Part shown: piece after piece, positions 1 to 61,213 of the stretch
How positions within the stretch are numbered: the stretch's first letter is position 1
Layout of the letters: every line of letters starts with the position of its first letter
Source: a candidate division BRC1 bacterium HGW-BRC1-1
Lineage (GTDB): Bacteria; Sumerlaeota; Sumerlaeia; Sumerlaeales; Sumerlaeaceae
Direction: 5' to 3'
Assembly (NCBI GenBank): GCA_002842095.1
Contig: PHCB01000015.1
Span: forward strand, 1-61,213
DNA: 61,213 nucleotides
The notes under the pieces: model-generated
Database searches by the model: none
What the model saw: only the letters and a program-made list of their open reading frames with translations
Told to the model about the DNA's origin: nothing
Made by a program: the position numbers and the translations under genes

Positions 1-2585
1 CCACCGCCAACACCGCCGTGGTCGATTCGACCACGACGGAAACCGACCCGACCGACAACACGACAACCCCGCCGGTAACGGTGGACGTGGTGCCGGCTGT
101 CGACCTGAAGGTGACGAAGACGGCTTCCACCAACTTCATCACCCAGGGTCAGCAGACCACCTACCAGGTGGTTGTGACGAACACCGGACCGAGTGCGGCC
201 GCCAGCGTGGTCGTGAGTGACACTCTGGCCGCCGGACTGGCCTATGTCAGTGCCACCACTACTCTCGGCACCGTGTCTCAAGCCGGTGGCGTCGTGACGG
301 CTCTCATCGGCAACCTGCCCGCGAATTCCTCGGCAACTGTGAACATTACGGTGACCGGCGTAACCGTGGGTCTGTGGCCCAACGTCGCTGTGGCCGATTC
401 GGCTACCAGCGAAACCGCACCGGGCGACAATATCTCGTCGCCGCCGGTTACGGTCACGGTGGCACCCAATGCCGACCTCTCCATCACCAAGGAAGCGTCG
501 GTGGCCAACGTGCCCATCGGCGTGGACTTCACGTACACGATCCGGGTGACGAACAACGGTCAGAGCGCGGCTCAAGATGTGCTCGTGACCGATGTTCTCC
601 CGGCGGGCGTGGCGTTCCAGTCCGCAATCGCAACCCAGGGCTTCGTGGAAATAAACGGTCAGACGGTGCAAGGCAATCTCGGCACGGTGGCCTCCGGAGC
701 AACGGTGGTCATCACCATCACGGTCCGCGGCAGCGTGGTCGGTCCCGTGTTCAACTCGGCATCGGTGGACAGCAATACCAGCGACACCACGCCGGGTAAC
801 AACGTGGTTGCGGTACCTGTGGAGGTAACTCTGGAGCCATCCAGTGACCTCATGATCGCGAAGGTCGGCACTCCGAGCACTGTCCTCTCGGGCGGTGAAG
901 TGACCTACTTCATCACGGTCTTCAACGCCGGTCCGAGCGACGCTACAAACGTTACGATGGTCGATACTCTGCCCATCGAGTGCGTGCAGTTCATCTCGGC
1001 CAGCACGATCCAGGGCACGGTCTCTGAACTGAATGGCATCGTGACGGCCAACCTCGGCACACTGCCCTCGGGTGATTCCACCCTGGTGCAGATCGTGATC
1101 CGCGCATCCGGCGACACCACACTGGTCAATGCCGCCGCGGTTACGGGCGACCAGTTCGACGTGAACCCGTCCAATAACACCGACACGGAAAACACGAACT
1201 TGTACTCGTCGTTCGACGCCATCATAACCGATGACATTACCACGGACACGGGCTGGTTCGCTTACAGGCCTGACCAGCCGGGCTTCCACGGAACCGAGTG
1301 GGATCCGGCCGAGCAATCGCTGAAGGCTTGGGTCGACCCTGACCCGATCAAGAAGCGCACCCGTCAGACGGGCTACTTCGCCACCGAGTCATTGTACGTG
1401 CCTTACGCTTCGGTTGGTTCGGAGAACTACGTACGCGGTAAGTTCTACATCTACACCGGCGATCAGCCGACAACAAATCCGCTGCTCACCATCCCGCCCA
1501 TGCGCTTGAGGCTGGCTTCGAGATTCGCAGTCAACTCAATGCTCGAGGTCTTCCCCTCGCTCAACGTGGATCCGGGTGCGGTGCCTTCGTCGCTGGAGTT
1601 CCGTCCCAGCAGCGATCCAACGAACCCGTCAATCTTCCGTGTCGATTTCGATCCGGTCGACGTGCCTTATCTCAAGGGCAACCCCACCACCGAAGGCGTG
1701 ATGAGCGGCTTCGAGGTGTTCGCGGTCGATCCGCAAAGCGAGGGCTTCATCGCCCTGGCCCAGATCGAGATCGGCGTGTACCCGGTTGGCCTGCTCTCCA
1801 CCGATTGCAAACCTGTAACGAAGATCTTTGCCCCGACGGCCACGGACGCAGGCGATTTCCGCCTCGACCTGCCCGAGGCAGAGCTGGCTTCGTACAACCT
1901 GCTGCCGGTGATCGAGGAAGGCTACACGACGGTGTCGGTGACCGATCCGCCGAGCATCAAGCCGGTGTACGCGGAAGGCAGCTTCGGTGTGACGCTTGAC
2001 ACCAAGCAGGTGCCGTCCAACCGCATCGGCATCATCTCGCGCAACTTCAGCGGCGGCACCGACGTGACCGCACCTGATTACCTGCGCGTGGGCGAGAACA
2101 AGCAGTACCTCGTGCGCTACCACCTCACCAGCACGCAACGCAGCGACAGGAACAGCCAGATCCGCATGCGTGGTCGTGCGGTTCGGTTCACCTGGAGCCA
2201 GAAGTACGAGCTGGGTGGTGCATGGGCACTGGGTGGCTTCGGTTCGCCGAACAACACCATCGCCCAACAGGCGCTGCCGGGCATCGGATGCCTGAACCCG
2301 GACAACGCCGGCACCACCAACGGCGGCTGGTACACGATGCTGATGCACTCGCCCATGAACGTGGACATCCGTCCCGAGTTCCCGACGGGCACACCGCTGG
2401 CGGTACGCATGCCGAACCTGACCGCTCAACCGGGTCCGGGCGTCAATGCCGCGTCGCTACGCGATCTGCGCTTCGGCCTCGATATCGTCGACACGATCAC
2501 CTTCACCGCTCAGAGCTCGTTTGAGCAGGGCAATGTGACCGTCGATCGCATCGAAGTGACCGAGTTCCCGCTCGTTCAGGATTAA
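1..2585 (+). CDS. DUF11-repeat surface/adhesin-like protein, 5' truncated
   Basis: The reading frame is open to the window edge (codons before position 18 are also sense), so the true start lies upstream. Three tandem beta-sandwich repeats of the DUF11 type, about 120 residues each, cover roughly nt 100-465, 470-830 and 838-1200. Each begins with a 'DLxVxK' motif followed by 'VTNTGPSAA'- or 'VTNNGQSAA'-like text and a 'VVSDTLPAG'-like motif. From about nt 1200 to the stop is a roughly 460-residue C-terminal region with no domain I recognise; it is rich in aromatic and Pro residues and looks folded and extracellular. DUF11 repeats are typical of large secreted or cell-surface stalk proteins. 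No C-terminal sorting motif or membrane anchor is visible. A strong hairpin terminator follows 40 nt after the stop. The family call is good; the biological role is inferred. Confidence 0.8.
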   Translation, partial: TANTAVVDSTTTETDPTDNTTTPPVTVDVVPAVDLKVTKTASTNFITQGQQTTYQVVVTNTGPSAAASVVVSDTLAAGLAYVSATTTLGTVSQAGGVVTALIGNLPANSSATVNITVTGVTVGLWPNVAVADSATSETAPGDNISSPPVTVTVAPNADLSITKEASVANVPIGVDFTYTIRVTNNGQSAAQDVLVTDVLPAGVAFQSAIATQGFVEINGQTVQGNLGTVASGATVVITITVRGSVVGPVFNSASVDSNTSDTTPGNNVVAVPVEVTLEPSSDLMIAKVGTPSTVLSGGEVTYFITVFNAGPSDATNVTMVDTLPIECVQFISASTIQGTVSELNGIVTANLGTLPSGDSTLVQIVIRASGDTTLVNAAAVTGDQFDVNPSNNTDTENTNLYSSFDAIITDDITTDTGWFAYRPDQPGFHGTEWDPAEQSLKAWVDPDPIKKRTRQTGYFATESLYVPYASVGSENYVRGKFYIYTGDQPTTNPLLTIPPMRLRLASRFAVNSMLEVFPSLNVDPGAVPSSLEFRPSSDPTNPSIFRVDFDPVDVPYLKGNPTTEGVMSGFEVFAVDPQSEGFIALAQIEIGVYPVGLLSTDCKPVTKIFAPTATDAGDFRLDLPEAELASYNLLPVIEEGYTTVSVTDPPSIKPVYAEGSFGVTLDTKQVPSNRIGIISRNFSGGTDVTAPDYLRVGENKQYLVRYHLTSTQRSDRNSQIRMRGRAVRFTWSQKYELGGAWALGGFGSPNNTIAQQALPGIGCLNPDNAGTTNGGWYTMLMHSPMNVDIRPEFPTGTPLAVRMPNLTAQPGPGVNAASLRDLRFGLDIVDTITFTAQSSFEQGNVTVDRIEVTEFPLVQD

Positions 2586-2624
2586 CAACCCGGCGGGCTA
2601 AAGCTCGCGAAGGTAACAAACGCC

Positions 2625-2669
2625 GACCCGCGGCGGAGGCTCAACCCTCCCCGCGGGTCGTTTTTATTT
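2625..2669 (+). terminator. Rho-independent terminator after the DUF11 gene
   Basis: A perfect 9-bp stem (GACCCGCGG at 2625-2633 pairing with CCGCGGGTC at 2651-2659), extended by an inner GGAGG/CCTCC stem, is followed by the T-rich tract TTTTTATTT at 2661-2669. Confidence 0.9.
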
Positions 2670-2841
2670 GGCGACTCGGAGGGCGGACGGACGGACGGTC
2701 AGATCATGGTTATTTTGTGGGACAATCCTGCGTTGATTTCGTTAGCCCTTTGGATTTTCGAAGGGATAGTGGATGACATATTGCAGCGCCGCCGGGCGGC
2801 AGTTGTGCGCAGGTGACGCGGAAAAACTGGAGGCTTTTGCC

Positions 2842-3351
2842 ATGCATGAGAAAAGCGTCGAGCTGTTGAACAAGGCCGTGGCCGACGAGATGTCTGCCGT
2901 GCATCAGTACATGTACTTTCATTTCCATTGCGACGATCAGGGACTGGATCTGCTGGCGGGATTGTTCAAGCGGACCGCCATCGAGGAGATGATGCATGTG
3001 GAGATGCTCGCCGAGCGCATCCTGTTTCTGAAGGGCGATGTGGAAATGGTGTGTGCGTTGCCGGTGGAAAAGTTGACGGACGTAAAGGCGATGCTGGAGC
3101 TATCGGCCAGGCTGGAAAAAGAAAGCGCCTTAGACTATAATCGTTGGGCTAACGAGTGCGCAGCCAATGCGGATTCGGCCACGAAGAAGATTTTTGAGGA
3201 ACTCGTGCAGCAGGAAGAGCGCCACTTCGACCAGTATGACACCGAGTTGGAGCATCTCACCTCGCTGGGCACAAGCTACCTTGCTCTGCAGTCCATCGAG
3301 CGCAGCAAGCGCCAAGCGGCGGGTCCCGGCGGCGGCATGCCCCCGCACTGA
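2842..3351 (+). CDS. bfr: Bacterioferritin
   Basis: A 169-residue iron-storage/ferroxidase four-helix bundle protein of bacterioferritin length. The di-iron ligands known from E. coli Bfr are present at a constant offset of -2: E16, E49 and H52 (in 'IEEMMHVE'), E92, E125 and H128 (in 'QQEERHFD'), with Y23 near the site. M50 aligns with the haem-ligating Met52 of Bfr, so inter-subunit haem binding is likely. The frame is open further upstream, but I choose the ATG at 2842 because it has a good ribosome-binding site (CTGGAGG at 2827-2833, 8 nt spacing) and matches the family N-terminus (MHEKSVELLNKA). It is monocistronic, convergent with the sigma-factor gene and separated from it by a bidirectional terminator. 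Role: cytosolic iron storage and detoxification. Confidence 0.9.
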   Translation: MHEKSVELLNKAVADEMSAVHQYMYFHFHCDDQGLDLLAGLFKRTAIEEMMHVEMLAERILFLKGDVEMVCALPVEKLTDVKAMLELSARLEKESALDYNRWANECAANADSATKKIFEELVQQEERHFDQYDTELEHLTSLGTSYLALQSIERSKRQAAGPGGGMPPH

Positions 3352-3413
3352 TGGGGTGAGTCCGCAGCGGCCAGCTTGGCGGCAGCGGTGTGACAAAATG
3401 GATCATTTGGAAA

Positions 3414-3460
3414 CAAAAAAACTCCCCGCTGCCGGAGTCGGCGCGGGGAGTTGATTTTTG
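3414..3460. terminator. Bidirectional terminator between bfr and the sigma-factor gene
   Basis: ACTCCCCGC (3421-3429) pairs perfectly with GCGGGGAGT (3443-3451). An A-run precedes it (3415-3421, a T-run on the minus strand) and a T-rich tract follows (TTGATTTTT), so it can end both convergent transcripts. Confidence 0.85.
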
Positions 3461-3478
3461 TGTTATAGCGTTTGAGGA

Positions 3479-4141
3479 TTAGTCGATGAGTTCCATCATC
3501 AACTCGCGCAATTCCTGGCGGGCGTTGAAGAGGCGGCTCATGACCGTGCCGATGGGGATGTCGAGGGCCTCGGCGATTTCCTTGTAGGACAGGTTGTGGA
3601 AGTGTTTCATGATGATGATCTCGCGGAAATCGGGCTTCAGCTTGTCGATGGCCTTCCACAGGTGCTGGCGTTGCTCGGCGTCCGCATATTGGTCACGCGG
3701 ATCGGGGCGATCGTCCTCAAACTGTGCAAAGGTCTCCTCCTCGAGTTCTTCGAGGGAGTCGTTACGCACGCGCTGGTTTTTCTTGATGTAGTTGAGGCAG
3801 TGGTTCTTGATAATCTTGTAGAACCACGGGAAGAAGGGCGAGTTGAGGTCGAAGGTCTTGATGGCCTTGAAGGCCTTCACAAAAGCATCCTGTGAAAGAT
3901 CGAGGGCGTCTTCGTGGTTGGCCACAAAGCCCAGGGCTACATAGTAAGCCTTTTGTTTGTAGGAGTTGACGAGCTGCTCGAAGGCGGCCACATCTCCTTC
4001 CTGAACGTTGCGGATGATCGTTTTTTCCTCTTCAGGAGAGAGAAAGCGTTGGGTAAGTTCGGCTACGGCCGTCGTAGATGTCTCGCTCACTTCGGTTGTT
4101 ACTTTTTCCTTTTCTGCTGTTATGGTCTTTGTTCGTGGCAT
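3479..4141 (-). CDS. RNA polymerase sigma factor, ECF/RpoE type
   Basis: A 220-residue sigma-70 family protein with regions 2 and 4 only. Region 2 (about residues 50-120) contains 'DALDLSQDAFVKAFK' and 'PWFYKIIKNHCLNYIKK', the -10-binding and melting helix. Region 4 (about residues 165-215) contains 'LSYKEIAEALDIPIGTVMSRL', matching the helix-turn-helix that binds the -35 element. An N-terminal extension of about 35 residues rich in Thr, Glu and Lys precedes region 2. No anti-sigma gene (zinc-finger or membrane type) adjoins it: downstream is convergent bfr and upstream is an exported protein gene, so control may be by other means or from elsewhere. The family is clear; the regulon is unknown. 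Confidence 0.92.
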   Translation of the reverse strand: MPRTKTITAEKEKVTTEVSETSTTAVAELTQRFLSPEEEKTIIRNVQEGDVAAFEQLVNSYKQKAYYVALGFVANHEDALDLSQDAFVKAFKAIKTFDLNSPFFPWFYKIIKNHCLNYIKKNQRVRNDSLEELEEETFAQFEDDRPDPRDQYADAEQRQHLWKAIDKLKPDFREIIIMKHFHNLSYKEIAEALDIPIGTVMSRLFNARQELRELMMELID

Positions 4142-4497
4142 GATAGATGGTTCCCTCTAATAGAACCAGTTTGGTCTCATTTGTTTTATTAATGCGAAAC
4201 TAAAACGCCTGTTTCGCCTCGTGCAAGATAAATCACATCGGTTCTGATGAAAATTGTAGCGAGAACTGTACCGTGATCTTTTGGGGGGTGGATTGTGTCG
4301 TCAAAGGGAAAATTCCCGGGGTGGAAAATCTTTCCCACGGGTTAAGAAAAAGTCGCGGTGGGATTGTTCCCGGCAGATTCTGCCTTCGGCACAATTGCAC
4401 CGATTTCGCTCCTGAGCAAGCTGTCCTCCCAGGAGCACTATACCATCTCCACCACCTTTGGGGGGTGGCTGAGGTCATCCAATTCGGCGCTGTCGGG
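4142..4497. other. Intergenic region upstream of the sigma-factor gene
   Basis: About 355 nt between the sigma-factor start and the stop of the next minus-strand gene. It holds the T-rich 5' leader of the sigma gene. The plus-strand frame running through it into 5.05 kb lacks any family signature and lies antisense to the exported-protein gene, so I treat it as non-coding. No hairpin terminator with a clean T-run was seen after the upstream gene. Confidence 0.4.
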
Positions 4498-4992
4498 TTA
4501 TTGTTTCTCGCCGTAGCGTGCGCCGCGGGTCCAGTTGTCGTAGTTATCCCACGGCACGGGTCCCAGTTTATCGCAGGCTGTTCCGGCGTCGGTGGGGTAA
4601 CATGCCGGCGTCTTGTAATTGGGCCACAGGCGCGGGTTGTGGAAGGGGTAGTAAGTGGGGTTCAGCCCTTCGTAGTTGTTGTGTTTGAAGGGGTAGTAGT
4701 AGGTGGGGCCATAGAGATCGTTGCATCCCGAGCCATCGCCGATGCGACGTTCTGGCGCAGGCAGCGGGGCGTTGCGGGGCACCATGGCACCCAGGGGCGG
4801 ACCGATCTTGCTCTTGGCAATGGAGTTGCCGGAGGTTATGCGAACGGGCGGAGCCTGCACGGGGGCAGGGGCCGGTGCGTAAACCGTGGCGGGCCGCGAG
4901 AGGCGGGTTTGCGGAAGCTCTCCGCCGGCGACAGCCGTGGCTGCGGTTCCTGCAAAGCAGGTTGCGAGGGCGAGCAATGCCAAGCGCTTCAT
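4498..4992 (-). CDS. Exported Pro/Tyr-rich protein of unknown function
   Basis: 164 residues from the ATG at 4992. I prefer this over the longer upstream frame because it places a classic signal peptide (MKRLALLALATCFAGTAATA, then VAGG) at the N-terminus. The mature protein has a Pro/Ala-rich linker, then a Tyr/Pro/Asn-rich segment with repeated 'YYPF' ('TYYYPFKHNNYEG', 'TYYPFHNP') and three Cys residues. No domain is recognised. It could be a small periplasmic or surface-associated structural protein. It is flanked by an ECF sigma gene downstream on the same strand and a divergent atpC upstream; any functional link is speculation. Confidence 0.6.
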   Translation of the reverse strand: MKRLALLALATCFAGTAATAVAGGELPQTRLSRPATVYAPAPAPVQAPPVRITSGNSIAKSKIGPPLGAMVPRNAPLPAPERRIGDGSGCNDLYGPTYYYPFKHNNYEGLNPTYYPFHNPRLWPNYKTPACYPTDAGTACDKLGPVPWDNYDNWTRGARYGEKQ

Positions 4993-5222
4993 GGTGATAA
5001 GTTGCCTTTTCACGCCGGGAAGACGGCGAGGATGTTGTTTTTTGAATCGTGAAGAATAAACCTGAGCCATAAGCAAAAGGGTTGCCAAGCGAAAAACGAA
5101 GGGCGCGCTAAGCAGGGACAGTGTCAAATCGTCGCACACGCATCCTGCGCTTTTTTCGATTGCGCCGTGGGCGCACGATGTAACACACAAGAAGACCATC
5201 CATCCCACCGGAGAAGTGCCCC

Positions 5223-5495
5223 ATGGCCAAGCAATTTCAACTGCAGGTGATTACGCAGGAAAAGAAGATTCTGGATGCCGCCGTCACCAGTCTGGTGCTG
5301 CCCGGGGTCGATGGATATTTCGGCGTGCTGGCCGACCACGCCCCGCTGATTGCCACGCTGGGCAAGGGCAAGATGACCGTGAAGCAGGGCGAGTCGAACG
5401 TGCAGGAGTGGTCCATAGACGGCGGCTTCATGGAGATGCTCGACAACACCGCAACCGTGTTGGTGGATGCGTTGGTGATTCCGCCAAAGGGCTGA
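5223..5495 (+). CDS. atpC: F1Fo ATP synthase epsilon subunit (short form)
   Basis: 90 residues matching the N-terminal beta-sandwich domain of the F1 epsilon subunit: 'FQLQVITQEKKILD', then 'VLPGVDGYFGVLADHAPLI' and 'WSIDGGFMEM'. The start ATG has an RBS (GGAGAA, 5210-5215). In most bacteria epsilon has about 130-140 residues, with a C-terminal helical hairpin that inhibits ATP hydrolysis; here the gene ends right after the sandwich, so that autoinhibitory arm is missing. It also stands alone: no atpA, atpG or atpD flanks it. Short epsilon subunits are known in some lineages, so this need not be a truncation. Role: central-stalk subunit coupling gamma rotation to the c-ring. Confidence 0.9.
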   Translation: MAKQFQLQVITQEKKILDAAVTSLVLPGVDGYFGVLADHAPLIATLGKGKMTVKQGESNVQEWSIDGGFMEMLDNTATVLVDALVIPPKG

Positions 5496-5512
5496 TTCAA
5501 TTGGGGCCACAT

Positions 5513-5600
5513 CTCTCATAACTCTCATCCCTCCCATTCTTCCCATCCACGAAATGGGAAATATGGGAGGGATGGGAATTATGGGATGGATGGGAATTAT
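5513..5600. repeat. Inverted pair of 9-bp-period (ATGGGANNN)n repeats
   Basis: On the plus strand 5552-5600 reads as five units of ATGGGA plus three variable bases (AAT, GGG, ATT, TGG, ATT). Just upstream, 5513-5545 carries the same unit in reverse complement (CCCTCCCAT TCTTCCCAT), so the two arms can form a hairpin after atpC. Related arrays occur at 24.49, 49.47 and 58.75 kb. Confidence 0.75.
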
Positions 5601-5643
5601 GACAACCCTGCCCCACCCACCACCCTGCGGCAAAAACCCAACC

Positions 5644-5664
5644 CCACGGGCTTTGAACCCGTGG
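5644..5664. repeat. Short perfect palindrome
   Basis: CCACGGG (5644-5650) and CCCGTGG (5658-5664) around a CTTTGAA loop. There is no T-run, so it is not an obvious terminator. It resembles the hairpins of the 21.94-22.20 kb cluster ('ctttgaaccc'). Confidence 0.5.
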
Positions 5665-5776
5665 TTTCACGGTTGACCCACCCCCCCTGCCCATGAATAG
5701 TGGGTTTTAGTCGGTACGCGCATTGCTCGTACTAATATGCGCAATTCTATTTTCGGCAAACATTTAAGGGGCAGGC

Positions 5777-6502
5777 ATGAAACTCAATTTCGTACGACAC
5801 ACAATTTTGGCCGCGATGTGTGCGGCCCTGCCCATGCTGTTCGGATGCGACCGAACGGAAATTGTGAAGCCGCTGAAGACCAACGAAGAAGTGGCCGCCG
5901 AGCGTAACGGCGAGGGCGATGGCGTGCCAACCACGCGCATCAATACCGGAGCCTCGCGCGAGGCGAAGCGCCCCGAGCGCCGGGGGCGCAGCACCTCCGA
6001 TGGCCGCGCCGCGAGACCTGCGGCGACCAGGCCCGCGCCACCGCAGGAGCCGGTCGTCGAGGAAACTTCCGCCGCCGCCGTGGCAAAGGTGATTACCATG
6101 GCGGACCTGCAAGCGGATGCGGGATCGAGCGACACCGAGGGGGGATGGAACCTCAACTCCAACGGCATGATCTACACGATGAACATCCCCATGACGGCGC
6201 CCATCCATGCGGTCATGGTGGAGAGCAAGGGGCAGGAGGCCGACGGCACCTGGCCCATGGTGGAACTGACGCTCTACAACCGCGACTATCAGAAATATTA
6301 TTATCCGATGAACAAGGAGTACGTCACGTGGCCGACGTATCAGGAAAAGCTGATCCGGTTCGACACGCCGCTCCCGGCGGGGACATACCAGATGAGCTTC
6401 CGCTTCCTGAATAATGAAACAGTGGCGACGGAGGGCGACCGCAACGTGTACTTCCGGAAAATGGTGCTGTACCCGAAACAGGCGCTGCCGGAGGGCGAGT
6501 AA
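5777..6502 (+). CDS. Lipoprotein with C-terminal beta-sandwich-like module
   Basis: 241 residues. A lipoprotein signal ends in LFGC with the lipidated Cys at residue 24. Residues about 25-105 are low-complexity and charged or Ala/Pro/Arg-rich, probably a disordered linker. Residues about 110-240 form a compact module rich in Tyr, Trp and beta-forming residues, ending 'NVYFRKMVLYP'. The same overall design, a carbohydrate-binding-like sandwich ending in an aromatic-x-Arg-x-x-x-Leu strand, recurs in the neighbours at 6.6, 10.2 and 12.5 kb. The start ATG follows GGGGCAGGC, a weak RBS. No function is known; an outer-membrane carbohydrate-binding role is a guess. Confidence 0.65.
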   Translation: MKLNFVRHTILAAMCAALPMLFGCDRTEIVKPLKTNEEVAAERNGEGDGVPTTRINTGASREAKRPERRGRSTSDGRAARPAATRPAPPQEPVVEETSAAAVAKVITMADLQADAGSSDTEGGWNLNSNGMIYTMNIPMTAPIHAVMVESKGQEADGTWPMVELTLYNRDYQKYYYPMNKEYVTWPTYQEKLIRFDTPLPAGTYQMSFRFLNNETVATEGDRNVYFRKMVLYPKQALPEGE

Positions 6503-6547
6503 AAACTTTGACGCAAAGTAGCTAAGGGCGCAAAGAAAAGCCGAGAA
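6501..6547 (+). repeat. 8-bp-period ACGCAAAG-type repeat
   Basis: The segment (core GACGCAAAGTAGCTAAGG, then GCGCAAAG) overlaps the stop of the lipoprotein gene. It belongs to a dispersed family also seen at 9.95, 13.62, 54.67, 57.53 and 57.64 kb. Confidence 0.65.
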
Positions 6548-6599
6548 TTTATAGCTCCAGCGAGCAAGGGCAGTTTGTTAATTATATAATAATTCTTGA

Positions 6600-6631
6600 A
6601 TTAGTGTTCACTTGCGTCCATTAGCGGTTAC
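6600..6631 (-). repeat. Degenerate AATGAACGC-type repeat
   Basis: The segment (core GTGTTCACTTGCGTCCATTA) closely resembles the inverted repeat copies at 47.05 and 47.21 kb beside a broken nuclease gene. It abuts and overlaps the stop codon (6628-6630) of the minus-strand gene. Confidence 0.5.
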
Positions 6632-7221
6632 TTCTCCATGACGATGCGACGCAGGTAGAATCCGATGCGTTGGGCGGTGCCCTTTGGGGTGACGAACTCG
6701 AAGCTGAGGACTGCCTGTTTGCCGCGCAGTTCTGCGGGCAGGGGCGCGGTGTATCGGGCGCGGGTCAGGCTGGCGACCTGCCCCTCCCACAGCACGCGGG
6801 CCGGGCTGCCGTCCGTGGGCCGCGCGGTCATACGCACCCTCGGGTGGATGCCGTGCCAGGGGATGCTGCGCGCGTAAAACGCGATAGTGCCGGCACCAGC
6901 GGGAAAGGCCAGCGTGGGCGTTTCGTTGCCCGCGACTTTCATAATCAACTCGCCACGGTACACATGGGCCGCCGGTTGCGCAAACTCGTCGGCCGTCACC
7001 TGCGCCAGTTCCTCCGGACGCGATGACGCGCGGTCATCGTCCCACCCGGGGATGAACACCGTGCCGTCGTCGCTCATGCGAAACGGCGCGCTCTCGGCCG
7101 GACCCACAGCGCCCTGCGCCGGAAGCGGCGCGGTGGTTTCCGCCCCCGCCCCCGCCGCGAAGCCCGTCGCCGTCGCGCCACACATCATCACACACATCAG
7201 CAACCTTGTCGTCGTCATCAT
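6628..7221 (-). CDS. Exported protein with beta-sandwich module, coupled to the C25 protease
   Basis: 197 residues with a signal peptide ending near 'ATGFAAGAGA'. The mature part has no enzyme motif. The C-terminal ~125 residues look like an all-beta module: 'GTIAFYARSIPWHG', 'RARYTAPLPAELRG', and the end 'RIGFYLRRIVMEK', which parallels the end of the neighbouring lipoprotein module. Its ATG (7221-7219) overlaps the stop of the C25 protease gene by 4 nt (ATGA), so the two are translationally coupled and probably act together in the envelope, for example as an accessory or substrate-binding partner. The function is not known. Confidence 0.65.
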   Translation of the reverse strand: MMTTTRLLMCVMMCGATATGFAAGAGAETTAPLPAQGAVGPAESAPFRMSDDGTVFIPGWDDDRASSRPEELAQVTADEFAQPAAHVYRGELIMKVAGNETPTLAFPAGAGTIAFYARSIPWHGIHPRVRMTARPTDGSPARVLWEGQVASLTRARYTAPLPAELRGKQAVLSFEFVTPKGTAQRIGFYLRRIVMEK

Positions 7222-9578
7222 TGGTTCATCTCCCGGCGGGTCAGCAGCAGTGTGGGATCGCCCAGCAGGGTGAAATCCTGGAAGTCCACCTGCATCGGAT
7301 TCTTCGGTCGCAGTTCCTGTTTCGCCTCCACGAACGCGTCGCCCAGACGGTGGTTCGTCGTGTCGAGATACGCCTTGAAGAACGCCCGGTTAAACTCGTG
7401 CCCCTCGTACACGGTTGCCTTCCACGGTGTGCCGATCACCGCGATGGCCCCGCGGTCGGGCTCCAGCACGAAGCTCGCGCCGATCCCCCCCGGCGCATCG
7501 AACGAAGTCGTGTAGCAACTCGATGCGTGAATGATCGGGTAGTGCCCCTTGTTCGCCAGCCCCTTCACGTCGTCGGGCGTGAACAGGTCCTTCTGTTGCT
7601 TAAAATCCGACGGCCCCACGCGCCACACCAGGTTGCCGCCGTGGCCCACGTAATACAGCACCTGCAGGCCCGAGTTGATGGCATCGCTCAGCCGCGCTAT
7701 CTCGTGTGTCGCCACAGTCGTCTCGGGATACAGCGACGTCACCGTCGTAAATCGGTCGCCCGCCAGCGTGCCCATTTCGCCCGTCAGGTTCTGGAAACTT
7801 TTTTCCACGCTCGACACCAGCAGCAGCTTGCCGTCGCGTGCGCGGCCCAGTTGCTCATACTCCACCACCTTGCGCAGATAGGCGAACCCCTCGTGATCGT
7901 CGTTCGCGGGGATCCGCCCGATCGCGATCTCCGGCGTGTTCGCCCCGTAGAAGCTCGTGTACCAGTTGTCGTCCGGATACCCTCCCGTCCACGTCGTCGC
8001 AGGGTTCACAATCCAGTGGATCGGTATCAGGATGTGCCGCTGCTCGTCGTCGGTGCGGTTGCGCGCCTCGCGGTAGTCGAAGCTCGACGTGCCCAGCAGC
8101 ACCACATAGCGCAGCCCCGGCGCGGCCTCGGCCGCGTGGCGGATGAACCGCTTCACCGCCACATCGCCGATAAACCCGTTGTTCAGCGTGTCATAAATAT
8201 CGATCACGTTCACGTTCGCCACCACCGACCCCTGCCACCGCCGGTAGCGCGCCAGAAAGTCCGCCGCGCGCGCTGTGTCGCTGTGGTGCAGGATCAGGAT
8301 CTGCGTGTCGCTCGTCACCGCCAGCCGCGCCGCCGTCGGCTGCTTCACCGTAATGGAGTCCGGCGCCATGAACCCCGCCGGAGCCACCGCCACCAGACTC
8401 GTCGCCGTATCCCGCGCCCCCGTCGTGCGCAGCGGCACGGTGATGGCCAGGCTCGCCGTCGTAGCCGCCGAGAACGTCCGCGCCAACTCCGGCGCAAACA
8501 CCCGCCCGCCAGCAGGCAACCCGCGCAACTCGGCCAGCAACGGCCCCGACGTATCGCCCCGCGCCACCAGCGACGCCGACACCGCTTCATCCCCAAACGC
8601 CGACCAGTCCAGCCCCGTCGCATCCAGGTGACGGGGGTATTCGGTGTGGAAATGTTCGAGGAAAACCTCGTCGATCACATCCTTGCGATCTTCGGGCGCC
8701 TTCATCTGAAACGCGCCCGGAACATTACTCGAATCGGGGATCAGTTTTTCCATGGGGATGGAGGTGGCAAAATCGTAGTAACCCATGCCGTCGAATTGAA
8801 ACGTCCCCAAGGGAACGTCGGCTTTGGGGAATGACCCATAGTAGGCGTTGAAGAGATGGTTCGGTTTCACATTGTAAGCCACCGTGGCACCGATGAAGCG
8901 GGCGGTCAGGTTTACGGTGCTGCTGGATTTGGAATCAAACCCGGGGAAATCGACAAACACCTTTTGTCCGGGCCACGTATCGGGGCGGAAGGGTGCCCAC
9001 TGGAAGCCGTCACTTTGTCCCGGCGGAAGCGCCGAGTGACGATAGAGGAAATCCTCCTCCAGCAAATCCATCTGACGGACCGACACTGGTTTTGCGTTGG
9101 TCGGTGCGGTCAGAGTTTCGTCTTTATAATGAATGGGCTCCGCGCCTGCTGCCGCTTGACGCTCTCCCCAGGTAAGCAGGTATACGTTGTGCAGGTTGTA
9201 AGGCTTGAAATGGATGATTGTGCCCAGTGCTTCCGAAGCAACAAACTCAATGGAGTCCGCTGCAGTGAACGCCGCCGCGCTGGCCGCAGACACTCGGAGG
9301 GGAATAACCTGACCTTCGTTCCACAGGGTTAATCTGGTGGGCTTGATCGAAGAAAGGTTAGCACCGGCCTCCTCGATCTGCTTGCCGGTCACACGATAAA
9401 CGCCGGGGTAGCGCAACTCAATACGCGCATAGGACACCGCCGCCGTTACCGGCGACCGCATGTCAGAAAGCGTCGGGGTCGTATCTTCAGAAACAGGCTG
9501 AACAAGGAAAGCGGCCACCGGGGCTCCGCATAGCAAGTAGCATAAAGCCGCCACCGCTGCCGCAAGATGGTTTCTCAT
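7218..9578 (-). CDS. Secreted cysteine peptidase, family C25 (gingipain-like)
   Basis: 786 residues with an N-terminal signal peptide (MRNHLAAAVAALCYLLCG...). The C-terminal half is a caspase-fold C25 peptidase: the catalytic His is in 'LYYVGHGGNLVW' (about H646) and the catalytic Cys in 'IIHASSCYTTSFD' (about C688), followed by 'FTLLGDPTLLL', usual at the end of this domain. The N-terminal ~330 residues probably form the beta-rich prodomain found in these enzymes. No type IX secretion C-terminal domain is visible after the catalytic domain. C25 enzymes cleave after Arg or Lys and in several bacteria process surface proteins. The gene is followed without a gap by an exported partner. The catalytic assignment is firm; the substrate is unknown. 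Confidence 0.88.
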   Translation of the reverse strand: MRNHLAAAVAALCYLLCGAPVAAFLVQPVSEDTTPTLSDMRSPVTAAVSYARIELRYPGVYRVTGKQIEEAGANLSSIKPTRLTLWNEGQVIPLRVSAASAAAFTAADSIEFVASEALGTIIHFKPYNLHNVYLLTWGERQAAAGAEPIHYKDETLTAPTNAKPVSVRQMDLLEEDFLYRHSALPPGQSDGFQWAPFRPDTWPGQKVFVDFPGFDSKSSSTVNLTARFIGATVAYNVKPNHLFNAYYGSFPKADVPLGTFQFDGMGYYDFATSIPMEKLIPDSSNVPGAFQMKAPEDRKDVIDEVFLEHFHTEYPRHLDATGLDWSAFGDEAVSASLVARGDTSGPLLAELRGLPAGGRVFAPELARTFSAATTASLAITVPLRTTGARDTATSLVAVAPAGFMAPDSITVKQPTAARLAVTSDTQILILHHSDTARAADFLARYRRWQGSVVANVNVIDIYDTLNNGFIGDVAVKRFIRHAAEAAPGLRYVVLLGTSSFDYREARNRTDDEQRHILIPIHWIVNPATTWTGGYPDDNWYTSFYGANTPEIAIGRIPANDDHEGFAYLRKVVEYEQLGRARDGKLLLVSSVEKSFQNLTGEMGTLAGDRFTTVTSLYPETTVATHEIARLSDAINSGLQVLYYVGHGGNLVWRVGPSDFKQQKDLFTPDDVKGLANKGHYPIIHASSCYTTSFDAPGGIGASFVLEPDRGAIAVIGTPWKATVYEGHEFNRAFFKAYLDTTNHRLGDAFVEAKQELRPKNPMQVDFQDFTLLGDPTLLLTRREMNQ

Positions 9579-9894
9579 AGAGGTAAGGGTTACACGCTAC
9601 CCAGATGCCCTGTTCAAGGGCTGAATACGTTCTGGCGCGTTAATGTGGCAGCATGTTCCGGGACTGCTGAATTTCCTGTTTCCGCAACGGGACGCGTCCT
9701 GCTGACGGTCTTTTCAAGCGCAAGTCGCGGGTAACGCGCTGCAATTGGAGGTGATGGGATCCATGCAAGGCGTCCCAAGCAGTTAATCAATGCAAACAAC
9801 ATGCCTGAAGCGGTGGTGGATTCTTCAGCAGTCCCTTTTCCTCTCCAGGTCGGCGCCTCGCCCCACTTTTTCGTCGAATTGCAACTGGAGTGCG

Positions 9895-9916
9895 ACCGGT
9901 GTGCAACCGGTGTGCA
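9895..9916 (+). repeat. Tandem 11-bp repeat ACCGGTGTGCA x2
   Basis: Two exact adjacent copies (9895-9905, 9906-9916). Three exact copies of the same unit occur at 60931-60963. Confidence 0.85.
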
Positions 9917-9948
9917 AGCCTCCAAAACCCCCGCCCTGATATTGCATT

Positions 9949-9977
9949 CCTCTGTGTCTTTGCGTCTCTGTGGTGAG
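9949..9977 (-). repeat. 8-bp-period ACGCAAAG-type repeat (inverted orientation)
   Basis: Reads as CTCTGTGTCTTTGCGTCTCT on the plus strand, the reverse complement of the ACACAAAG/ACGCAAAG unit seen elsewhere in the window. Confidence 0.6.
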
Positions 9978-10223
9978 ATCCGGTTTTTGCTTCTCCCCGA
10001 CCCTTGCCCTCTGCTTCTTAGCCCCACGCTTCCTCTCCATCTTGCTCTTGGGCGGCGTCGCCAGAAAACTCGTGAAAGGATCGGGGGAGGAGGTGCACGA
10101 TTTGCGGGCCAGAGGGAACCTTTCTTGCCCTGCGGGGATAACCAAAAAGTCACACAAACATCATGCCGAAAACGGAGGAAGATTCTTCAGCAGTCCCAAG
10201 ATATATCGGATGGGGTTCTGTTT

Positions 10224-12476
10224 TTAGCGTTTATCTTCACTGGTGACTTGCAATCTCCATCGAGTGAAGAGAAACTCGTTATAAGATCCATCCAGGTGAG
10301 GATTCTTGTCCTGAAGTCGGCGGAATGAAGGGTAATAAACGGTGAGAAGATTAAGTCCCTTTTTCAGATTTGCTTTGTGCGTGATCTGAGAGAGTCGGTC
10401 GTTGGCGAGATCGAAATTGTAGGGGCCTATCTCTCCGGCGTTGGAGGCGAACACGCGAATGGCGAGGGGGCCCGGAGAATCGTTCTCCGCTTCCAGCGTG
10501 AGATTGTATGCCCCGGCTTCATCGAGGAAGAAACGGTAATCGATTTTGCCGTTATACCGCATTTGAATGGCAGGGACGCCACTTACATACGGCGTTGATA
10601 TGGCAGAAGGGTTCGGCTCCCATTTATCGAAGTCCACCGCCCGCTGCCAGTCACCCACCTTCATCTTGCGATAAAGGGTGCACGTGGTTTCATCCAGAGT
10701 GCCTGTGGTAAAGCTCGCGTCAAACGTAAGGGGGCCGGCTTTTAAATCAAGCAATCGGTATGGCGAAGAATTGTTGAGGGTGATTTGAGGTTCGTCGGTC
10801 GTGCCCGGTGGCAATTTGATTTGTGATTCAAACCGGTTTCCAGCGCGTTCCAGAGACAAGGCATAAATATCGTCATAGGGCGCAAAAACTGTGGTGGGCA
10901 ATGTTTCACCAAGCGCTTTGCGGGGGGGTGTGGGTGGCAGGTAAGCGACAGCTCCGCCTACATAACAAGTCCAATGCGCATTGCTTAGAAGATACTTTAC
11001 GACCGACTCGTCGGGGGGGCGATAGAAACCAAAAGCATACCAGACTCCCGTGCGGCCATCTTTGATTGTTTCTTCCAGTTCGGGGATGGTGCTGATTTTT
11101 CGAAGCGAGATTGGTTTTTTTGTCCGGTTGATACAAAAGACTAAATTGGAATAGGCCCACGTGTTCCCCGAGGTTGACGCTGTAGCCATAATGTCCTGAG
11201 GTTCGCCGTGATCAGCCACGAGCTTGACCATGGACGGCCAGTCGGGGTTGAGGGATGGATACCTATTGCCTCCATTATCATATAAGACAAAGTTGGTAAG
11301 GCTCAGCCATACAAGAATACCCGTAAGAAGCGCCGATAATCCCAGCCCGATGCCCCTGCGCAGATTGTTGTCAGGCTGATTCTTTCGCTGGAACAAATAC
11401 CAGGGAGCGACAATGGCGATACCTTGGAAATAAGCCAGTACGGGAAGATTGTATATATTCCGCCTGGGTTCGAAGGGATATTTCATCGCTTCATAAAAGG
11501 TATAGGTTAGAGTAACCGTAATGAAAGTGGCGAGGCTAACCATGGCAAATTGTTTCGGGCGTCGCCAGGCCAGTAATAGAGCGCCGGCCACAACAAGCGT
11601 CAGTGCCAACAGGGCAATCCATGGGCTAACCTGAGCCTGATACCAGGTTGCCAGGTCATGGGGCGTTGTGGTCCAGTAATTCATCAGCTCTTTTTGGGCG
11701 AGGTAATCTTTAAATAAACCTTGAGCGCCTGTCGTGTGCTCGGTTGTTGTGATTGAGTATCTGGAAACTTTTGGCAAGGCATACATGACAATTGGAATAT
11801 ATAAAATGCTTAGGATAACAGGCGTAAGAAGAAGTGGCTGCCAAGAAAATCTCTTGCGCTTAACCAATTCTTTTAATGCCCAAGCGACATAGCCCCCAAC
11901 CAGCAGAAACCCGCCAAATAAGTGGGTATAGAGCAATATGAAAGAAGCGACGATGAGCCACGCCCAACGGCGCCAGCTGAAATTTTGCATTACCAGGATT
12001 TGGGTGAACATATATCCCAAGGCGGCTAAGTGCAGCATTGAGTAGGGGCGATGCTCCTGGCTGTACTGGATGGCGTATACGTTCACGCAGGTAGCCAGCG
12101 CTGCTGCCAAAGCGACGGGTCGAGCAGAAAGTAGACGAACGACAGCATAGGTCGCTGGAATGGCTGCGATGCCTAATAATATCGCGGGCAATCTCATTAG
12201 CCAGAGAGAGGCCAAAGGATTGTTGCCTGAAAAAGGATAACACAGGATATAATAGAGGGGAGGATCCAAGACCTGATCGGTACTCCACCAAAACTTCAAC
12301 ATTCCGAAAAAGCTTTGCAGTTCGCTGATGACCGCGAAGGTATGGACTTCGTCCAACCAGAACGGCCGAACCCCGGCGTTGTGAAAACGCAACAAGGCTC
12401 CACAGATCGTTATGAGAAAGAGAATCCCCCAAGATACGGGCTGTGCGACCGACGGTTTGTGAACTCTGTTAAGCAT
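10224..12476 (-). CDS. GT-C (family 39/PMT-like) glycosyltransferase with C-terminal soluble module
   Basis: 750 residues. The first ~410 are a polytopic membrane domain with about 11 segments and the GT-C signature in the first periplasmic loop ('FWLDEVHTF', then 'DPPLYYILCYPF'), as in ArnT/PMT-type enzymes that use polyprenyl-phosphate sugars at the outer face of the inner membrane. Residues ~420-530 form a soluble domain. The C-terminal ~200 residues are all-beta and end 'FLFTRWRLQVTSEDKR', like the carbohydrate-binding-like modules of nearby exported proteins. The start codon overlaps the stop of the upstream lipoprotein gene (TAATG), so the two are co-translated. The acceptor, whether protein or lipid, cannot be told from sequence. 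Confidence 0.75.
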   Translation of the reverse strand: MLNRVHKPSVAQPVSWGILFLITICGALLRFHNAGVRPFWLDEVHTFAVISELQSFFGMLKFWWSTDQVLDPPLYYILCYPFSGNNPLASLWLMRLPAILLGIAAIPATYAVVRLLSARPVALAAALATCVNVYAIQYSQEHRPYSMLHLAALGYMFTQILVMQNFSWRRWAWLIVASFILLYTHLFGGFLLVGGYVAWALKELVKRKRFSWQPLLLTPVILSILYIPIVMYALPKVSRYSITTTEHTTGAQGLFKDYLAQKELMNYWTTTPHDLATWYQAQVSPWIALLALTLVVAGALLLAWRRPKQFAMVSLATFITVTLTYTFYEAMKYPFEPRRNIYNLPVLAYFQGIAIVAPWYLFQRKNQPDNNLRRGIGLGLSALLTGILVWLSLTNFVLYDNGGNRYPSLNPDWPSMVKLVADHGEPQDIMATASTSGNTWAYSNLVFCINRTKKPISLRKISTIPELEETIKDGRTGVWYAFGFYRPPDESVVKYLLSNAHWTCYVGGAVAYLPPTPPRKALGETLPTTVFAPYDDIYALSLERAGNRFESQIKLPPGTTDEPQITLNNSSPYRLLDLKAGPLTFDASFTTGTLDETTCTLYRKMKVGDWQRAVDFDKWEPNPSAISTPYVSGVPAIQMRYNGKIDYRFFLDEAGAYNLTLEAENDSPGPLAIRVFASNAGEIGPYNFDLANDRLSQITHKANLKKGLNLLTVYYPSFRRLQDKNPHLDGSYNEFLFTRWRLQVTSEDKR

Positions 12477-13057
12477 TATTCCAAAGTCACGCTGCGCAAC
12501 TCAAGAGCTGTCCGCGCTTCTTTTGTTGAACCGAAATATCCCAGGACGACGTCATAGGTTCCCGGTTCAAGGGAAACGTCCCGGGAGACAGGGCCTTCTG
12601 AGAGAATTGGTTCTTTCTCAAGAATCTTCTTGCCGAAGTAGGGACCTTTGCTGGTCCGAGTTACTGTAAGAAAAACAACCGGATAAGAATCCTCTACAGG
12701 TCGGGGTTTGAAATCAGCAATAATGCGAGTGACGGGATTTTTTAATGTTACGGTCGCAGAAGTCGATCCGTAGTGTGCCAAAAGCTGCATGCCCTTTGTT
12801 TCGATATGCGGAGGATTGTAGGAATCGCCCGAGAAGGCTTTGCCCAGTAGAACCTGCTTCGATTCGGACGCTGGTTTCGCGGATTGGGGTGAAGCTGCGG
12901 GTTGTGTGGTAACGAATGCGGAAGGCACTGTGGTTGCAGGAGGCGCTGTTTGGGAAACCGCTTCAGATTGGTCCGCTTCGGTTGGGGTGGTTGCGGGTTT
13001 ATTGCCACAACCAACGAGAATCAGCGCAAAACAAGCAAAGATACTAATCGATTTCAT
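12476..13057 (-). CDS. Small lipoprotein coupled to the GT-C gene
   Basis: 193 residues from the ATG at 13057, chosen over an upstream in-frame ATG because it gives a lipoprotein signal (MKSISIFACFALILVGC, Cys at residue 17) and an RBS (AAAAGGT, about 8 nt upstream). A Thr/Pro/Ala-rich linker leads to a ~120-residue beta-rich module ('VTLKNPVTRIIADF', 'PVVFLTVTRTSKGPYFG') ending 'ALELRSVTLE', again similar in its last strand to neighbouring modules. It probably works with the downstream glycosyltransferase at the membrane surface. No known family. Confidence 0.6.
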   Translation of the reverse strand: MKSISIFACFALILVGCGNKPATTPTEADQSEAVSQTAPPATTVPSAFVTTQPAASPQSAKPASESKQVLLGKAFSGDSYNPPHIETKGMQLLAHYGSTSATVTLKNPVTRIIADFKPRPVEDSYPVVFLTVTRTSKGPYFGKKILEKEPILSEGPVSRDVSLEPGTYDVVLGYFGSTKEARTALELRSVTLE

Positions 13058-13162
13058 ACAGTGACCTTTTAAGAGTTTTAATGGAGTAGAGAGTCTGGAG
13101 TGGCGGAACTTTGGAGCCATCCGACAGTTTCGAAAACTATTCGAAAGGGTGGCGGGGGAATA

Positions 13163-13579
13163 TCAACCGTTTTGTGGTTGGGAGGATGGGCTTTCAATCA
13201 GTTGCTCCCGGCACCGCTCCCGCCTTGGGTTGCTGCATTCGTAGTATCTGTATAGTCCGATGGCTTTGTTCAGGTCGAAGGCCTTGCACTTTGTTTCGGC
13301 GAAGAAGTGTTCGAGGACTTCTTCTATTTCTTGGGCGTTGTTTACGGGTTCGTGGGGAAATTGGTTGAGGGTGCCGGCACCAAGTTCGAGGGTGGAGCGT
13401 TTGACGTCGGGCTGGGCGACGACGTCGGAGGCAACGTGGCGGTGGAGCCAGCGTTCCATCTTCTGCGCGAGAGAGGCGGCCTTGTTGCCGCCCTGCCGGT
13501 TGTCTATATAATACTGTTCGTAAATCTCCGCCACCCGCGGCGGCAGGGTGGGGCGGGTCTTGGGGAATTTCTCGAACAT
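13163..13579 (-). pseudogene. Truncated SAM methyltransferase remnant
   Basis: From the Met at 13579 the frame reads 'MFEKFPKTRPTLPPRVAEIYEQYY', split here as MFEKFPKTRPTLPP and RVAEIYEQYY, then 'LAQKMERWLHRHVA' and 'TLELGAGTLNQFPHEP'. The last is a class I methyltransferase motif I (ELGAGTLNQ). After motif I the family sequence stops and is replaced by about 55 residues that do not continue a Rossmann fold, so only the first third of the enzyme remains. No RBS is visible. An ACGCAAAG-type repeat lies immediately upstream (13617-13665). It could be a short functional protein, but decay is likelier. Confidence 0.5.
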
Positions 13580-13616
13580 GGGAAGGGGGTCGGCTCCTTG
13601 GGGAAATGCAAATGCT

Positions 13617-13665
13617 TCGACACAAAGGCACGAAGACACAAAGAAAAGCAAAGGAAGAAAGAAAA
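13617..13665 (+). repeat. 8-bp-period ACACAAAG/ACGAAG-type repeat
   Basis: Contains ACACAAAGGCACGAAGACAC followed by AAAGAAAAGC. Same family as the copies at 6.5, 54.67 and 57.53 kb. Confidence 0.6.
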
Positions 13666-13772
13666 AGCTCGGACAGAAAAACACAACGGCTCCGACCACA
13701 ATTTCATTTTCCCCCTTTTGGGGGGTTGTTTTTCTGTTTTGGGTGGGGTGGATTTGTTTTCAACTATCCATC

Positions 13773-15863
13773 ATGAAACTTTTGGTTACCGGCGCGGCCG
13801 GGTTTATAGGGAGCACGTTTTGCCGGGTGGCCTCGGAGGCGGGGCACGAGGTGGTGGCGCTGGTGCGGGCGCGGGCCGGGGGCGGCGGCGGGTTGCCGCA
13901 GGCGGTGCGGGTTGTTACCGGGCGGTTGCCGTTTGATGTGCCGATGCGCGCCTGGGAGGGCGTGGACGGCGTGATCCATTGTGCGGGGGGCACGCGGGGC
14001 GAGGATTGGGTGGAGAGCGAGGCGGTGTCGGTGGAGGGCACGCGCGCGCTGCTGGCCGAGTGCGCGCGGCGAGGGGTGCAGCGGTTCGTGTATCTGTCGT
14101 CGCAGTCGGCCCATGAGGGCGCGACGTCGGCCTATGGCAAGTCGCGCTACGCGGCCGAGGAGGTGATCCGCCAGGCGGGTGTGCCCCACGCGATTTTGCG
14201 TCCGGGGCTGGTGTTTGGTCCGGGCGCGGCGGGATTGTTTGCGCGCATGCGCGCGTCGGTGGGGCGGCTGCCGGTGCTGCCCCTGCTGGGCGGCGGCGAG
14301 GCGCCGGTGCAGCCCGTGGACGCGGCCGATCTGTCCCGCGTGATGTTGCGCTGTGCGCAGATGCTGCCGGCCCACACGTCCATGGAGTTGAACATCGGCG
14401 AGCCCGAGGCGATGAAGCTGCGCGATTTTCTGCAGGCCATGAGCGTGGCCGAGCGCGGGCGGCGCAAGTCCGAGCTGCGCATCCCGCTGGGACCGGTGAA
14501 GGCCGTGGCCGCGGTGGGCGAGGCGCTACATCTGCCGCTGCCCGTGACCACCGACAACCTGAAGGGTCTGGAAAACGTGCGCCCCATGGACACCGCCACG
14601 TCGCTGGCGCGCATCGACATGCAACTGCGCCCGTTTGGCGAGACCATGCGCGAGGCGGTGCGCGTGCCCACGACGGTGAACCCCAACCTGGCGTCGACGC
14701 CCGGGCGGCCCGCGCGGGTGCTTCTGGTGGGCGCCGGCAAGATCGGGCTCGTGCACGGACTGAACCTTTTCCAGCGATCAGAAACGGTGACCGCGGGCAT
14801 CGTGGATCGCAACGCCAAGGCGTTCGGCATGTACAAAAGCATGGGTTTTGCGGGGCCGTTTTACACCGACCTCGACGAGGCCATCGCGGCCACGCGCCCC
14901 GACGGCGCCATCGTGGCAACCCCCGCCGCCACGCATCTGCCGCTGGCGCGGCGCTGCCTGCAGGCGGGTCTGGGCGTGCTGGTGGAGAAACCCGTGGCGT
15001 TCAGGCGCGATCTGCTGCCGGGCCTGCGCGCGTTGCAAACCGAGTTTGCGCCACTGCCCTGCCATACGGGCTACATGGCCGCGCAGTTTCCGCAGCTCGA
15101 CACGGCGGCGGCGGTTCTGCGCGCGGGCGAGATTGGTGCCGTGCGCGGGGCGTATGTCTGCTGCCTGCAGTCGCACATCATGGCGGCCAAGCCCGTGCGC
15201 TGGGAGATGCAGCGCGAGCAATCGGGCGGCGGCGTGCTCATCAATTTTGCCGGCCATTGGGTGGCCGTGCTGCTGCGGCTGCTCGGGCGGCCCGCGGCGA
15301 TGGAGGCCGCGGCGTGGAGCATTCACTCCGCCGAGGTGGAAGACGCCGCCGAGGCTCGGCTGCATTACGACGGGTTCGACGCGCGACTGCTGGCGTGTTG
15401 GTCCATCGCGGGATATGCGCGTCCGCGCAATTTTCTCGTGGTGCAGGGCGAAACCGGGCGGCTGCTGGTGGAGCAATACCACACGGCGCTGGTGCGCAAT
15501 AACGGACTGACGGAGATGCTGTACACACAGCAGGATTTCGACACGGGCTACAATTTCGCGCCCGACTACACCGGTGGCGGGTTCGCCATGGAGCATCTGA
15601 ACTTCGCGGCGGCGCTGCGGGCAGCGGGGGCCGGAGAAGTTGCGACGGTGGCGGACGGATCGAGTGAGCGGATGGCGAACCCGGCCACGACGCCCGTGGA
15701 TTTCGCCGAGGCGGCCGACATCGAGCAGTGCATTTTCGACCTGATGGACGCCGCCGCTGTGGCGGGCGTCGACGCGGCAACGGCGCGTGGTGCCGACATG
15801 AGCATCCTGCCCGGCAGCGACATGGACGCGCAGTTCGACGCGCTGAGGGAGCGGATGCGATGA
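13773..15863 (+). CDS. Fusion: NAD-dependent epimerase/dehydratase + Gfo/Idh/MocA oxidoreductase
   Basis: 696 residues from the ATG at 13773 (MKLLVTGAAGFIG). Residues 1-~300 are an extended SDR/NAD(P)-epimerase: the nucleotide motif GAAGFIG is at 7-13, and the catalytic Tyr motif reads 'YGKSR' (121-125) where the family normally has YxxxK, so the Lys is replaced by Arg, or Lys and Arg have swapped places. Residues ~313-696 are a Gfo/Idh/MocA dehydrogenase with 'VGAGKIG' (319-325) and 'EKP' (405-407). Each half has full-domain length. The fusion implies two consecutive steps on one sugar, probably a nucleotide sugar. It is first in a three-gene operon; its stop overlaps the next start (ATGA). 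Domain assignment is firm; the substrate is unknown. Confidence 0.85.
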   Translation: MKLLVTGAAGFIGSTFCRVASEAGHEVVALVRARAGGGGGLPQAVRVVTGRLPFDVPMRAWEGVDGVIHCAGGTRGEDWVESEAVSVEGTRALLAECARRGVQRFVYLSSQSAHEGATSAYGKSRYAAEEVIRQAGVPHAILRPGLVFGPGAAGLFARMRASVGRLPVLPLLGGGEAPVQPVDAADLSRVMLRCAQMLPAHTSMELNIGEPEAMKLRDFLQAMSVAERGRRKSELRIPLGPVKAVAAVGEALHLPLPVTTDNLKGLENVRPMDTATSLARIDMQLRPFGETMREAVRVPTTVNPNLASTPGRPARVLLVGAGKIGLVHGLNLFQRSETVTAGIVDRNAKAFGMYKSMGFAGPFYTDLDEAIAATRPDGAIVATPAATHLPLARRCLQAGLGVLVEKPVAFRRDLLPGLRALQTEFAPLPCHTGYMAAQFPQLDTAAAVLRAGEIGAVRGAYVCCLQSHIMAAKPVRWEMQREQSGGGVLINFAGHWVAVLLRLLGRPAAMEAAAWSIHSAEVEDAAEARLHYDGFDARLLACWSIAGYARPRNFLVVQGETGRLLVEQYHTALVRNNGLTEMLYTQQDFDTGYNFAPDYTGGGFAMEHLNFAAALRAAGAGEVATVADGSSERMANPATTPVDFAEAADIEQCIFDLMDAAAVAGVDAATARGADMSILPGSDMDAQFDALRERMR

Positions 15864-16783
15864 CCGACGACGCCGATCTGAAACCGCGCGCCGACGAGGA
15901 TGAAGTGTTATCTGGTCAGTCCGATAAGTCTGTCCTGTCTGATCAGTCTGACTTTGTCGCTATGCCTGAGGACGGCTTGGGGCCGCCGCGCGGCGTGATG
16001 CGCGACCTGCGCATGTTGGACGGCGCGACGTTCGACGCCATCCTGCCGGGGCTCGACCCCGCCGAGGGTGCCATGATTACCGCGTGGCAGGCGGTGCGGG
16101 CCCCCGCCCACTCGCTGGCGCGGTTGCAAGGCGGCGTGATGGTGGTGGCGCCCGACTTCTTGAATTACGCGCGGCTGCTCAGCACCGGACAGGCCCGCGC
16201 GATGCTCGAGCTTCCCGGGCCGGGCTCGCTGGCGCGGGCGCTTGCCGCCGGTGTGAGGGCCGGGTTGGGTGTCATCACGCGTCCGCTGGCGCTGGCGCGA
16301 CAGGATTTCTGGACCGTTGCCGAGGTGCTGCTGCGTTACGATCTCGCGCTGCTGCCCGCGCATCTGGCGGGCGCGCCGCGGTTGCTGCACGCCAACCTGT
16401 CGGATTTCGCGTTTGCCTTCGAACGCCGCGATTTCGCACGACGCGCAACGTCGCTGCTGGGCGCGGGCGGCGGCGTCTTCACCCAGCAACCCGCCATGGC
16501 GGCATCGTGCCTGGCCCGCTGGGGCGTGGCCCCCGCCGTGATGGCGTTCCTCTGCCCGCCCGGCCACGACGACATGAACGACCTGCTGGCGGATATGTCC
16601 GCCGCGCAGGTTTTCGCGCGCACGCGTTTCGTGGCCGACGTCAGCAACCTCACGCCCGACCTGCAAAGCGTGGAGGAACTGGCCGAGCTGCTGCCCAAGG
16701 AAGTGGGCACGTTGCTCTTCGCGCCGCCGGTGGTGGCGGCCGTGGCGATGGAGTTCTCACCGGTGGACACAATCTCAGAATGA
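15860..16783 (+). CDS. Conserved-context protein of unknown function
   Basis: 307 residues from the ATG at 15860, which overlaps the preceding stop by 4 nt. No membrane segment or signal peptide. Most of it is an Ala/Leu/Arg-rich globular protein with 'GVMVVAPDFLNYARLL', 'FWTVAEVLLRYDLALLPAHL' and 'FVADVSNLTPDLQSVEEL'. I do not recognise the family. Near the N-terminus residues ~16-35 are encoded by a degenerate 9-bp-period DNA repeat (15907-15953), which looks inserted in frame. The stop overlaps the next start (ATGA). Context between a sugar-modifying fusion enzyme and a GT-C-like membrane protein suggests envelope glycan synthesis; this is inference. Confidence 0.7.
   Translation: MTDDADLKPRADEDEVLSGQSDKSVLSDQSDFVAMPEDGLGPPRGVMRDLRMLDGATFDAILPGLDPAEGAMITAWQAVRAPAHSLARLQGGVMVVAPDFLNYARLLSTGQARAMLELPGPGSLARALAAGVRAGLGVITRPLALARQDFWTVAEVLLRYDLALLPAHLAGAPRLLHANLSDFAFAFERRDFARRATSLLGAGGGVFTQQPAMAASCLARWGVAPAVMAFLCPPGHDDMNDLLADMSAAQVFARTRFVADVSNLTPDLQSVEELAELLPKEVGTLLFAPPVVAAVAMEFSPVDTISE
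15907..15953 (+). repeat. 9-bp-period repeat inside a coding sequence
   Basis: Reads as CAGTCCGAT-AAGTCTGTC, then CTGTCTGAT-CAGTCTGAC: four degenerate 9-bp units keeping the reading frame and encoding an S-D/Q-rich stretch. Confidence 0.6.
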
Positions 16784-18297
16784 TCGGCACGCCCGGGGGG
16801 GAAAACGCGAAGGCGACGGATCGGTTTCTGCGGTCGACAGCCGCGTGGGGCGTGGGCACGGCGGTGGCCGTGGCGGTGGTTACACTACTATTATACTGGC
16901 GCATGTTGCACACGTTTTTCTTCACCGACGATTTCGCCATGCTGGTCCTCACCGCGCCTCAAACCGGCAACGCCTGGTGGGATTGCTTCCGGCCGTACCC
17001 CATCGGGTTCTGGCGTCCGGCGGGGGGGCTGGTCTGCCATGCGGCGGCGTGGGCGGGCGGGCTTCATCCTCTCGCATTTCATATCGCCGAGCTTGCCCTG
17101 CATGGGGCGGTGGCGTGGCTCACCGGGCTGGTGGCGCTGCGCTGTTTCGGCATTTCGCGCTGGTGGGCCACGGCGGCGGCGCTCATGATGGCAGCCCACG
17201 TGGCGGCGTTTCGTGGCGCGGTGCAAATCTGCAACAGTCACGATGTCATCCTCGCGGTGGCGCTGCTGCTGGGGTTGCTGGGGTGGCATCGCGCGCTGGC
17301 GGCACCGCCCCCCGTGGGGCGCGGCGGATGGATTGCGCGCTTCGCCCTCACCGCGGCGGCCTTTGCGCTGGCCCTCATGAGTAAGGAAACCGGTGTGGTG
17401 TTTCCGGCGGTCATGGCAGCGTGGATGTTTGTGCCGGACGCGAATGCGCCAGCGTCGGACGCGCCGCGACCGCGCTGGCCGCACCGATTCTTCATCGCCG
17501 CCATGGTTGTGGTTGCGGTGGGTCATGCGGCAGGTTTGTTCTGGCTGCAATCCCACAGTCGCGGCTCTTACATCACCGAGGGATACCTGCAACTCTCGCC
17601 CGTGCGGCTGATCAGGTCGCTGGCCGACAACTCCCTCGGGCCGTTCTTTCCGTATTTCTTCCTCACCGAAACGCCCGCTGGCGGCGTGGCCTGGCCGGCG
17701 GGCGTGGTAAATGCGTGGCGGTTCATCATGTTGCTGGCCGGCGGCGCGGGTGCGGTGGCGCTGGTGCGCGGACGCAGCCCGGCGTGGCGTCGGGCGGGGT
17801 TTTGTGTGGTGGCCGTGTTTGTCATTATGGCGATACCCGCGCTGCAGAAAAGCCCGCCCACCGCCCGCGCGGTTTATAGCGCGCTACCCTTCGGGGTGCT
17901 CGCGCTGTGGAGCGCGGTGCGTGCCCTGCGCGGCGCGGCGCGCGGCTTGGCGGCAGCAGTTGTGGCCTTGCTGGCGGCGTCGTTTCTGGCAAGTTTCGCG
18001 TGGTCGCCCACGGTGGTGCAATGGCCCGAGAAAACCGCGCGCTACGAGCATTTCGTGCAAGAGATCGTGCGCGTCTCGCCCGACTGGCCCCGCGAGGGCG
18101 TGGTCGCGTTCTACAACCACCCCGCCGAAATGGGTGGCCCCACCGCCTCGTGGGCGTACCTGCAACACGCGCTCACGGTCTTCGTCCCCGGAAAGAAAAT
18201 CGTCCCGGCCCTGGACCACGTGCTGTCAGGCACAGTGAAAGTCTACCAGTGGACCCCGGACGAAACCCTGAGGGAAATGACGGGGTTCGAAAAGTAG
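16780..18297 (+). CDS. Polytopic membrane protein, GT-C glycosyltransferase-like
   Basis: 505 residues from the ATG at 16780, which overlaps the preceding stop (ATGA). The frame is open further upstream but runs over the previous gene. About 10-11 hydrophobic segments, starting at 'AVAVAVVTLLLYWRML'. After the first segment comes 'FFFTDDFAML', an acidic pair in the position of the GT-C catalytic motif, then 'FWRPAGGLVCHAAAW' and 'LHGAVAWLTGLVALRCF', typical of O-antigen/GT39-type enzymes. The C-terminal ~90 residues are soluble and end 'VKVYQWTPDETLREM'. It probably transfers a lipid-linked sugar made with the help of the two upstream genes. The fold class is likely; acceptor and donor are unknown. 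Confidence 0.7.
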   Translation: MIGTPGGENAKATDRFLRSTAAWGVGTAVAVAVVTLLLYWRMLHTFFFTDDFAMLVLTAPQTGNAWWDCFRPYPIGFWRPAGGLVCHAAAWAGGLHPLAFHIAELALHGAVAWLTGLVALRCFGISRWWATAAALMMAAHVAAFRGAVQICNSHDVILAVALLLGLLGWHRALAAPPPVGRGGWIARFALTAAAFALALMSKETGVVFPAVMAAWMFVPDANAPASDAPRPRWPHRFFIAAMVVVAVGHAAGLFWLQSHSRGSYITEGYLQLSPVRLIRSLADNSLGPFFPYFFLTETPAGGVAWPAGVVNAWRFIMLLAGGAGAVALVRGRSPAWRRAGFCVVAVFVIMAIPALQKSPPTARAVYSALPFGVLALWSAVRALRGAARGLAAAVVALLAASFLASFAWSPTVVQWPEKTARYEHFVQEIVRVSPDWPREGVVAFYNHPAEMGGPTASWAYLQHALTVFVPGKKIVPALDHVLSGTVKVYQWTPDETLREMTGFEK

Positions 18298-18329
18298 GAG
18301 CGGACCTGCATGTCCGCCCCTAAATACTT

Positions 18330-19355
18330 TTAGCGCGAGCTGCGGGATTTCTTTTTTGAACTTCGCTGGGCTACGCGGCGGTCGGATTTTTTGGTGTTGG
18401 CTTCGGCTTCGGTCATTACTTTTTCGATGGCTTTGTGCACCGCTTCGCCGAGGCCTTCCATGTTCTGGGCGGCCTGGGCCACGGCGCGTTCGGTGGCGGG
18501 ACGGGGGTCGGCCACGTTGGGCGCGGTGTTGATGCGCGGCACGCTGGCCTGAAGGCGTTGCTGGCGGACCAGCGCCGGAGGTGTCATCAGGTCGGTTTCA
18601 AACGCCGCGAAATGCTTGGGCAGGAAGTCATAGCGCAGCCAGGCCAGGTAGGCGCAGGCAACTTCCACGTTCTTTTCCGGGTTCCAGACGTCCTCGTGGT
18701 AGTTCCATTTGAGGTCGTAGCGTCCGCGAATCTCGCTCCACACCACGGGCATGACCTGCATCAGGCCCCGCGCACCGGCGGAAGACTTGCACCGGGGGCG
18801 GAAGTCGCTTTCGGTTTTCATGATGGCGCGGATAAGCTGCGGGTCGAGCCAATACTTGTTGGCGGCCTTCACAATATAAGCGTCGTAGGGGTTGTCGGAC
18901 AAGTCCTGCTGATAGTATTTCATCACGCGGGGGGTGTAATTGCGGGTCTCTTTATACGGGACCTTGCCCTTGTAGCGCAGCGTGGCGTAGGGTCCGGCGT
19001 TGTAGCTGGACATCCACAGACGGATGGCTTCGTGCGACAGCGGCTCGTTGGGCGACAGGGTGGCCTGCTCGCTGAGCGAGGTTTGCGACGCGGTGGAACT
19101 GACCATCGTCAGCACGGCGCCCGCCGTGGTGGCAGCGTCGCGGCTTAGTTCGCCGGCCATCTCGCTGGTTTTTTCAACGAGGGTGGAAAGGGCTTCCGGG
19201 GCCGCCGACAGTGTGGCGGAGATGCGCGCGCTGCGCATGGTGAGGCTTGAGGGCAATTTCGATGCAGACCCGGTGGGTGTCATTAACATGGCCGCTACTA
19301 CGAACAATATGAAGACGAAAGCGCCCGGGCGTCGCGAAATGAGCAATTGGCTCAA
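18330..19355 (-). CDS. Lytic transglycosylase (GH23) with circularly permuted domain
   Basis: 341 residues from a TTG start at 19355, chosen because AAGGAG (19363-19368) sits 7 nt upstream and the product begins with a signal or anchor segment (GAFVFILFVVAAML). The catalytic half is clear: 'LDPQLIRAIMKTESDF' (Glu182), 'SAGARGLMQVMP' (193-203) and 'NPEKNVEVACAYLAWL' (225-240). The motif that normally closes a GH23 domain, 'SYNAGPYATLRYKGKVPYKE' (117-136) with 'TRNYTPRVMKYY' (137-148), lies before the catalytic Glu instead of after it, so the domain order appears circularly permuted. A basic 'SSKKKSRSSR' tail ends the protein. Role: cleavage of peptidoglycan glycan strands. Family firm; activity not proven. 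Confidence 0.88.
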   Translation of the reverse strand: MSQLLISRRPGAFVFILFVVAAMLMTPTGSASKLPSSLTMRSARISATLSAAPEALSTLVEKTSEMAGELSRDAATTAGAVLTMVSSTASQTSLSEQATLSPNEPLSHEAIRLWMSSYNAGPYATLRYKGKVPYKETRNYTPRVMKYYQQDLSDNPYDAYIVKAANKYWLDPQLIRAIMKTESDFRPRCKSSAGARGLMQVMPVVWSEIRGRYDLKWNYHEDVWNPEKNVEVACAYLAWLRYDFLPKHFAAFETDLMTPPALVRQQRLQASVPRINTAPNVADPRPATERAVAQAAQNMEGLGEAVHKAIEKVMTEAEANTKKSDRRVAQRSSKKKSRSSR

Positions 19356-20010
19356 TCGTGTGCTCCTTAGTTTTAGGGGTGTTGGAAGGGCAGGAAGGGA
19401 AAACCGTCGCACGACCGCTGTTGTGCAGATTTTTGAAATGGTCGTCACCGGGGTCGATCTGTCTGGCATCCCATTTGCGGGTTTGCAGTGACCGGTGGTT
19501 GGGTGGTGCTTGGTTTGTGAAAGCATGAACAGGCGATGAGTACGCCCTTATTCTGGGCTCATTCAGGCTTGTGTGGATTGGGTTTTCATTAAGGCGGTCC
19601 AAAATGCGTCAATGGGGTAGCTTGACACGGGTGCATGCAGGAATCAATAATCAAGCATTTGGATTCAATTATCACGGCTTGGATCGGGTTGATCGTGAAA
19701 TCTTTGACCGACAAAGACTTCCTCAACCTTGTTGTCGATCAACAAAGTAGACGTTCCGCCCGCATCTGGACACTTTATGTTTGATCAAAATAGTCCGGTT
19801 TTCCTGCGCTTTTTTTCACGATTTTATCCAAGCAGGGGACATTTCTCTTTCCCCACGGAGGCTTTCAGGGGGCAACTGCTGTTCGTTTTCCGGTGGAAAA
19901 GCCTTTCATCTGGATGATGTTTCGCCCGTGACACTTGTTATATTGAGGGGGTTGGGTGGTAGCATGGTGGCGACAGGGTCACCGAGATTTTGATTTGTGA
20001 GGGCGAGACG
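19356..20010. other. Divergent intergenic region without genes
   Basis: About 655 nt between divergent genes, more AT-rich than the surroundings. A possible promoter is TTGACA at 19622-19627 with AATAAT at 19646-19651. T-rich stretches and a TATATT hexamer (19939-19944) lie nearer the plus-strand gene. No ORF with family signatures and no clear RNA structure was seen. Confidence 0.4.
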
Positions 20011-21051
20011 ATGATTCGGATTTCCGCTTTGCTGGGTCTGCTGTGTATGTTGGCGTGGGCACCTACGGGGGCGTGCGCGCAAGCGAAGGCATCCGTTTCG
20101 GAGCAGGGCGTCAGGGTCGAACTGATGTTGGATAAGTCGGAGATCGTGGTGGGGGAGCCGGTCAGTCTTATCGTTACGGTGGTGAACGATACGTCGCGCA
20201 GTCCGACGAGCAATTTCAGCGCGAAGTTTTTTTTCACCGAGGCCAACGGAGTTAAAGTGATGGTGTCGGCGCCGGGCGAGTTGCCGGTGCGTTACGAGGG
20301 GGCGGATCAACGCATCATGTATCCGTCGGTGGAGATCAACCTGCAGAAGGGCGAGTCGTGGCGCGAGATCCTGCCGCTGGTTTACGACAGTGGAGCGAAG
20401 GACGGATACCTCTTCAGCAAGCCGGGTCGTTATATTGTGTCGGCAGAGTTGACGGGCTCCATTCTTCGCGAGGCTACGCCGGCGGTGGTAACGCTGCCCC
20501 CCACAGCGGTAACGGTGAAGGCTGCGGAGGGCAATGCCGCGGCGGCTTTCAAGCTGCTGGCCAAGCCTGAAATGGCGAAGTCTTTGCAGAGGGGTATGGC
20601 AGAGAACGAGGCAATCGCAAATACGGCGCGCAAGGTGGCGTCGGATTTTCCGGACACGCCGTATTCGCCGTATGCGCTTTATCTGGCGGCCACGTGGAAT
20701 ATGCGCCCCCAGGCCCCCAACTACGAGCAGGCGGCTTCGGACTTCCGGGCCATGGTGGGCCGCTATCCGAATCACGTGATGGTTTCGCCGTCGGTGTTCA
20801 ACCTGGTGTTGTGCTCCATGGCGCTGAAGCAGCTGGATGTGGCGCGGGATTGGTTCTGGTATCTGCGCGATCTGGATCCGGCTTATGCGCTCATGCGGCG
20901 CGAGAATCCCACGGCGGCGTATTTCTATTTCGATCATGTTGAAACGGCCCAACAACGGCGCTGGTGGATGGTGGAGAAGCCCTGGGATGCCCCCGGGCCT
21001 GACACACCGCAGGCAAAGAAAGCGCAACCAATCAGCCCGGAGGAGCAGTAA
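20011..21051 (+). CDS. Exported protein with Ig-like N-domain and TPR-like C-region
   Basis: 346 residues from the ATG at 20011 (MIRISALLGLLCMLAWAP), which places a signal peptide ending near 'TGACAQA' at the start. Residues ~25-165 look like an Ig-like/CARDB beta-sandwich ('VRVELMLDKSEIVVGEPVSL', then 'SKPGRYIVSAELTG'). Residues ~185-320 are helical, with repeated Ala/Tyr/Pro patterns ('DFPDTPYSPYALYLAAT', 'DFRAMVGRYPNHVMVSP') as in TPR-like scaffolds. A Pro/Gln-rich tail follows. The stop is 4 nt before the folP GTG, so it is probably cotranscribed with folP. Function unknown; a periplasmic scaffold is plausible. Confidence 0.65.
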   Translation: MIRISALLGLLCMLAWAPTGACAQAKASVSEQGVRVELMLDKSEIVVGEPVSLIVTVVNDTSRSPTSNFSAKFFFTEANGVKVMVSAPGELPVRYEGADQRIMYPSVEINLQKGESWREILPLVYDSGAKDGYLFSKPGRYIVSAELTGSILREATPAVVTLPPTAVTVKAAEGNAAAAFKLLAKPEMAKSLQRGMAENEAIANTARKVASDFPDTPYSPYALYLAATWNMRPQAPNYEQAASDFRAMVGRYPNHVMVSPSVFNLVLCSMALKQLDVARDWFWYLRDLDPAYALMRRENPTAAYFYFDHVETAQQRRWWMVEKPWDAPGPDTPQAKKAQPISPEEQ

Positions 21052-21054
21052 AAC

Positions 21055-21918
21055 GTGGCGGTGTCATCGCAGATTTGGCGCGTGCGGGGTGGTCGCGAAC
21101 TCGACGCCGGAGAGCACACTATTATAATGGGTGTGCTGAACGTGACGCCGGATTCGTTTTCCGACGGCGGTGTGCATTTTGATGCGGCCAACGCCATCCG
21201 GTCAGGCGAAGAAATGGCAGCAGAGGGGGCGGACATTCTCGACATTGGCGGCGAGAGCTCCCGCCCGGGCCGGGCCGAGGAACTGACCGATGCGCAGGAG
21301 TGGGAGCGCATCGCGCCGGTGCTTATCGAGCTACGGCGACGCCTGCCCGGGGTGGTGTTGAGCGTGGACACCTATCGCGAGGAAACGGCGCGTCGGGCCC
21401 TGGCCGAGGGCGCCGATGTGATTAACGATATTTATGCGCTGCGCCGCTCGCCCGGTTTGGCGGCGGCAGTGGCCGAGGCGGGCGCAGGGCTGGTGCTCAT
21501 GCACATGCAGGGCGACCCGGCCACCATGCAGCAGGAGCCGCAGTATGGTGATCTGCTGGTGGAGGTGAAGGATTTCCTGCAGGAGCGAATGGATGTCGCC
21601 CGGGCGGCGGGGGTGGCGGAGGAAGCCATCGTGGTGGATCCGGGTATCGGGTTTGGGAAAACGTATCGTCACAATGTGCAGTTGTTGGCGGGGCTCGAGT
21701 ATTTGCGTTTGTTGCAGCGGCCGTTGGTGGTGGGAGCGAGCCGCAAGGCGTTTCTCGGGCATCTGACCGGAGTGAGCGACGCGGGGGATCGCGCCGAGGC
21801 CAGCCTCGCTGCGGCATGCGCGGCCGTGATGGCGGGAGCGTCGGTGGTGCGGGTGCACGATGTGAAAGCAACCAGGCGCGCGCTGGCCGTGATCGATGCC
21901 GTGCGGGCAGAGATGTAG
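21055..21918 (+). CDS. folP: Dihydropteroate synthase
   Basis: 287 residues, GTG start with GGAGGAG about 8 nt upstream, inside the end of the preceding gene. Catalyses condensation of p-aminobenzoate with 6-hydroxymethyl-dihydropterin diphosphate in folate synthesis; cytosolic TIM barrel. All family motifs are present: 'GVLNVTPDSFSDGG' (residues ~26-39), 'DIGGESSRPG', 'DPGIGFGKT', 'GASRKAFLG' and the C-terminal 'VVRVHDV'. Length is normal (~280). The usual neighbours (ftsH, or the diadenylate cyclase gene) are absent; it follows an exported protein gene and precedes a palindrome-rich intergenic stretch. Confidence 0.95.
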   Translation: MAVSSQIWRVRGGRELDAGEHTIIMGVLNVTPDSFSDGGVHFDAANAIRSGEEMAAEGADILDIGGESSRPGRAEELTDAQEWERIAPVLIELRRRLPGVVLSVDTYREETARRALAEGADVINDIYALRRSPGLAAAVAEAGAGLVLMHMQGDPATMQQEPQYGDLLVEVKDFLQERMDVARAAGVAEEAIVVDPGIGFGKTYRHNVQLLAGLEYLRLLQRPLVVGASRKAFLGHLTGVSDAGDRAEASLAAACAAVMAGASVVRVHDVKATRRALAVIDAVRAEM

Positions 21919-21939
21919 CGCGGGGATCGCGCGGAGGTG

Positions 21940-22200
21940 GGTGGAACCCTTTGGGGTTGGAGATCATTACGACTCGGACGGGGTCGTAGCCTGGCATCCC
22001 TCCGGGATGCGGACGGTTATGGGGTGGTGGTCCGGTGGTGTCGCTGCGCTCAACCACCGGCTAATGAGCTTTGAACCCTCCGGGTTCAATGGTCGTTCGT
22101 TCGATGGTTTTGAACTCATCGGGTTCACGAGTTGGTTGTTCATCTGATGGCTTTGAACCCTTCGGGTTTAATGGTCGGGCGTTTCCCCGATGAGGATTCG
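21940..22200. repeat. Cluster of short palindromes (dispersed repeat element)
   Basis: Within about 260 nt there is a chain of hairpins: AACCCTTTGGGGTT, ACGACTCGGACGGGGTCGT, GCATCCCTCCGGGATGC, a long imperfect GGTGG-GCGCTCAACCACC, GAACCCTCCGGGTTC, GAACTCATCGGGTTC and GAACCCTTCGGGTTT. No ORF with family signatures. The modular arrangement and repeated GAACCC..GGGTTC suggest a mobile or dispersed repeat rather than a terminator. Confidence 0.6.
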
Positions 22201-22523
22201 TGTACCGGTGGCGTCGGAGGGGTCTCGCTGTTTCGCTTGACAGGCTCACCTGTCTCAGCCATTTTATCCAGCATAGCTAAAGAAACATGGTTCCCGTGAT
22301 AACGGAGCTGTTTTGGTAGCTGCGGGTGTGGGCTGCCGGGTGGTGAAATTTCCGGGAATCCGTTGAGCGTGCGATGGGCGACTGGTGGCATTCGCCCCTG
22401 TCGTCTCACGCACAACCCGCCTTGCATCGGCTGGCTGCAAATTCCCCCCGTGGTGGAGGGGTATTAAGGGCTGATGGAGGTTTCGCCGCCCTCGGGCGAA
22501 AACAGAGGGGGGAGGACATTATT
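22201..22523. other. Intergenic region with no recognised feature
   Basis: About 320 nt upstream of the zinc-ribbon gene. A GGGGGGAGG ribosome-binding site sits at its end (about 22505-22514). Nothing else is supported. Confidence 0.3.
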
Positions 22524-23096
22524 ATGCTCTGTCTGGAATGCAATCATCCCATCATGGCAACGGGAATGCATGTTGCCATGGAACAGCGCGAGCATTTTGC
22601 CATAGTGCGCCACGCAGAAATGTGCCAGAAGTGTGCGGTGCAGATGTTCGATATGCTGGATAAGGCGTTGCGTTCAAGCCGGTTCCTGCACCAATCTATC
22701 GACTGTGTTTTCTGCGGTCATAAAATGCCCATCACGCGGTTGCGCTTCGAGATTAAGGATCGCCCACACCGCTACATGGCGCTGTGCGAAACCTGTTATC
22801 GCGAAAAGCGGAGAGAACTGCTGATGAAATTTCCCAACTTCATTACGTTCATCGAGAAGGAATGGGATACCGGCCACGGCAAGGGCGGACAACGGATGCC
22901 CTGGCCGGTGGGGTCCACGGTCATGGTGAAGTCGGCGGGCAAATTTCACGCGAAGACGGGCGTGGTGGACCGGTTCCGGCCGTTGGTGGTGCCGTGGTAT
23001 GGTTACGACGTTAAGTTCCCCACGGGTGAGCATCATTTTTTCCACGAGCGCGATCTGGATGCGGCCAAGCCGCCCGAGGGGTTGCGTAAGGGATAA
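22524..23096 (+). CDS. Four-CxxC zinc protein with C-terminal SH3/KOW-like domain
   Basis: 190 residues from the ATG at 22524 (RBS GGGGAGG upstream); the frame extends further upstream but over repeat-rich non-coding DNA. Four CxxC pairs are visible: C3-C6, C34-C37, C61-C64 and C88-C91, enough for two zinc sites. Sequence between them is helical and basic. Residues ~130-190 ('PWPVGSTVMVKSAGKFH', 'TGVVDRFRPLVVPWYGYDVKF') look like a small SH3/KOW barrel, often found in nucleic-acid-binding proteins. No family recognised. A role in nucleic-acid binding or transcription/translation is plausible but inferred. It stands alone on its strand. Confidence 0.65.
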   Translation: MLCLECNHPIMATGMHVAMEQREHFAIVRHAEMCQKCAVQMFDMLDKALRSSRFLHQSIDCVFCGHKMPITRLRFEIKDRPHRYMALCETCYREKRRELLMKFPNFITFIEKEWDTGHGKGGQRMPWPVGSTVMVKSAGKFHAKTGVVDRFRPLVVPWYGYDVKFPTGEHHFFHERDLDAAKPPEGLRKG

Positions 23097-23267
23097 TAAA
23101 ATCGGGGCTTGAAGCCCTGCAGGGTTCGGGGGAAAGCGCGCAGAAAAGATTGGCATTTTTTCGGTGAGGGTGACGCCTTGTGGTTGTGGAATTGGCTGCG
23201 CTGCGACGTGCCGCTGATTCCGGCGAGGTGACCAGTTCATCCGGAAATTGATGATTCGAGGGTACTC

Positions 23268-24479
23268 ATGGGCCATTTGGGTTTTCTGCGCGGTTCGGTT
23301 TTCGCATCAGTGGTTGGATTGTCGGGGTTGATGGCGGCGACGGCCGGCGCGGCGGAAACAACTGGCTCGATGGATGCCGCACAAACATCTGCACCGCTGC
23401 CCATGGTATACGACACGTCGCGCGGCGGGGGCGTGTATGGGCCCACGATGTCGGTGGATGCGGGTTTCGATTTTTATAAGCATGGCGGTCGGCCCGAGAT
23501 GTTTGCCGCCATGCGTAATCGGGGAATTACTGCGGCGCGCATCGTGGACACCGGCTGGCTGGATGGCAACGCCCATAAAGAACTGGCCGATGAAGTGCGC
23601 GCCGCCGGACTGGCACCCGTCTTGTGCATGTTTCCCCCCACGCATCATGGGTTGTACAAGCTGCATCCGGAGTGGCGACAGTTGATGCTGGGCGGGTCGG
23701 ATGGCAAGTACGACTGGCGCACCTATCTCTGCCCCAGTCGCCCCGAGGTGCGGGCGGTGCTGGCGGAGGAAACCGTGGCAGCGCTGAAGGCGGGCGGCTA
23801 CGCGGGCTTGCAGATTGCGGAGCCATGGTTTGAGCAGTGGGGCGGTCCGGAGATGGACGATGGCTCGCCGCGTCCGGGCTATGCGTGTGTGTGCGAGGTT
23901 TGCCGCACGCGGTTCGCCGCCGCCAGTGGTGGCGTGGATGCGCGGGAAATGCTGACAAAGAAGGACAGCCCCCGCTACTGGCGCAAGCCGGCCAATGCTG
24001 CTTTGTACAAGCTGTGGCAGGATACGCGCGTGGATGCCGTGACCAGCATGACCGTGGAGATTGCCACCGAGGTGCGCCGGGCGTTGCCGGGCACGGTTGT
24101 GAATGTGATGGTCCTGAGCGACGCGCGGGTGGAACCGGGCAAGATTCGCGAATACATGGCGATCGATTTCGAGCGGTTGATCAAGGAAGTGCAGCCCGAG
24201 ATTTTGTGCGTGCAGGATTCCTGGCAGGACTGGACCCAGAAGGGCCTGAAGCCGGATTTCATCCGCGATTATGGCAAGCTTTATGTAGAGCGGTTCCGCC
24301 GGGTGAAGCCGGATTTGTGGCTGATGTCACATGCAGACATTGGTTCGTTGGCGGCGTCGAAGCGGGAGTGGCCCTGGATTCAGCAGTTCGCAAAGGAATC
24401 GCTGGCGGCGGGTTTCAATTGCCCGAGCTTCTATGAGTGGAGCGTGACCGTCATAAATGTTGTGGGGGAGGGGAAGTGA
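23268..24479 (+). CDS. Secreted TIM-barrel protein, glycoside-hydrolase-like
   Basis: 403 residues with a signal peptide (through 'SGLMAATAGAAE'). The body has the rhythm of a (beta/alpha)8 barrel: 'FAAMRNRGITAARIVDTGWL', 'LAPVLCMFPPTHHG', 'YLCPSRPEVRAVLAEE', 'GGYAGLQIAEPWFEQWGGP' with candidate acidic residues (Glu in AEPW), 'YACVCEVCRTRF' and 'PEILCVQDSWQDW'. The CxCxxC segment resembles ones seen in secreted, uncharacterised GH-like proteins (DUF4838-type). I cannot name a CAZy family. It probably acts on extracellular glycans, in line with the hexosaminidases elsewhere in the window. The start is set by GAGGGT five nt upstream of the ATG. Confidence 0.6.
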   Translation: MGHLGFLRGSVFASVVGLSGLMAATAGAAETTGSMDAAQTSAPLPMVYDTSRGGGVYGPTMSVDAGFDFYKHGGRPEMFAAMRNRGITAARIVDTGWLDGNAHKELADEVRAAGLAPVLCMFPPTHHGLYKLHPEWRQLMLGGSDGKYDWRTYLCPSRPEVRAVLAEETVAALKAGGYAGLQIAEPWFEQWGGPEMDDGSPRPGYACVCEVCRTRFAAASGGVDAREMLTKKDSPRYWRKPANAALYKLWQDTRVDAVTSMTVEIATEVRRALPGTVVNVMVLSDARVEPGKIREYMAIDFERLIKEVQPEILCVQDSWQDWTQKGLKPDFIRDYGKLYVERFRRVKPDLWLMSHADIGSLAASKREWPWIQQFAKESLAAGFNCPSFYEWSVTVINVVGEGK

Positions 24480-24485
24480 CGGGGG

Positions 24486-24525
24486 AATAGGAGTGATGGG
24501 ATGAATGGGAGTGAGGGGAAGTAAA
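24486..24525 (+). repeat. 9-bp-period (ATGGGANNN)n repeat
   Basis: Reads as ATAGGAGTG, ATGGGATGA, ATGGGAGTG and a degenerate fourth unit, just after the stop of the TIM-barrel gene. Confidence 0.65.
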
Positions 24526-24563
24526 AAAAGCTGAGGTACCCAGCGTTACTGGAAACCGCCGGG

Positions 24564-25985
24564 TTATTTATTAACCCGCCAGCTGGGGTGCCGCAGTGTG
24601 AATTTTCTTACGCGGGAGTTCATGCGGTCGACGCTGATGCTCAGTAGCGCGGCGGCTTCTTTCTGGTTCCAGCCGGTTTTTTCCAGCGCGTCCACCACCA
24701 GTTGGCGTTCCACGTCTTCGAGGTCGCAACCGCCTTCGGGCACGGTGAAGCCCGAACCGCCGGACTGCGGCGAGCGCGGGGCCAGGCCCACCTGCTCCAC
24801 CTGCGCGCGCGCGATCACGTCGCCGCGGGCGCGGATCACCAGCCGCTCCACGATGTTGCGCAACTCGCGGATGTTGCCCGGGTAGTGGTAATCGCGCAGT
24901 AGCGCCATGGCCGCTTCCTCAAAGAAAAACTCGGGCTTGCCGTGCTTGCGGGCAAACTGGTCGGCGAAAAACTTGGTCAGCACGGGGATGTCGGCGCGGC
25001 GCTCGCGCAGCGGCGGGATGTGGACGGGGATCACGTTGACGCGGTAGTACAAATCCTCGCGAAAACGTCCGGCCTGCACCTCGGCCATGAGGTCCTTGTT
25101 GGTGGCGCATACGAAGCGGCAGTCGACCTGGATGCTGCGGGTGCCGCCCAGGCGCGTGATGATTTGCTGTTCGAGGGCCTTGAGAATTTTGCCCTGGGAT
25201 TCGCGGCTCATCTCGGCAATTTCGTCGAGGAAGAGCGTGCCCCGGTGGGCCATCTCGAAGCGCCCCTTGCGCGTGAAGTGGGCGTCGGTGAAGGCGCCGC
25301 GCTCGTGGCCGAATACTTCGCTGTGAAAGAGATTGTCGTCGGGCAGTGCCGCGCAGTTGACGTCGACAAAGGGGCCGCGGGCGGTGGGGCCGGTGCGGTG
25401 GATGGCGCGGGCCACGAGTTCCTTGCCCACGCCGGTTTCGCCGGTGATGAGCACGGTCACGTTGCTGGAGGCCAGCTGTTGAATCTCCTCCTTGATGCGC
25501 TGCATCGGTTCGCTGTCGCCCACCAGATCGCGGAATTCGTCGCGCCGTTCAAGTTGGTCGCGCAGAATGCGGTTCTCCACCACGAGGCGGCTTTGCTCCA
25601 GCACCTTGCGGATGCGCAGGACGATTTCCTGGCGTTCGCTCTCTTTCGTGATGTAGTCGGCGGCGCCGAGTTTCATGGCCTCGACCGCCGTGTCGACGCT
25701 GTTGACGGAGGTGAGCACGACGATGGGCATGTCGGGGTCCACGCCGTCGGCGCCCTCCTGCTTGATGCGGCGGATGAGCTGGATGCCATCCATGCCGGGC
25801 ATGCGCAGGTCGGTGACGATGAGGTCGAAATTCTGCACGTGAAGGCGGTGCAGGGCGCTCTCTCCATCGAAGGCGATGACGGCGTTGTAGTGCGCCAGTT
25901 CGAGATTGCGTCGCAGGCGTTCGGCGAACACGGAGTCGTCTTCGACGATGAGAATGCTGCCCTGGGCAGCGGCGGGGTTTACCAT
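24564..25985 (-). CDS. NtrC-family sigma-54-dependent response regulator
   Basis: 473 residues in three domains. Receiver (9-125): acidic pocket E15/D16, phospho-acceptor D59 in 'IVTDLRMPGMDG', and 'YITK' Lys114. AAA+ domain (~155-385): Walker A 'GETGVGKE' (182-189), the sigma-54 contact loop as 'GAFTDA' (230-235, a natural variant of GAFTGA), and Walker B 'GTLFLDEIAEM'. The C-terminal Fis-type HTH (~430-470) reads 'WNQKEAAALLSISVDRMNSR'. It would activate transcription from sigma-54 promoters when phosphorylated. No histidine kinase gene adjoins it, so its partner is elsewhere. The gene is alone on its strand. Confidence 0.94.
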   Translation of the reverse strand: MVNPAAAQGSILIVEDDSVFAERLRRNLELAHYNAVIAFDGESALHRLHVQNFDLIVTDLRMPGMDGIQLIRRIKQEGADGVDPDMPIVVLTSVNSVDTAVEAMKLGAADYITKESERQEIVLRIRKVLEQSRLVVENRILRDQLERRDEFRDLVGDSEPMQRIKEEIQQLASSNVTVLITGETGVGKELVARAIHRTGPTARGPFVDVNCAALPDDNLFHSEVFGHERGAFTDAHFTRKGRFEMAHRGTLFLDEIAEMSRESQGKILKALEQQIITRLGGTRSIQVDCRFVCATNKDLMAEVQAGRFREDLYYRVNVIPVHIPPLRERRADIPVLTKFFADQFARKHGKPEFFFEEAAMALLRDYHYPGNIRELRNIVERLVIRARGDVIARAQVEQVGLAPRSPQSGGSGFTVPEGGCDLEDVERQLVVDALEKTGWNQKEAAALLSISVDRMNSRVRKFTLRHPSWRVNK

Positions 25986-26051
25986 GATGGGGTTAGGCGT
26001 AGTGCTCCTTAAGGGAAGGAGGGAAGCATAAGTTGTGCCGTGGGGGGAATG

Positions 26052-26088
26052 AAAAAAGGCCCGCCACCAGATTCCGCTGTGGCGGGCC
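26052..26088 (-). terminator. Terminator of the Cys-rich small-protein gene
   Basis: GGCCCGCCAC (26058-26067) pairs perfectly with GTGGCGGGCC (26079-26088). On the minus strand the stem is followed by six T (26057-26052). It separates the Cys-rich gene from the response-regulator gene. Confidence 0.9.
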
Positions 26089-26118
26089 TAAATCCTAAAC
26101 TGCGTAAATCAGTGGTTA

Positions 26119-26373
26119 TTACCAGGTCCAGCAGAGTGACCACGACCACGGCAGGGGCGCGCAGGGTGCGCACGATTCATAAACCGGGGCCTGATATTGC
26201 ACTCTGGTGCAAGGACGAACAGCCCAGTTATTACAGGGCGTTACGCATGTCTGGCAGGTGTATACGCAGGCTTTCTGACAAACAGGTGCGTATACGGGAC
26301 ATTGGGCAGAGGCTGCTCCTGCCAGTGAAAATACGCCCGCAGCGAGTAGGGCGAGGGTCAAGTTGCGAGTCAT
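26119..26373 (-). CDS. Small exported Cys-rich protein
   Basis: 84 residues from the ATG at 26373 (MTRNLTLALLAAGVFSLAGA, signal peptide ending ASA); RBS AAGGGAA about 7 nt upstream. The ~60-residue mature part has ten Cys, many spaced by 2-4 residues ('CPVYAPVCQKACVYTCQTC', 'YESCAPCAPL'), plus Pro and Tyr, and ends 'WSWSLCWTW'. The spacing suggests disulfides or metal binding in the periplasm or outside the cell. It has its own terminator, which supports a real, separately expressed gene. No family recognised. Confidence 0.7.
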   Translation of the reverse strand: MTRNLTLALLAAGVFSLAGAASAQCPVYAPVCQKACVYTCQTCVTPCNNWAVRPCTRVQYQAPVYESCAPCAPLPWSWSLCWTW

Positions 26374-26579
26374 AGCTCGTTCCCTTCGTGCTGAAATATT
26401 TAACTGCATGCCGAAGGACGGAAGCGGGGAGAATGGGTAAACACGCCAATTCTATGCTCCTGCTTTCGGAACATAATTGCTTAGACACAAATAAACCGGG
26501 GAAGTTGCCGGAAAAAGTTCCTCCCGAGAACACCGGCATTCACGAGGCCATGCGATTGGGCGAACACACAGGTTCGCCC

Positions 26580-27278
26580 CTACGATGCCACGTCGGGCCG
26601 GGGTGGTGGGGCGTCGTCGGTCAGGCGGCGTTCTTCTTTCAGATCGTCTCCCGCGGTGGCTTGCACTTCTTCTTCGGCATTCACCAGCGGTTCGGGCTCT
26701 CCGATGGGTTCATCCACAGGCGGCCTTTTTTTGTTGCTGACAACCGATGCTTCCCAAGCAGCGAAGGCGTCGCTCACGGGTTCATCGGATTCCGCCAACG
26801 GCAACGGGTTTTCATCTGCCGGAAGAGCATTGCCCGGTTCCACACTGATTTCGGAGATTTCGGGGGTCTCCTCGTCTTCCTCATACGGCGGTTGGTTGGC
26901 CTCCTCGGTCAGCACCGCAGGGTTTACTGCGTCAGGGTCGTTGGGAAAAGCCAGTCCGTAGGTGGGTCTGGGGGTTGAGAAGCGAGCCTTGCACTCATCA
27001 CATGCTCCGCCGGGCAGGCGAGCCGCGAAAACACGGTTGCAGATCGCGCAAACGTGGCGGTCCTTGGCTTCACCCGAGCGGTGAAGATTGCTGAGCTCTT
27101 TGTAAAGGACCTGAAGGTTGTCCTTCAAATTGTCTTCCATCATGGCGGCAAGGTTGGGGGCCATGAGATAGGGATATGCCTTGCGGTATTTTTCCAGTTT
27201 GGCGTGGGCCTGATTGTGCAACTGGATGACTTCGCTCAGCTCCTGCGTGATGGCCAGGTTCGCCTCTTTGTAAGTCAT
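26580..27278 (-). CDS. Coiled-coil zinc-ribbon protein with acidic tail
   Basis: 232 residues. Residues 1-~70 are helical with coiled-coil character ('ITQELSEVIQLHNQAHAKLE', 'MEDNLKDNLQVLYKELSNLH'). A four-Cys zinc ribbon follows: C77-C80 and C93-C96 in 'HVCAICNRVF' and 'GACDECKARF'. Residues ~105-232 are strongly acidic, Pro-rich and probably disordered. It starts 58 nt after the stop of the YceD-family gene on the same strand, so the two are probably cotranscribed, taking the place where rpmF is found in many genomes. No family recognised; it may be a nucleic-acid- or ribosome-associated adaptor, which is a guess. Confidence 0.65.
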   Translation of the reverse strand: MTYKEANLAITQELSEVIQLHNQAHAKLEKYRKAYPYLMAPNLAAMMEDNLKDNLQVLYKELSNLHRSGEAKDRHVCAICNRVFAARLPGGACDECKARFSTPRPTYGLAFPNDPDAVNPAVLTEEANQPPYEEDEETPEISEISVEPGNALPADENPLPLAESDEPVSDAFAAWEASVVSNKKRPPVDEPIGEPEPLVNAEEEVQATAGDDLKEERRLTDDAPPPRPDVAS

Positions 27279-27336
27279 GGCTTCTCCCCTTTGCGCAGAT
27301 GGTTTTCGGTCGTGGTGTTTTGTGATGGTGGACAGT

Positions 27337-27882
27337 CTATTCTTCGAGTTTGATCTTTTTCAATGCTTCTTTCCAAGCGGGTGCAGCGGGCGCGGTGGGT
27401 GCCTCGGGGGCGGGGGCGCAGCCGCAGGGGGCGTTGTTCAGGTTCGCGCCGCAGATGGGGCACAGGCCGTGACAGTCTTTCGTGCACAACGGCAGCGAGG
27501 GAAGTTCCAGCATGAGGGCTTCGCGAATTTGCGGTACGGGGTCGATGGATTCCCCGTCGAAATAGGCGAGCAGTTCATCTTCGGTGCCCAGTAACTGGCT
27601 CTCGGGAGACAGCAGATTTTTGTCGTCTTCGTAGCGGGCGTGGATCTCTGCGGAGAGGAGCATTTCGAGAGGTTCGAGGCAGCGCACACATTGGGTGTTG
27701 ATGGTGGTGTCAGCGTTTCCCTCCGCCATAACCTGCTTTTCCCCCAGCGTGGAGACGCGCAGGGTGATGTTTACGGGTGCCTGAAACTCGATGGTTTCAT
27801 CGGAGAGCTCAAGCTCTGCGGGCGTGAGAGCAAAGCTGATGCACTGCGGGTGGCCAACCAATTCTTTGATGAGGATTTTCAT
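27337..27882 (-). CDS. YceD/DUF177-family protein
   Basis: 181 residues. Shows the two DUF177 hallmarks: 'CVRCLEPLEM' in the middle and the C-terminal zinc-like motif 'PLCTKDCHGLCPICGANLN' followed by 'CGC'. YceD-type proteins are linked to 23S rRNA accumulation and large-subunit maturation and usually lie next to rpmF, plsX and fabH. None of these is here; the next gene encodes a zinc-ribbon protein. A C-terminal Pro/Ala linker and 'WKEALKKIKLEE' extend past the core. The start ATG is at 27882. The family is firm; the rRNA role is by homology. Confidence 0.88.
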   Translation of the reverse strand: MKILIKELVGHPQCISFALTPAELELSDETIEFQAPVNITLRVSTLGEKQVMAEGNADTTINTQCVRCLEPLEMLLSAEIHARYEDDKNLLSPESQLLGTEDELLAYFDGESIDPVPQIREALMLELPSLPLCTKDCHGLCPICGANLNNAPCGCAPAPEAPTAPAAPAWKEALKKIKLEE

Positions 27883-28088
27883 GATGCGATTAGACTACAC
27901 TGCAGGTCGGGGAGGCATTGTGCAGATCGAAAAAAGTGAATTCGGGAATCCAAAGTTTGAAATCTGAGTCATTAACTGTTAAGTATTGTCTCAAGGCGTG
28001 AAACAGGAACGAAGGGAAGCCGCATCAGGTTTTTCGGGTTTCTGACAGTCGACACTATTAATCTTATCACCATGGATGCCTCATCGTT

Positions 28089-30908
28089 ATGACAAGTTTG
28101 GACAAGGCCTCGACGGATAAACCGGTTGTTGGTATTGTTGCGGCAAAGTGGCATGCGTTGACGGCTGACGAAGCGGTCGCACGGGTTGGCTCGGGGGAGC
28201 AGGGTTTGGCCAGCGACGAAGCGGCGCGGCGGCTGGAGGAGTACGGGCCCAACGTGCTGCCCCGCACGCGCACCGACGGCCCGCTGAAATTGCTGTGGCG
28301 GCAGATCAACAATCCGCTTATCTGGGTGTTGCTGGGTTCGGGCGTGCTGGCCATGGGGCTGGGCAAGGGAACCGACGGCGTGGTGGTGCTGGGCGTGGTG
28401 TTGCTGAACACGCTCATCGGGTTTGTGCAGGAGTATCGCGCGGGCAAAGCCATCGAGGCGTTGAGCGGCATGGTGCCCGAGACGGCGACGGTGCTGCGCG
28501 ATGGCGAACGCGTGACGTTGTCGTCGTCGCAACTGGCACCGGGAGACGTGGTGGTGTTGCAGTCTGGTGACAAGGTGCCGGCCGACATGCGGCTGATATC
28601 GTTGCGCAACCTGCGCGTGGAGGAAGCGGCGCTGACGGGTGAATCTGTGCCAACGGAGAAAAACGCGGATCCGCTGCCCGAAGACGCGGTGCTGGGCGAC
28701 CGTCGCAACATGGCGTACAGCGGCTCGCTGGTTACGTTTGGCACGGGGCAGGGCGTGGTGGTGGGCACGGCGCTGAAAACCGAACTGGGGCGCATCTCCT
28801 CGTTGCTGGAAGAAGCGACGGACATCGAGACACCCCTCACGCAGGGCATTGCGAGGGTGGGCAAGTGGCTCACGCTGGGCATTTTGTTGGTGGCGGCGGC
28901 AATGTTCGGGGTGGGTCTGCTGCGCGGGTTTACGCTCATTGATGCGACGCTGGCGGCCATCACGCTGGCGGTGGCGGCCATCCCCGAGGGGTTGCCGGCC
29001 ATCATCACCATTGCGCTGGCCATCGGCGTGCAGCGCATGGCGGTGCGGCGCGCGGTCATCCGCCGCCTGCCCGCAGTGGAAACGCTGGGTAGCACCACGG
29101 TAATTTGCAGCGATAAAACAGGCACGCTCACGCGCAACGAGATGACGGTGCAGGCGGTGTGGACACCGGTCGGGTCGGCGCGGATTTCTGGTGTGGGTTA
29201 CTCGCCCGAGGGGGGCATCTCGCCGGAATCGCCGGCCGCGCCTGCGGAGAATCTGCACGAGTGCATCATGCAAATCATGACGGCAGGCGTGCTGTGCAAC
29301 GACGCCACGGTGCCGCGCGATGAGAACGGAACATGGGTGGTGAATGGCGACCCCACCGAGGGCGCGCTGGTGGTGGCTGCTCGCAAGGCGGGGATTGAAC
29401 CGGAAAATCTGCGCAAGCTTCTGGTGAGGACCGATGCGATCCCCTTCGAGAGTGAACATCAATTTATGGCCACATTGCATCATGACTTCTCGGAAGATTC
29501 CGGCGGTGCGGGTCGTATGATTTATCTCAAGGGTGCGCCGGAGGCGGTGGCCCGGCGATGCGCCTGTCTGGTCGGTGGCGGTGTGCTGGACATGCCGCTG
29601 CTCAAGTCCGAGGTGGAACGCCTCGCGGCGCAGGGAATGCGGGTGCTGGCGTTTGCGCGCCGCCGGGTTGCGGCGGGTCAGAATAGTCTGGCCGACTCGG
29701 ACGCCGACGGTGGCTTTGAATTGCTCGGGCTTCAGGGGATGATTGATCCGCCCCGGGCGGAGGCCATTGATGCCATAGCGGCGTGCCACGCGGCGGGCAT
29801 CACGGTGAAGATGATCACCGGCGACCACCGCGTGACGGCGGCGGCCATCGGGCGTCAGCTCGGTATTTTGAAGGGCGACATGGACGCCGTGGGCGGCGCG
29901 GAACTGGCGGTGATGGACGATGCCGCGCTGAATGCCGCCGCAGGCCAGACCAATGTGTTCGCGCGGGTGGCCCCCGAGCACAAGCTGCGGCTGGTGCGAT
30001 CTCTGCAAAAGCAGGGCAACGTGGTGGCCATGACGGGCGACGGCGTGAACGACGCGCCCGCGCTGAAACAGTCGGACATCGGCGTGGCCATGGGCATCAC
30101 GGGCACGGCCGTGAGCAAGGAGTCGGCCGACATCGTGCTGACCGATGACAACTTCGCCAGCATCACGGCCGCGGTGGAGGAAGGCCGCAGGGTTTACGAC
30201 AACCTCGTGAAGTCGCTGGCCTTCGTGTTGCCGACGAACATCGGCGAGGCGCTCATTTTGCTCATCGCAGTGATGGCGTTTCCCATGCTGGCGCCGGGCG
30301 AGCCGCTGTTGCCCATGTTGCCCACGCAGATTTTGTGGATCAACCTGGTGGCCACGGTCACGCTGGCGCTGCCGCTGGCCTTCGAGGCCATGGAGCCTGA
30401 CGTGATGCGCCGTCCACCCCGTGAGCCGGGCAAACCCATCATGAGCAAGTTCATCCTCATGCGCACCATCCTTGTGTCGCTGCTTATGACGGTGGGTGCG
30501 CTGGGACTGTTTTTATATGAGTTTAACGTGGACCCCGACCGCCTGACGGGCGGTGAAGAGGGGCGGCGGCTGGCGTATCGCGAAGCGCAGACCATGGCAG
30601 TGACAACGGTGGTGTTCTTCCAGATTTTTTATCTGTTCAACTGCCGCTCGCTGCACGATTCGATTTTTCGCATCGGGCTGTGGAGCAACAAGTTTATCTA
30701 CGTGGGCATCGGGCTGTTGATTGTGCTGCAGATGGGCTTCATCTATCTGCCCTTCATGAACGCGGCGTTTAACTCCGAGCCGTTGCGGGCGTGGGATGTC
30801 ATGCAATCGGTGGCCTGCGCGATGATCGTGCTGCCGGTGATAAGCCTGGAGAAAGCCATAACAAGCCGCTGGGCGAAGGCGGGCAACGTCAAGGTCGGGG
30901 TGAGTTAA
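28089..30908 (+). CDS. P-type cation-transporting ATPase (P2-type, Ca2+/CtpF-like)
   Basis: 939 residues, normal length. The N-terminal cation-ATPase domain 'LASDEAARRLEEYGPNVLP' is followed by M1/M2, the actuator motif TGES (183-186), M4 'AAIPEGLPAI' (PEGL 299-302), phosphorylation Asp342 in 'CSDKTGTLT', and the hinge 'TGDGVNDAP'. M5 has 'TNIGEA', matching the Asn/Glu Ca2+ ligands of SERCA. In M6 the equivalent of SERCA 'NLVTD' reads 'NLVAT', so the key Ca2+-ligand Asp is Thr; the transported ion may be Ca2+ with altered stoichiometry, Na+ or another cation. Inner membrane, ATP-driven efflux. Monocistronic, divergent from the YceD gene. Confidence 0.92.
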   Translation: MTSLDKASTDKPVVGIVAAKWHALTADEAVARVGSGEQGLASDEAARRLEEYGPNVLPRTRTDGPLKLLWRQINNPLIWVLLGSGVLAMGLGKGTDGVVVLGVVLLNTLIGFVQEYRAGKAIEALSGMVPETATVLRDGERVTLSSSQLAPGDVVVLQSGDKVPADMRLISLRNLRVEEAALTGESVPTEKNADPLPEDAVLGDRRNMAYSGSLVTFGTGQGVVVGTALKTELGRISSLLEEATDIETPLTQGIARVGKWLTLGILLVAAAMFGVGLLRGFTLIDATLAAITLAVAAIPEGLPAIITIALAIGVQRMAVRRAVIRRLPAVETLGSTTVICSDKTGTLTRNEMTVQAVWTPVGSARISGVGYSPEGGISPESPAAPAENLHECIMQIMTAGVLCNDATVPRDENGTWVVNGDPTEGALVVAARKAGIEPENLRKLLVRTDAIPFESEHQFMATLHHDFSEDSGGAGRMIYLKGAPEAVARRCACLVGGGVLDMPLLKSEVERLAAQGMRVLAFARRRVAAGQNSLADSDADGGFELLGLQGMIDPPRAEAIDAIAACHAAGITVKMITGDHRVTAAAIGRQLGILKGDMDAVGGAELAVMDDAALNAAAGQTNVFARVAPEHKLRLVRSLQKQGNVVAMTGDGVNDAPALKQSDIGVAMGITGTAVSKESADIVLTDDNFASITAAVEEGRRVYDNLVKSLAFVLPTNIGEALILLIAVMAFPMLAPGEPLLPMLPTQILWINLVATVTLALPLAFEAMEPDVMRRPPREPGKPIMSKFILMRTILVSLLMTVGALGLFLYEFNVDPDRLTGGEEGRRLAYREAQTMAVTTVVFFQIFYLFNCRSLHDSIFRIGLWSNKFIYVGIGLLIVLQMGFIYLPFMNAAFNSEPLRAWDVMQSVACAMIVLPVISLEKAITSRWAKAGNVKVGVS

Positions 30909-31001
30909 GATGAGCGGTTTTTCAGGTTTTCTTCCCGGAAACACCAATCATCTGATGCCGTCTTCTGGAGATTTCGTGGGTCAGTCTGCCTTTGCCAGAG
31001 G

Positions 31002-31050
31002 GTTGGACGTTATGGACTATATGGACCAGATGGACGATATGGACGTGGTG
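31002..31050 (+). repeat. 9-bp-period (ATGGACNNN)n repeat
   Basis: Five units of ATGGAC-like sequence every 9 bp (e.g. ATGGACTAT, ATGGACCAG, ATGGACGAT, ATGGACGTG), downstream of the P-type ATPase gene. Same family as 43.24 and 51.95 kb. Confidence 0.75.
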
Positions 31051-31085
31051 GTGGTGGGCGCTTTTTAGGACCAAAGGGGCAAAAT

Positions 31086-31115
31086 AAAATAGCCCGGGAC
31101 ACGGTGCCCCGGGCT
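31086..31115 (-). terminator. Terminator of argG
   Basis: AGCCCGGG (31091-31098) pairs with CCCGGGCT (31108-31115). On the minus strand the stem is followed by ATTTTATTTT, so it ends argG transcription; it may also stop plus-strand read-through. Confidence 0.8.
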
Positions 31116-31142
31116 TGAGTTTGCAACGAATGTCGCGCGCTT

Positions 31143-32381
31143 TTACCGCTCTACCTGGTTCATCCTTGCGAGGATTTTGGCGGAGACGCCCAGCACGTTC
31201 AGGAAACCTTCGCTGTCGGCGTGGTTGAACTCGCCGACTTTTTCCATGGAGGCTGCGCTTTCGCTGTACAGGCAGTTGGGCACGTCGGTGGCGCTTACGA
31301 AGATCACGTGGCCCTTGTACAGGTCCAGCGTGATGGTTCCGGTGGCGAACTGGGCGAAGCTGTCCACGGCGGCTTTGGCGGCTTCGGAGGCGGGGTCGTA
31401 CCAGTAGCCCTGATATATCTGCTCGCTGAGCTGCAACGAAAGCTGGTCGAACAGTTTCTTCGCGCGGCGGTCGAGTACCAGTTGCAGCAAATACTGGTAG
31501 GCCTTGCCGAGCATCTCCATGCCGGGGGTTTCGTACACGCCGCGGCTTTTGATGCCGACGAAGCGGTTCTCCACCAGGTGGCTGCCGATACCGATGGCGT
31601 TTTCGCCACCGATCTGGTTGGCGATATCAAACGCTTCCAGGGTGCTGACTGGTTTCTTGTTGATGGCGACCGGGTAGCCCTTTTCGAACCGCAGTTCGAT
31701 GCGCGTAGCCTTGTCGGGGGCGGCGGTGGGTAGCACGCCAAACTCGGGGTCGATGGCCCACGCGCCCACTTCGAGGCTTTCCAGTTTGCCGGCCTCGTGG
31801 GTCAGGCCCAGCAGGTTGGCGTCGGTGCTGTAGGGCTTGGCGTGGGTGGCTTTGATGGCCACTTCGCGGCGCAGGCAGAAGTCGATCATCTCTTTGCGGC
31901 CGCCGAAGGCGGTGAGAAATTCCTGATCGCGCCAGGGGGCGTACACATCAAAATCGGGGGCGAGCATGTTGGTCACGAGTTGGAAGCGGACCTGATCGTT
32001 GCCGCGTCCGGTTGCGCCGTGGCTCAGGATGCGGATGTCGCGCTCGCGCATCACGTCGAGGATGAGGGCCGTGGTCACATGGCGTGCGATGCCGGTCGTG
32101 TTCCAGTAGTCGCCCTCGTAGCGCGCCTGGGCCTGCACAACGCGCATGCCTTCCTCGGCGAGGGCATCGCGGCCGTCCACCACCACGGCGTCCACAGCAC
32201 CGGAGTCGAGCATGCGCTGGCGCACGGCTTCGAGATCGGGGTCGTCGGGCTGGCCGAGGTCGAGGGTCACGCTCACCACGTTCACGCCGAGATCGGTCAA
32301 CCAGCGTGTGATGGTGCAGCTATCCAAACCGCCGGAGCCGGCGAATGCGATGGTCTGGCCTTTAAGTTCGTGTGCCTTCAT
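31143..32381 (-). CDS. argG: Argininosuccinate synthase
   Basis: 412 residues from the ATG at 32381 (MKAHELKGQTIAFAGSGGLD). ATP-dependent ligation of citrulline and aspartate in arginine synthesis; cytosolic. The N-type ATP pyrophosphatase loop GSGGLDS is at 15-21, followed by 'VTLDLGQPDD', 'SHGATGRGNDQVRF' and 'KSRGVYETPG', all diagnostic. A longer in-frame start upstream (32510) has no family support. No argH or argJ neighbour; the gene has its own terminator. It is divergent from the Rrf2 gene, so the 186-nt gap holds promoters for both. Confidence 0.95.
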   Translation of the reverse strand: MKAHELKGQTIAFAGSGGLDSCTITRWLTDLGVNVVSVTLDLGQPDDPDLEAVRQRMLDSGAVDAVVVDGRDALAEEGMRVVQAQARYEGDYWNTTGIARHVTTALILDVMRERDIRILSHGATGRGNDQVRFQLVTNMLAPDFDVYAPWRDQEFLTAFGGRKEMIDFCLRREVAIKATHAKPYSTDANLLGLTHEAGKLESLEVGAWAIDPEFGVLPTAAPDKATRIELRFEKGYPVAINKKPVSTLEAFDIANQIGGENAIGIGSHLVENRFVGIKSRGVYETPGMEMLGKAYQYLLQLVLDRRAKKLFDQLSLQLSEQIYQGYWYDPASEAAKAAVDSFAQFATGTITLDLYKGHVIFVSATDVPNCLYSESAASMEKVGEFNHADSEGFLNVLGVSAKILARMNQVER

Positions 32382-32503
32382 GGGTGCGTTAGTTTCAACC
32401 TCGTGGTGGTGAATTGTGGGGTTAATCAAGAAAGGGAGCGACGGGAGATGCGAGCAAAATTTCGAGGGGTCTGAATGGGCAATCTTGGAATATCGCATTC
32501 GGG

Positions 32504-32543
32504 TTGACAACGCGGCTTTATACTGGACAACTTTATCCAGTAT
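32504..32543 (+). promoter_or_regulatory. Promoter region with 24-bp palindromic operator upstream of the Rrf2 gene
   Basis: ATACTGGA (32520-32527) and TCCAGTAT (32536-32543) form a perfect 8-bp inverted repeat around an 8-nt spacer, 24 nt before the regulator start. A TTGACA-like -35 (32504-32509) and a TATACT hexamer (32519-32524) overlap or adjoin it, though their spacing is not ideal. The size and place fit an autoregulatory site for the dimeric Rrf2-family regulator; the binding is inferred. Confidence 0.65.
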
Positions 32544-32567
32544 CTCGTGAGAGGAAGAGGCGCAGAC

Positions 32568-33032
32568 GTGATTTCATCAACCGGGGAGTATGCTTTGAGG
32601 GCGGCGGTTTATCTGGCCCAGCATCGCGACGCGCCCCAGACAACGGCAAAGATTGCGGAAGGAACGAAGGTGCCTGCGGGCTATCTGTCGAAAATTCTGC
32701 AGCAATTGGTGCGTGGAGAAATCGCGTCGTCGCTGCGTGGGGCCCATGGAGGGTTTGTGCTGCTGCACGATCCCGACGCGGTGACCGTGTGGGATGTGCT
32801 GACGGCGGTGGGCGCGGCGCCCGAGCGCATCGAGACCTGCCCGCTGGGCATCGAGCGCCATGAGGGTTTGTGTCCGGTGCACCGGCTTGTGGACGATGCC
32901 GTGGCTGAGGCGCAGCGTTGTTTCAGTTCGGCCACGCTGGCCACTTTAGTCAGCTCGGTGGATGGCATGACGGCCTTGTGCGAGGTGGCTCCGGCATTGG
33001 GATTGCCGGCCAGGGGAGGCTCGCGGCGATGA
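32568..33032 (+). CDS. Rrf2-family transcriptional regulator
   Basis: 154 residues from the GTG at 32568 (RBS GAGGAAGAGG upstream), giving the family N-terminus 'ISSTGEYALRAAVYLAQH'. The winged helix contains 'TKVPAGYLSKILQQL' and the wing 'LRGAHGGFVL'. The usual effector region reads 'CPLGIERHEGLCPVHRL', with two Cys 11 residues apart and a third further on ('QRCF'), compatible with a [2Fe-2S] cluster as in IscR/NsrR/RirA but not proof. First gene of a nine-gene unit; a palindrome lies in its promoter and its stop overlaps the next start. It probably senses iron-sulfur status, NO or redox and controls the molybdoenzyme genes. Confidence 0.88.
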   Translation: MISSTGEYALRAAVYLAQHRDAPQTTAKIAEGTKVPAGYLSKILQQLVRGEIASSLRGAHGGFVLLHDPDAVTVWDVLTAVGAAPERIETCPLGIERHEGLCPVHRLVDDAVAEAQRCFSSATLATLVSSVDGMTALCEVAPALGLPARGGSRR

Positions 33033-33460
33033 AGATTCGTATTCAGGACAACTCGCTGCGTTTGCGCATGACGCTGAAAGAAGTTGAGGCGCTGGCCGAG
33101 ACGGGGCGCGTGGCGCGATCGATGCAGGTGCAGAGTGCGGCGGGGCCGGGCGGGCGGTTGGACTATGAACTTGTCCGCGATGCAACTCTGGCCGAGAGCG
33201 ATGTGGTGGTTACAGGCAGCGCAGTTTCGGTGCGGTTGTGCGATGCCGACTTCCGCGAGTTACAGCGCGAGGACCGCGAAGGCGTGTATCTGCGGCGCCA
33301 GTGGACCGGCGACGACGGCACGCAGCAGCGCTTCATGGCCTTCGTGGAGAAGGACCGGCCTGGCTCGACCTGCGAGAAAATAGAACAATGGATTTACGAC
33401 GCCCCCGCGCGGGGCGAAGTGGAATTGCGTCCCATCCCGCCAAACGTGCGGCGGGGTTGA
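33029..33460 (+). CDS. Small conserved protein, second gene of the molybdoenzyme operon
   Basis: 143 residues from the ATG at 33029, overlapping the Rrf2 stop (ATGA). It begins 'MKIRIQDNSLRLRMTLKEVE', followed by 'ALAETGRV', which I associate with a small family of unknown function (DUF7009-like) with an N-terminal 'MKIRIxxNSxRxRL' motif; that family name is from memory. The middle is beta-rich and the C-terminal part includes 'MAFVEKDRPGSTCEKIEQW'. No catalytic motif or membrane segment. The tight operon position suggests a role in assembly or cofactor delivery for the oxidoreductase; this is inference. Confidence 0.7.
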   Translation: MKIRIQDNSLRLRMTLKEVEALAETGRVARSMQVQSAAGPGGRLDYELVRDATLAESDVVVTGSAVSVRLCDADFRELQREDREGVYLRRQWTGDDGTQQRFMAFVEKDRPGSTCEKIEQWIYDAPARGEVELRPIPPNVRRG

Positions 33461-33475
33461 GGCGGGAGGCGAACA

Positions 33476-34567
33476 ATGAAAGAATTGACGCGTTTATCAA
33501 AGATGTTTGCAGAGCAATTGCACTGGGGCGCGCTGGCCAAGGCGACCATCGCCACGGCGCTGCTGGGTGTGACGATCATCCTGGGCAGCCGCAATCTGGC
33601 TAACTTCGATGCGGCGCTGATCGGCTACACGTTTGCCTCGCTGTTTGCGGCGTTTGGCATTGTGTACCGCTACAGCGTGTGGCTCACCAAACCGCCCACG
33701 CGCATGTACTGGCGGCGCGGGTGGCAGTTGTTTCTGTCGCCCCGGTTGTGGAAAAATCTGCGCTCGCCGCGCATCCTGGCCGAGGCCGTGGTGCGCAAGA
33801 TCGTGGTGCAGGATTTCGTGTGGCACCGCAGCCCCGAGCGCTGGGCCGGGCACATGCTCATCGCAGCCGGCTGCGTGCTGGCGGCGCTGGTTACGTTTCC
33901 GCTGGTGTTCGGCTGGGTGCATTTCACGCAGGGCGCTATTACCCCCGAGCCCACCTACATCATTCAGGTTTTCGGTTTCGGCGTGCGCGAAATTGCCCTG
34001 CATGGTTTGGAAAGCTGGTTCACGTTTCACGCTCTCATTGTGGCCTCGGTGCTGGTTATTCCCGGCGTGATGATCGTCATGTACCGCCGCATGCTCGATA
34101 CGGGCGCGGTGGCGGTGCAGCGTTTCAGCCGCGATTTTCTGCCGCTCATTCTGCTGTTCGCGGTCGCCTTCACGGGTTTGCTACTGTGGGTCAGCTACGA
34201 ATTTCTTGAGGGATATTTTTACACGGCGCTGGCGCAGCTCCACGCGTGGACGGTCATCGGCACACTGATCTATCTCCCCTTCGGCAAGCTGTTCCACATC
34301 TTCCAGCGACCCGCCACGTTGGGCATTGCTTATTACAAGTCGCACCTCAGCGAGTTGGAACCGGCGTGCTGTCCGCTGACCGGCGAAGAGTATGCCCCGG
34401 CGGTACAAACCAAAGACCTGACCGAGGTTCTGCACGAGTTGGATTTCGATTATTCCGCCGTTGGCGGGCCGCCCGAGACTCCGCCGTGGAACGAGATTTC
34501 GCCTGCAGGAAAGCGCATGCTCATCGGCCGCGCCCATTCAAAAATTCGCAACGACCGTTTCGACTAA
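33476..34567 (+). CDS. NarI/HdrE-like diheme cytochrome b membrane subunit
   Basis: 363 residues, RBS GGGAGG 6 nt before the ATG. Six membrane segments at about 18-37, 45-65, 123-147, 178-203, 219-243 and 254-276. Candidate heme-ligand His: H126 ('WAGHMLIAAG'), H176/H185 and H256/H274. The last pair is 18 residues apart ('LHAWTVIGTL...KLFH'), as are H187 and H205 in NarI, the quinol-oxidising cytochrome b of nitrate reductase. The segment 'KIVVQDFVWHRSPERWAGHM' parallels the NarI-like domain of HdrE/DsrM proteins. A ~75-residue cytosolic tail follows. Likely role: electron transfer between menaquinol and the molybdoenzyme. The family call is by pattern; the exact subfamily is uncertain. Confidence 0.7.
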   Translation: MKELTRLSKMFAEQLHWGALAKATIATALLGVTIILGSRNLANFDAALIGYTFASLFAAFGIVYRYSVWLTKPPTRMYWRRGWQLFLSPRLWKNLRSPRILAEAVVRKIVVQDFVWHRSPERWAGHMLIAAGCVLAALVTFPLVFGWVHFTQGAITPEPTYIIQVFGFGVREIALHGLESWFTFHALIVASVLVIPGVMIVMYRRMLDTGAVAVQRFSRDFLPLILLFAVAFTGLLLWVSYEFLEGYFYTALAQLHAWTVIGTLIYLPFGKLFHIFQRPATLGIAYYKSHLSELEPACCPLTGEEYAPAVQTKDLTEVLHELDFDYSAVGGPPETPPWNEISPAGKRMLIGRAHSKIRNDRFD

Positions 34568-34579
34568 GAGGATCTGACC

Positions 34580-36808
34580 ATGGCACGCCCCTCAATGAGT
34601 GTGGATGATTATGTAGAGAAGTACGGACCGCACATCTCGGACCTGCCCGTGACGGGTTGGAATTCCAAGCCCGAGCCGGATGCGCTGGTGGAAACCCACT
34701 GTTGTTTCTGCGGCATGCAGTGCGGCATCAAGCTGGCCGTGAAGGATAACAAGGTCATCGGTTTCGAACCGTGGGAAGAGTTCCCCTTCAACGAGGGACG
34801 GCTCTGCCCCAAGGGTGTGAAACGCTACATGCAGACCCACCACCCGGACCGTATCCTCGATCCACTGATCCGCACCGAGACGGGTTTCCGCAAGGCGTCC
34901 TGGGACGAGGCTCTGGATCTGGTGGTGTCGAAAATTCGCGCCATTCAGGAGAAGTCCGGCAAGCACGCCTTCGGCATGATGAGCGGCGTTTCGCTGTCGA
35001 ACGAGAAGAGCTATCTGGTGGGCAAGTTCGCCCGGTTGGCATTGCAGACGCGCAATCTCGACTACAACGGGCGCTTCTGCATGGTGTCGGCGGGTGGCGG
35101 CAACAAGAAGGCGTTCGGCATCGATCGCGCGGCCAACACGTGGAGCGACATCCCGCTGGCGTCGGTGGTTTTTCTCGCGGGGACGAACGTGTCGGAATGC
35201 TTCCCCACGCTGACCCACTACATCTGGCAGGCGCGCGATCGCGGCGCGAAGCTGATCGTGGTGGACCCGCGCGTGACGCCCATTGCACGCACGGCGGACT
35301 ATCACCTGCAGATTCGACCCGGCACCGACAGCGCGCTGAACCAGGCACTGCTGCATGAGTTGATTCGCAACGACTGGGTCGACCATGACTTCGTCACCCA
35401 GCATTGCAAGGGTTGGGAAGAATTGAAGGCGTCGGTGGAAAAATGCACGCCGGAATGGGCTGCGGAGATATGCGGCATCACGCCGATAATTATCCGCGAG
35501 GTGGCGGCCGTGTGGGGACCGGCGAAGACGTCGTTCCTCATGCACGCGCGCGGTGTGGAGCAGCAGATCAAGGGCGTGGAAAACGTGCTGTCGCTCATCA
35601 ACCTCGTGCTGACGACCGGACGTATCGGGCGCCCCGGTTGCGGCTATGGCACCATCACCGGCCAGGGCAACGGCCAGGGCGGGCGCGAGCATGGTCACAA
35701 ATGCGATCAGTTGCCCGGCAACCGCGACATCGAGAATCCCGAGCATCGTGCGTACATCTGCAAGGTGTGGGGCATCGACGATTCGGAACTGCCGCACAAG
35801 GGCCTGACGGCCGTGGAGATGTTCGAGGCAATCCACGAAGGCGAGATCAAGGGGCTGCTCAACATCTGCTGCAACCCGCTGGTCAGCCATCCGGATACGA
35901 ACTATCTGCGAGAGACGCTGGAGGGGATGGAATTCTTCTGTGTCATCGACTTCTTCATGAGCGAGACTGCGCGCTATGCCGACGTGGTATTGCCCGGCTC
36001 GCTGCACGAGGAGGAGGAGGGCACGGCCACCAGCGCCGAGGCGCGCATCTGTCGTCTGCGGGCGGCCATTTCGCCGCCGGGCAATGCGCGGCGCGATACG
36101 GACATCCTGCTGGAGATCGCCCGACGTCTGGGCCGCGAAAAGTATTTCCCGTACAGCGAGCCCCACGAGATTTTCGAGGAACTGCGCGTGGCCAGCAAGG
36201 GCGGCACGGCGGATTATTACGGTGTGACGTATGAGCGCATCGAGAAGGAAATGGGCGTCTTCTGGCCCTGCCCCGAGATCGGGCATCCGGGCACACCGCG
36301 ACTCTTCGAGGACAAAAAAAGTTATCAGCCCGACGGGCTCTTTCACATGCACGTAACGGCGTACCGGCCCAGCTTTGAGGTGCCCGACGACGAGTATCCG
36401 CTGTACTATACGACGGGTCGCAGCGTGTTCCACTACCTCAGTGGCACGCAAACCAGGCGCATCAAATTCCTCGTGGATAACTTCCCCGGTCCGGTCTGCG
36501 AGATGCATCCGAAACTGGCAGCGAAGATGGGGCTGAAGCACCGCCAACTGGTGACGGTGGAAACGCGGCGGGGCGCGATAAGCATACCGCTGGACGTGAC
36601 CGAGACCATCCGCCCCGACACGGTTTTCGTGCCGTATCACTGGGCCGAGAAGCTGGCGGCGAATCAGCTCACGGTGCGGGCGCTGGACCCCGTCAGCAAG
36701 ATGCCTGAGTTCAAGGTTGCGGCGTGTCGCGTGCGCCCGGCGACACCCGAAGAATCCGTGCGCCTGCGAAAAGATTACGCGGCGCTGAAACAGGAGGCGG
36801 ACGCATGA
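34580..36808 (+). CDS. Molybdopterin (bis-MGD) oxidoreductase, NarB/NasA-like
   Basis: 742 residues, near the length of assimilatory nitrate reductases. The N-terminal [4Fe-4S] motif is C41-x2-C44-x3-C48...C76 ('CCFCGMQC', 'RLCPKG') with the adjacent electron-transfer Lys78. The Mo ligand is Cys167 in 'YNGRFCMVSAGGGNKKAFG', the position of the Mo-Cys in Nap/NarB enzymes ('RLCMSSA'). Also 'AGTNVSECFP', 'GYGTITGQGNGQGGREHG' and the C-terminal dinucleotide-binding domain 'VPYHWAEKLAANQLT'. No Tat signal, so it is probably cytosolic. Its stop overlaps the ferredoxin-subunit start. Nitrate is the best-guess substrate given a neighbouring SLAC1-type channel, but formate or another oxyanion cannot be excluded. 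Confidence 0.88.
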   Translation: MARPSMSVDDYVEKYGPHISDLPVTGWNSKPEPDALVETHCCFCGMQCGIKLAVKDNKVIGFEPWEEFPFNEGRLCPKGVKRYMQTHHPDRILDPLIRTETGFRKASWDEALDLVVSKIRAIQEKSGKHAFGMMSGVSLSNEKSYLVGKFARLALQTRNLDYNGRFCMVSAGGGNKKAFGIDRAANTWSDIPLASVVFLAGTNVSECFPTLTHYIWQARDRGAKLIVVDPRVTPIARTADYHLQIRPGTDSALNQALLHELIRNDWVDHDFVTQHCKGWEELKASVEKCTPEWAAEICGITPIIIREVAAVWGPAKTSFLMHARGVEQQIKGVENVLSLINLVLTTGRIGRPGCGYGTITGQGNGQGGREHGHKCDQLPGNRDIENPEHRAYICKVWGIDDSELPHKGLTAVEMFEAIHEGEIKGLLNICCNPLVSHPDTNYLRETLEGMEFFCVIDFFMSETARYADVVLPGSLHEEEEGTATSAEARICRLRAAISPPGNARRDTDILLEIARRLGREKYFPYSEPHEIFEELRVASKGGTADYYGVTYERIEKEMGVFWPCPEIGHPGTPRLFEDKKSYQPDGLFHMHVTAYRPSFEVPDDEYPLYYTTGRSVFHYLSGTQTRRIKFLVDNFPGPVCEMHPKLAAKMGLKHRQLVTVETRRGAISIPLDVTETIRPDTVFVPYHWAEKLAANQLTVRALDPVSKMPEFKVAACRVRPATPEESVRLRKDYAALKQEADA

Positions 36809-37527
36809 CAGTAGTGTTCAAAGAATTCTTCATCGACTTCCAGCGGTGCATCGGCTGCGAGGCCTGCGCGGCGGGTTGCGCCGAGTGCCACACGCACCGC
36901 GGCTACCCGATGGTGCAGGTGGACAAGGTCGATCCGGCCATGAGCCCGCAAACGTCGCCCATGGTCTGCATGCACTGCAAGGTGCCCACGTGCGCGTTGT
37001 CGTGTCCGGCCGACGCCATCAAGGTGGACGAAAACGGCATCGTGCATTCGAGCCTCAAGCCGCGCTGCATCGCCTGCCGCAACTGCGAACTGGCGTGCCC
37101 ATTTGGTGTGCCCATGATCCGCGAAGACATCCAGCAGATGCAAAAGTGCGACATGTGTTTCGACCGTACCGCCGCGGGCAAGAAACCCATGTGCTGCACG
37201 GTCTGCCCCACCGGCGCGTTGCACTATAACACGATGGAAAACATGCTGGCGGCGCGGCCCCACAGCAAGCCCATCAACAAGTGGCAGTTCGGTAATCAGA
37301 TTGTGGAGACGCGCCTGTGGGTGATGGTGCCCCACGATGTGGATATTATGGTGGTCGACTGGCCCGAGCTTCTTGCGGGCGCAGCGGGGCCCATCGAGCT
37401 GGCCGTGAAGCTGAAGGAGCGGTTCCCCCTGCAGGGCTTCCCCGGCCCGCAGCCGACCCGCGACGAACCCGTGCCCGTGGGCGCGGGGGTTGGATCATTC
37501 TCCGACACGGAGGCGGAATACCTGTGA
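36805..37527 (+). CDS. Four-cluster [4Fe-4S] ferredoxin-type electron-transfer subunit
   Basis: 240 residues from the ATG at 36805 (overlap ATGA with the molybdoenzyme stop). Sixteen Cys in the four-cluster pattern of NrfC/HycB/DmsB-type subunits: 'CIGCEACAAGC', 'CMHCKVPTCALSCP', 'CIACRNCELACP', and 'CDMCF' with 'CCTVCPTG'. Linear electron wire between the membrane cytochrome b or Rieske protein and the molybdoenzyme. No signal peptide. The C-terminal ~70 residues ('WVMVPHDVDIMVVDWPELL') are specific to this subgroup. Its stop overlaps the Rieske gene start (GTGA). Confidence 0.9.
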   Translation: MTVVFKEFFIDFQRCIGCEACAAGCAECHTHRGYPMVQVDKVDPAMSPQTSPMVCMHCKVPTCALSCPADAIKVDENGIVHSSLKPRCIACRNCELACPFGVPMIREDIQQMQKCDMCFDRTAAGKKPMCCTVCPTGALHYNTMENMLAARPHSKPINKWQFGNQIVETRLWVMVPHDVDIMVVDWPELLAGAAGPIELAVKLKERFPLQGFPGPQPTRDEPVPVGAGVGSFSDTEAEYL

Positions 37528-38060
37528 AATATAAATCATCCACCTCGCCCAAATGGCGCGAGGATTTCCCCATCGAGCAGGAGTTTGACGACTTCGTCAC
37601 GCGGCGCGATTTCATCCGGTTCCTCGGGCTTGTCAGCGCGGGTTTGGCGGTTGGAAGCGGGTCGGTGGCGGTGAACTCGCTGACCCATACAGAAGTGGAA
37701 GCGCTGCCCGAACTGGCCGTGGCCGGAGCGGATACGTTGAAGCCGGGTTCGTGGCTGGTGTTCAATTATCCCGATGAGCATTCTCCCGCGATGTTGATCC
37801 GTCGCGAGGATGGCGAGTACGCGGCGTACCTGCAGAAGTGTCCGCACCTGGCGTGCCCGGTATCGTATCATGCGGCCGGCAGCGACGGCGAGCCCGAGGG
37901 GCTGCGGTGCCACTGCCACAACGGGCGGTTTGATCTGGATACAGGCAAGGGCACGGCGGGTCCTCCCCGAGAACTGCGCCCGTTGCGGCGCGTGGAACTG
38001 CGCGTCGCTGATGACGGCAGCGTGTCCGCCGTGGGGCTGGCAAAGCGCCACAAAGCATGA
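37524..38060 (+). CDS. Rieske [2Fe-2S] protein with Tat signal/anchor
   Basis: 178 residues from the GTG at 37524, with GGAGGCGG 8 nt upstream. A twin-arginine signal 'TRRDFIRFLGLVSAGLAVGS' (26-45) suggests Tat export with the helix kept as an anchor. The Rieske cluster ligands are C106-P-H108 and C129-x-x-H132 ('CPHLACPV', 'RCHCHNGRFD'). The fold ends with 'GPPRELRPLRRVELRV'. In bc1/b6f-type complexes such a protein takes electrons from quinol on the outer side; here it is paired with a NarI-like cytochrome b and a molybdoenzyme. The stop overlaps the next start (ATGA). Confidence 0.9.
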   Translation: MKYKSSTSPKWREDFPIEQEFDDFVTRRDFIRFLGLVSAGLAVGSGSVAVNSLTHTEVEALPELAVAGADTLKPGSWLVFNYPDEHSPAMLIRREDGEYAAYLQKCPHLACPVSYHAAGSDGEPEGLRCHCHNGRFDLDTGKGTAGPPRELRPLRRVELRVADDGSVSAVGLAKRHKA

Positions 38061-39145
38061 GTACCGTCTCAGAAAATAAAAGCCCTCTCACGCTGGCAGT
38101 ACAGCAGCTTCATCCGGCATATTTCGCGCTGGTCATGGCCACGGGCATCGTGGCGATTGCCGCGCAGTTGCAGGGATACCACGCCGTGGCAATGGGCCTG
38201 GGGGTCCTCAACGCTTTACAGTATGCGGTGCTTATAGCACTGCTCGTACTTCGAGGGGTTCGCTACCCCCGGACGGTTCTGGCCGACGCCGGGCACCACC
38301 TGCGCGGGCCGGGATTTTTCACGCTCGTGGCCGGCACCAGTGTGCTGGGTTCGCAGGCGCTGATTGTGATGGGCAGCCCCCGGATTGCGGTGGCGCTGGG
38401 CGTGGCCGCGTTGCTCTTTTGGGTGGTGATCAACTACGGCGTGCTGACCTTGTTGATCGTCAAACGCGAGAAGCCCGAAATAGCGCAGGGCCTGAACGGC
38501 GGCTGGCTGGTGGCAGTGGTTGCGGCGCAATCGCTGGCCGTGATCTTTGCGCTGGTCGCGCGCCGCGTGGGGGTGGAGTGGCACGAAGCGCTTCTGTTGC
38601 TGGGCCTCATGAGCTGGTGTTTCGGCGGCATGTTGTACGTCTGGATTATCTCGCTGATTTTTTACCGCTACCTTTTCCTCGTCATGGACCCCGGCGACCT
38701 GACGCCGCCCTATTGGATCAACATGGGCGCGCTGGCGATTTCCACACTGGCCGGCGCAAACCTGCTGGCGGCGGCTTCACTCAGTCCGTTGCTTTTGGAA
38801 CTGGTTGTGTTCATCAAAGGCGTCACGTTTTTCTTCTGGGCCACGGCCACCTGGTGGATCCCGATGCTCGTCATCCTCGGGTTCTGGCGTCACGTTGTGC
38901 GGCGGTTTCCGCTGCGTTACGATCCGCTGTACTGGGGCATGGTCTTCCCGCTGGGCATGTATTCCACCTGCACCTTCCGCCTGGGACAGGAACTGCAACT
39001 GGCGCTGCTGGCTCCGGTGGCACGCGGCATGTTCTTCGTAGCGATTGTCGTGTGGGCGGTCGTGTTCACGGGCATGCTGAAGCGTTTGCGCTTCACCCTC
39101 GCGCCTGCCGCGGCGCCATCCATTATCGCAAGTAAAGGAGCCTGA
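38057..39145 (+). CDS. TDT/TehA/SLAC1-family anion channel or transporter
   Basis: 362 residues with ten hydrophobic segments and the family start 'LHPAYFALVMATGIVAIAA'. Later 'WCFGGMLYVWIISLIFYRY', 'FWATATWWIPMLVILGFW' and 'WGMVFPLGMYSTCTFRL' match TehA/SLAC1-type channels. Members move C4-dicarboxylates, tellurite-linked compounds, sulfite, or nitrate and chloride (plant SLAC1). Its place inside a molybdoenzyme operon makes it a candidate nitrate/nitrite or other oxyanion passage; that is inference. It overlaps the Rieske stop by 4 nt and is followed after 3 nt by the next gene. Confidence 0.85.
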   Translation: MSTVSENKSPLTLAVQQLHPAYFALVMATGIVAIAAQLQGYHAVAMGLGVLNALQYAVLIALLVLRGVRYPRTVLADAGHHLRGPGFFTLVAGTSVLGSQALIVMGSPRIAVALGVAALLFWVVINYGVLTLLIVKREKPEIAQGLNGGWLVAVVAAQSLAVIFALVARRVGVEWHEALLLLGLMSWCFGGMLYVWIISLIFYRYLFLVMDPGDLTPPYWINMGALAISTLAGANLLAAASLSPLLLELVVFIKGVTFFFWATATWWIPMLVILGFWRHVVRRFPLRYDPLYWGMVFPLGMYSTCTFRLGQELQLALLAPVARGMFFVAIVVWAVVFTGMLKRLRFTLAPAAAPSIIASKGA

Positions 39146-39148
39146 ATC

Positions 39149-39412
39149 ATGGCTATTCGCAAACCGCGCTTCGACACGCGACCCGGAGTTACGGCCTCGG
39201 CCACGGCGCGCGTCTGGATCTGCGGCATTATCTGTGTGGTGCAGTATTGGTTGCTCACGGCAGCCAATGAAGCTTTTCACGGTGGCAATCTGAAGGTGGG
39301 ACTGCCCGCATTTCTGGCCTCGCTGGTTTGCTTCGTGTTGGTCGCTGGCTTGATTGTGGTGGGCGAAAGTGGCTCCCACAAAATGCAGGAAGAGCTGCGC
39401 GATAACGAATGA
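39149..39412 (+). CDS. Small two-helix membrane protein of the molybdoenzyme operon
   Basis: 87 residues, RBS AAAGGAG before the ATG. Two membrane segments at about 22-41 ('VWICGIICVVQYWLLTAAN') and 51-72 ('LPAFLASLVCFVLVAGLIVV'), with a short basic N-tail and an acidic C-tail. Its placing between the channel and mobA, with a 4-nt overlap to mobA, argues for a structural or assembly subunit of the membrane complex. It may match a small DUF6755-like family seen with Rieske/molybdoenzyme genes; I recall this only loosely. Confidence 0.7.
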   Translation: MAIRKPRFDTRPGVTASATARVWICGIICVVQYWLLTAANEAFHGGNLKVGLPAFLASLVCFVLVAGLIVVGESGSHKMQEELRDNE

Positions 39413-40062
39413 GCGAGCCGCTCGCCGCCGGCCTGCTGTCGGCGGGCACTCTGTGTGTCATCCTCGCGGGGGGAAGATCGTCGCGCATGGGCGTGGCGAA
39501 GTGGGCGGTGTGCTTGAAGGACGGACGGACCATGCTTGATCACGTGGCGGACGCATTGCGTCCGTTGGGGTGTCCCATGGCGGTGGCCAGCCCACCGGAT
39601 GGGCTGGGCAATGCGGCAGTGTTGCCGCCGGACCTGACGTTAATCCGTGATGCGGAGAGTTTCGAAGGCCCCCTTGCGGCGCTGGAACACCTGATGCGCC
39701 AGACCCGCGCCGACGTTCTGCTGCTGGCTGGATGCGATCAGCCGCTGTTACGCACGGATGATCTGCGCCGACTTTTGGCGGCGGCGACAGAAGCGCGCCG
39801 GCCTGCGTTTTTCATGAGCGAACAAGGCGAGCGGCTCGATCCGCTGCCGGGTGCGTATCACCGCGACCAGTGGGCGAGCATGGGCGCGGCGCTGGCGACG
39901 GGTGTGCGTTCGCCTCGCCAATGGCTCGCCGAAGTGGATTGCGAATGGGTGGTAATTGATGAGGCCGGCACACGCGCTGCGGCGTCATTCAACACGCGCG
40001 AGCAACTTGTTGCAGCGGGCTTGCTGCCACCCGATATCAGCAAGGCCCACTCGCCACCATAA
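39409..40062 (+). CDS. mobA: Molybdenum cofactor guanylyltransferase
   Basis: 217 residues, start overlapping the previous stop (ATGA). Transfers GMP from GTP to Mo-molybdopterin to form the MGD cofactor needed by the bis-MGD oxidoreductase encoded four genes upstream. The signature nucleotide loop 'VILAGGRSSRMGVAKW' matches LAGGxSxRMGxxK, and 'LLLAGCDQPLL' contains the metal-binding Asp. Length is normal for MobA (~200). It closes the operon: a cell dedicating a MobA copy to the same transcript ties cofactor completion to enzyme expression. Confidence 0.92.
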   Translation: MSEPLAAGLLSAGTLCVILAGGRSSRMGVAKWAVCLKDGRTMLDHVADALRPLGCPMAVASPPDGLGNAAVLPPDLTLIRDAESFEGPLAALEHLMRQTRADVLLLAGCDQPLLRTDDLRRLLAAATEARRPAFFMSEQGERLDPLPGAYHRDQWASMGAALATGVRSPRQWLAEVDCEWVVIDEAGTRAAASFNTREQLVAAGLLPPDISKAHSPP

Positions 40063-40175
40063 TCGGGCCACGACCCGCTTTTCCCGTTTGCAAACCGATG
40101 CGGACAGGCCTCATCCTTGCTCGACAAATTTGCCACTTTAACCCATACGAAACCCCAATCAGACAGAGGAGAACC

Positions 40176-41468
40176 ATGACCACCCCAAAGGCGGCCACTC
40201 TCACCATCGGCGAACAGTCGATTGAATTACCCCTTATCGAAGGCACCGAGGGAGAGGTCGGCATCGACATCTCTCAATTGCGGGCCAAAACCGGCGCGGT
40301 CACGTTCGACCCCGCCTTCGGCAACACCGGCGCGTGCACCAGTGCCATCACTTTCATCGATGGCGAAAAAGGTATTCTTCGCTATCGCGGCATCCCCATC
40401 GACCAGTTTCAGAAAAGCCCCAACTTTATCGAAGTGGCGTGGCTGCTGATTTTCGGCCGCCTGCCGAAGAAGGACGAGCTGCAGCGTTTCAGCGAGAAGC
40501 TGACCGCCCACGCCCATCTGCACGAAGCCATGAAGCACCACTTCGAGGGCTTTCCCGTAAACGCGCCGCCCATGGCCATCCTCTCGGCCATGATCAACGC
40601 CATGTCATGCTTCGACGAGCACTTCGGTCGGTTCGAGGACGACGAGCAGATTGAAGACGCAGCGGCCCGCCTCATCAGCCGCGTGCGCACCATCGCGGCC
40701 TACTCCTACCGCCGCACGAACGGCCTGCCGTTCATGTACCCCGACCCCAGTCTGCGCTACGTGGCGAACTTCCTCCATATGATGTTCTCCATGCCCTACA
40801 ACCAGTACATCGCCGAGGACGAAGTGGACGAGGCGCTGAACCTGTTCCTCATCCTCCATGCCGACCACGAGCAGAACTGCTCCACCAGCACGGTGCGTGT
40901 CGTGGGCAGCAGCCAGGCGAATCTCTTCGCCAGTTGCGCCGCCGGTGTGGGCGCGCTGTGGGGACCGCTGCACGGCGGGGCCAACGTGGCCGTCATCGAC
41001 ATGCTTGAGAAAATCCGGTCAGGCGGTTTGAGCGCCGAGAAATGTCTGGAGCTTGCGAAGGACAAAAACAGCGGGTTCAAGCTCATGGGCTTCGGCCACC
41101 GCGTGTACAAGAACTTCGACCCCCGCGCGAAGATTTTGAAGGCACAGTCGGACAAGGTGCTCAAGAAGCTCGGCGTGCAGGATCCGCTGCTCGAGATCGC
41201 CCAGGAGTTGGAAGAGGCGGCGTTGAAGGATCAGTACTTCGTGGATCGCAAGCTGTATCCGAACGTCGACTTTTACAGCGGCATCATCCTGCGGGCCATC
41301 GGCATTCCCGTCGAGATGTTCACCGTCATGTTCGCCATCGGGCGTCTGCCCGGCTGGATCTCCCAGTGGCGCGAACAGCACGACGACACCTCAACCCGCA
41401 TCGCCCGCCCACGCCAGATTTACACCGGCAACACGCTGACGGACTACACGCCGATGAGCGAACGGTAA
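40176..41468 (+). CDS. gltA: Citrate synthase (type II)
   Basis: 430 residues from the ATG at 40176 (RBS AGAGGAG). Condenses oxaloacetate and acetyl-CoA at TCA-cycle entry; cytosolic. The family start 'LPLIEGTEGEVGIDISQLR' and catalytic residues are present: His in 'LILHADHEQN', His in 'GPLHGGANVAV', and Asp in 'PNVDFYSGIIL'. Length and N-terminal domain fit the hexameric type II enzymes of Gram-negative bacteria. Monocistronic with its own strong terminator. The acetyl-CoA synthetase gene 4 kb downstream would feed it. Confidence 0.96.
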   Translation: MTTPKAATLTIGEQSIELPLIEGTEGEVGIDISQLRAKTGAVTFDPAFGNTGACTSAITFIDGEKGILRYRGIPIDQFQKSPNFIEVAWLLIFGRLPKKDELQRFSEKLTAHAHLHEAMKHHFEGFPVNAPPMAILSAMINAMSCFDEHFGRFEDDEQIEDAAARLISRVRTIAAYSYRRTNGLPFMYPDPSLRYVANFLHMMFSMPYNQYIAEDEVDEALNLFLILHADHEQNCSTSTVRVVGSSQANLFASCAAGVGALWGPLHGGANVAVIDMLEKIRSGGLSAEKCLELAKDKNSGFKLMGFGHRVYKNFDPRAKILKAQSDKVLKKLGVQDPLLEIAQELEEAALKDQYFVDRKLYPNVDFYSGIILRAIGIPVEMFTVMFAIGRLPGWISQWREQHDDTSTRIARPRQIYTGNTLTDYTPMSER

Positions 41469-41499
41469 GCGAACGCCAGAGACTCGCGGTACAAACTAA

Positions 41500-41550
41500 C
41501 CGGGCGAGAAGGACGCAGAAGTATCGCGTTCATCTCGCCCGGTTTTATTT
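41500..41550 (+). terminator. Rho-independent terminator of gltA
   Basis: CCGGGCGAGA (41500-41509) pairs perfectly with TCTCGCCCGG (41533-41542), followed by TTTTATTTT. Confidence 0.92.
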
Positions 41551-41898
41551 TAAGCAGGCTTTTTGCCCGCGGCTCGGGCTGAGTGTGGAGGGAGCGCAGC
41601 GACTGGAACCCCGGGTAAGCCGTTAAACATACCCCGTCCCGAAGGGCCGGGGGAAGACATTTGCTGGATCAGAAAAAAGCGAGGCCTGTGAACCAGACAA
41701 GAACGTTCTTGCAGGGGCGATTCACGAAACACCTTTGAGTATAGCCGCTCAAAACCAGAACTGTCCGTACTGTTTTTTTAGCGAAACGTGATTTTTTGAT
41801 GCGATTTTTTGGAAAAAACATCTTTTTTTAGAAACTCGCGATAAAAGGTATCAGGTTTATTCGCCGACTAAGACTGCTTCCCTGCCTGCTGCTCGGGT
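41551..41898. other. Intergenic region without genes
   Basis: About 350 nt between convergent gltA and dnaN. It becomes AT-rich with several T-runs (41776-41830), which could serve as termination or unstructured spacer sequence. No ORF or clear hairpin supported. Confidence 0.35.
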
Positions 41899-43092
41899 CT
41901 ACTCCTCCACGGCGTTTTCGTCGTCGTAGCTTTCCTCGTCGTCATCGGGGTCTTCGGCGCGGTTGCGGATTGGGTTGTCGCGCAGGTCCTGCTGTTTGAT
42001 GGGCATGACGAGATAGTAGTTGTCCGTCGCGTCCACGCCGCAGAAGACGGCGGGGGTGGCGATCTGGTTTACGCGCAGCGAGATGGAGTCGCTGTCGATG
42101 GCCTTCAGGGCCTCCTGCACGAACTTGTAATTGAACACCATGCGGAAATCGTCGCCGTTTACCTCGGCTGGGATTTCGTCGCTCAGGGTGCCGCGGTCCG
42201 TACTTTCCGACTCCACCGTCACGGTGTCACCGTGGAAGTGCATCGTTACCGACAGGCTCTTCATGTCGCTCATGACGGCGGCGCGGCGGATGGCAACCAG
42301 CATGGCTGGTTTTTGGAAAATAAGATCGCGGGCGAAGCGCTTGGGCACCACGGCCTCAAAATTCGGGTAAGTGGCTTCAATCACGTTCGAGGCGATAAGG
42401 ATGTTGCCGACCTGAAAAGAGACCTGCTTTTCGTTCAACGCCACGGTGACGTTGCCTTCATCGCCAAGGATTTTCACAAGCTCCTGCAGCAGCTTGTGGT
42501 GGATGATGAAGCTCATATCCTTGGGGGCAAATTCGCTCTGCACCGACTCGCTGGCGAAGGCCAGAATTTTGCCGTCGGTGGCCACGGTTTCCAAGAGGCC
42601 GTCGCGGAATTTGAAGAGCGCACCCACGAGGGCCTTGCGGGGGTCGCGGGTCGGTATGGCGAATAGCACCTTTTCGATGAGTCGCTTGAGTTGACGCTGG
42701 GCGAGGTCGAAGGTGACGTCCGGGTCGATGTCGTTTACACGGGGGAAATCACGGGCGGGCATACAGGCCAGTTCGGCGTGCATCCCCGCGCAGGTCATGG
42801 ATGCGCCGCGTTCGCGGGCCTCCAGGATCATCTCGCCGTCTTCGGGCAGTTCGCGCACAAGGTCGCCGAAGGTCTTGGCCGGCAGTGCCACGGTGCCTTT
42901 GCGCGTCACCTCGGCGGGCACTTCAATCTTGATGCGGGTCTCAAAGTCGGTGGCGAACAGGGTCACCACGTTCTCGTGTTCGGTCGAAATGAGCACGTTG
43001 CTCAGGATGGGAAGCGAGCTTTGAGGATTCGCCACGCTCTGCACGAGGGTGGTGGCAAAGCTGAGGTCGGATGGTTTGAACTTTACGCGCAT
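41899..43092 (-). CDS. dnaN: DNA polymerase III beta subunit (sliding clamp) with acidic C-terminal tail
   Basis: 397 residues from the ATG at 43092 (MRVKFKPSDLSFATTLVQSV). The ring-shaped processivity clamp; three repeated domains of ~120 residues each are intact, with 'PILSNVLIST', 'ARDFPRVNDID' and the closing 'DNYYLVMPIK'. In normal clamps the chain ends at this MPxR/K motif, which borders the peptide-binding pocket for polymerase and other clients. Here ~31 more residues follow, ending 'EDPDDDEESYDDENAVEE'. The gene is not beside dnaA or recF. Function firm; the tail is unusual. Confidence 0.95.
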   Translation of the reverse strand: MRVKFKPSDLSFATTLVQSVANPQSSLPILSNVLISTEHENVVTLFATDFETRIKIEVPAEVTRKGTVALPAKTFGDLVRELPEDGEMILEARERGASMTCAGMHAELACMPARDFPRVNDIDPDVTFDLAQRQLKRLIEKVLFAIPTRDPRKALVGALFKFRDGLLETVATDGKILAFASESVQSEFAPKDMSFIIHHKLLQELVKILGDEGNVTVALNEKQVSFQVGNILIASNVIEATYPNFEAVVPKRFARDLIFQKPAMLVAIRRAAVMSDMKSLSVTMHFHGDTVTVESESTDRGTLSDEIPAEVNGDDFRMVFNYKFVQEALKAIDSDSISLRVNQIATPAVFCGVDATDNYYLVMPIKQQDLRDNPIRNRAEDPDDDEESYDDENAVEE

Positions 43093-43238
43093 GAGAATGA
43101 AAAGGCTCCTTTTAACCGGTGGCGGGAGACACAACCGGGCGTCGTTTTGCTGCTGCAAACGACGTTCTTGATCAGTTGAAGACGTTGTTCCGAAGGGGTG
43201 GACGGTGCAAGGGAAAAACGGGGGGCAGACGGGAGGGA

Positions 43239-43285
43239 AATGGACGGGATGGACTCTATGGACGAAATGGACTTAATGGACAGCG
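43239..43285 (+). repeat. 9-bp-period (ATGGACNNN)n repeat
   Basis: ATGGACGGG, ATGGACTCT, ATGGACGAA, ATGGACTTA, ATGGACAGC: five exact ATGGAC cores at 9-bp intervals, between dnaN and the next minus-strand gene. Confidence 0.85.
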
Positions 43286-43322
43286 GGAGTGCCATGAAGC
43301 GCGGGTGAGCAATATGAAGCGG

Positions 43323-43745
43323 TTAAAACTTCTTCCTGGCGGCTTCCCATGCTTCCTTCATGCGGTCGGAGGCTTTCTCGGCGCCTTCGCGGAGGTCGCC
43401 GGCGGCCAGGCTGACGGAGGTTGAAAAATCGTTGAACTGCACCGCAGCCTCTCCGGCCCGTTCCCGGGCGCGGGCCACCTTGGCGTTCACCACTTCCAGC
43501 TTCTCGCGCACCACCACCAACCCGCTGCTGGTGAATTCGTCCACCTGATCGCGCACATAATACGCCGTCGCGGTGGTTGCCTCCCATGCCTTGTCGGTGG
43601 CGTAGTTGCGACCCGCCGACCAGCTTTCCTCGGTCAGATCCAGCACTTTCTGGGCGTTGGAATTTCCACGCTGGGCGTCTTCCTCCACGCAGCTTTTCAG
43701 CATGGACAGCACGATGACCGCGAAAAGAAGAGCGGGCGATTTCAC
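43323..43745 (-). CDS. Membrane-anchored or lipoprotein-like coiled-coil protein
   Basis: 140 residues from the GTG at 43745, which overlaps the mqnC stop (GTGA). It begins with a hydrophobic segment 'KSPALLFAVIVLSMLKSC'; the LKSC could be a poor lipobox. The rest is charged and helical ('VVREKLEVVNAKVARARERA', 'AAGDLREGAEKASDRMKEAW'), indicating a coiled coil. No known family. Translational coupling to mqnC need not mean a quinone role; it could be a small envelope protein carried on the same transcript. Confidence 0.6.
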   Translation of the reverse strand: MKSPALLFAVIVLSMLKSCVEEDAQRGNSNAQKVLDLTEESWSAGRNYATDKAWEATTATAYYVRDQVDEFTSSGLVVVREKLEVVNAKVARARERAGEAAVQFNDFSTSVSLAAGDLREGAEKASDRMKEAWEAARKKF

Positions 43746-44890
43746 GGCGCAGATGCCTGTTGCGCTGCGCCTGCCACCGGGGCGGGTGCGTCGTTGCTGC
43801 CCTCCAGCGTGGTGCGGCGGGGTTTGTCGGTGTCGTCGTAAAAGAAGTTGCGGCGGCGCGGTTCCATGCCGGCCTCGCGCACGAGGCGTTCGATTTCCCC
43901 GGCGTTCATCGTGAAGGTCGTGCCCACGGCGCTCACCACGTTTTCCTCGATCATCGTGCTGCCCATGTCGTTGCACCCGTGGATGAGGCTCAGCTGCCCC
44001 ACCTTGCCGCCCTGGGTGACCCACGAGCTTTGGATGTTGTCGATGTTATCCAGAAAAATGCGGGCGATGGCGGTGGTCTTCAGATAGTCGAAGGAGCCCG
44101 AAGTCTCGCATTGCAGCGGCAGTTCGGGCGATTGCTGGTACGTCCAATCGATGAACGCCGTCAGCACGCCGGTGTCGTCCTGCAATTCGCGCACACGCAG
44201 CAGATGCTCCACGCGCTCTTCCAGCGTTTCGATGTGACCGAACATCATGGTGGCGGTCGAGCGCATCCCCACCTCGGCGGCTGCCCGCATCACGTCGAGC
44301 CACTCCTCGGTCAGAGCCTTGTTGCGCGTGATGGCGCGGCGCACACGGTCCACCAGAATCTCGCCGCCGCCCCCTGGCAGCGAGTCGAGCCCCGCCGCAG
44401 CCAGACGGCGCAGCACGTCGGTCAGGGTCATGCGGTTGATCTTCGCAAACCAGTGAATCTCGGGCGGAGAAAACGCGTGAAGGTGGATGCCGTACTTTGT
44501 TTTCAGGTGACTCAGCATCTGCTCGTACCAGTCGAGCTTGAACTGCGGGTGCAGGCCGCCTTGCAGAAGAATCTGGTGGCCGCCCAGCGCAATCGTTTCC
44601 TCCACCTTGAGGTCGATCTCTTCCTGCGGAAGCACATAGGCGCGCTCGGCGTCGCCCCACTTGGCGTAGAAGCCGCAGAAATCGCAGTCGGCGGCGCAGA
44701 TGTTCGAGTAGTTAATGTTGCGCTCGATGATGTACGTGGCCACGGGGTCGGGGTGCTTGCGCAGGCGCACGGCATGGGCAGCCGCACCGATGGCCGGCAG
44801 GTCGTTGGAACGAAACAATTCCAGCGCATCGGTGGGGGTGATGCGCTGGCCCTCGCGCGCTTTTTCAAGAACGGGATAAATGCCGGTCAT
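43742..44890 (-). CDS. mqnC: Cyclic dehypoxanthinyl futalosine synthase (radical SAM)
   Basis: 382 residues from the ATG at 44890. Radical SAM cyclase of the futalosine pathway of menaquinone synthesis. The [4Fe-4S]/SAM motif is 'CAADCDFCGFYAKWGD' (CxxxCxxC), followed by 'LLQGGLHPQF', 'HAFSPPEIHWF', 'AAGLDSLPGGGGEILVDRVR' and 'TATMMFGHIET', all typical of MqnC rather than MqnE or CofH. The other mqn genes are not in the window. It shows that the organism makes menaquinone, relevant to the quinol-linked operon at 32.5-40 kb. Downstream neighbour overlaps by 4 nt. Confidence 0.9.
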   Translation of the reverse strand: MTGIYPVLEKAREGQRITPTDALELFRSNDLPAIGAAAHAVRLRKHPDPVATYIIERNINYSNICAADCDFCGFYAKWGDAERAYVLPQEEIDLKVEETIALGGHQILLQGGLHPQFKLDWYEQMLSHLKTKYGIHLHAFSPPEIHWFAKINRMTLTDVLRRLAAAGLDSLPGGGGEILVDRVRRAITRNKALTEEWLDVMRAAAEVGMRSTATMMFGHIETLEERVEHLLRVRELQDDTGVLTAFIDWTYQQSPELPLQCETSGSFDYLKTTAIARIFLDNIDNIQSSWVTQGGKVGQLSLIHGCNDMGSTMIEENVVSAVGTTFTMNAGEIERLVREAGMEPRRRNFFYDDTDKPRRTTLEGSNDAPAPVAGAAQQASAP

Positions 44891-44974
44891 AGTTGGTCGG
44901 GGTGAAACCTCGCTCGTTTGGTCGCGGTGGCGCGGCCTGATGCTTGAAAAGTAGTTTGTTGGGCGAGGCAAATT

Positions 44975-45009
44975 CGCCGCCCGCGGTGGTTGAAGGCACG
45001 CGGGCGGCG
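44975..45009 (-). terminator. Hairpin after acs (probable terminator)
   Basis: CGCCGCCCGCG (44975-44985) and CGCGGGCGGCG (44999-45009) form a perfect 11-bp stem just past the acs stop on the minus strand; the following AATTTG tract is only weakly T-rich. Confidence 0.6.
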
Positions 45010-45028
45010 ACCAGAGGTGTTGCGTGTG

Positions 45029-46987
45029 CTATTCGTTTTCCTCGCGCAGCTTCGTCAACACGCTGTAATCTTCCAGCGTTGACACGTCGCCCACGCTTTC
45101 CTGACCTGATGCGATGTCGCGCAGCAGGCGGCGCATGATCTTGCCGCTGCGGGTCTTCGGCAGCGACTCGGTGAAGCGGATGTCGTCGGGCTTGGCCAGC
45201 GCGCCGATTTCCTTGCCCACGTGCTCACGCAGCTCGCGGCGCAGTTCCTCGGATATGTCCGTGCCCATTTCCAGACTGACGAACGCGCAGATTGCCTGAC
45301 CTTTGATGTCGTCGGGGCGGCCCACCACGGCGGCCTCGGCCACGGCGGGGTGGCTCACCAGCGCGCTCTCCACCTCCATGGTGCCCAGGCGGTGACCGCT
45401 CACGTTGATCACGTCATCCACGCGACCCATGATCCAGTAGTAGCCGTCCTCGTCGCGGCGTGCGCCGTCGCCCGTGAAGTAGAGGCCCGGGAACTCGCTG
45501 AAGTACTGCTTCTCGAATCGTTCCGGGTCGCCGTAAATGGTGCGCATGATGCTCGGCCATGGCTGGCGGATGATGAGGTAACCGCCCGTATTGGGGGGCT
45601 GGGTTTCGCCCTCGCGGTTCACGATGTCGGGCACCACACCGAAGAACGGTTTCGTGCCGCTGCCCGGTTTGGTGGGGGTGACGCCCGGCATGGGCGCGAT
45701 CATGATGGAGCCGGTTTCCGTCTGCCACCAGGTGTCCACGATGGGGCAATTGCTGTGGCCGATGACCTTGTGGTACCACATCCACGCCTCGGGGTTGATG
45801 GGCTCGCCCACCGTGCCCAGCAGGCGCAGCGAGCGCAGGCTGTGGCGACGGGGCCATTGCTCGCCCCATTTGATGAAGCTGCGAATGGCCGTGGGGGCCG
45901 TGTAGAAGATGTTCACCTGATGGCGGTCGATCATCGACCAGAAGCGGTCGGCCCGAGGATGGTTGGGCGCGCCCTCGTACATGACCGTCGTGGCGCCGTT
46001 GCTCAGGATGCCGTACAGCACATAGCTGTGGCCGGTCACCCAGCCCACGTCGGCGGTGCACCAGTAGGTGTCCTCTTCCTTCAGGTCGAAGATGTACTTG
46101 GCGCTCACGTGGCAGCCCAGCAGATAGCCGGCGGTGCTGTGCACCACGCCCTTGGGCTTGCCGGTGGTGCCGCTGGTGTAAAGGATGTAGAGCGGATGTT
46201 CGCTGTCCAGCGGCACCGGCGGGCAGTTGGCGCTGGCCGTCTCCATCAGCTCGTGGTACCAGTGGTCGCGGCCATACTCGAAGTGAACCTGCTGGCCCGT
46301 GCGGCGCACGATGACGACGTCCGTCACCGAGGGGGTGCCGAGCAGTGCGTCGTCCACGTTTTGCTTCAGGGGCACAATGTTACCGCGACGGAAACCGCCG
46401 TCGGCCGTGATGACCACCTTGCACTGGGCGTCGTTAATGCGGTCCTTCAGGGCCTCGGCGCTGAAGCCGCCGAACACCACGCCGTGGGTGGCGCCGATGC
46501 GGGCGCAGGCCAGCATGGCCACGGCCGCCTCGGGGATGAGGGGCATGTAGATGGCCACGCGGTCGCCGGAGTTGACGCCCAGTTCGCGCAGCACGTTGGA
46601 AAATTTCTGCACCTCGTAGAGCAACTGCTGATAGGTGAGCGTGCGCACGTCGCCGGGCTCGCCCTCCCAGATGATGGCCGCCTTGTTCTTGCGCCAGGTC
46701 TTTACGTGGCGGTCGAGGCAGTTGTAAGCTAGATTAATTTTTCCGCCCACGAACCACTTGGCGAAAGGCGGGTTCCACTCAAGGACGGTCTCCCATTTTT
46801 GAAACCAGTCGAGTTCCTTTTCCGCCAGATCGGCCCAAAACCCCTCGGGGTCTTCGATGGACCGCTTATACATCTCGTCGTATTCCTCGGACGAGGAGAT
46901 GTTAGCCTGCTTAACAAACGCCTCCGGCGGAGGAAACTTCCGGTGCTCGCGCAGCACCGTGGTAATGTTATCGTGGGATGAGGTCAT
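45029..46987 (-). CDS. acs: Acetyl-CoA synthetase (AMP-forming)
   Basis: 652 residues, normal length. Activates acetate to acetyl-CoA via acetyl-AMP; cytosolic. Features: N-terminal ACS domain '[20 protein letters not shown]', P-loop '[16 protein letters not shown]', '[16 protein letters not shown]', '[16 protein letters not shown]' and the C-terminal '[15 protein letters not shown]' whose Lys is the regulatory acetylation/catalytic residue in this family. It lies upstream of mqnC on the same strand but with a hairpin between them. Works with gltA to allow acetate use. Confidence 0.96.
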
Positions 46988-47046
46988 GGTTGGCTCCGTG
47001 GGTGAATTGGGACAGATTCAGGACTATTAAAGAAGGAAAGCCAAGC

Positions 47047-47083
47047 AAAAACCACTAATGAACGCCAATGAACGCGAATGATT
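47047..47083 (+). repeat. AATGAACGC-type repeat, left inverted copy
   Basis: Core ACTAATGAACGCCAATGAAC followed by GCGAATGATTTTT. The reverse-complement partner is at 47211-47249. Confidence 0.8.
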
Positions 47084-47210
47084 TTTGAGGGGGGAGGGAG
47101 GGGAATTAATTGAAATCTGCCCTTGAAGGATAAGGTTTTTTTTCAACCTCAGTCAGTGAGGATTATTGGATTAAAGGGGAAGAGGATGCTGCTGATGACC
47201 TTTATTAAAA

Positions 47211-47249
47211 TTATTATTCGCGTTCATTTGCGTGCATTGGTGGTTAAAA
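47211..47249 (-). repeat. AATGAACGC-type repeat, right inverted copy
   Basis: Core ATTCGCGTTCATTTGCGTGC followed by ATTGGTGGTTAAA, the reverse complement of the 47.05 kb copy with a few mismatches; it ends at the start codon of the broken nuclease gene. Confidence 0.8.
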
Positions 47250-47659
47250 ATGTTTGAGAGAGAGCTGATTTTTAAGGAAGAGGTTTTCGCGATTGTGGGG
47301 GCGGCGATGGAGGTTTGTAACGAGTTGGGGGCCGGGTTCCATGAGCCGGTTTATCAGGAGACCATGGAACGGAACTGCTCGCGCGGAAGGTTCCGTTTGT
47401 GGCCCAGCAACCGTTGGATATTTGTTACAAGGGGCAGTTGCTCACCAAGCATTATTGCCCGGATTTGATCTGTTTCGACAAGGTGGTTGTGGAGATCAAG
47501 GCGATCAAACAACTCACCTCGGCGGATGAGGGGCAGCTTTTAAACTACCTGAAAGCCAGTGGCAAGACCGTGGGTGTGTTGATCAATTTTGGCTCACCGC
47601 GATTGGAGTGGAAACGTATGGTTTTTACCCCGAGCAATAGTTCTGGCATGAAGGATTGA
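47250..47659 (+). pseudogene. GxxExxxY/PDDEXK_3-family protein, frameshifted
   Basis: The ATG at 47250 starts 'MFERELIFKEEVFAIVGAAM' then 'ELGAGFHEPVYQETMER', the family N-terminus. At 47370-47374 the frame breaks: restoring one G after CGG gives 'MERELLARKVPFVAQQPL', which runs on in the +2 frame through 'KHYCPDLICFDKVVVEIKAI' (PDDEXK-like D...ExK core) and 'VGVLINFGSPRLEWKRMVF' to the stop at 47659. So a single-base deletion separates two otherwise intact halves of a ~135-residue protein. It may be a pseudogene, a sequencing error or, less likely, a programmed frameshift. Inverted short repeats precede it. Confidence 0.8.
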
Positions 47660-47807
47660 ATGTGGTCAGCTTCGATTTTTGAAGAACCATGATGGAGTAA
47701 ATCCGTCGATCTAAAAAACCGTCATTCTTCTGGTCCGGTATTTTTTCACACTTGCTCTTTATTGTCGCGCGTTATCGACTATTAGTGGATATAGGGAAAC
47801 TTATCTT

Positions 47808-49460
47808 ATGCGAAATATATTGTTGGGAGTTTTTCTGGCTATGAGTCTTTCACCTAATGTTGATGCTGTTGCGGCGGGAGAGTTTTCGGAGACTGGAGTG
47901 GTTCCGTTGCCGTCATCGGTGTACTGGAGATGTACGCTGGGGTTGAAAGCGGAGCTGTCAGCTATTTCTTCGCAAACGAAACTATTGTTTGTTCCCGGGG
48001 TAAAGGGCGCATCGGAGGCGGCGGCGGATCTGGCGGAAAAGTTGGCGCGGGATGGTGGGCCGAAACTTACACCGGCTGAAGCGCCAGAGGGGAAAACCCA
48101 CGCCGATATCGATGAGATCCTTTTCGTTTCTGCCGAGGGCTTAAAAAAAGAGGGTTACAGGCTGCATGCGGCGGCGGGTGTGACGATGGAAGCGGGCGAC
48201 CCTGCGGGACATTTTTATGCGGTGCAGACACTGCTGCAGTTGTTGAACCCGACGGGGGAAAAGGGTGCCTTAAAGCCATTGCGCGCAGGTTTGCATATAA
48301 CCGATGAGCCGCGTTTCGCCTGGCGTGGTATGATGCTCGATTGCTGCCGCCATTTCTTTACGGTGGACGAGGTCAAGGAAGTCATCGACATGATGGCGTC
48401 CCTGAAGCTGAACGTCTTCCACTGGCATTTGACCGAGGATCAGGCGTGGCGGATCGAGATTAAAAAGTATCCCGAACTGACCGAAAAGGGCGCGTGGCGC
48501 GAGGGGGTCGGGTTTGGCCTGCCCACCACGTCGACCACCCACTACCGCGCCAGCGACGGTCAGTACGGCGGTTTCTACACGCAGGACGACGTGCGCGATG
48601 TGATCGCCTACGCGGCGGCGCGGCACATCACGGTCGTGCCCGAGATTGAAATGCCCGGCCACGCCACGGCGGCGCTGACGGTGTACCCGAAGCTTGGTTG
48701 CACCGGCGGGCCCTACGAGATGATGCAGAAGGGCGGCGTTTTCAAAGAGGTGTATTGCGCGGGCAACGATGAGACGATCGCGTTTCTGAAGGACGTGCTC
48801 GACGAGGTGAGCGAACTGTTCCCGTCGCAGTTCATCCACGTGGGCGGCGACGAATGCCCCAAGGACCGTTGGACGTCGTGCTCCAAGTGCCAGGGGCGCA
48901 TCAAGGCCGAGGGACTGAAGGACGAGCACGAACTGCAAAGCTGGGTGATGCGCACGATGGAGAAGCATCTGTCGGCCAAGGGCAAGCGGCTGCTGGGTTG
49001 GGACGAAATCCTTGAGGGCGGCCTGCCCCCCGGCGCCACGGTGATGAGCTGGCGCGGAATGAAGGGCGGCATCGCCGCCGCCGACAGCGGCCACGACGTG
49101 GTGATGAGCCCGACCACACATTGCTACTTCGATTATTATCAGTCGGAGGACAAGGACAGGGAACCGAAAGCCATCGGCGGCTTCCTGCCTCTGGAGAAGG
49201 TTTACGAACTGGACCCGGTGACGACGGCCATCGCGGAGAACAAGCGCCATCACGTGCTGGGAGCGCAGGCAAATTTGTGGACCGAGTACATCCCCAACGC
49301 AGGGCAGATGCAGTACATGATAGCGCCGCGGATCGCGGCCTTGGCCGAGGTAGTGTGGACGCCGCAGGAGAAGCGTGACTGGCCCGATTTCCGCATGCGG
49401 CTTGCCGCGCAGCTCAAGCGGTTCGAGGCGCGAGGGTTTAACTACCGCAAACCGGAGTGA
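47808..49460 (+). CDS. Secreted beta-N-acetylhexosaminidase (GH20), copy 1
   Basis: 550 residues with a signal peptide (MRNILLGVFLAMSLSPNVDA). N-terminal GH20b domain (~30-165), then the catalytic TIM barrel. The catalytic pair is D348-E349 in 'FIHVGGDECPK', which stabilises the oxazolinium intermediate and protonates the glycosidic bond. Also 'AWRGMMLDCCRHFF', 'NVFHWHLTEDQAWRIE' and 'VVPEIEMPGHATAAL'. Removes terminal GlcNAc or GalNAc from chitin oligomers or glycans in the periplasm or outside. A second GH20 gene lies 6 kb downstream. No operon partner. Confidence 0.94.
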   Translation: MRNILLGVFLAMSLSPNVDAVAAGEFSETGVVPLPSSVYWRCTLGLKAELSAISSQTKLLFVPGVKGASEAAADLAEKLARDGGPKLTPAEAPEGKTHADIDEILFVSAEGLKKEGYRLHAAAGVTMEAGDPAGHFYAVQTLLQLLNPTGEKGALKPLRAGLHITDEPRFAWRGMMLDCCRHFFTVDEVKEVIDMMASLKLNVFHWHLTEDQAWRIEIKKYPELTEKGAWREGVGFGLPTTSTTHYRASDGQYGGFYTQDDVRDVIAYAAARHITVVPEIEMPGHATAALTVYPKLGCTGGPYEMMQKGGVFKEVYCAGNDETIAFLKDVLDEVSELFPSQFIHVGGDECPKDRWTSCSKCQGRIKAEGLKDEHELQSWVMRTMEKHLSAKGKRLLGWDEILEGGLPPGATVMSWRGMKGGIAAADSGHDVVMSPTTHCYFDYYQSEDKDREPKAIGGFLPLEKVYELDPVTTAIAENKRHHVLGAQANLWTEYIPNAGQMQYMIAPRIAALAEVVWTPQEKRDWPDFRMRLAAQLKRFEARGFNYRKPE

Positions 49461-49472
49461 GAAGCTGAATGG

Positions 49473-49580
49473 GAATTATGGGAGGGATGGGAATTATGAA
49501 AACCAAACTTGCCAAACTTCGCGTGCTTCTCATTTCTCCCATTCTTCTCATTCTTCCCATCCCTCCCATCGCCTCCCATT
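49473..49580. repeat. 9-bp-period (ATGGGANNN)n repeats in inverted arrangement
   Basis: Plus-orientation units ATGGGAATT, ATGGGAGGG, ATGGGAATT lie at ~49470-49500; at ~49530-49580 the reverse complement runs CCCATTCTTCT... to CCCATCCCTCCCATCGCC. The two arms can pair across a ~35-nt spacer. Confidence 0.75.
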
Positions 49581-49642
49581 GACAACTCTGGCGTGTTCGC
49601 GGTTAGCTGTGCCTACCAAATTGCGCTGGAAAGGCTTTTGCT

Positions 49643-50698
49643 ATGTCCAACTCACCGTCGGTTTTTCGCTGGGGGATTCTCGGCACTGGGAACATCGCCC
49701 ATCAGTTTGCCAGGGCGCTGACGGATCTGCCGGGGCATCGGCTTCAGGCGGTGGGGTCTCGGTCGGCGGAAAAGGCCCGCGCCTTTGCCGACGAGTTCGC
49801 CCACGCCGACCAGGATAACGTGCGCGCCCATGCCAGTTACGAGGACCTCGCGCGCGACCAGGATAACGTGCGCGCCCATGCCAGTTACGAGGACCTCGCG
49901 CGCGACCCCGAGGTGGATGCCATTTACATCGCCACGCCGCACCCGGCCCACGCGCCCAATGCGCTCATGTGTTTACTTTACGGTAAGCATCTGCTGGTGG
50001 AGAAGCCCTTCACGCTGAACGCGCAGGAGGCCGAGGCGATCATCCTCACGGCCCGCGACAAGGGGCTGTTCGTGATGGAAGCCATGTGGACGCGTTTCTT
50101 TCCGTTGATGGACCGCGTGCGTGAAATGATCCGCGACGGCGCCATCGGCGAGCCGCGTATGTTGCAGGCGGATTTCGGTTATCGCAGCGACAAAGGCCCC
50201 GAGCACCGCCATCTGAACCGCAAGCTGGGCGGCGGCGCGCTGCTGGATGTGGGCGTATACCCGTTGTCGCTGGCACACATGTTGTTTGGTCCGCCCGAAA
50301 AGGTGGCGGGTGTGGCGCACATGGGGGTCACCGGGGTGGATGAAGAAGCGGCCATCACCACGTTGCATGAAGACGGACGCATCGCTTGCCTGACCACGGC
50401 GGTGGTGCTGCGGACGCCTCAGGAGGCGCACATTCTGGGCACGGCTGGGCGTTTGCGCATCCATGCCAACTGGTGGCAACCGAAGGCGATGACGCTGACC
50501 CGGGCCGACGGCAGCGAGGAACTGATCGAGGTGCCCTACGAGGGCAACGGATATCGCTATGAGGCGGAAGAAGCGGCGCGATGCATCCGGGCAGGTATGC
50601 TGGAAAGCCCCCTCATGACGTTGCAGGAAACGCTGGATCTTATGCGCACGATGGACACGCTGCGGGCGTCGTGGGGGCTGAAGTATCCGGGAGAGTGA
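49643..50698 (+). CDS. Gfo/Idh/MocA-family oxidoreductase with internal 48-bp duplication
   Basis: 351 residues. N-terminal Rossmann fold with 'WGILGTGNIAHQFARAL', 'EKP' in 'HLLVEKPFTLNAQEAE', and the C-terminal beta-sheet domain 'GGGALLDVGVYPLSLAHMLF', as in glucose-fructose oxidoreductase and trans-dihydrodiol dehydrogenase relatives. NAD(P)-dependent oxidation or reduction of a sugar; substrate unknown. Residues ~56-87 contain the 16-residue block 'DQDNVRAHASYEDLAR' twice in a row, encoded by an exact 48-bp direct repeat (49808-49855, 49856-49903). Normal relatives have one copy between beta-strands of the Rossmann fold. Confidence 0.9.
   Translation: MSNSPSVFRWGILGTGNIAHQFARALTDLPGHRLQAVGSRSAEKARAFADEFAHADQDNVRAHASYEDLARDQDNVRAHASYEDLARDPEVDAIYIATPHPAHAPNALMCLLYGKHLLVEKPFTLNAQEAEAIILTARDKGLFVMEAMWTRFFPLMDRVREMIRDGAIGEPRMLQADFGYRSDKGPEHRHLNRKLGGGALLDVGVYPLSLAHMLFGPPEKVAGVAHMGVTGVDEEAAITTLHEDGRIACLTTAVVLRTPQEAHILGTAGRLRIHANWWQPKAMTLTRADGSEELIEVPYEGNGYRYEAEEAARCIRAGMLESPLMTLQETLDLMRTMDTLRASWGLKYPGE
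49808..49903 (+). repeat. Exact 48-bp tandem duplication inside a gene
   Basis: 49808-49855 and 49856-49903 are identical (each starting GACCAGGATAACGTGCGCGC); length is a multiple of three so the frame is kept. Confidence 0.97.
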
Positions 50699-50730
50699 CG
50701 GGGAGGGAGGTCGTCCACGCCCGTCCGATC

Positions 50731-51831
50731 TCAGGGCTGGGTGATTACGCGTAATCCTTCGCCGGGGCGAACCACGTCAGCGCGGCGGCCCTGGGCGCGG
50801 ATGGCTTCGGCCACGGCATCGGCGTTGTCGGGGGCGAGGGCGAAGCACGAGCCGCCGCCACCGGAACCGTTTATCTTACCGCCGGTGGCACCGGCCGCGC
50901 GGGCGGAGTCGAGCAAGGCGTCGATGCGGTCGGTGGAGATCCCCAGGCCGTGGGCCAGTTGCTCGTGGTGGGCATCCAGCAGACGACCAATTTCAACGGG
51001 CGTCGCCCCGGCCAGCATAGCCGCGCGGGCTTCGTGGGTGATGTCGCGGTTGCGCAAAGCGGCGCGCAGCATGGCGCCCTGCTCGGCGTCCTCCGGAGGG
51101 GGCAACTTGGTGGCGTCCACGTTCAGCAGCGGGGATGGGTCGTTGGCTGCGTGCAGGTCGATGCCCGCCGCCTTTGCGGCGGCTTCCACACCATGGCGCA
51201 CGCGGCCCAGCACTTCGTTGGTGGCCTTCGGGGTCCCCGAGTCGATCAACACGAACGGGCCAATGGTGCCCGGCAGGCGTTCCCACCCGATGGGGTCGAG
51301 GCAGTCGAGATAAACCACGCCGCCCAGTGCGGAGGAGTAATGATCCATCATGCCGCCGGGGGAGCCGAACTCGCCCACCTCGGAAAACTGCGCCACGTGG
51401 GCCACAAACTCGGGATCGGTGGCGCGAGAGTCGCCGGCAGCGGCCAGAAGGAACGCGGTCCAGGCGATCTGCAACGCGGAACTGCTGCTGGCGCCGGCGT
51501 TGATGGGGATGCGTCCGGTGATTTCGATGTCGTACCCTGCGGGCCAACGAACGCCATGCAGGCGCGCCAGCACGTTGGCGGCAGCGGGGATGTAATCGCG
51601 GTTGTGGCGATAGGGAAAGGGTTCGTTGGGGTTAAACTCGAAGGTCTCGCCGATGTCGGTGAGGGTCAGGTGCATTTGCGGGTCAGCGCGGCGCTTGCCG
51701 GTGATGGTTACACGCAGGTCCACCGCCATGGCGATGACGGGCAGGCGCAGGTAATCCTGATGCTCGCCGAAGAGGCAGATTCGTCCGGGGGCGGAGCTTT
51801 CGATATGGGCGGGAGGAGGCGAGATTGCCAT
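50731..51831 (-). CDS. GHMP-family sugar kinase (galactokinase-like)
   Basis: 366 residues. N-terminal galactokinase-type signature 'APGRICLFGEHQDY', the ATP-binding motif 'INAGASSSSALQIAW' (GHMP motif 2) and the C-terminal 'GGKINGSGGGGSCFAL' (motif 3). Phosphorylates a sugar at C1 with ATP. 'GEHQDYLRLPVIAMAVD' places it with galactokinase relatives rather than mevalonate or homoserine kinases. Substrate could be galactose, N-acetylgalactosamine or another hexose; given the two hexosaminidases nearby, an amino sugar is possible but not shown. It is convergent with the oxidoreductase gene. Confidence 0.85.
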   Translation of the reverse strand: MAISPPPAHIESSAPGRICLFGEHQDYLRLPVIAMAVDLRVTITGKRRADPQMHLTLTDIGETFEFNPNEPFPYRHNRDYIPAAANVLARLHGVRWPAGYDIEITGRIPINAGASSSSALQIAWTAFLLAAAGDSRATDPEFVAHVAQFSEVGEFGSPGGMMDHYSSALGGVVYLDCLDPIGWERLPGTIGPFVLIDSGTPKATNEVLGRVRHGVEAAAKAAGIDLHAANDPSPLLNVDATKLPPPEDAEQGAMLRAALRNRDITHEARAAMLAGATPVEIGRLLDAHHEQLAHGLGISTDRIDALLDSARAAGATGGKINGSGGGGSCFALAPDNADAVAEAIRAQGRRADVVRPGEGLRVITQP

Positions 51832-52170
51832 GGGTCTGTGAGGTTTGTTTCCTTGGGGATTTGCAGCCGTAGCGTTAGTATTAAAAATAGGGTTAAATTA
51901 TTGTCGTGGCAACTGGAATTTTTGAACTTTCGGGGTCGGGTGAGAGATGGACCATATGGACTTGATGGACACTATGGACGCTATGGACCCACATTAAGAT
52001 GGGACATTTTGGGGATGGAGATGGGGGTATGTCGGGAAAAATGGGGAATCGTATTACGTTCAACGCCGTGGCGGGAAAAGTCTCCTGGAAATTGATCGCA
52101 CAATTCTTTTGATATTTTAATAGACACTTTGTTCAGATGTGTTTTCATTCCCGAAGGATGTTATTTAGTC
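51832..52170. other. Intergenic region with a short-period repeat
   Basis: About 340 nt between divergent genes. Contains the (ATGGACNNN)n array at 51947-51990 and an AT-rich stretch (52090-52130) that may hold the promoter of the acetyltransferase gene. No other feature supported. Confidence 0.4.
51947..51990 (+). repeat. 9-bp-period (ATGGACNNN)n repeat
   Basis: ATGGACCAT, ATGGACTTG, ATGGACACT, ATGGACGCT, ATGGACCCA: five exact cores at 9-bp intervals. Confidence 0.9.
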
Positions 52171-53361
52171 ATGACTGAAATGCGGTTCTTGCGGCAGGAG
52201 GAGAAAGACTCACTGGCGCAACTTTTTAATAATGCGTATCGGGTGGGTCTGGAGACTGCGCGCAAGTGGGCGGATCGCGCGGGGGAACCCCGCACCCTTG
52301 TGGTGCCGGAACCGGGGCGTCTGGCAAGTTGTATCAATATGCTGCCGTTCGAGATGGTTTTCGGGGGGCAGTCCGTTGCCATGGGGGGCATCGGCGGTGT
52401 GGCCACCTGGGCGGATTGTCAGGGTAAGGGCTACGCCGGTGCGTTGATGCATCGTAGCGTGGAAATAATGCACGAACAGGGTTATCTGGTTTCAGCGTTG
52501 TATCCCTTTTCGTTTCGGTATTATCGCAAGTTTGGTTGGGAGTCTTGCGGTGATCGTATCACCTATGAGGGGTTTCGTCAGTCTGACCTGCGCCGCGGTG
52601 AGGATTCCCGTCTGGTGCGAGCATCGCGGGGGGCGGAGGACGCGACACTGTTTGTGGCGGCCTATGACCGTCAAGCGGCGGAGCGCTACAATGGACTGAT
52701 GGTGCGTTCGCACGAGAGTTGGGCGGCGCGACTGAACACGCTGGCAGAGGCCGGTGGACACGCTTATCTCATCGAGGAAGATGACCAGCCGACGGGTTAT
52801 TTCTTGTGCGACCATCCACAGGACAGCGGCGGCCACATCGGGCTGCGCATTCGCGATTTCGCCACGAACACGCCGCGGGCTATGCGAGCCATGACGATGT
52901 TTCTGGCCACGTTGCCGGCTAATGTGGAAACGATAACCCTGCAAACGGCGGCCCATCCGACTATTTTCGAGGCATTTCTCGAACCGACCGTGCGCAAGCT
53001 GCTGGCTCCGGGGTTTCAGTTTCGCGTGCTGGATGTGTGCGGGGCCGTGGCGGCGCGGGGCTACAACAGCGCGGCCCGGCAGGGTTTCACCGTTCACATT
53101 ACCGACGAGCATGGGCCGTGGAACACCGGTGCGTATGAGTTTGATTTTGGCGGCGGGCGCGGTGAAGCGAAGCGATTGCCCGAGGGGGTGGCCACGGACT
53201 TTTCGTGGAGCATCCAGCAGTTTTCGCAGGTTTTTACGGGCTATCGCGACATGGTGCAGCAACACGCGGCAGGGCTGTTCGATGCGCCCTCGGCGGCGAC
53301 GGCAGCCGTGGTGCGAGACGCGTTTTGCGACCGCCCGACCCATCTGATGGATTTCTTTTAA
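52171..53361 (+). CDS. Eis-like GNAT N-acetyltransferase
   Basis: 396 residues from the ATG at 52171 (MTEMRFLRQEEKDSLAQLF); the frame opens 42 nt earlier with an equally weak RBS. N-terminal GNAT domain with 'GGIGGVATWADCQGKGYAGA' (acetyl-CoA pyrophosphate loop, Q/RxxGxG/A) and 'ALYPFSFRYYRKFGW', hallmarks of Eis-type two-GNAT plus SCP2-like proteins; the C-terminal ~100 residues match the SCP2-like part. Eis enzymes acetylate amines such as aminoglycosides or protein lysines; the substrate here is unknown. Monocistronic upstream of the ROK gene (57-nt gap). Confidence 0.82.
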   Translation: MTEMRFLRQEEKDSLAQLFNNAYRVGLETARKWADRAGEPRTLVVPEPGRLASCINMLPFEMVFGGQSVAMGGIGGVATWADCQGKGYAGALMHRSVEIMHEQGYLVSALYPFSFRYYRKFGWESCGDRITYEGFRQSDLRRGEDSRLVRASRGAEDATLFVAAYDRQAAERYNGLMVRSHESWAARLNTLAEAGGHAYLIEEDDQPTGYFLCDHPQDSGGHIGLRIRDFATNTPRAMRAMTMFLATLPANVETITLQTAAHPTIFEAFLEPTVRKLLAPGFQFRVLDVCGAVAARGYNSAARQGFTVHITDEHGPWNTGAYEFDFGGGRGEAKRLPEGVATDFSWSIQQFSQVFTGYRDMVQQHAAGLFDAPSAATAAVVRDAFCDRPTHLMDFF

Positions 53362-53418
53362 CAATGCAGAAGTCGGTATTTCTCCGACCGGAGAAGCCGA
53401 ACTATTTTCGGAGGCTGA

Positions 53419-54666
53419 ATGCCATTGAGTGCCACACCGTTTAAAACACGTCGGGGGTTGCTCCTTAACGACGCACCCACCAGTCCAGCGGAGCGTACGC
53501 TGGAGAAGCGGCGCATCCGCAAGCATCAGGTGCTCGATTGCATCCGCCGCCACGGCCCCGTGGCCCGCACCGAGATTGCCCGCATTCTGTCGTTCAACCT
53601 GCCGAGCGTTTCAAACCTTGTGGACGAGTTGGTGACCGATGGGTTGGCGGTGGAGGATGAGGCAAAGAAAACGCCCCTCGGGCGGCGTCCCATTCCAGTT
53701 TCTCTGAACAATAACGCGGCTTGCGTGATGGGTGTCGATGTGGGCAAATCGTTCACCATCGGGCTGCTGATGAACCTCGGCGGGACGATCCTGGGTCGTC
53801 AGGAAAGCTCGACCCCGCAGGGCATGTCGCAGGATGAACAGGGCGAATGGGTGGCGCGCTTTTCGCGCGAGTTGCTGGAAAGCCAGAGTGACACGATCCC
53901 GCCGCTGGCGGGTGTGGGCATTGGTCTGCCGGGCGTGTTGCACAGGCCCGACCGCGTAAACAGTCTGCTGGCCCCCGAGGCCGAGGTGGTGCGCAGGCTT
54001 GTAGAGGAAGTGGTGGGTGTGCCGGTACTGGTGGAAAACGACGCCCGCATGATGGCCCACGGGGTGCTGTGGTTCAAGCGCTCGCAGGAGTGGAAGACTT
54101 TCGCCGTGCTGAACCTGGGCGTGGGTCTGGGCATGGGCATGGTTATCAACCGCGACGTGTACACGGGCGCGGCGGGCAATGCGGGCGAAATTGGCCACCT
54201 GCCGCTGGGCGATCCCGGCCTGCCGTGCTACTGTGGTGCGGAAGGTTGCCTGGAGAATATCGCTTCGGGCGTGGGACTGGAGCGCATGGCGCGCGAGGCC
54301 GGGTTGAAGCTGGACGGCCAACTACCCAACGCGCGCGAGCTGGCGGTTATGGCTCGTGAGGGCAACGAGGAGGCGCTGAAGATTTGGGCGCACTTTGCTG
54401 AAGGGTTGGCGCGCGGGATCGGCGTGATTATCAGTCTGTTCAATCCGCAAGCGGTTATTATCACGGGGCGCATCGGCCAGAGCGCGGATCTGTTTCTGGA
54501 GCAGGTGAAAGCCCAGTTGCCACGGTATTCGCTGGCCCCCATGGCTGTGGACACGCAATTACTGGTAAGCGAACTGCGCGAAAACGCAGGACCCCTGGGA
54601 ACATGTGCCTGCGTGATGCAGCATATCTTCAGCGCAAGCCATATCCCGATTGAGAGTATTGTGTAA
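53419..54666 (+). CDS. ROK-family transcriptional regulator (NagC/XylR-like)
   Basis: 415 residues, GGAGG 4 nt before the ATG. N-terminal winged helix (~30-95, 'GPVARTEIARILSFNLPSVS') followed by a ROK sugar-kinase-like domain: 'GVDVGKSFTIGLLMN', 'VENDARMMAHGV', 'NLGVGLGMGMVI', and the zinc motif 'GEIGHLPLGDPGLPCYCGAE' followed by 'GCLE'. Regulators of this type bind a sugar or sugar phosphate and repress catabolic genes, NagC for amino sugars. Nearby GH20 enzymes and a sugar kinase make amino-sugar control plausible; the ligand is inferred. Confidence 0.9.
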   Translation: MPLSATPFKTRRGLLLNDAPTSPAERTLEKRRIRKHQVLDCIRRHGPVARTEIARILSFNLPSVSNLVDELVTDGLAVEDEAKKTPLGRRPIPVSLNNNAACVMGVDVGKSFTIGLLMNLGGTILGRQESSTPQGMSQDEQGEWVARFSRELLESQSDTIPPLAGVGIGLPGVLHRPDRVNSLLAPEAEVVRRLVEEVVGVPVLVENDARMMAHGVLWFKRSQEWKTFAVLNLGVGLGMGMVINRDVYTGAAGNAGEIGHLPLGDPGLPCYCGAEGCLENIASGVGLERMAREAGLKLDGQLPNARELAVMAREGNEEALKIWAHFAEGLARGIGVIISLFNPQAVIITGRIGQSADLFLEQVKAQLPRYSLAPMAVDTQLLVSELRENAGPLGTCACVMQHIFSASHIPIESIV

Positions 54667-54950
54667 GTTCCCTGACACAAAGATACGAAGAAAAGCTAAA
54701 AACTTTGACGCAAAGACGCAAAGGCGCAAAGAGAAGCCAAAGGCCCCGCTCCGGAGGAGCGGCAGAACCTGACAACGGAACATTCAGGAAACGCCATGCA
54801 GTGCCTCTCTTGTGTCTGCGTGTCGAAAAATGGACGTTTGGTTCCTGAACACTGTCAAACGTGTTGTGAATTCCGCCACGCTGCTTTTCAACCTAAACCA
54901 AATCCGTTCAATGTTTTGGGATCTCCTGTTCGGTTTTTTCCATCTGGCAT
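54667..54950. other. Gene-free region with an ACGCAAAG-type repeat
   Basis: First part of a ~790-nt gene-free stretch. It holds the 8-bp-period repeat (54673-54741), then a palindrome CCGCTCCGGAGGAGCGG (54747-54763), then sequence with no recognised feature. The rest of the stretch is listed as a candidate RNA. Confidence 0.45.
54673..54741 (+). repeat. 8-bp-period ACGCAAAG-type repeat, double array
   Basis: ACACAAAGATACGAAGAAAAGC followed by GACGCAAAGACGCAAAGGCG-CAAAG: units ACACAAAG/ATACGAAG and ACGCAAAG/ACGCAAAG/GCGCAAAG in tandem. Confidence 0.7.
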
Positions 54951-54962
54951 GTTGTTTGTTAT

Positions 54963-55209
54963 AGGAGGGGGCAGAGGTTCGGAACCCATCCCACCCGGGC
55001 GGTTTCCAGAGACCGTTCACTGAAGCGTTCTCTCGGCAACTGCCCGTTGTGGAAATGGTCCCGCCTCACGGATTTTGAAGCGCGGTGTTTCGGGCTGGCA
55101 TCCTCCCGGATCACCACCATTTACGATGACAACATAAACGGGTTCTTCTCTCTCCCCCCACCCCGACGAAGACGGCTCCAGCTTACCCCGGCTGGAGCCG
55201 TCGTTTTTT
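54963..55209 (+). ncRNA. Candidate structured RNA (possibly 6S-like)
   Basis: No credible ORF lies here, yet the stretch ends in a strong intrinsic terminator (55171-55209). From ~54963 the sequence can fold into a long interrupted hairpin: GGAGG (54964-54968) with CCTCC (~55103-55107), then GCAG with CTGGC, an open bubble, CCAT/ATGG and CCAC/GTGG, and GGGCGGTT (~54997-55004) with AACTGCCC (~55038-55045) closing an apical hairpin. A TATAGG -10-like hexamer (54960-54965) and TTTCCA 17 nt upstream suggest a promoter. Closing stem, central bubble and apical arm recall 6S RNA, but length and details were judged by eye. It could instead be a long leader of the next gene. Confidence 0.35.
55171..55209 (+). 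terminator. Strong Rho-independent terminator with no upstream ORF
   Basis: GACGGCTCCAGC (55171-55182) pairs perfectly over 12 bp with GCTGGAGCCGTC (55191-55202), loop TTACCCCG, then TTTTTT (55204-55209). Confidence 0.95.
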
Positions 55210-55458
55210 GTGTGAGAGACCTTTTATTTGTTTTGGTCATCTGTGTTCACTAACTGAACGACATGCTGTAAACTGGACGTTCTTAACAGTGTTGAGGAGG
55301 CACCTAAAAAAGAATTCCTAACCCATTGTCGATTGAAATAAAACAGCTTAGACGTGTGCCGTAGCCGTGGCACGATCATTGCCTCAATTCTCATCAGTCA
55401 CGCCGTACGGAAAGTCCACAGTTTTAAAATCCTACCTCATCAGAAAGGAAACGACACC

Positions 55459-55614
55459 ATGTTACATTACGCGATCGTTTTCCTCGTCATTGCCCTCATT
55501 GCGGGAATCTTGGGATTTGGAGTCGTTGCGGGTACTGCTGCATATATAGCCAGAGTGCTCTTCGTTATCTTCATCATTCTTTTCGTCGTGTCGCTAATCA
55601 AGCGCGGCGTATAA
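55459..55614 (+). CDS. DUF1328 small membrane protein
   Basis: 51 residues from the ATG at 55459 (RBS AAAGGAA). It starts '[20 protein letters not shown]' and continues with '[20 protein letters not shown]' and '[10 protein letters not shown]', the two-helix pattern of DUF1328 (YtjA-type) proteins, which are widespread small inner-membrane proteins often induced by stress. A longer in-frame start upstream lacks family support. It has its own terminator downstream. Exact function is not known for the family. Confidence 0.88.
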
Positions 55615-55653
55615 CAAACTTGTCTCCATCCGTTTCGGAGGAGAAATAAAAAT

Positions 55654-55706
55654 CGGGATGCCCGCAGAGCTATTCAACTCGCCACTGCAGTCATCCCGTT
55701 TTTTTT
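55654..55706 (+). terminator. Rho-independent terminator of the DUF1328 gene
   Basis: CGGGATG (55654-55660) pairs with CATCCCG (55692-55698), with an inner GCAG/CTGC pairing, followed by eight T (55699-55706). Confidence 0.85.
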
Positions 55707-55724
55707 GTGTTTGGCTGTTGGTGT

Positions 55725-57464
55725 TTATTCGGACGCTGGCGGCTGGTTGAATTTCATGCCCAGCTTTTCGAGGCGCATACGTAGGACTTCGAGCCTGCGC
55801 TGGAAGTCGGTAAAGTCTTTGCTCTCAGCGGGCGACCACGCAATTTCCGCCAGGGCGCACATGCGGGGAAAGACCCTTTGTGAAACCAACGCTTGGGGCA
55901 CGGTTTCGGTCCACAGGCAGGCTTCGCCGCCGATGATGTGTTTGGTTGCCGTGGAGGGCAGGTCGGCCGGGGTGAAGTCGAAGCCGTAGACCTTGTCCAG
56001 CGGCAGGATTGGCATCCAGTCGGGCTTGTTCTTCACGTCGGTTTCGGGATAGTCGAAGTAGAGGAAGACGTTGTTGGCGTTCACGACATCCCAGCCCTGC
56101 GTGGCGGCAAAGCGTGTGCCGTCGTGCCAGTTCATGATGATGGCGTTGTTGCCCAGGCTGTCCATGTCGGTGGGATTGTAGGCGTCGCTGCGGGTGACAG
56201 CCCACGAGATGGCGCGTTTACCGCGCTTGGCCAGAATGTCGGAGATGCGTTTCATGAACCATTCCTGCAGGGCGTGCTCGTCGGCCAGGTTTTCGTCTTT
56301 CATCAGCTTCTGGCATTTCGGGCACTTGTCCCAGTGGCCCTTGGGGCGTTCATCGCCACCCACGTGCCATACCTTGGAGGGGAACAGTTCGAGAGCTTCG
56401 TCGAAGATGGCCGCGTGAAACTTGAACACATCCTCGTTGCCCGCGCAGAAGGGGGCGCCGTGGGCGCGGGCGAAGTAACCGAGGCTGTCGTTTGCGCCGG
56501 GCGTGGTTAGGAAGTCGTGCTCGGTGGCGGCGCAGCTCAGTTCGGGGTAGGCGGCGAGGGCTGCGGAACTGTGGGCGGGCATTTCGAATTCGGGCACCAC
56601 GTTGATGTGGCGGGCTTTGGCGTGGGCGACGATTTCGCGGATGTCATCCTTGGAGTAATAGCCGCCATAGCGATGGCCGGCCGGGCCGCGGAAGGCTGCC
56701 ATGGTGATCAGCCTGGGGTAAGACTCTACCTCCATGCGCCAGGCGTTGTTGTCGATGAAGTGCCAGTGGAAGACGTTGAGCTTCTGCATGGCCATGATAT
56801 CGAGGAACTGTTTTGTGAACTCTTTAGTCTGCATGTGGCGGGCGCTGTCGAGCATCATGCCGCGCCAGGCGTAGCGGGGGGTGTCGGTGATGTCGAGGGC
56901 GGGCACGGCCCAACCGCGGGCGAGCAGGGTTCCGGCGGGGCCGGTCTCCATTTCGACGGGCAGGAGCTGACGCAGCGTTTGCACAGCGTAGAAGGCACCG
57001 GCGTCGGTCTGGGCTTCGATGGTGATGGTGTCGTGGGTTACGGTGAGGTGGTAGCCTTCGTCGCCCAGCTTGGCTGTCGCGTGGGCAAGCTGGAAGGTGA
57101 TGGTGCTGGTGCTGGCGGCGGCGTCCGGATGGACGGCGGGCACTGGGGACTTAACGACCGGGAGGGTGTAGCCGGAGGCCGGAGAGATGATGCTGCGCAA
57201 GAAATCGGCCGAGGGACGCAGCGCGGCGTCGGTGTCAGCTACGATCAGGCGCGTCTCGGGAACGAGACGGAAGAAGCCGTCCTTCAGGGCAACTTTCGAG
57301 GGAACAGGAATGACCGAGATGGTCGTTACGGAGTCAGAGAAACCCATGGGAAGTTCAGGCGGCGTGGGCGCGGGGCTGGACATGGCTGTGGCTCCGGAAA
57401 GTGTAATGAGGGCGGTAATCACCAAGGCTGCATTGCGTGTAAAATTCTTGGTTAAGTTTAGCAT
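55725..57464 (-). CDS. Secreted beta-N-acetylhexosaminidase (GH20), copy 2
   Basis: 579 residues from the ATG at 57464 (MLNLTKNFTRNAALVITALI, signal peptide to about 'SGATA'). GH20b domain (~45-190) precedes the catalytic barrel: 'AWRGMMLDSARHMQ', 'NVFHWHFIDNNAWRME', 'VVPEFEMPAHSSAALAAYPE' and the catalytic Asp-Glu in 'VWHVGGDERPK'. Closest in design to typical exo-hexosaminidases; diverged from copy 1, which has Cys in place of Arg after the Asp-Glu pair ('GGDEC'), so the two may differ in substrate. Exported glycan or chitin degradation. No RBS is obvious before the ATG. Confidence 0.93.
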   Translation of the reverse strand: MLNLTKNFTRNAALVITALITLSGATAMSSPAPTPPELPMGFSDSVTTISVIPVPSKVALKDGFFRLVPETRLIVADTDAALRPSADFLRSIISPASGYTLPVVKSPVPAVHPDAAASTSTITFQLAHATAKLGDEGYHLTVTHDTITIEAQTDAGAFYAVQTLRQLLPVEMETGPAGTLLARGWAVPALDITDTPRYAWRGMMLDSARHMQTKEFTKQFLDIMAMQKLNVFHWHFIDNNAWRMEVESYPRLITMAAFRGPAGHRYGGYYSKDDIREIVAHAKARHINVVPEFEMPAHSSAALAAYPELSCAATEHDFLTTPGANDSLGYFARAHGAPFCAGNEDVFKFHAAIFDEALELFPSKVWHVGGDERPKGHWDKCPKCQKLMKDENLADEHALQEWFMKRISDILAKRGKRAISWAVTRSDAYNPTDMDSLGNNAIIMNWHDGTRFAATQGWDVVNANNVFLYFDYPETDVKNKPDWMPILPLDKVYGFDFTPADLPSTATKHIIGGEACLWTETVPQALVSQRVFPRMCALAEIAWSPAESKDFTDFQRRLEVLRMRLEKLGMKFNQPPASE

Positions 57465-57532
57465 GTCGATAATGGGTTGGGGGAAATTTGAAGATGCAAT
57501 GAACCAAACATCGAAAAAGGTAAAAACCATCT

Positions 57533-57673
57533 GACGCAAAGACGCTAAGACGCAAAGAAAAGCAGAAAGTACCATTAAAAGTTCGAAGTCAGAAAAATTT
57601 CAAATGCCCTGAATGCGACATTTCCAATGGACATTCTTCTCTGCTTTTCTTTGCGTCTTAGCGTCTTTGCGTC
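57533..57673. repeat. Perfect 34-bp inverted repeat of the ACGCAAAG family
   Basis: 57533-57566 (starting GACGCAAAGACGCTAAGACG) is the exact reverse complement of 57640-57673, with a 73-nt spacer. It lies between the starts and ends of two minus-strand genes and can form a long hairpin. Confidence 0.95.
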
Positions 57674-57688
57674 TAAGTTTTTAAAAAG

Positions 57689-58654
57689 TTAACTGTTTCG
57701 TTTTTCCAGCAGGGCTTCGATCTCGTTGATTTCTTCTTTGGTCAGACGCCATTCACCGGCGCCGATTATTCCATCCACCTGCTCGGGGTTGCGGGCGCCC
57801 ACGATGGCGGCGGTTATGGCGGGATGATTGAGAGTCCAGGCGATGGCTACTTCGCCGGGGGAACGATCGTGGCGTTTGCCGATGGCACGGATGCCCTCGA
57901 CCAGATCGAGGTTTTTGCTGAGCTTGGGTTCTTTGAACTCGGGGTTGCGTGAGCGCCAGTCGTCTTTGCCCATCGCCTCGGCGCGTTCCTTGGTCATGGC
58001 ACCGGTCAGCAGGCCGCTTTGCATGGGCGAGTAGACGATGACGCCGACACCGGTTTCGAGGGCGTGGGGCAGGGTCGACTCTTCAATGGCGCGGCGCATC
58101 ATGCTGTAGGGGGGCTGGAGCGAGGTGATGGGGGCGATTTTCTGGGCGCGTTTCATTTGTTCGGCGTTGAAGTTGGAGACGCCAATCCAGCGCACCTTGC
58201 CGGCTTTTTGCAGCTCGACCACGGTGCTCCAACCCTCCTCGATGTCCTCTTCGGGGTTGGGCCAGTGGATCTGATAGAGGTCGATGGTGTCGATTTTCAG
58301 GCGGCGGAGGCTGTCCTCGCACTCGCGGCGGATGGAGTCTGCCTTGAGGTTGCCGGTTACGTTGCCTTCCTTGTCCCACACCATTTCGCATTTCGTGAAG
58401 ACGTAAGGGCGGTCGGCAGCGGGGATGCCTTCAAGGGCGCGGGCGACGACCTCCTCGGAGTGGCCGAGGCCGTAGACGGCAGCGGTGTCGATCCAGTTCA
58501 TGCCCATTTCCAGAGCACGGCGGATGGCGGCGATGCTGTCTTTGTCGTCCTGCTCGCCCCAGGAGAAGGCCCATCCGCCGCCTCCCGTGGCCCACGCGCC
58601 GTATCCGACGGGGGTGATGTGCATGTCGCTGTTGCCAAGTTTACGCTTTTCCAT
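57689..58654 (-). CDS. Aldo/keto reductase
   Basis: 321 residues from the ATG at 58654 (GAGG 6 nt upstream). NADPH-dependent carbonyl reductase TIM barrel. Catalytic tetrad: Asp and Tyr in 'WIDTAAVYGLGHSEE', Lys in 'YVFTKCEMVW', His in 'DLYQIHWPNP'. The cofactor motif is near 'IVGARNPEQVDGIIGAGEWR'. Sequence 'MEKRKLGNSDMHITPVGYGA' is the typical start of the AKR group related to YhdN/IolS and Kv-beta-like enzymes. Substrate unknown, perhaps sugar or inositol-derived. Preceded on the same strand by an array of ATGGGANNN repeats. Confidence 0.93.
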   Translation of the reverse strand: MEKRKLGNSDMHITPVGYGAWATGGGGWAFSWGEQDDKDSIAAIRRALEMGMNWIDTAAVYGLGHSEEVVARALEGIPAADRPYVFTKCEMVWDKEGNVTGNLKADSIRRECEDSLRRLKIDTIDLYQIHWPNPEEDIEEGWSTVVELQKAGKVRWIGVSNFNAEQMKRAQKIAPITSLQPPYSMMRRAIEESTLPHALETGVGVIVYSPMQSGLLTGAMTKERAEAMGKDDWRSRNPEFKEPKLSKNLDLVEGIRAIGKRHDRSPGEVAIAWTLNHPAITAAIVGARNPEQVDGIIGAGEWRLTKEEINEIEALLEKRNS

Positions 58655-58750
58655 GGTGAACCTCAGAGTTGTTTTAGTGGGTGGGAAAGCCGGTCGGGCG
58701 CGATCCCCCAAGAGGTTGGACAGCGCGGAAGGCAAAATGGTTGGGGGAAA

Positions 58751-58798
58751 AGCGATGGGAGGGATGGGACGGAGGGGAAATATGGGAAGGATGTGGCA
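58751..58798 (+). repeat. 9-bp-period (ATGGGANNN)n repeat
   Basis: ATGGGAGGG, ATGGGACGG, AGGGGAAAT, ATGGGAAGG, ATG: same family as the arrays at 5.55, 24.49 and 49.47 kb. Confidence 0.75.
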
Positions 58799-58825
58799 AC
58801 AGGCGGGCGGTGGGCTGGGTGGGTA

Positions 58826-59401
58826 TCAGGTGGTGATTACGTAGCGGCGCAGAGTTCGGTGGGGTGGGTTGCATTCGGGGGCGGGGCGGGTTATGAGGCA
58901 CTCGAAGGTGAGGCCGGCTTTTTCTGCTACGCGGCAACTGGCGGCGTTGGCGGGGTCGGCGAGTATCTCGACGCGGGTGAAGCCGAGGGTGGTGAGGGTG
59001 TGGCGGGTGAGCAGGCGCACGGCGGCGGTCATCAGGCCCTGACCAGCGAGAGTGGTGCGCATCCAGTAGCCGATCTGCACGGAGCGGGCTGTGGCGTCGG
59101 GGTTGTTCAGGCTGATGGCACCGGCAAAAACATTGGCGGGGCGTTGTTCGATGATGAAGGCGATTTCCTGGGGGGCGGGGTGGTGGTCGTCGCAGACATC
59201 GCCCAGCCAGATGCGGCCTTTTTCGAGGCTGTACCCCTGACCCACCCAGGGCAGGAAGGGTGCCATTTCGGCGATGGATTCGTTGATGGCGGAGCAAAGT
59301 TCGTCGTTGTCGGTTGGTTGGGGCGGGCGCAGGCGCACGAGGGGGTCGGACAGCAGGAAGTCGGCGACGCGGCGAAAGCGCGGCGGCGACGGCTCGTTCA
59401 C
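58826..59401 (-). CDS. RimJ/RimL-type GNAT acetyltransferase
   Basis: 191 residues from the GTG at 59401, which overlaps the cinA stop (GTGA). The family start is 'DPLVRLRPPQPTDNDELCSA', then 'NNPDATARSVQIGYWMRTTL' with the acetyl-CoA loop 'GQGLMTAAVRLLTRHTL' and 'VEILADPANAASCRVAEKAG', as in ribosomal-protein and amino-sugar acetyltransferases of the Acetyltransf_3 group. Substrate unknown. Translational coupling to cinA suggests a shared transcript. Confidence 0.85.
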   Translation of the reverse strand: MNEPSPPRFRRVADFLLSDPLVRLRPPQPTDNDELCSAINESIAEMAPFLPWVGQGYSLEKGRIWLGDVCDDHHPAPQEIAFIIEQRPANVFAGAISLNNPDATARSVQIGYWMRTTLAGQGLMTAAVRLLTRHTLTTLGFTRVEILADPANAASCRVAEKAGLTFECLITRPAPECNPPHRTLRRYVITT

Positions 59402-60729
59402 GGCTGGGTTTCTCCGGCGAGGATGTCGGAGCGGATCATGTCGAGGGCTGTCAGGGCGGCATGGTTGCGGATGGTCTCGCGGCTGCCCACGAAGCGGCAG
59501 CAGCGCACGTGGGGCGAGGTGGCGTCGGCGTGTGCGAGGCCGATGTAGACCAGTCCCACGGGCTTTTCGTCGGTGCCGCCGGTGGGGCCGGCGATGCCGG
59601 TGAGGGCGATGCCGTACCATGCGCCGGAAGCTTTGCGGGCACCCTCGGCCATCTCGGCGGCGGTTTCGGCGCTCACCGCACCGTGCGCTTCGAGGGTGGC
59701 GGCGCGCACGCCCAGCATGGTATGTTTGGATTTGTTGGTGTAGGTGACCGCACCCTGAATGAAGTAATCGCTGGAACCGGCAATGTCGGTGAGGAGTTTG
59801 GCGACCAGACCGCCGGTGCAGCTTTCGGCAGTGGCCACGGTGCGCTCGGTGCGGCGCAGCAGCGCGGCGGTGGCGGTTGCCATGGTCTCGGCGTCAAGGC
59901 CGTAAATGCAGGAGCGACCCACGCGGCGGGTGAGTTCGTCGAGGGTGGCGGCGATGAGTTGTTCCATTTCCTCGGACGACGAGGACCGGGCGGTGATGCG
60001 AAAATCCACGCCATAGGTCTTGGCCAGAATGCCCAGCACCACGCGCGGGTCGGCACCAAAGAGGTCGCCGGTTTGTTCGCCCAGTTCGCTTTCGGGGCGG
60101 CCGTAAGTGTGCAGCGTCAGAGTTTTCACGAAGGCGGCACCGGCGGCGCGTTCGGCGATGATGGGCAGCGCGCAGGCCTCGAACATGGGGCGCATTTCCG
60201 ACGGCGGACCGGGCATGGCGATGAGGGCCGTGGAGCGGGGGCCGGCGGCGGCGGGGTCGTCGGGGAAGGGGATGGCGCGTTCGTCGGCGCTGGGCAGGAA
60301 GTAGCCGGGCGCGGTGCCCCATTGGTTCTGGAAAACGGTGGCGCCGCGAGGGACGAGGGCCTGCACAAGGTTGCGCTCGGGCATGGGACGCCCCCGGTGG
60401 GCAAAGCGGGCGGTCATCATGCGGATGGCTTCGTCGTCGGTGACGAGGGGCACATCGAACACGCGGGCGAAAACGTCGCGGTTCACGTCGTCGGCGGTGG
60501 GGCCAAGGCCGCCGGTGCAGATCACCAGATCGGCCCGCGTGGCGGCGTGGCGCAGGGTGGTTTCAAGCTGCGCCTGATCGTCGGACGAAGCCGCCACGAG
60601 AGTGACTTCGAGACCAAGCCCGCTGAGCCGCCCGGCGAGGAACGACGCATTGGTGTCGGGATAAAGCCCCTGCAGAATTTCGGTGCCGGTGGAAACAAGA
60701 GCGACGGTGCGAAAGCGTTGCATATCCAT
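59398..60729 (-). CDS. cinA: CinA-family protein (nicotinamide-nucleotide amidase/ADP-ribose pyrophosphatase)
   Basis: 443 residues from the ATG at 60729; a second Met two codons on is possible. Two domains: an N-terminal molybdopterin-binding-like domain (~1-170) with 'VSTGTEILQGLYPDTNASFL' and 'ICTGGLGPTADDVNRDVFAR', and a C-terminal CinA amidase domain (~275-440) with 'ATAESCTGGLVAKLL', 'GAVTYTNKSKHTMLGV' and 'LTGIAGPTGGTDEKPVGLVY'. Recycles the NMN by-product of DNA ligase by deamidation to NaMN in the family's known role. Length normal (~410-430). recA is not nearby. Confidence 0.93.
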   Translation of the reverse strand: MDMQRFRTVALVSTGTEILQGLYPDTNASFLAGRLSGLGLEVTLVAASSDDQAQLETTLRHAATRADLVICTGGLGPTADDVNRDVFARVFDVPLVTDDEAIRMMTARFAHRGRPMPERNLVQALVPRGATVFQNQWGTAPGYFLPSADERAIPFPDDPAAAGPRSTALIAMPGPPSEMRPMFEACALPIIAERAAGAAFVKTLTLHTYGRPESELGEQTGDLFGADPRVVLGILAKTYGVDFRITARSSSSEEMEQLIAATLDELTRRVGRSCIYGLDAETMATATAALLRRTERTVATAESCTGGLVAKLLTDIAGSSDYFIQGAVTYTNKSKHTMLGVRAATLEAHGAVSAETAAEMAEGARKASGAWYGIALTGIAGPTGGTDEKPVGLVYIGLAHADATSPHVRCCRFVGSRETIRNHAALTALDMIRSDILAGETQP

Positions 60730-60963
60730 GGGCGGGAATGATTGGGCGTGGAGAGGCGGCGAGGCAAAGGGAAAAGCAAATACTTCGAAGCAAAGGTTCA
60801 AGGTCATGAAGAAAAGCCGAAAAACTAAAGATCAGAGCATTGTGGGGACCACCGCCTAATTATACAATTGCGACCGCTAAACCGGCCTCTGCAACAGCTC
60901 GCAACCGCCAACCATTCGCCCCACCCGTCGACCGGTGTGCAACCGGTGTGCAACCGGTGTGCA
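60730..60963. other. Intergenic region ending in 11-bp tandem repeats
   Basis: Upstream of cinA. Contains a weak ACGCAAAG-like stretch (~60790-60825) and, at 60931-60963, three exact ACCGGTGTGCA copies. No gene supported. Confidence 0.45.
60931..60963 (+). repeat. Tandem 11-bp repeat ACCGGTGTGCA x3
   Basis: Three exact adjacent copies (60931-60941, 60942-60952, 60953-60963) directly before the gene remnant at 60.96 kb. Confidence 0.9.
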
Positions 60964-61091
60964 AGGCGCTAAAAACCGCCTTGATCAACATGGTAGGCTT
61001 CGCCGTGATGCTGATAACGTACTTCGACGTAAACGACCTCGCCACCATAGGCGGCGGCATGCACAGCTACACGGAGCCGATCGCACGGTAA
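60964..61091 (+). pseudogene. C-terminal remnant of a CcsA/ResC-type cytochrome c assembly gene
   Basis: The frame ends with 'MVGFAVMLITYFDVNDLATI' followed by 'GGGMHSYTEPIAR' and a stop. This matches the last transmembrane helix and C-terminus of CcsA/ResC haem-handling proteins ('LGFAxxLFTYFGVNxL...GLHSY'). Nothing upstream belongs to that family: the sequence switches abruptly to 11-bp tandem repeats, so more than 90 % of the gene is missing. It has no start signals. I judge it a decayed 3' fragment. Confidence 0.6.
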
Positions 61092-61213
61092 CAGCCCGGG
61101 TCCGGAGGTTTCACCTTGCCCTCTTCTGCACCATTCAATAGCCCTGTTGCGTGGATTAAACCTTTTGGACACCATCAAATCCAAACAACGCGTTGCCGAC
61201 CATGGGGAGGTCT
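61092..61213. other. Window end, no recognised feature
   Basis: 122 nt after the remnant; no ORF, hairpin or RNA signature seen. Confidence 0.3.

Follow-up and report, generated by a model that had tools for sequence, protein, structure and literature searches.

Probable natural circular permutation of a GH23 lytic transglycosylase domain shared by Candidatus Sumerlaeota and a second phylum

The window, the whole stretch of 61,213 nucleotides analysed here, belongs to a draft genome of 3.77 Mb in 34 contigs (G000). Its minus strand carries an open reading frame at 18330-19355 that starts with TTG, stops with TAA and encodes 341 amino acids, numbered throughout with the TTG at 19355-19353 as residue 1. 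The coordinates, frame and motif positions reported for this gene in the first-pass annotation, which had proposed a circularly permuted lytic transglycosylase domain, are correct as judged from the open frame and its translation. The TTG start is supported by an upstream TAAGGAG with a 7-nt spacer, while an in-frame ATG at 19524-19526 is a formally possible alternative start. The protein is composed of a hydrophobic leader, a linker of about 75 residues, a domain spanning residues 108-245 and a tail with a basic end. The features are as follows:

18330..19355, minus strand: gene for the probable permuted GH23 lytic transglycosylase (open frame, translation, partial Pfam SLT match)
19363..19369, minus strand: ribosome binding site TAAGGAG, 7-nt spacer to the TTG (read in the sequence)
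19260..19355, minus strand: putative signal peptide or membrane anchor at the N-terminus, MSQLLISRRPGAFVFILFVVAAMLMTPTGSAS (predicted from composition only)
18903..19034, minus strand: N-block, residues 108-151, corresponding to the C-terminal end of canonical domains (YNAG ... ETxxY) and moved to the front (match to canonical GH23 profile columns 104-145)
18993..19004, minus strand: YNAG, residues 118-121 (invariant in 7/7 permuted proteins)
18936..18950, minus strand: ETRNY, residues 136-140 (E, T and Y invariant in 7/7)
18621..18899, minus strand: C-block, residues 153-245, corresponding to the N-terminal portion of canonical domains, which holds the catalytic Glu, and moved to the back (profile columns 6-110; MltC overlay)
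18810..18812, minus strand: codon of catalytic Glu182 (Glu182-Ser183 invariant in 7/7)
18756..18767, minus strand: GLMQ, residues 197-200 (translation; G, L and Q invariant in 7/7)
18636..18650, minus strand: YLAWL, residues 236-240 (translation, AlphaFold2 model, alignment of the seven)
18333..18608, minus strand: C-terminal tail, residues 250-341, with the basic end KKSDRRVAQRSSKKKSRSSR (read in the translation)

The neighbours of the transglycosylase gene, both on the plus strand and both without a Pfam match, encode a many-helix membrane protein (16780-18297) and a 353-aa protein (19990-21051); a folP-type pterin-binding enzyme (21055-21918) directly follows the latter. A promoter-like site on the plus strand at 19622-19651, matching 11 of 12 positions (TTGACA, 18 nt, AATAAT), is directed away from the transglycosylase gene.

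The canonical order of motifs in GH23 domains is Glu-Ser, GLMQ, YLxxL, YNAG and ETxxY. In the window protein, YNAG and ETxxY are found upstream of Glu182, and YLAWL forms the last helix of the domain, adjoining its new C-terminus. As had been claimed from the sequence, no second YNAG block occurs between the C-block and the stop codon, and a canonical copy hidden downstream, a possibility the first-pass annotation had raised against its own reading, was looked for and is not there. The Pfam SLT match (PF01464; 6.5e-21, 74.5 bits against a cut-off of 21.3) stops at positions 2-83 of the 117-position model because the remainder of the domain sits upstream; Pfam and NCBIfam both report a truncated domain for this protein.

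The block order was examined with a canonical GH23 profile, which was derived from 32 unpermuted proteins, mostly of other bacterial genomes, and is 147 columns long. Within the window domain, the N-block matches columns 104-145 (32.6 bits) and the C-block columns 6-110 (97.7 bits), an out-of-order match that confirms the motif order first read from the sequence (YNAG and ETRNY before Glu182, GLMQ and YLAWL). Scored alone, the N-block reaches 36.5 bits over columns 104-145, compared to a maximum of 9.4 bits in 16,000 shuffles of eight tested N-blocks; the rotated order is therefore far beyond chance. When the domain was written twice in tandem, a single unbroken canonical match was obtained (columns 7-145, 128.9 bits), and both the two-piece match and the doubled-copy result were reproduced with six other complete-domain proteins. 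Canonical relatives found with the window protein (e.g. in G043, G053, G054 and G055) contain both blocks in the opposite order. Finally, the permuted-family profile as written aligned to the best lytic transglycosylases in the PDB only at positions 50-144, and the de-permuted profile was co-linear with LtgA and Slt70 at 4-138, through YNAG and ETxxYV.

We propose, with a probability of about 0.87, that this gene encodes an exported GH23/SLT peptidoglycan lytic transglycosylase whose catalytic domain is naturally circularly permuted, activity and export being predicted from sequence. The original suggestion that a GH23 domain had been cut between YLxWL and YNAG and its old ends joined, with relocation of its termini, is thus backed by the profile results as well as by the tree and structure tests described below.

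A contig scan with the single window protein recovered no relatives, while a scan with an alignment recovered them. Homologues with the same order comprise six further proteins in two phyla: four from Candidatus Sumerlaeota (two copies in G010 and one each in G014 and G039) and one in each of the two sampled genomes of another phylum (G304 and G167; 2/2). In total, seven permuted proteins with a complete domain come from six separately assembled genomes; all family members are from draft genomes, and the named ones are metagenome-assembled. In a sample of 386 genomes, the seven score 209-266 bits over nearly the entire permuted-family profile; the best canonical match scores 78.5 bits, and canonical matches mostly cover positions ~45-142. 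No further members were detected in the class and phylum samples around G050 (30 genomes) and G062 (3 genomes), nor in a second relatives sample around G304, which, to judge from its listed entries, largely overlapped the first. Weak long matches in G306, G310, G198 and G227 had the canonical order on reading.

Searches of phages and plasmids (tblastn) and of viral contigs (scan) for permuted members yielded only canonical orders where checked; H1, in which 92% of the query was covered, and L046-L048 were canonical when read. Foldseek, run against predicted structures of viral proteins, returned no full-length match, the best TMq among the matches listed being 0.54. One viral contig, L046, encodes at ~2900-3420 a small canonical-order transglycosylase that has the signature IVVGCLYLKWL in common with the permuted family; its C-block is 46% identical to that family, and it falls outside the permuted group in the tree. 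The two copies within G010 (L037 and L038) have diverged from each other. SLT matches at E 0.001 are absent from 35 of 40 sampled Sumerlaeota genomes; the enzyme class seems to be scarce there.

The residues expected for catalysis are conserved. E83-S84 (domain numbering), GLxQ, YNAG and E-T-x-x-Y are invariant in all seven permuted proteins, at identities of 31-48%. Glu182 would serve as the acid/base, cutting the MurNAc-GlcNAc bond and giving 1,6-anhydro-MurNAc ends as canonical enzymes do. The invariant Tyr of ETxxY is presumably the counterpart of Tyr192 of E. coli MltE, the alignments here ending before that residue. In MltE, the catalytic Glu64 together with Ser73, Ser75 and Tyr192 has been taken as the active-site layer around the cleaved MurNAc (PMC5841429). 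The permuted gene provides the only SLT-family match in G000, a genome that also carries one MltG-type YceG gene and one 3D-domain gene.

A degenerate copy with the permuted order and the same N-terminal and TPR layout was found in G022 (L006, 592-2064, plus strand). It has Arg at the position of the catalytic Glu and YLLD where YNAG is expected, and to judge from these replacements it is probably an inactive version; activity need not extend to every family member. Since non-catalytic versions exist, the window protein might likewise be a permuted but non-catalytic scaffold that retains the fold and binds peptidoglycan. However, Glu-Ser and the other three motifs are kept without exception in the other seven proteins, and a catalytic Glu would be superfluous in a scaffold, making this reading very unlikely.

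The 156-residue domain, modelled with AlphaFold2 from five sequences, is predicted to fold as one compact unit (pLDDT 92.5, pTM 0.88), with the N-block mostly at pLDDT 91-95. Given this pTM, the N-block, which makes up about one third of the chain, is likely to be confidently placed; the prediction does not separate it from the rest of the domain. A block that failed to pack into the fold was the outcome that the first-pass annotation had named as fatal to its proposal. The C-block displays the lysozyme-like helical fold: model residues 54-146 superimpose on residues 186-282 of E. coli MltC (Z 12.6, rmsd 1.5 Å over 92 residues), and residues 55-147 superimpose on Slt70 (Z 12.3, 1.9 Å over 93 residues), both overlays being sequential in chain order and covering the C-block half, with the N-block outside them. 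Goose-type lysozyme, MltF and Slt35, considered as a better home for the domain, are lower-scoring matches within the same superfamily. A full-length model of L038 (AlphaFold2, three rows) has a pTM of 0.43, at which the domain outline is usable and the packing is not; it consists of a signal helix, a five-strand beta element, TPR helices, a loose linker and the catalytic domain.

In the arrangement we propose, the new chain ends would sit in the turn linking the YLxWL and YNAG helices, and the former ends (one past ETxxYVxxV, the other ahead of the first helix) would be bridged by the short linker of ~10 residues between the N-block and the C-block. The YNAG/ETxxY block would then fold back against the catalytic half of its own chain, in cis, completing the usual groove. 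Alternatively, the N-block could complete the active site of an adjacent molecule, giving a domain-swapped oligomer whose activity depends on assembly. The shortness of the inter-block linker is in keeping with such an exchange, new chain ends can favour swapping, and a monomer-only prediction is compatible with it; yet the single chain folds at pTM 0.88 and there is no sign of oligomers, so that swapping appears very unlikely.

The same order of blocks could in principle be left behind by a tandem SLT array, of which the end of an upstream domain and the truncated start of a downstream one persist without forming a functional domain. The block order fits, and an intermediate of duplication and deletion would look alike. 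Against this, seven proteins in two phyla carry a single N-block and a single C-block, the motifs of both being invariant, the relatives stop shortly past the C-block, and both blocks are predicted as one confident fold; we regard a remnant as highly improbable. A sequencing, assembly or frameshift artefact masking a canonical order, for which the draft state of G000 in 34 contigs might be invoked, is ruled out: the identical order recurs in seven proteins, and the six genomes that encode them were assembled separately.

In a tree of the seven permuted domains, re-ordered for the purpose, and 32 canonical ones, the permuted domains form one group (support 98/95), and a single change suffices in 98% of bootstrap trees. 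This supported grouping indicates one old permutation event as the simplest reading of the sequences. Tandem duplication followed by deletion is the usual route to a permuted arrangement; here, a canonical gene was probably duplicated in tandem and the outer parts then lost. None of the members found has YNAG blocks on both sides, as an intermediate of this route would. Both Candidatus Sumerlaeota and a second phylum would subsequently have retained the permuted form.

Most relatives begin with a signal peptide, after which come a small beta-barrel, TPR helices and finally the permuted domain, and the beta-element and TPR layout is common to both phyla. The window copy differs in having a short leader and linker in place of the beta-barrel and TPR helices, and in its C-terminal tail, which is missing from the relatives, all of these terminating shortly past the domain. 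The hslV gene lies tail to tail with the permuted transglycosylase gene in G304 (L052), G167 (L053) and G022 (L006), in two phyla. dnaA is close to the permuted gene in G304 and within ~5 kb of it in G010 (L038). The shared beta-element and TPR layout and the hslV neighbour in G022, G167 and G304 favour a vertical history across the two phyla, although the gene may have been transferred horizontally between them.

The permutation could itself matter for function. The YNAG/ETxxY block comes first after the tether (the signal sequence, or the beta-barrel and TPR helices), so that a wall of the groove would be joined directly to the tether as a gate absent from canonical enzymes; tension or partner binding transmitted via the tether could then open or close the active-site groove. 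We consider such a role for the permutation unlikely.

If the circularly permuted transglycosylase is as proposed, the family marks a natural position at which the GH23 fold accepts new termini and provides a template from which permuted lysozyme-like domains could be engineered. The truncated Pfam and NCBIfam match to the permuted domain exposes a blind spot, and, as the sole SLT-type match in G000, the gene would offer a simple case for the cellular role of one such enzyme. GH23 is a very large group of cell-wall enzymes, with >100,000 proteins by the figure cited in PMC8943055. No description of a permuted GH23 domain was found in the open-access literature, subscription papers and preprints being outside the scope of the search.

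Both blocks of the window domain are homologous to the canonical GH23/SLT enzymes (E. coli MltC, Slt70 and MltE; Neisseria LtgA) and contain the same four motifs. In the canonical enzymes, however, the YNAG-ETxxY segment follows the catalytic Glu block, whereas in the window protein it precedes it, and the window family has its termini between the YLxxL helix and the YNAG helix. Natural circular permutation is also known in the NlpC/P60 peptidases (the YaeF/G6R and LRAT-like families; cited in PMC6403190), whose superfamily likewise includes cell-wall enzymes, but these are papain-like peptidases of unrelated fold and chemistry. Natural permutation of the lysozyme fold itself is already known, and the closest precedent is the phage Enc34 endolysin (PHA02564 family), a peptidoglycan hydrolase of the lysozyme superfamily in which the core helices are permuted and the catalytic Glu is in place (PMC8943055). 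In Enc34 the catalytic helix comes after the other core helices, and sequence similarity to GH23 is not recognisable (PMC8943055); in the window family, the last helices have moved to the front, the catalytic helix has the YNAG block before it and the GLMQ and YLxWL helices after it, and GH23 similarity is clear, the cut points being compared from the text of that paper. A permutant inside recognisable GH23 and kept across two phyla therefore appears to be new.

What the first reader, a model, noticed from the sequence alone, without database searches (positions are those of the whole stretch)
32504..40062. Nine-gene Rieske / NarI-like cytochrome b / bis-MGD oxidoreductase / anion-channel operon
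One strand carries, in order, an Rrf2 regulator, a small unknown protein, a diheme NarI/HdrE-like cytochrome b, a NarB/NasA-like Mo enzyme (Mo-Cys167), a four-cluster ferredoxin subunit, a Tat-exported Rieske protein, a TDT/SLAC1-type channel, a two-helix protein and MobA. Five junctions are 4-nt overlaps and the other three gaps are at most 15 nt, so it is one transcript. A Rieske protein and a NarI-type cytochrome b serving the same molybdoenzyme is not the classical Nar, Nap or Nas layout. The Mo subunit and ferredoxin lack export signals while the Rieske protein has one, implying a transmembrane electron path (menaquinol, outside Rieske, cytochrome b, inside Mo enzyme). The channel could bring in the oxyanion substrate. 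MqnC elsewhere in the window supplies a menaquinone route.
Basis: partly seen in the sequence, partly recalled or inferred. Interest (0 to 1): 0.8.

Follow-up and report, generated by a model that had tools for sequence, protein, structure and literature searches.

The report
Rieske-linked NasC-type respiratory nitrate reductase
These nine genes most likely encode a membrane-bound machine for breathing nitrate, built around an enzyme type that the literature lists as purely nutritional, and the same machine recurs in bacteria of several phyla that lack the standard nitrate-breathing enzymes.

Summary
In detail: nine co-directional genes at 32547-40062, with five 4-nt overlaps and gaps of 15, 12 and 3 nt. 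Of the 80 nearest loci, 77 keep the core cytochrome b, MopB, ferredoxin, Rieske in that order; the other three are cut by contig ends. They come from Sumerlaeota, Bdellovibrionota, Verrucomicrobiota, Acidobacteriota and Bacteroidota; Deinococcus plasmids carry it too.

The substrate is almost certainly nitrate. NarK-type transporters lie beside the core in 74 of 80 loci. DUF6755 is fused to NarK in three. Mo-Cys is followed by Met, as in nitrate reductases, not His as in formate dehydrogenases. Of 24 host genomes checked, 22 carry NrfA or NirK and none NapA; NarG appears in 2 of 42. The window's genome has NrfAH, no detected NarK and no other bis-MGD enzyme; TDT fills the NarK slot.

The catalytic subunit is sister to assimilatory NasC (SH-aLRT 100), the cytochrome b is NarI-like, and the Rieske is AioB-like with an invariant Tat motif. 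A 2020 survey says NasC-type enzymes are exclusively assimilatory and lack such partners; this cluster contradicts it. I found no description in the library. The outer Rieske's role is unsolved and 'diheme' unproven.

The parts
32547..33032 (+). Rrf2-family regulator (start may be 32568)
   Evidence: PF02082 E=8e-25; NsrR and IscR equivalog models below cut-off; kept in Sumerlaeota L007, L008
33029..33460 (+). small protein of family DUF7009, role unknown
   Evidence: PF22668 E=2e-14; found in the cluster only in Sumerlaeota L005, L007
33476..34567 (+). NarI-like membrane cytochrome b, invariant His126, His256, His274; near-invariant His149, His185
   Evidence: no Pfam family; AlphaFold pLDDT 81; NarI entries Z 11.2-11.7 against about 6.5 for unrelated rows; hhalign to E. 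coli NarI E=1.4e-4
34580..36808 (+). NasC-type bis-MGD catalytic subunit, N-terminal [4Fe-4S], Mo-Cys167 followed by Met, no signal peptide seen
   Evidence: NCBIfam NasC 838 bits, Fdh-alpha 593, NapA 276-291; cluster + NasC clade SH-aLRT 100
36805..37527 (+). ferredoxin subunit, 17 conserved Cys (room for four [4Fe-4S]), DmsB/FdnH type, no signal peptide seen
37524..38060 (+). AioB-like Rieske protein with invariant twin-Arg (R27, R28) and hydrophobic anchor
   Evidence: PF00355; alignment; best solved matches all AioB, Z 13.5-14.2
38057..39145 (+). TDT/SLAC1 anion channel in the place of NarK, proposed nitrate/nitrite permease
   Evidence: PF03595 E=1.5e-50; NarK in this slot in L008, an MFS in L006; no NarK found in own genome
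39149..39412 (+). DUF6755 two-helix membrane protein
   Evidence: PF20540; fused to NarK in L052, L067, L074
39409..40062 (+). MobA-type molybdenum cofactor guanylyltransferase
   Evidence: PF12804, and TIGR02665 below its cut-off; Moco genes also follow the cluster in Bacteroidota

Best explanation
The operon encodes a respiratory (dissimilatory), membrane-bound nitrate reductase of non-classical make-up. Nitrate enters through the TDT channel and is reduced to nitrite on the cytoplasmic side by a NasC-type bis-MGD subunit. Electrons reach it through a four-cluster ferredoxin from a NarI-like cytochrome b anchored in the membrane, and a Tat-exported, membrane-anchored AioB-like Rieske protein forms the outer, electron-input end, probably at or next to a menaquinol oxidation site. 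MobA loads the cofactor. Nitrite leaves through the channel and is reduced to ammonium by NrfAH outside, giving nitrate ammonification. Shown here: gene set, conservation, family placement, export motif, invariant ligands, and association with nitrate transporters and nitrite reductases. Inferred: substrate, subunit contacts, direction of electron flow, quinol as donor, and the position of Rieske in the chain.
For: Core order kept in 77 of 80 loci. NarK-type transporters beside it in 74 of 80; L008 NarK is 51% identical to E. coli NarK and over the NarK-family cut-off. DUF6755-NarK fusions. Mo-Cys-Met motif as in NapA and Nas, not Cys-His as in Fdh. Catalytic subunit sister to NasC linked to nirBD. 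In 24 host genomes NapA is absent and NrfA or NirK present in 22; NarG over cut-off in 2 of 42. In 150 Flavobacterium genomes cluster holders carry NirK or NrfA in 24 of 30 against 26 of 120 (p=5e-9), and all five NrfA genomes hold the cluster. Own genome: NrfH-NrfA-Crp/Fnr-Hcp island, no other bis-MGD enzyme. Nitric oxide reductase-like gene downstream in L005 and, by eye, L006. D. wulumuqiensis holds this cluster and a separate NasC-nirBD locus on one plasmid. NarI-like fold and aligned TM V histidines.
Against: No biochemical or growth evidence was found for any member. The NarI H66 ligand position is Ala, so the outer haem is uncertain. The AioB-like Rieske could pull partners out by Tat hitchhiking, or could dock cytochrome c rather than serve quinol. 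The window's TDT is not a proven nitrate channel. Genome associations are not corrected for relatedness.
Confidence: 0.72

Rival explanations
1. It is an assimilatory nitrate reductase whose electron donor happens to be a membrane module; nitrite goes on to ammonium for biosynthesis.
For: The catalytic subunit is closest to NasC of assimilatory nirBD loci. MobA and NarK can also accompany Nas systems.
Against: No nirBD or nasB beside the cluster in the window or in the loci read in full. Strong association with the dissimilatory nitrite reductases NirK and NrfA. D. wulumuqiensis has a separate NasC-nirBD locus.
Confidence: 0.12
2. The Mo and Fe-S subunits are exported together with the Rieske protein by Tat hitchhiking, so the enzyme faces the outside like arsenite oxidase AioAB.
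For: The Rieske is nearest to AioB in sequence and fold, and from general knowledge AioB carries the Tat signal for AioA. MopB and ferredoxin lack signals of their own.
Against: NarK transporters beside nearly every copy are needed only for an inside active site. The invariant His126/His274 pair corresponds to the cytoplasm-side haem of NarI and the charged loops fit that orientation.
Confidence: 0.1
3. The Rieske is a port for periplasmic cytochrome c or cupredoxin, not for quinol: electrons run from cytochrome c through Rieske and cytochrome b to nitrate.
For: AioB has a solved complex with its native cytochrome c552 (8ed4, listed). Streptomyces Nar1 depends on a bcc-aa3 supercomplex (PMC7931247). 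The canonical outer-haem ligand of NarI is missing.
Against: NarI-type subunits normally oxidise quinol themselves; no cytochrome c gene lies in the operon.
Confidence: 0.2
4. The complex acts on another substrate (formate, selenate, chlorate, arsenite) or runs as a nitrite oxidase.
For: Formate dehydrogenase alpha is the second-best family model (593 of 666 bits); the Rieske resembles that of arsenite oxidase.
Against: Cys-Met not Cys-His at Mo, and the Mo-Cys motif is absent in AioA rows; tight link to NarK, NirK, NrfA; tree separates it from Fdh, Nap and Aio.
Confidence: 0.06

Closest known systems
Assimilatory nitrate reductase NasC (Gram-positive type, nirBD-linked)
   Same: Sister clade of the catalytic subunit, 38-43% identity, Cys-Met at Mo, cytoplasmic
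   Different: NasC works with NirBD or soluble donors; here a ferredoxin, NarI-like cytochrome b and Rieske replace them. Wells et al. 2020 (PMC7331816) state that NasA/NasC act exclusively in assimilation and lack four-cluster and anchor subunits
Respiratory nitrate reductase NarGHI
   Same: Cytoplasmic Mo subunit, Fe-S subunit, NarI-fold cytochrome b, NarK partner
   Different: Catalytic subunit is not NarG, Mo ligand is Cys, NarI H66 ligand missing, extra Rieske, no NarJ in the operon
Arsenite oxidase AioAB
   Same: AioB is the nearest Rieske relative in sequence and fold; molybdoenzyme plus Rieske pair
   Different: AioA lacks the Mo-Cys and is periplasmic; no NarI-like subunit; substrate arsenite
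Haloarchaeal pNar (NarB Rieske, NarC cytochrome b)
   Same: Rieske and cytochrome b genes in the operon of a nitrate reductase (PMC2483277)
   Different: Catalytic NarG faces outside; the Rieske/cytochrome b is described as of the bc1 kind (PMC4683180)
Caldithrix abyssi Nap cluster with Rieske/cytochrome b
   Same: Rieske and cytochrome b encoded beside a nitrate reductase (PMC5317091)
   Different: Periplasmic NapA with NapM, NapGH and a bc1-like cytochrome b

Membership tests
NasC/NarB assimilatory nitrate reductase | catalytic subunit falls in the NasC clade | tested here: met
   SH-aLRT 100 for cluster + NasC; NasC model best but below its cut-off, 838 of 1100 bits
NasC/NarB assimilatory nitrate reductase | linked assimilatory nitrite reductase (nirBD/nasB) | tested here: not met
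   absent in the window and in the loci read in full
NasC/NarB assimilatory nitrate reductase | soluble enzyme without membrane anchor | tested here: not met
   cytochrome b and ferredoxin co-encoded in 77 of 80 loci; subunit contact itself not shown
NarGHI | NarG-type catalytic subunit with Asp at Mo | tested here: not met
   narG model 60 bits of 1084; Cys167 invariant
NarGHI | NarI-fold cytochrome b | tested here: met
   Z 11.2-11.7 for NarGHI entries against 6.5 for the next rows; hhalign E=1.4e-4
NarGHI | four His ligands H56, H66, H187, H205 | tested here: inconclusive
   H256 and H274 align to H187 and H205; H126 placed on H56 by eye; the H66 position is Ala136; H149 and H185 not invariant
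NarGHI | NarJ chaperone in operon | tested here: not met
   no such family among the nine genes
NapAB | periplasmic NapA with its own Tat signal | tested here: not met
   no signal in MopB; separate clade
AioAB | AioB-type Rieske | tested here: met
AioAB | AioA: no Cys ligand at Mo | tested here: not met
   Cys-Met present in all cluster rows, absent in AioA rows
Formate dehydrogenase FdhF/FdhA | Cys/Sec followed by His at Mo | tested here: not met
   Cys-Met; separate clade, SH-aLRT 100
any nitrate reductase | measured nitrate turnover | not testable with these tools
   needs biochemistry or mutants

The most novel reading that the evidence does not exclude
The outer AioB-like Rieske and the NarI-like cytochrome b form a hitherto undescribed quinol-oxidising module in which the Rieske replaces, or splits off from, the outer haem path, so that menaquinol electrons are divided between the inside nitrate reductase and an outside acceptor such as the nitrite reductase branch. 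That would be a Q-cycle-like device built on NarI rather than on cytochrome bc1.
Probability: 0.15. Interest if true: 0.85.

Novelty: new variant of a known kind. Interest (0 to 1): 0.66.

Why it matters
It offers an explanation for nitrate reduction in bacteria that appear to lack NarG and NapA, including Flavobacterium denitrificans and Apibacter muscae. RefSeq leaves the catalytic subunit without a specific name and calls the cytochrome b an MFS transporter on Deinococcus plasmids, and a NasC-based reading would call it assimilatory, so surveys of nitrate respiration by narG and napA would miss it. It also contradicts a published statement that NasC-type enzymes are exclusively assimilatory and lack membrane electron-transfer partners, and it poses a testable bioenergetic question about the Rieske.

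Tried and rejected
Foldseek alone gave no significant PDB match for the cytochrome b; VIA-align showed NarI and EtfD well above the rest. phmmer of the cytochrome b against the PDB found nothing. Searching the window's own order found the cytochrome b in none of the other 7 genomes, so the cluster is patchy near home. The family Flavobacteriaceae shows it in only 4 of 149 genomes, the genus Flavobacterium in 30 of 150. Formate dehydrogenase, Nap and Aio assignments were rejected by motif and tree. A special kinship with AioA was considered because of the AioB-like Rieske; the tree did not support it (long branches). Literature searches found no description of this gene set; two Sumerlaeota papers report narGHI or napA instead. 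The promoter scan found no sigma-70-like site in 32300-40300 and Rfam nothing in the window.
Full report
OBSERVATION. Families: Rrf2, DUF7009, cytochrome b without a Pfam family, a bis-MGD oxidoreductase with N-terminal Fe4S4 domain, Fer4_11 ferredoxin, Rieske, SLAC1/TDT, DUF6755 and MobA. The next gene is citrate synthase at 40098, and argininosuccinate synthase lies on the other strand at 31143-32510 (both named by eye).

CONSERVATION. A scan of GTDB species genomes with the MopB protein returned 80 loci. Of these, 77 hold cytochrome b, MopB, ferredoxin and Rieske in this order on one strand; in the other three the contig ends cut the set. The nearest are four Candidatus Sumerlaeota MAGs (77-80% identity), so the window is probably from that group. 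Others are Bdellovibrionales, Verrucomicrobiota, an Acidobacteria MAG, many Flavobacterium, Algoriphagus, Anditalea and Apibacter. Plasmids of Deinococcus sp. NW-56 and D. wulumuqiensis carry cytochrome b, MopB, ferredoxin, Rieske, DUF6755 and NarK; RefSeq calls the cytochrome b 'MFS transporter' and gives the MopB no specific name. A DUF6755-like small membrane protein follows Rieske in 64 of 77 loci by a simple motif search, and Pfam confirms two of them.

NITRATE. (a) NarK-type transporters stand in the same stretch in 74 of 80 loci, 24-51% identical to E. coli NarK in the examples compared. Several of the six loci without one are cut by contig ends; of the two Sumerlaeota loci with TDT (the window and L005), neither has NarK nearby. 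(b) In the Acidobacteria and two Verrucomicrobia loci DUF6755 is fused to a NarK-like protein. (c) In L008 the slot between Rieske and DUF6755 holds two NarK genes, in L006 an MFS protein, in L005 and the window TDT. No NarK was found in the window's genome with the L008 protein as query. TDT is therefore the likely nitrate/nitrite permease; that is positional inference. (d) Mo-Cys is followed by Met as in NapA and Nas, not His as in formate dehydrogenases. (e) Moco genes follow the cluster in Bacteroidota, as MobA does here.

DISSIMILATORY ROLE. Of 42 genomes with the cluster only two have a NarG over cut-off; of 24 none has NapA over cut-off; 13 have a strong NrfA match and 10 a NirK, 22 of 24 at least one. 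In 150 evenly drawn Flavobacterium genomes, 30 hold the cluster; NirK occurs in 21 of these against 26 of 120 others (p=1e-6), NrfA in 5 of 30 against 0 of 120 (p=2e-4), either in 24 of 30 against 26 of 120 (p=5e-9). Relatedness was not corrected for. NrfA or NirK lie within about 5-13 kb of the cluster in several genomes (L027, L075, L079). The window's genome has NrfH and Hcp over their cut-offs, NrfA by Pfam and a Crp/Fnr-type regulator together at G000:C12, and its only other molybdopterin-family hit lies in an ORF that reads as NuoG. L005 has a nitric oxide reductase-like gene downstream.

CATALYTIC SUBUNIT. NCBIfam: NasC 838 bits (cut-off 1100), Fdh-alpha 593 (666), NapA 276-291, narG 60. 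Trees: all cluster sequences form one clade (SH-aLRT 100), sister to nirBD-linked NasC of Deinococcus and Actinobacteria, joint clade 100; proteobacterial Nas, Nap, Fdh and an actinobacterial-type group lie outside (quick trees, no bootstrap). Identity to NasC is 38-43%, to Fdh about 34%, to Nap 27-29%. D. wulumuqiensis carries both enzymes on one plasmid. Wells et al. [quoted passage not shown] This cluster does not fit either statement.

MEMBRANE PART. The cytochrome b model (pLDDT 81) matches NarGHI entries at Z 11.2-11.7 over 177-191 residues, rmsd about 5, and EtfD at 11.9, with the next rows near 6.5; helical bundles can reach such Z by chance, so the sequence link matters: hhalign with E. 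coli NarI gives E=1.4e-4 over 94 columns and places H256 and H274 on NarI H187 and H205. H126 falls on H56 by eye, pairing with H274 as the cytoplasm-side haem. The H66 position is Ala136. H149 (in a predicted outer hairpin) and H185 are near-invariant and could ligate an outer haem, but L064 lacks both. 'Diheme' is therefore open. Charged loops (RRGW after TM I, YRR after TM III) fit an inside ferredoxin.

RIESKE. Twin-Arg, cluster ligands C106, H108, C129, H132 and the disulphide pair C111/C131 are invariant in 26 sequences; the bc1 Ser and Tyr that hydrogen-bond the cluster are Gly and Phe here. In bc1 such bonds and the disulphide are held to raise the potential, though in AioB a Phe to Tyr change had no effect (PMC3758308); a lower potential is thus only a guess. 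AioB is nearest in sequence and in fold, Z 13.5-14.2. AioB docks cytochrome c552 (8ed4), which leaves a cytochrome c port as a serious rival to quinol.

MECHANISM. My preferred reading: menaquinol oxidised at the outer face, electrons through Rieske/cytochrome b to the inside ferredoxin and NasC-type centre, nitrite exported and reduced outside by NrfAH. Nitrate as substrate about 0.9; dissimilatory role about 0.8; inside catalytic site about 0.85; quinol as direct donor about 0.55. MqnC in the window supports a menaquinone route.

NOVELTY. Rieske/cytochrome b partners of nitrate reductases are known in haloarchaea (PMC2483277; PMC4683180) and proposed for Caldithrix Nap (PMC5317091), but with outer catalytic sites. 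I found no account of a NasC-type enzyme in such a complex in the open library; subscription journals were not searchable, so a description there cannot be excluded.

Noticed in passing
G000:C12:60000-74000 (L103): NrfH-NrfA with a Crp/Fnr-type regulator and a divergent hybrid-cluster protein (Hcp): a nitrite ammonification and NO-stress island in the window's genome.
   Followed up: partly
L052, L067, L074 (after the Rieske gene): DUF6755 is fused to the N-terminus of a NarK-like transporter, which suggests that DUF6755 is a transporter-associated membrane domain.
   Followed up: partly
L005:9884-12140 and L006:8437-10608: A nitric oxide reductase (NorB-like) gene lies a few kb downstream of MobA in two Sumerlaeota relatives (L005 by Pfam, L006 by sequence resemblance).
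   Followed up: partly
window:33029-33460: DUF7009 protein in the operon of three Sumerlaeota only; no NarJ-type chaperone is present, so an assembly role is conceivable.
   Followed up: no
L090:7774-8886 and L108:1885-2997 (Deinococcus plasmids): RefSeq names the NarI-like cytochrome b 'MFS transporter', a misannotation.
   Followed up: yes
window:43742-44968: MqnC over its curated cut-off: futalosine menaquinone pathway.
   Followed up: yes
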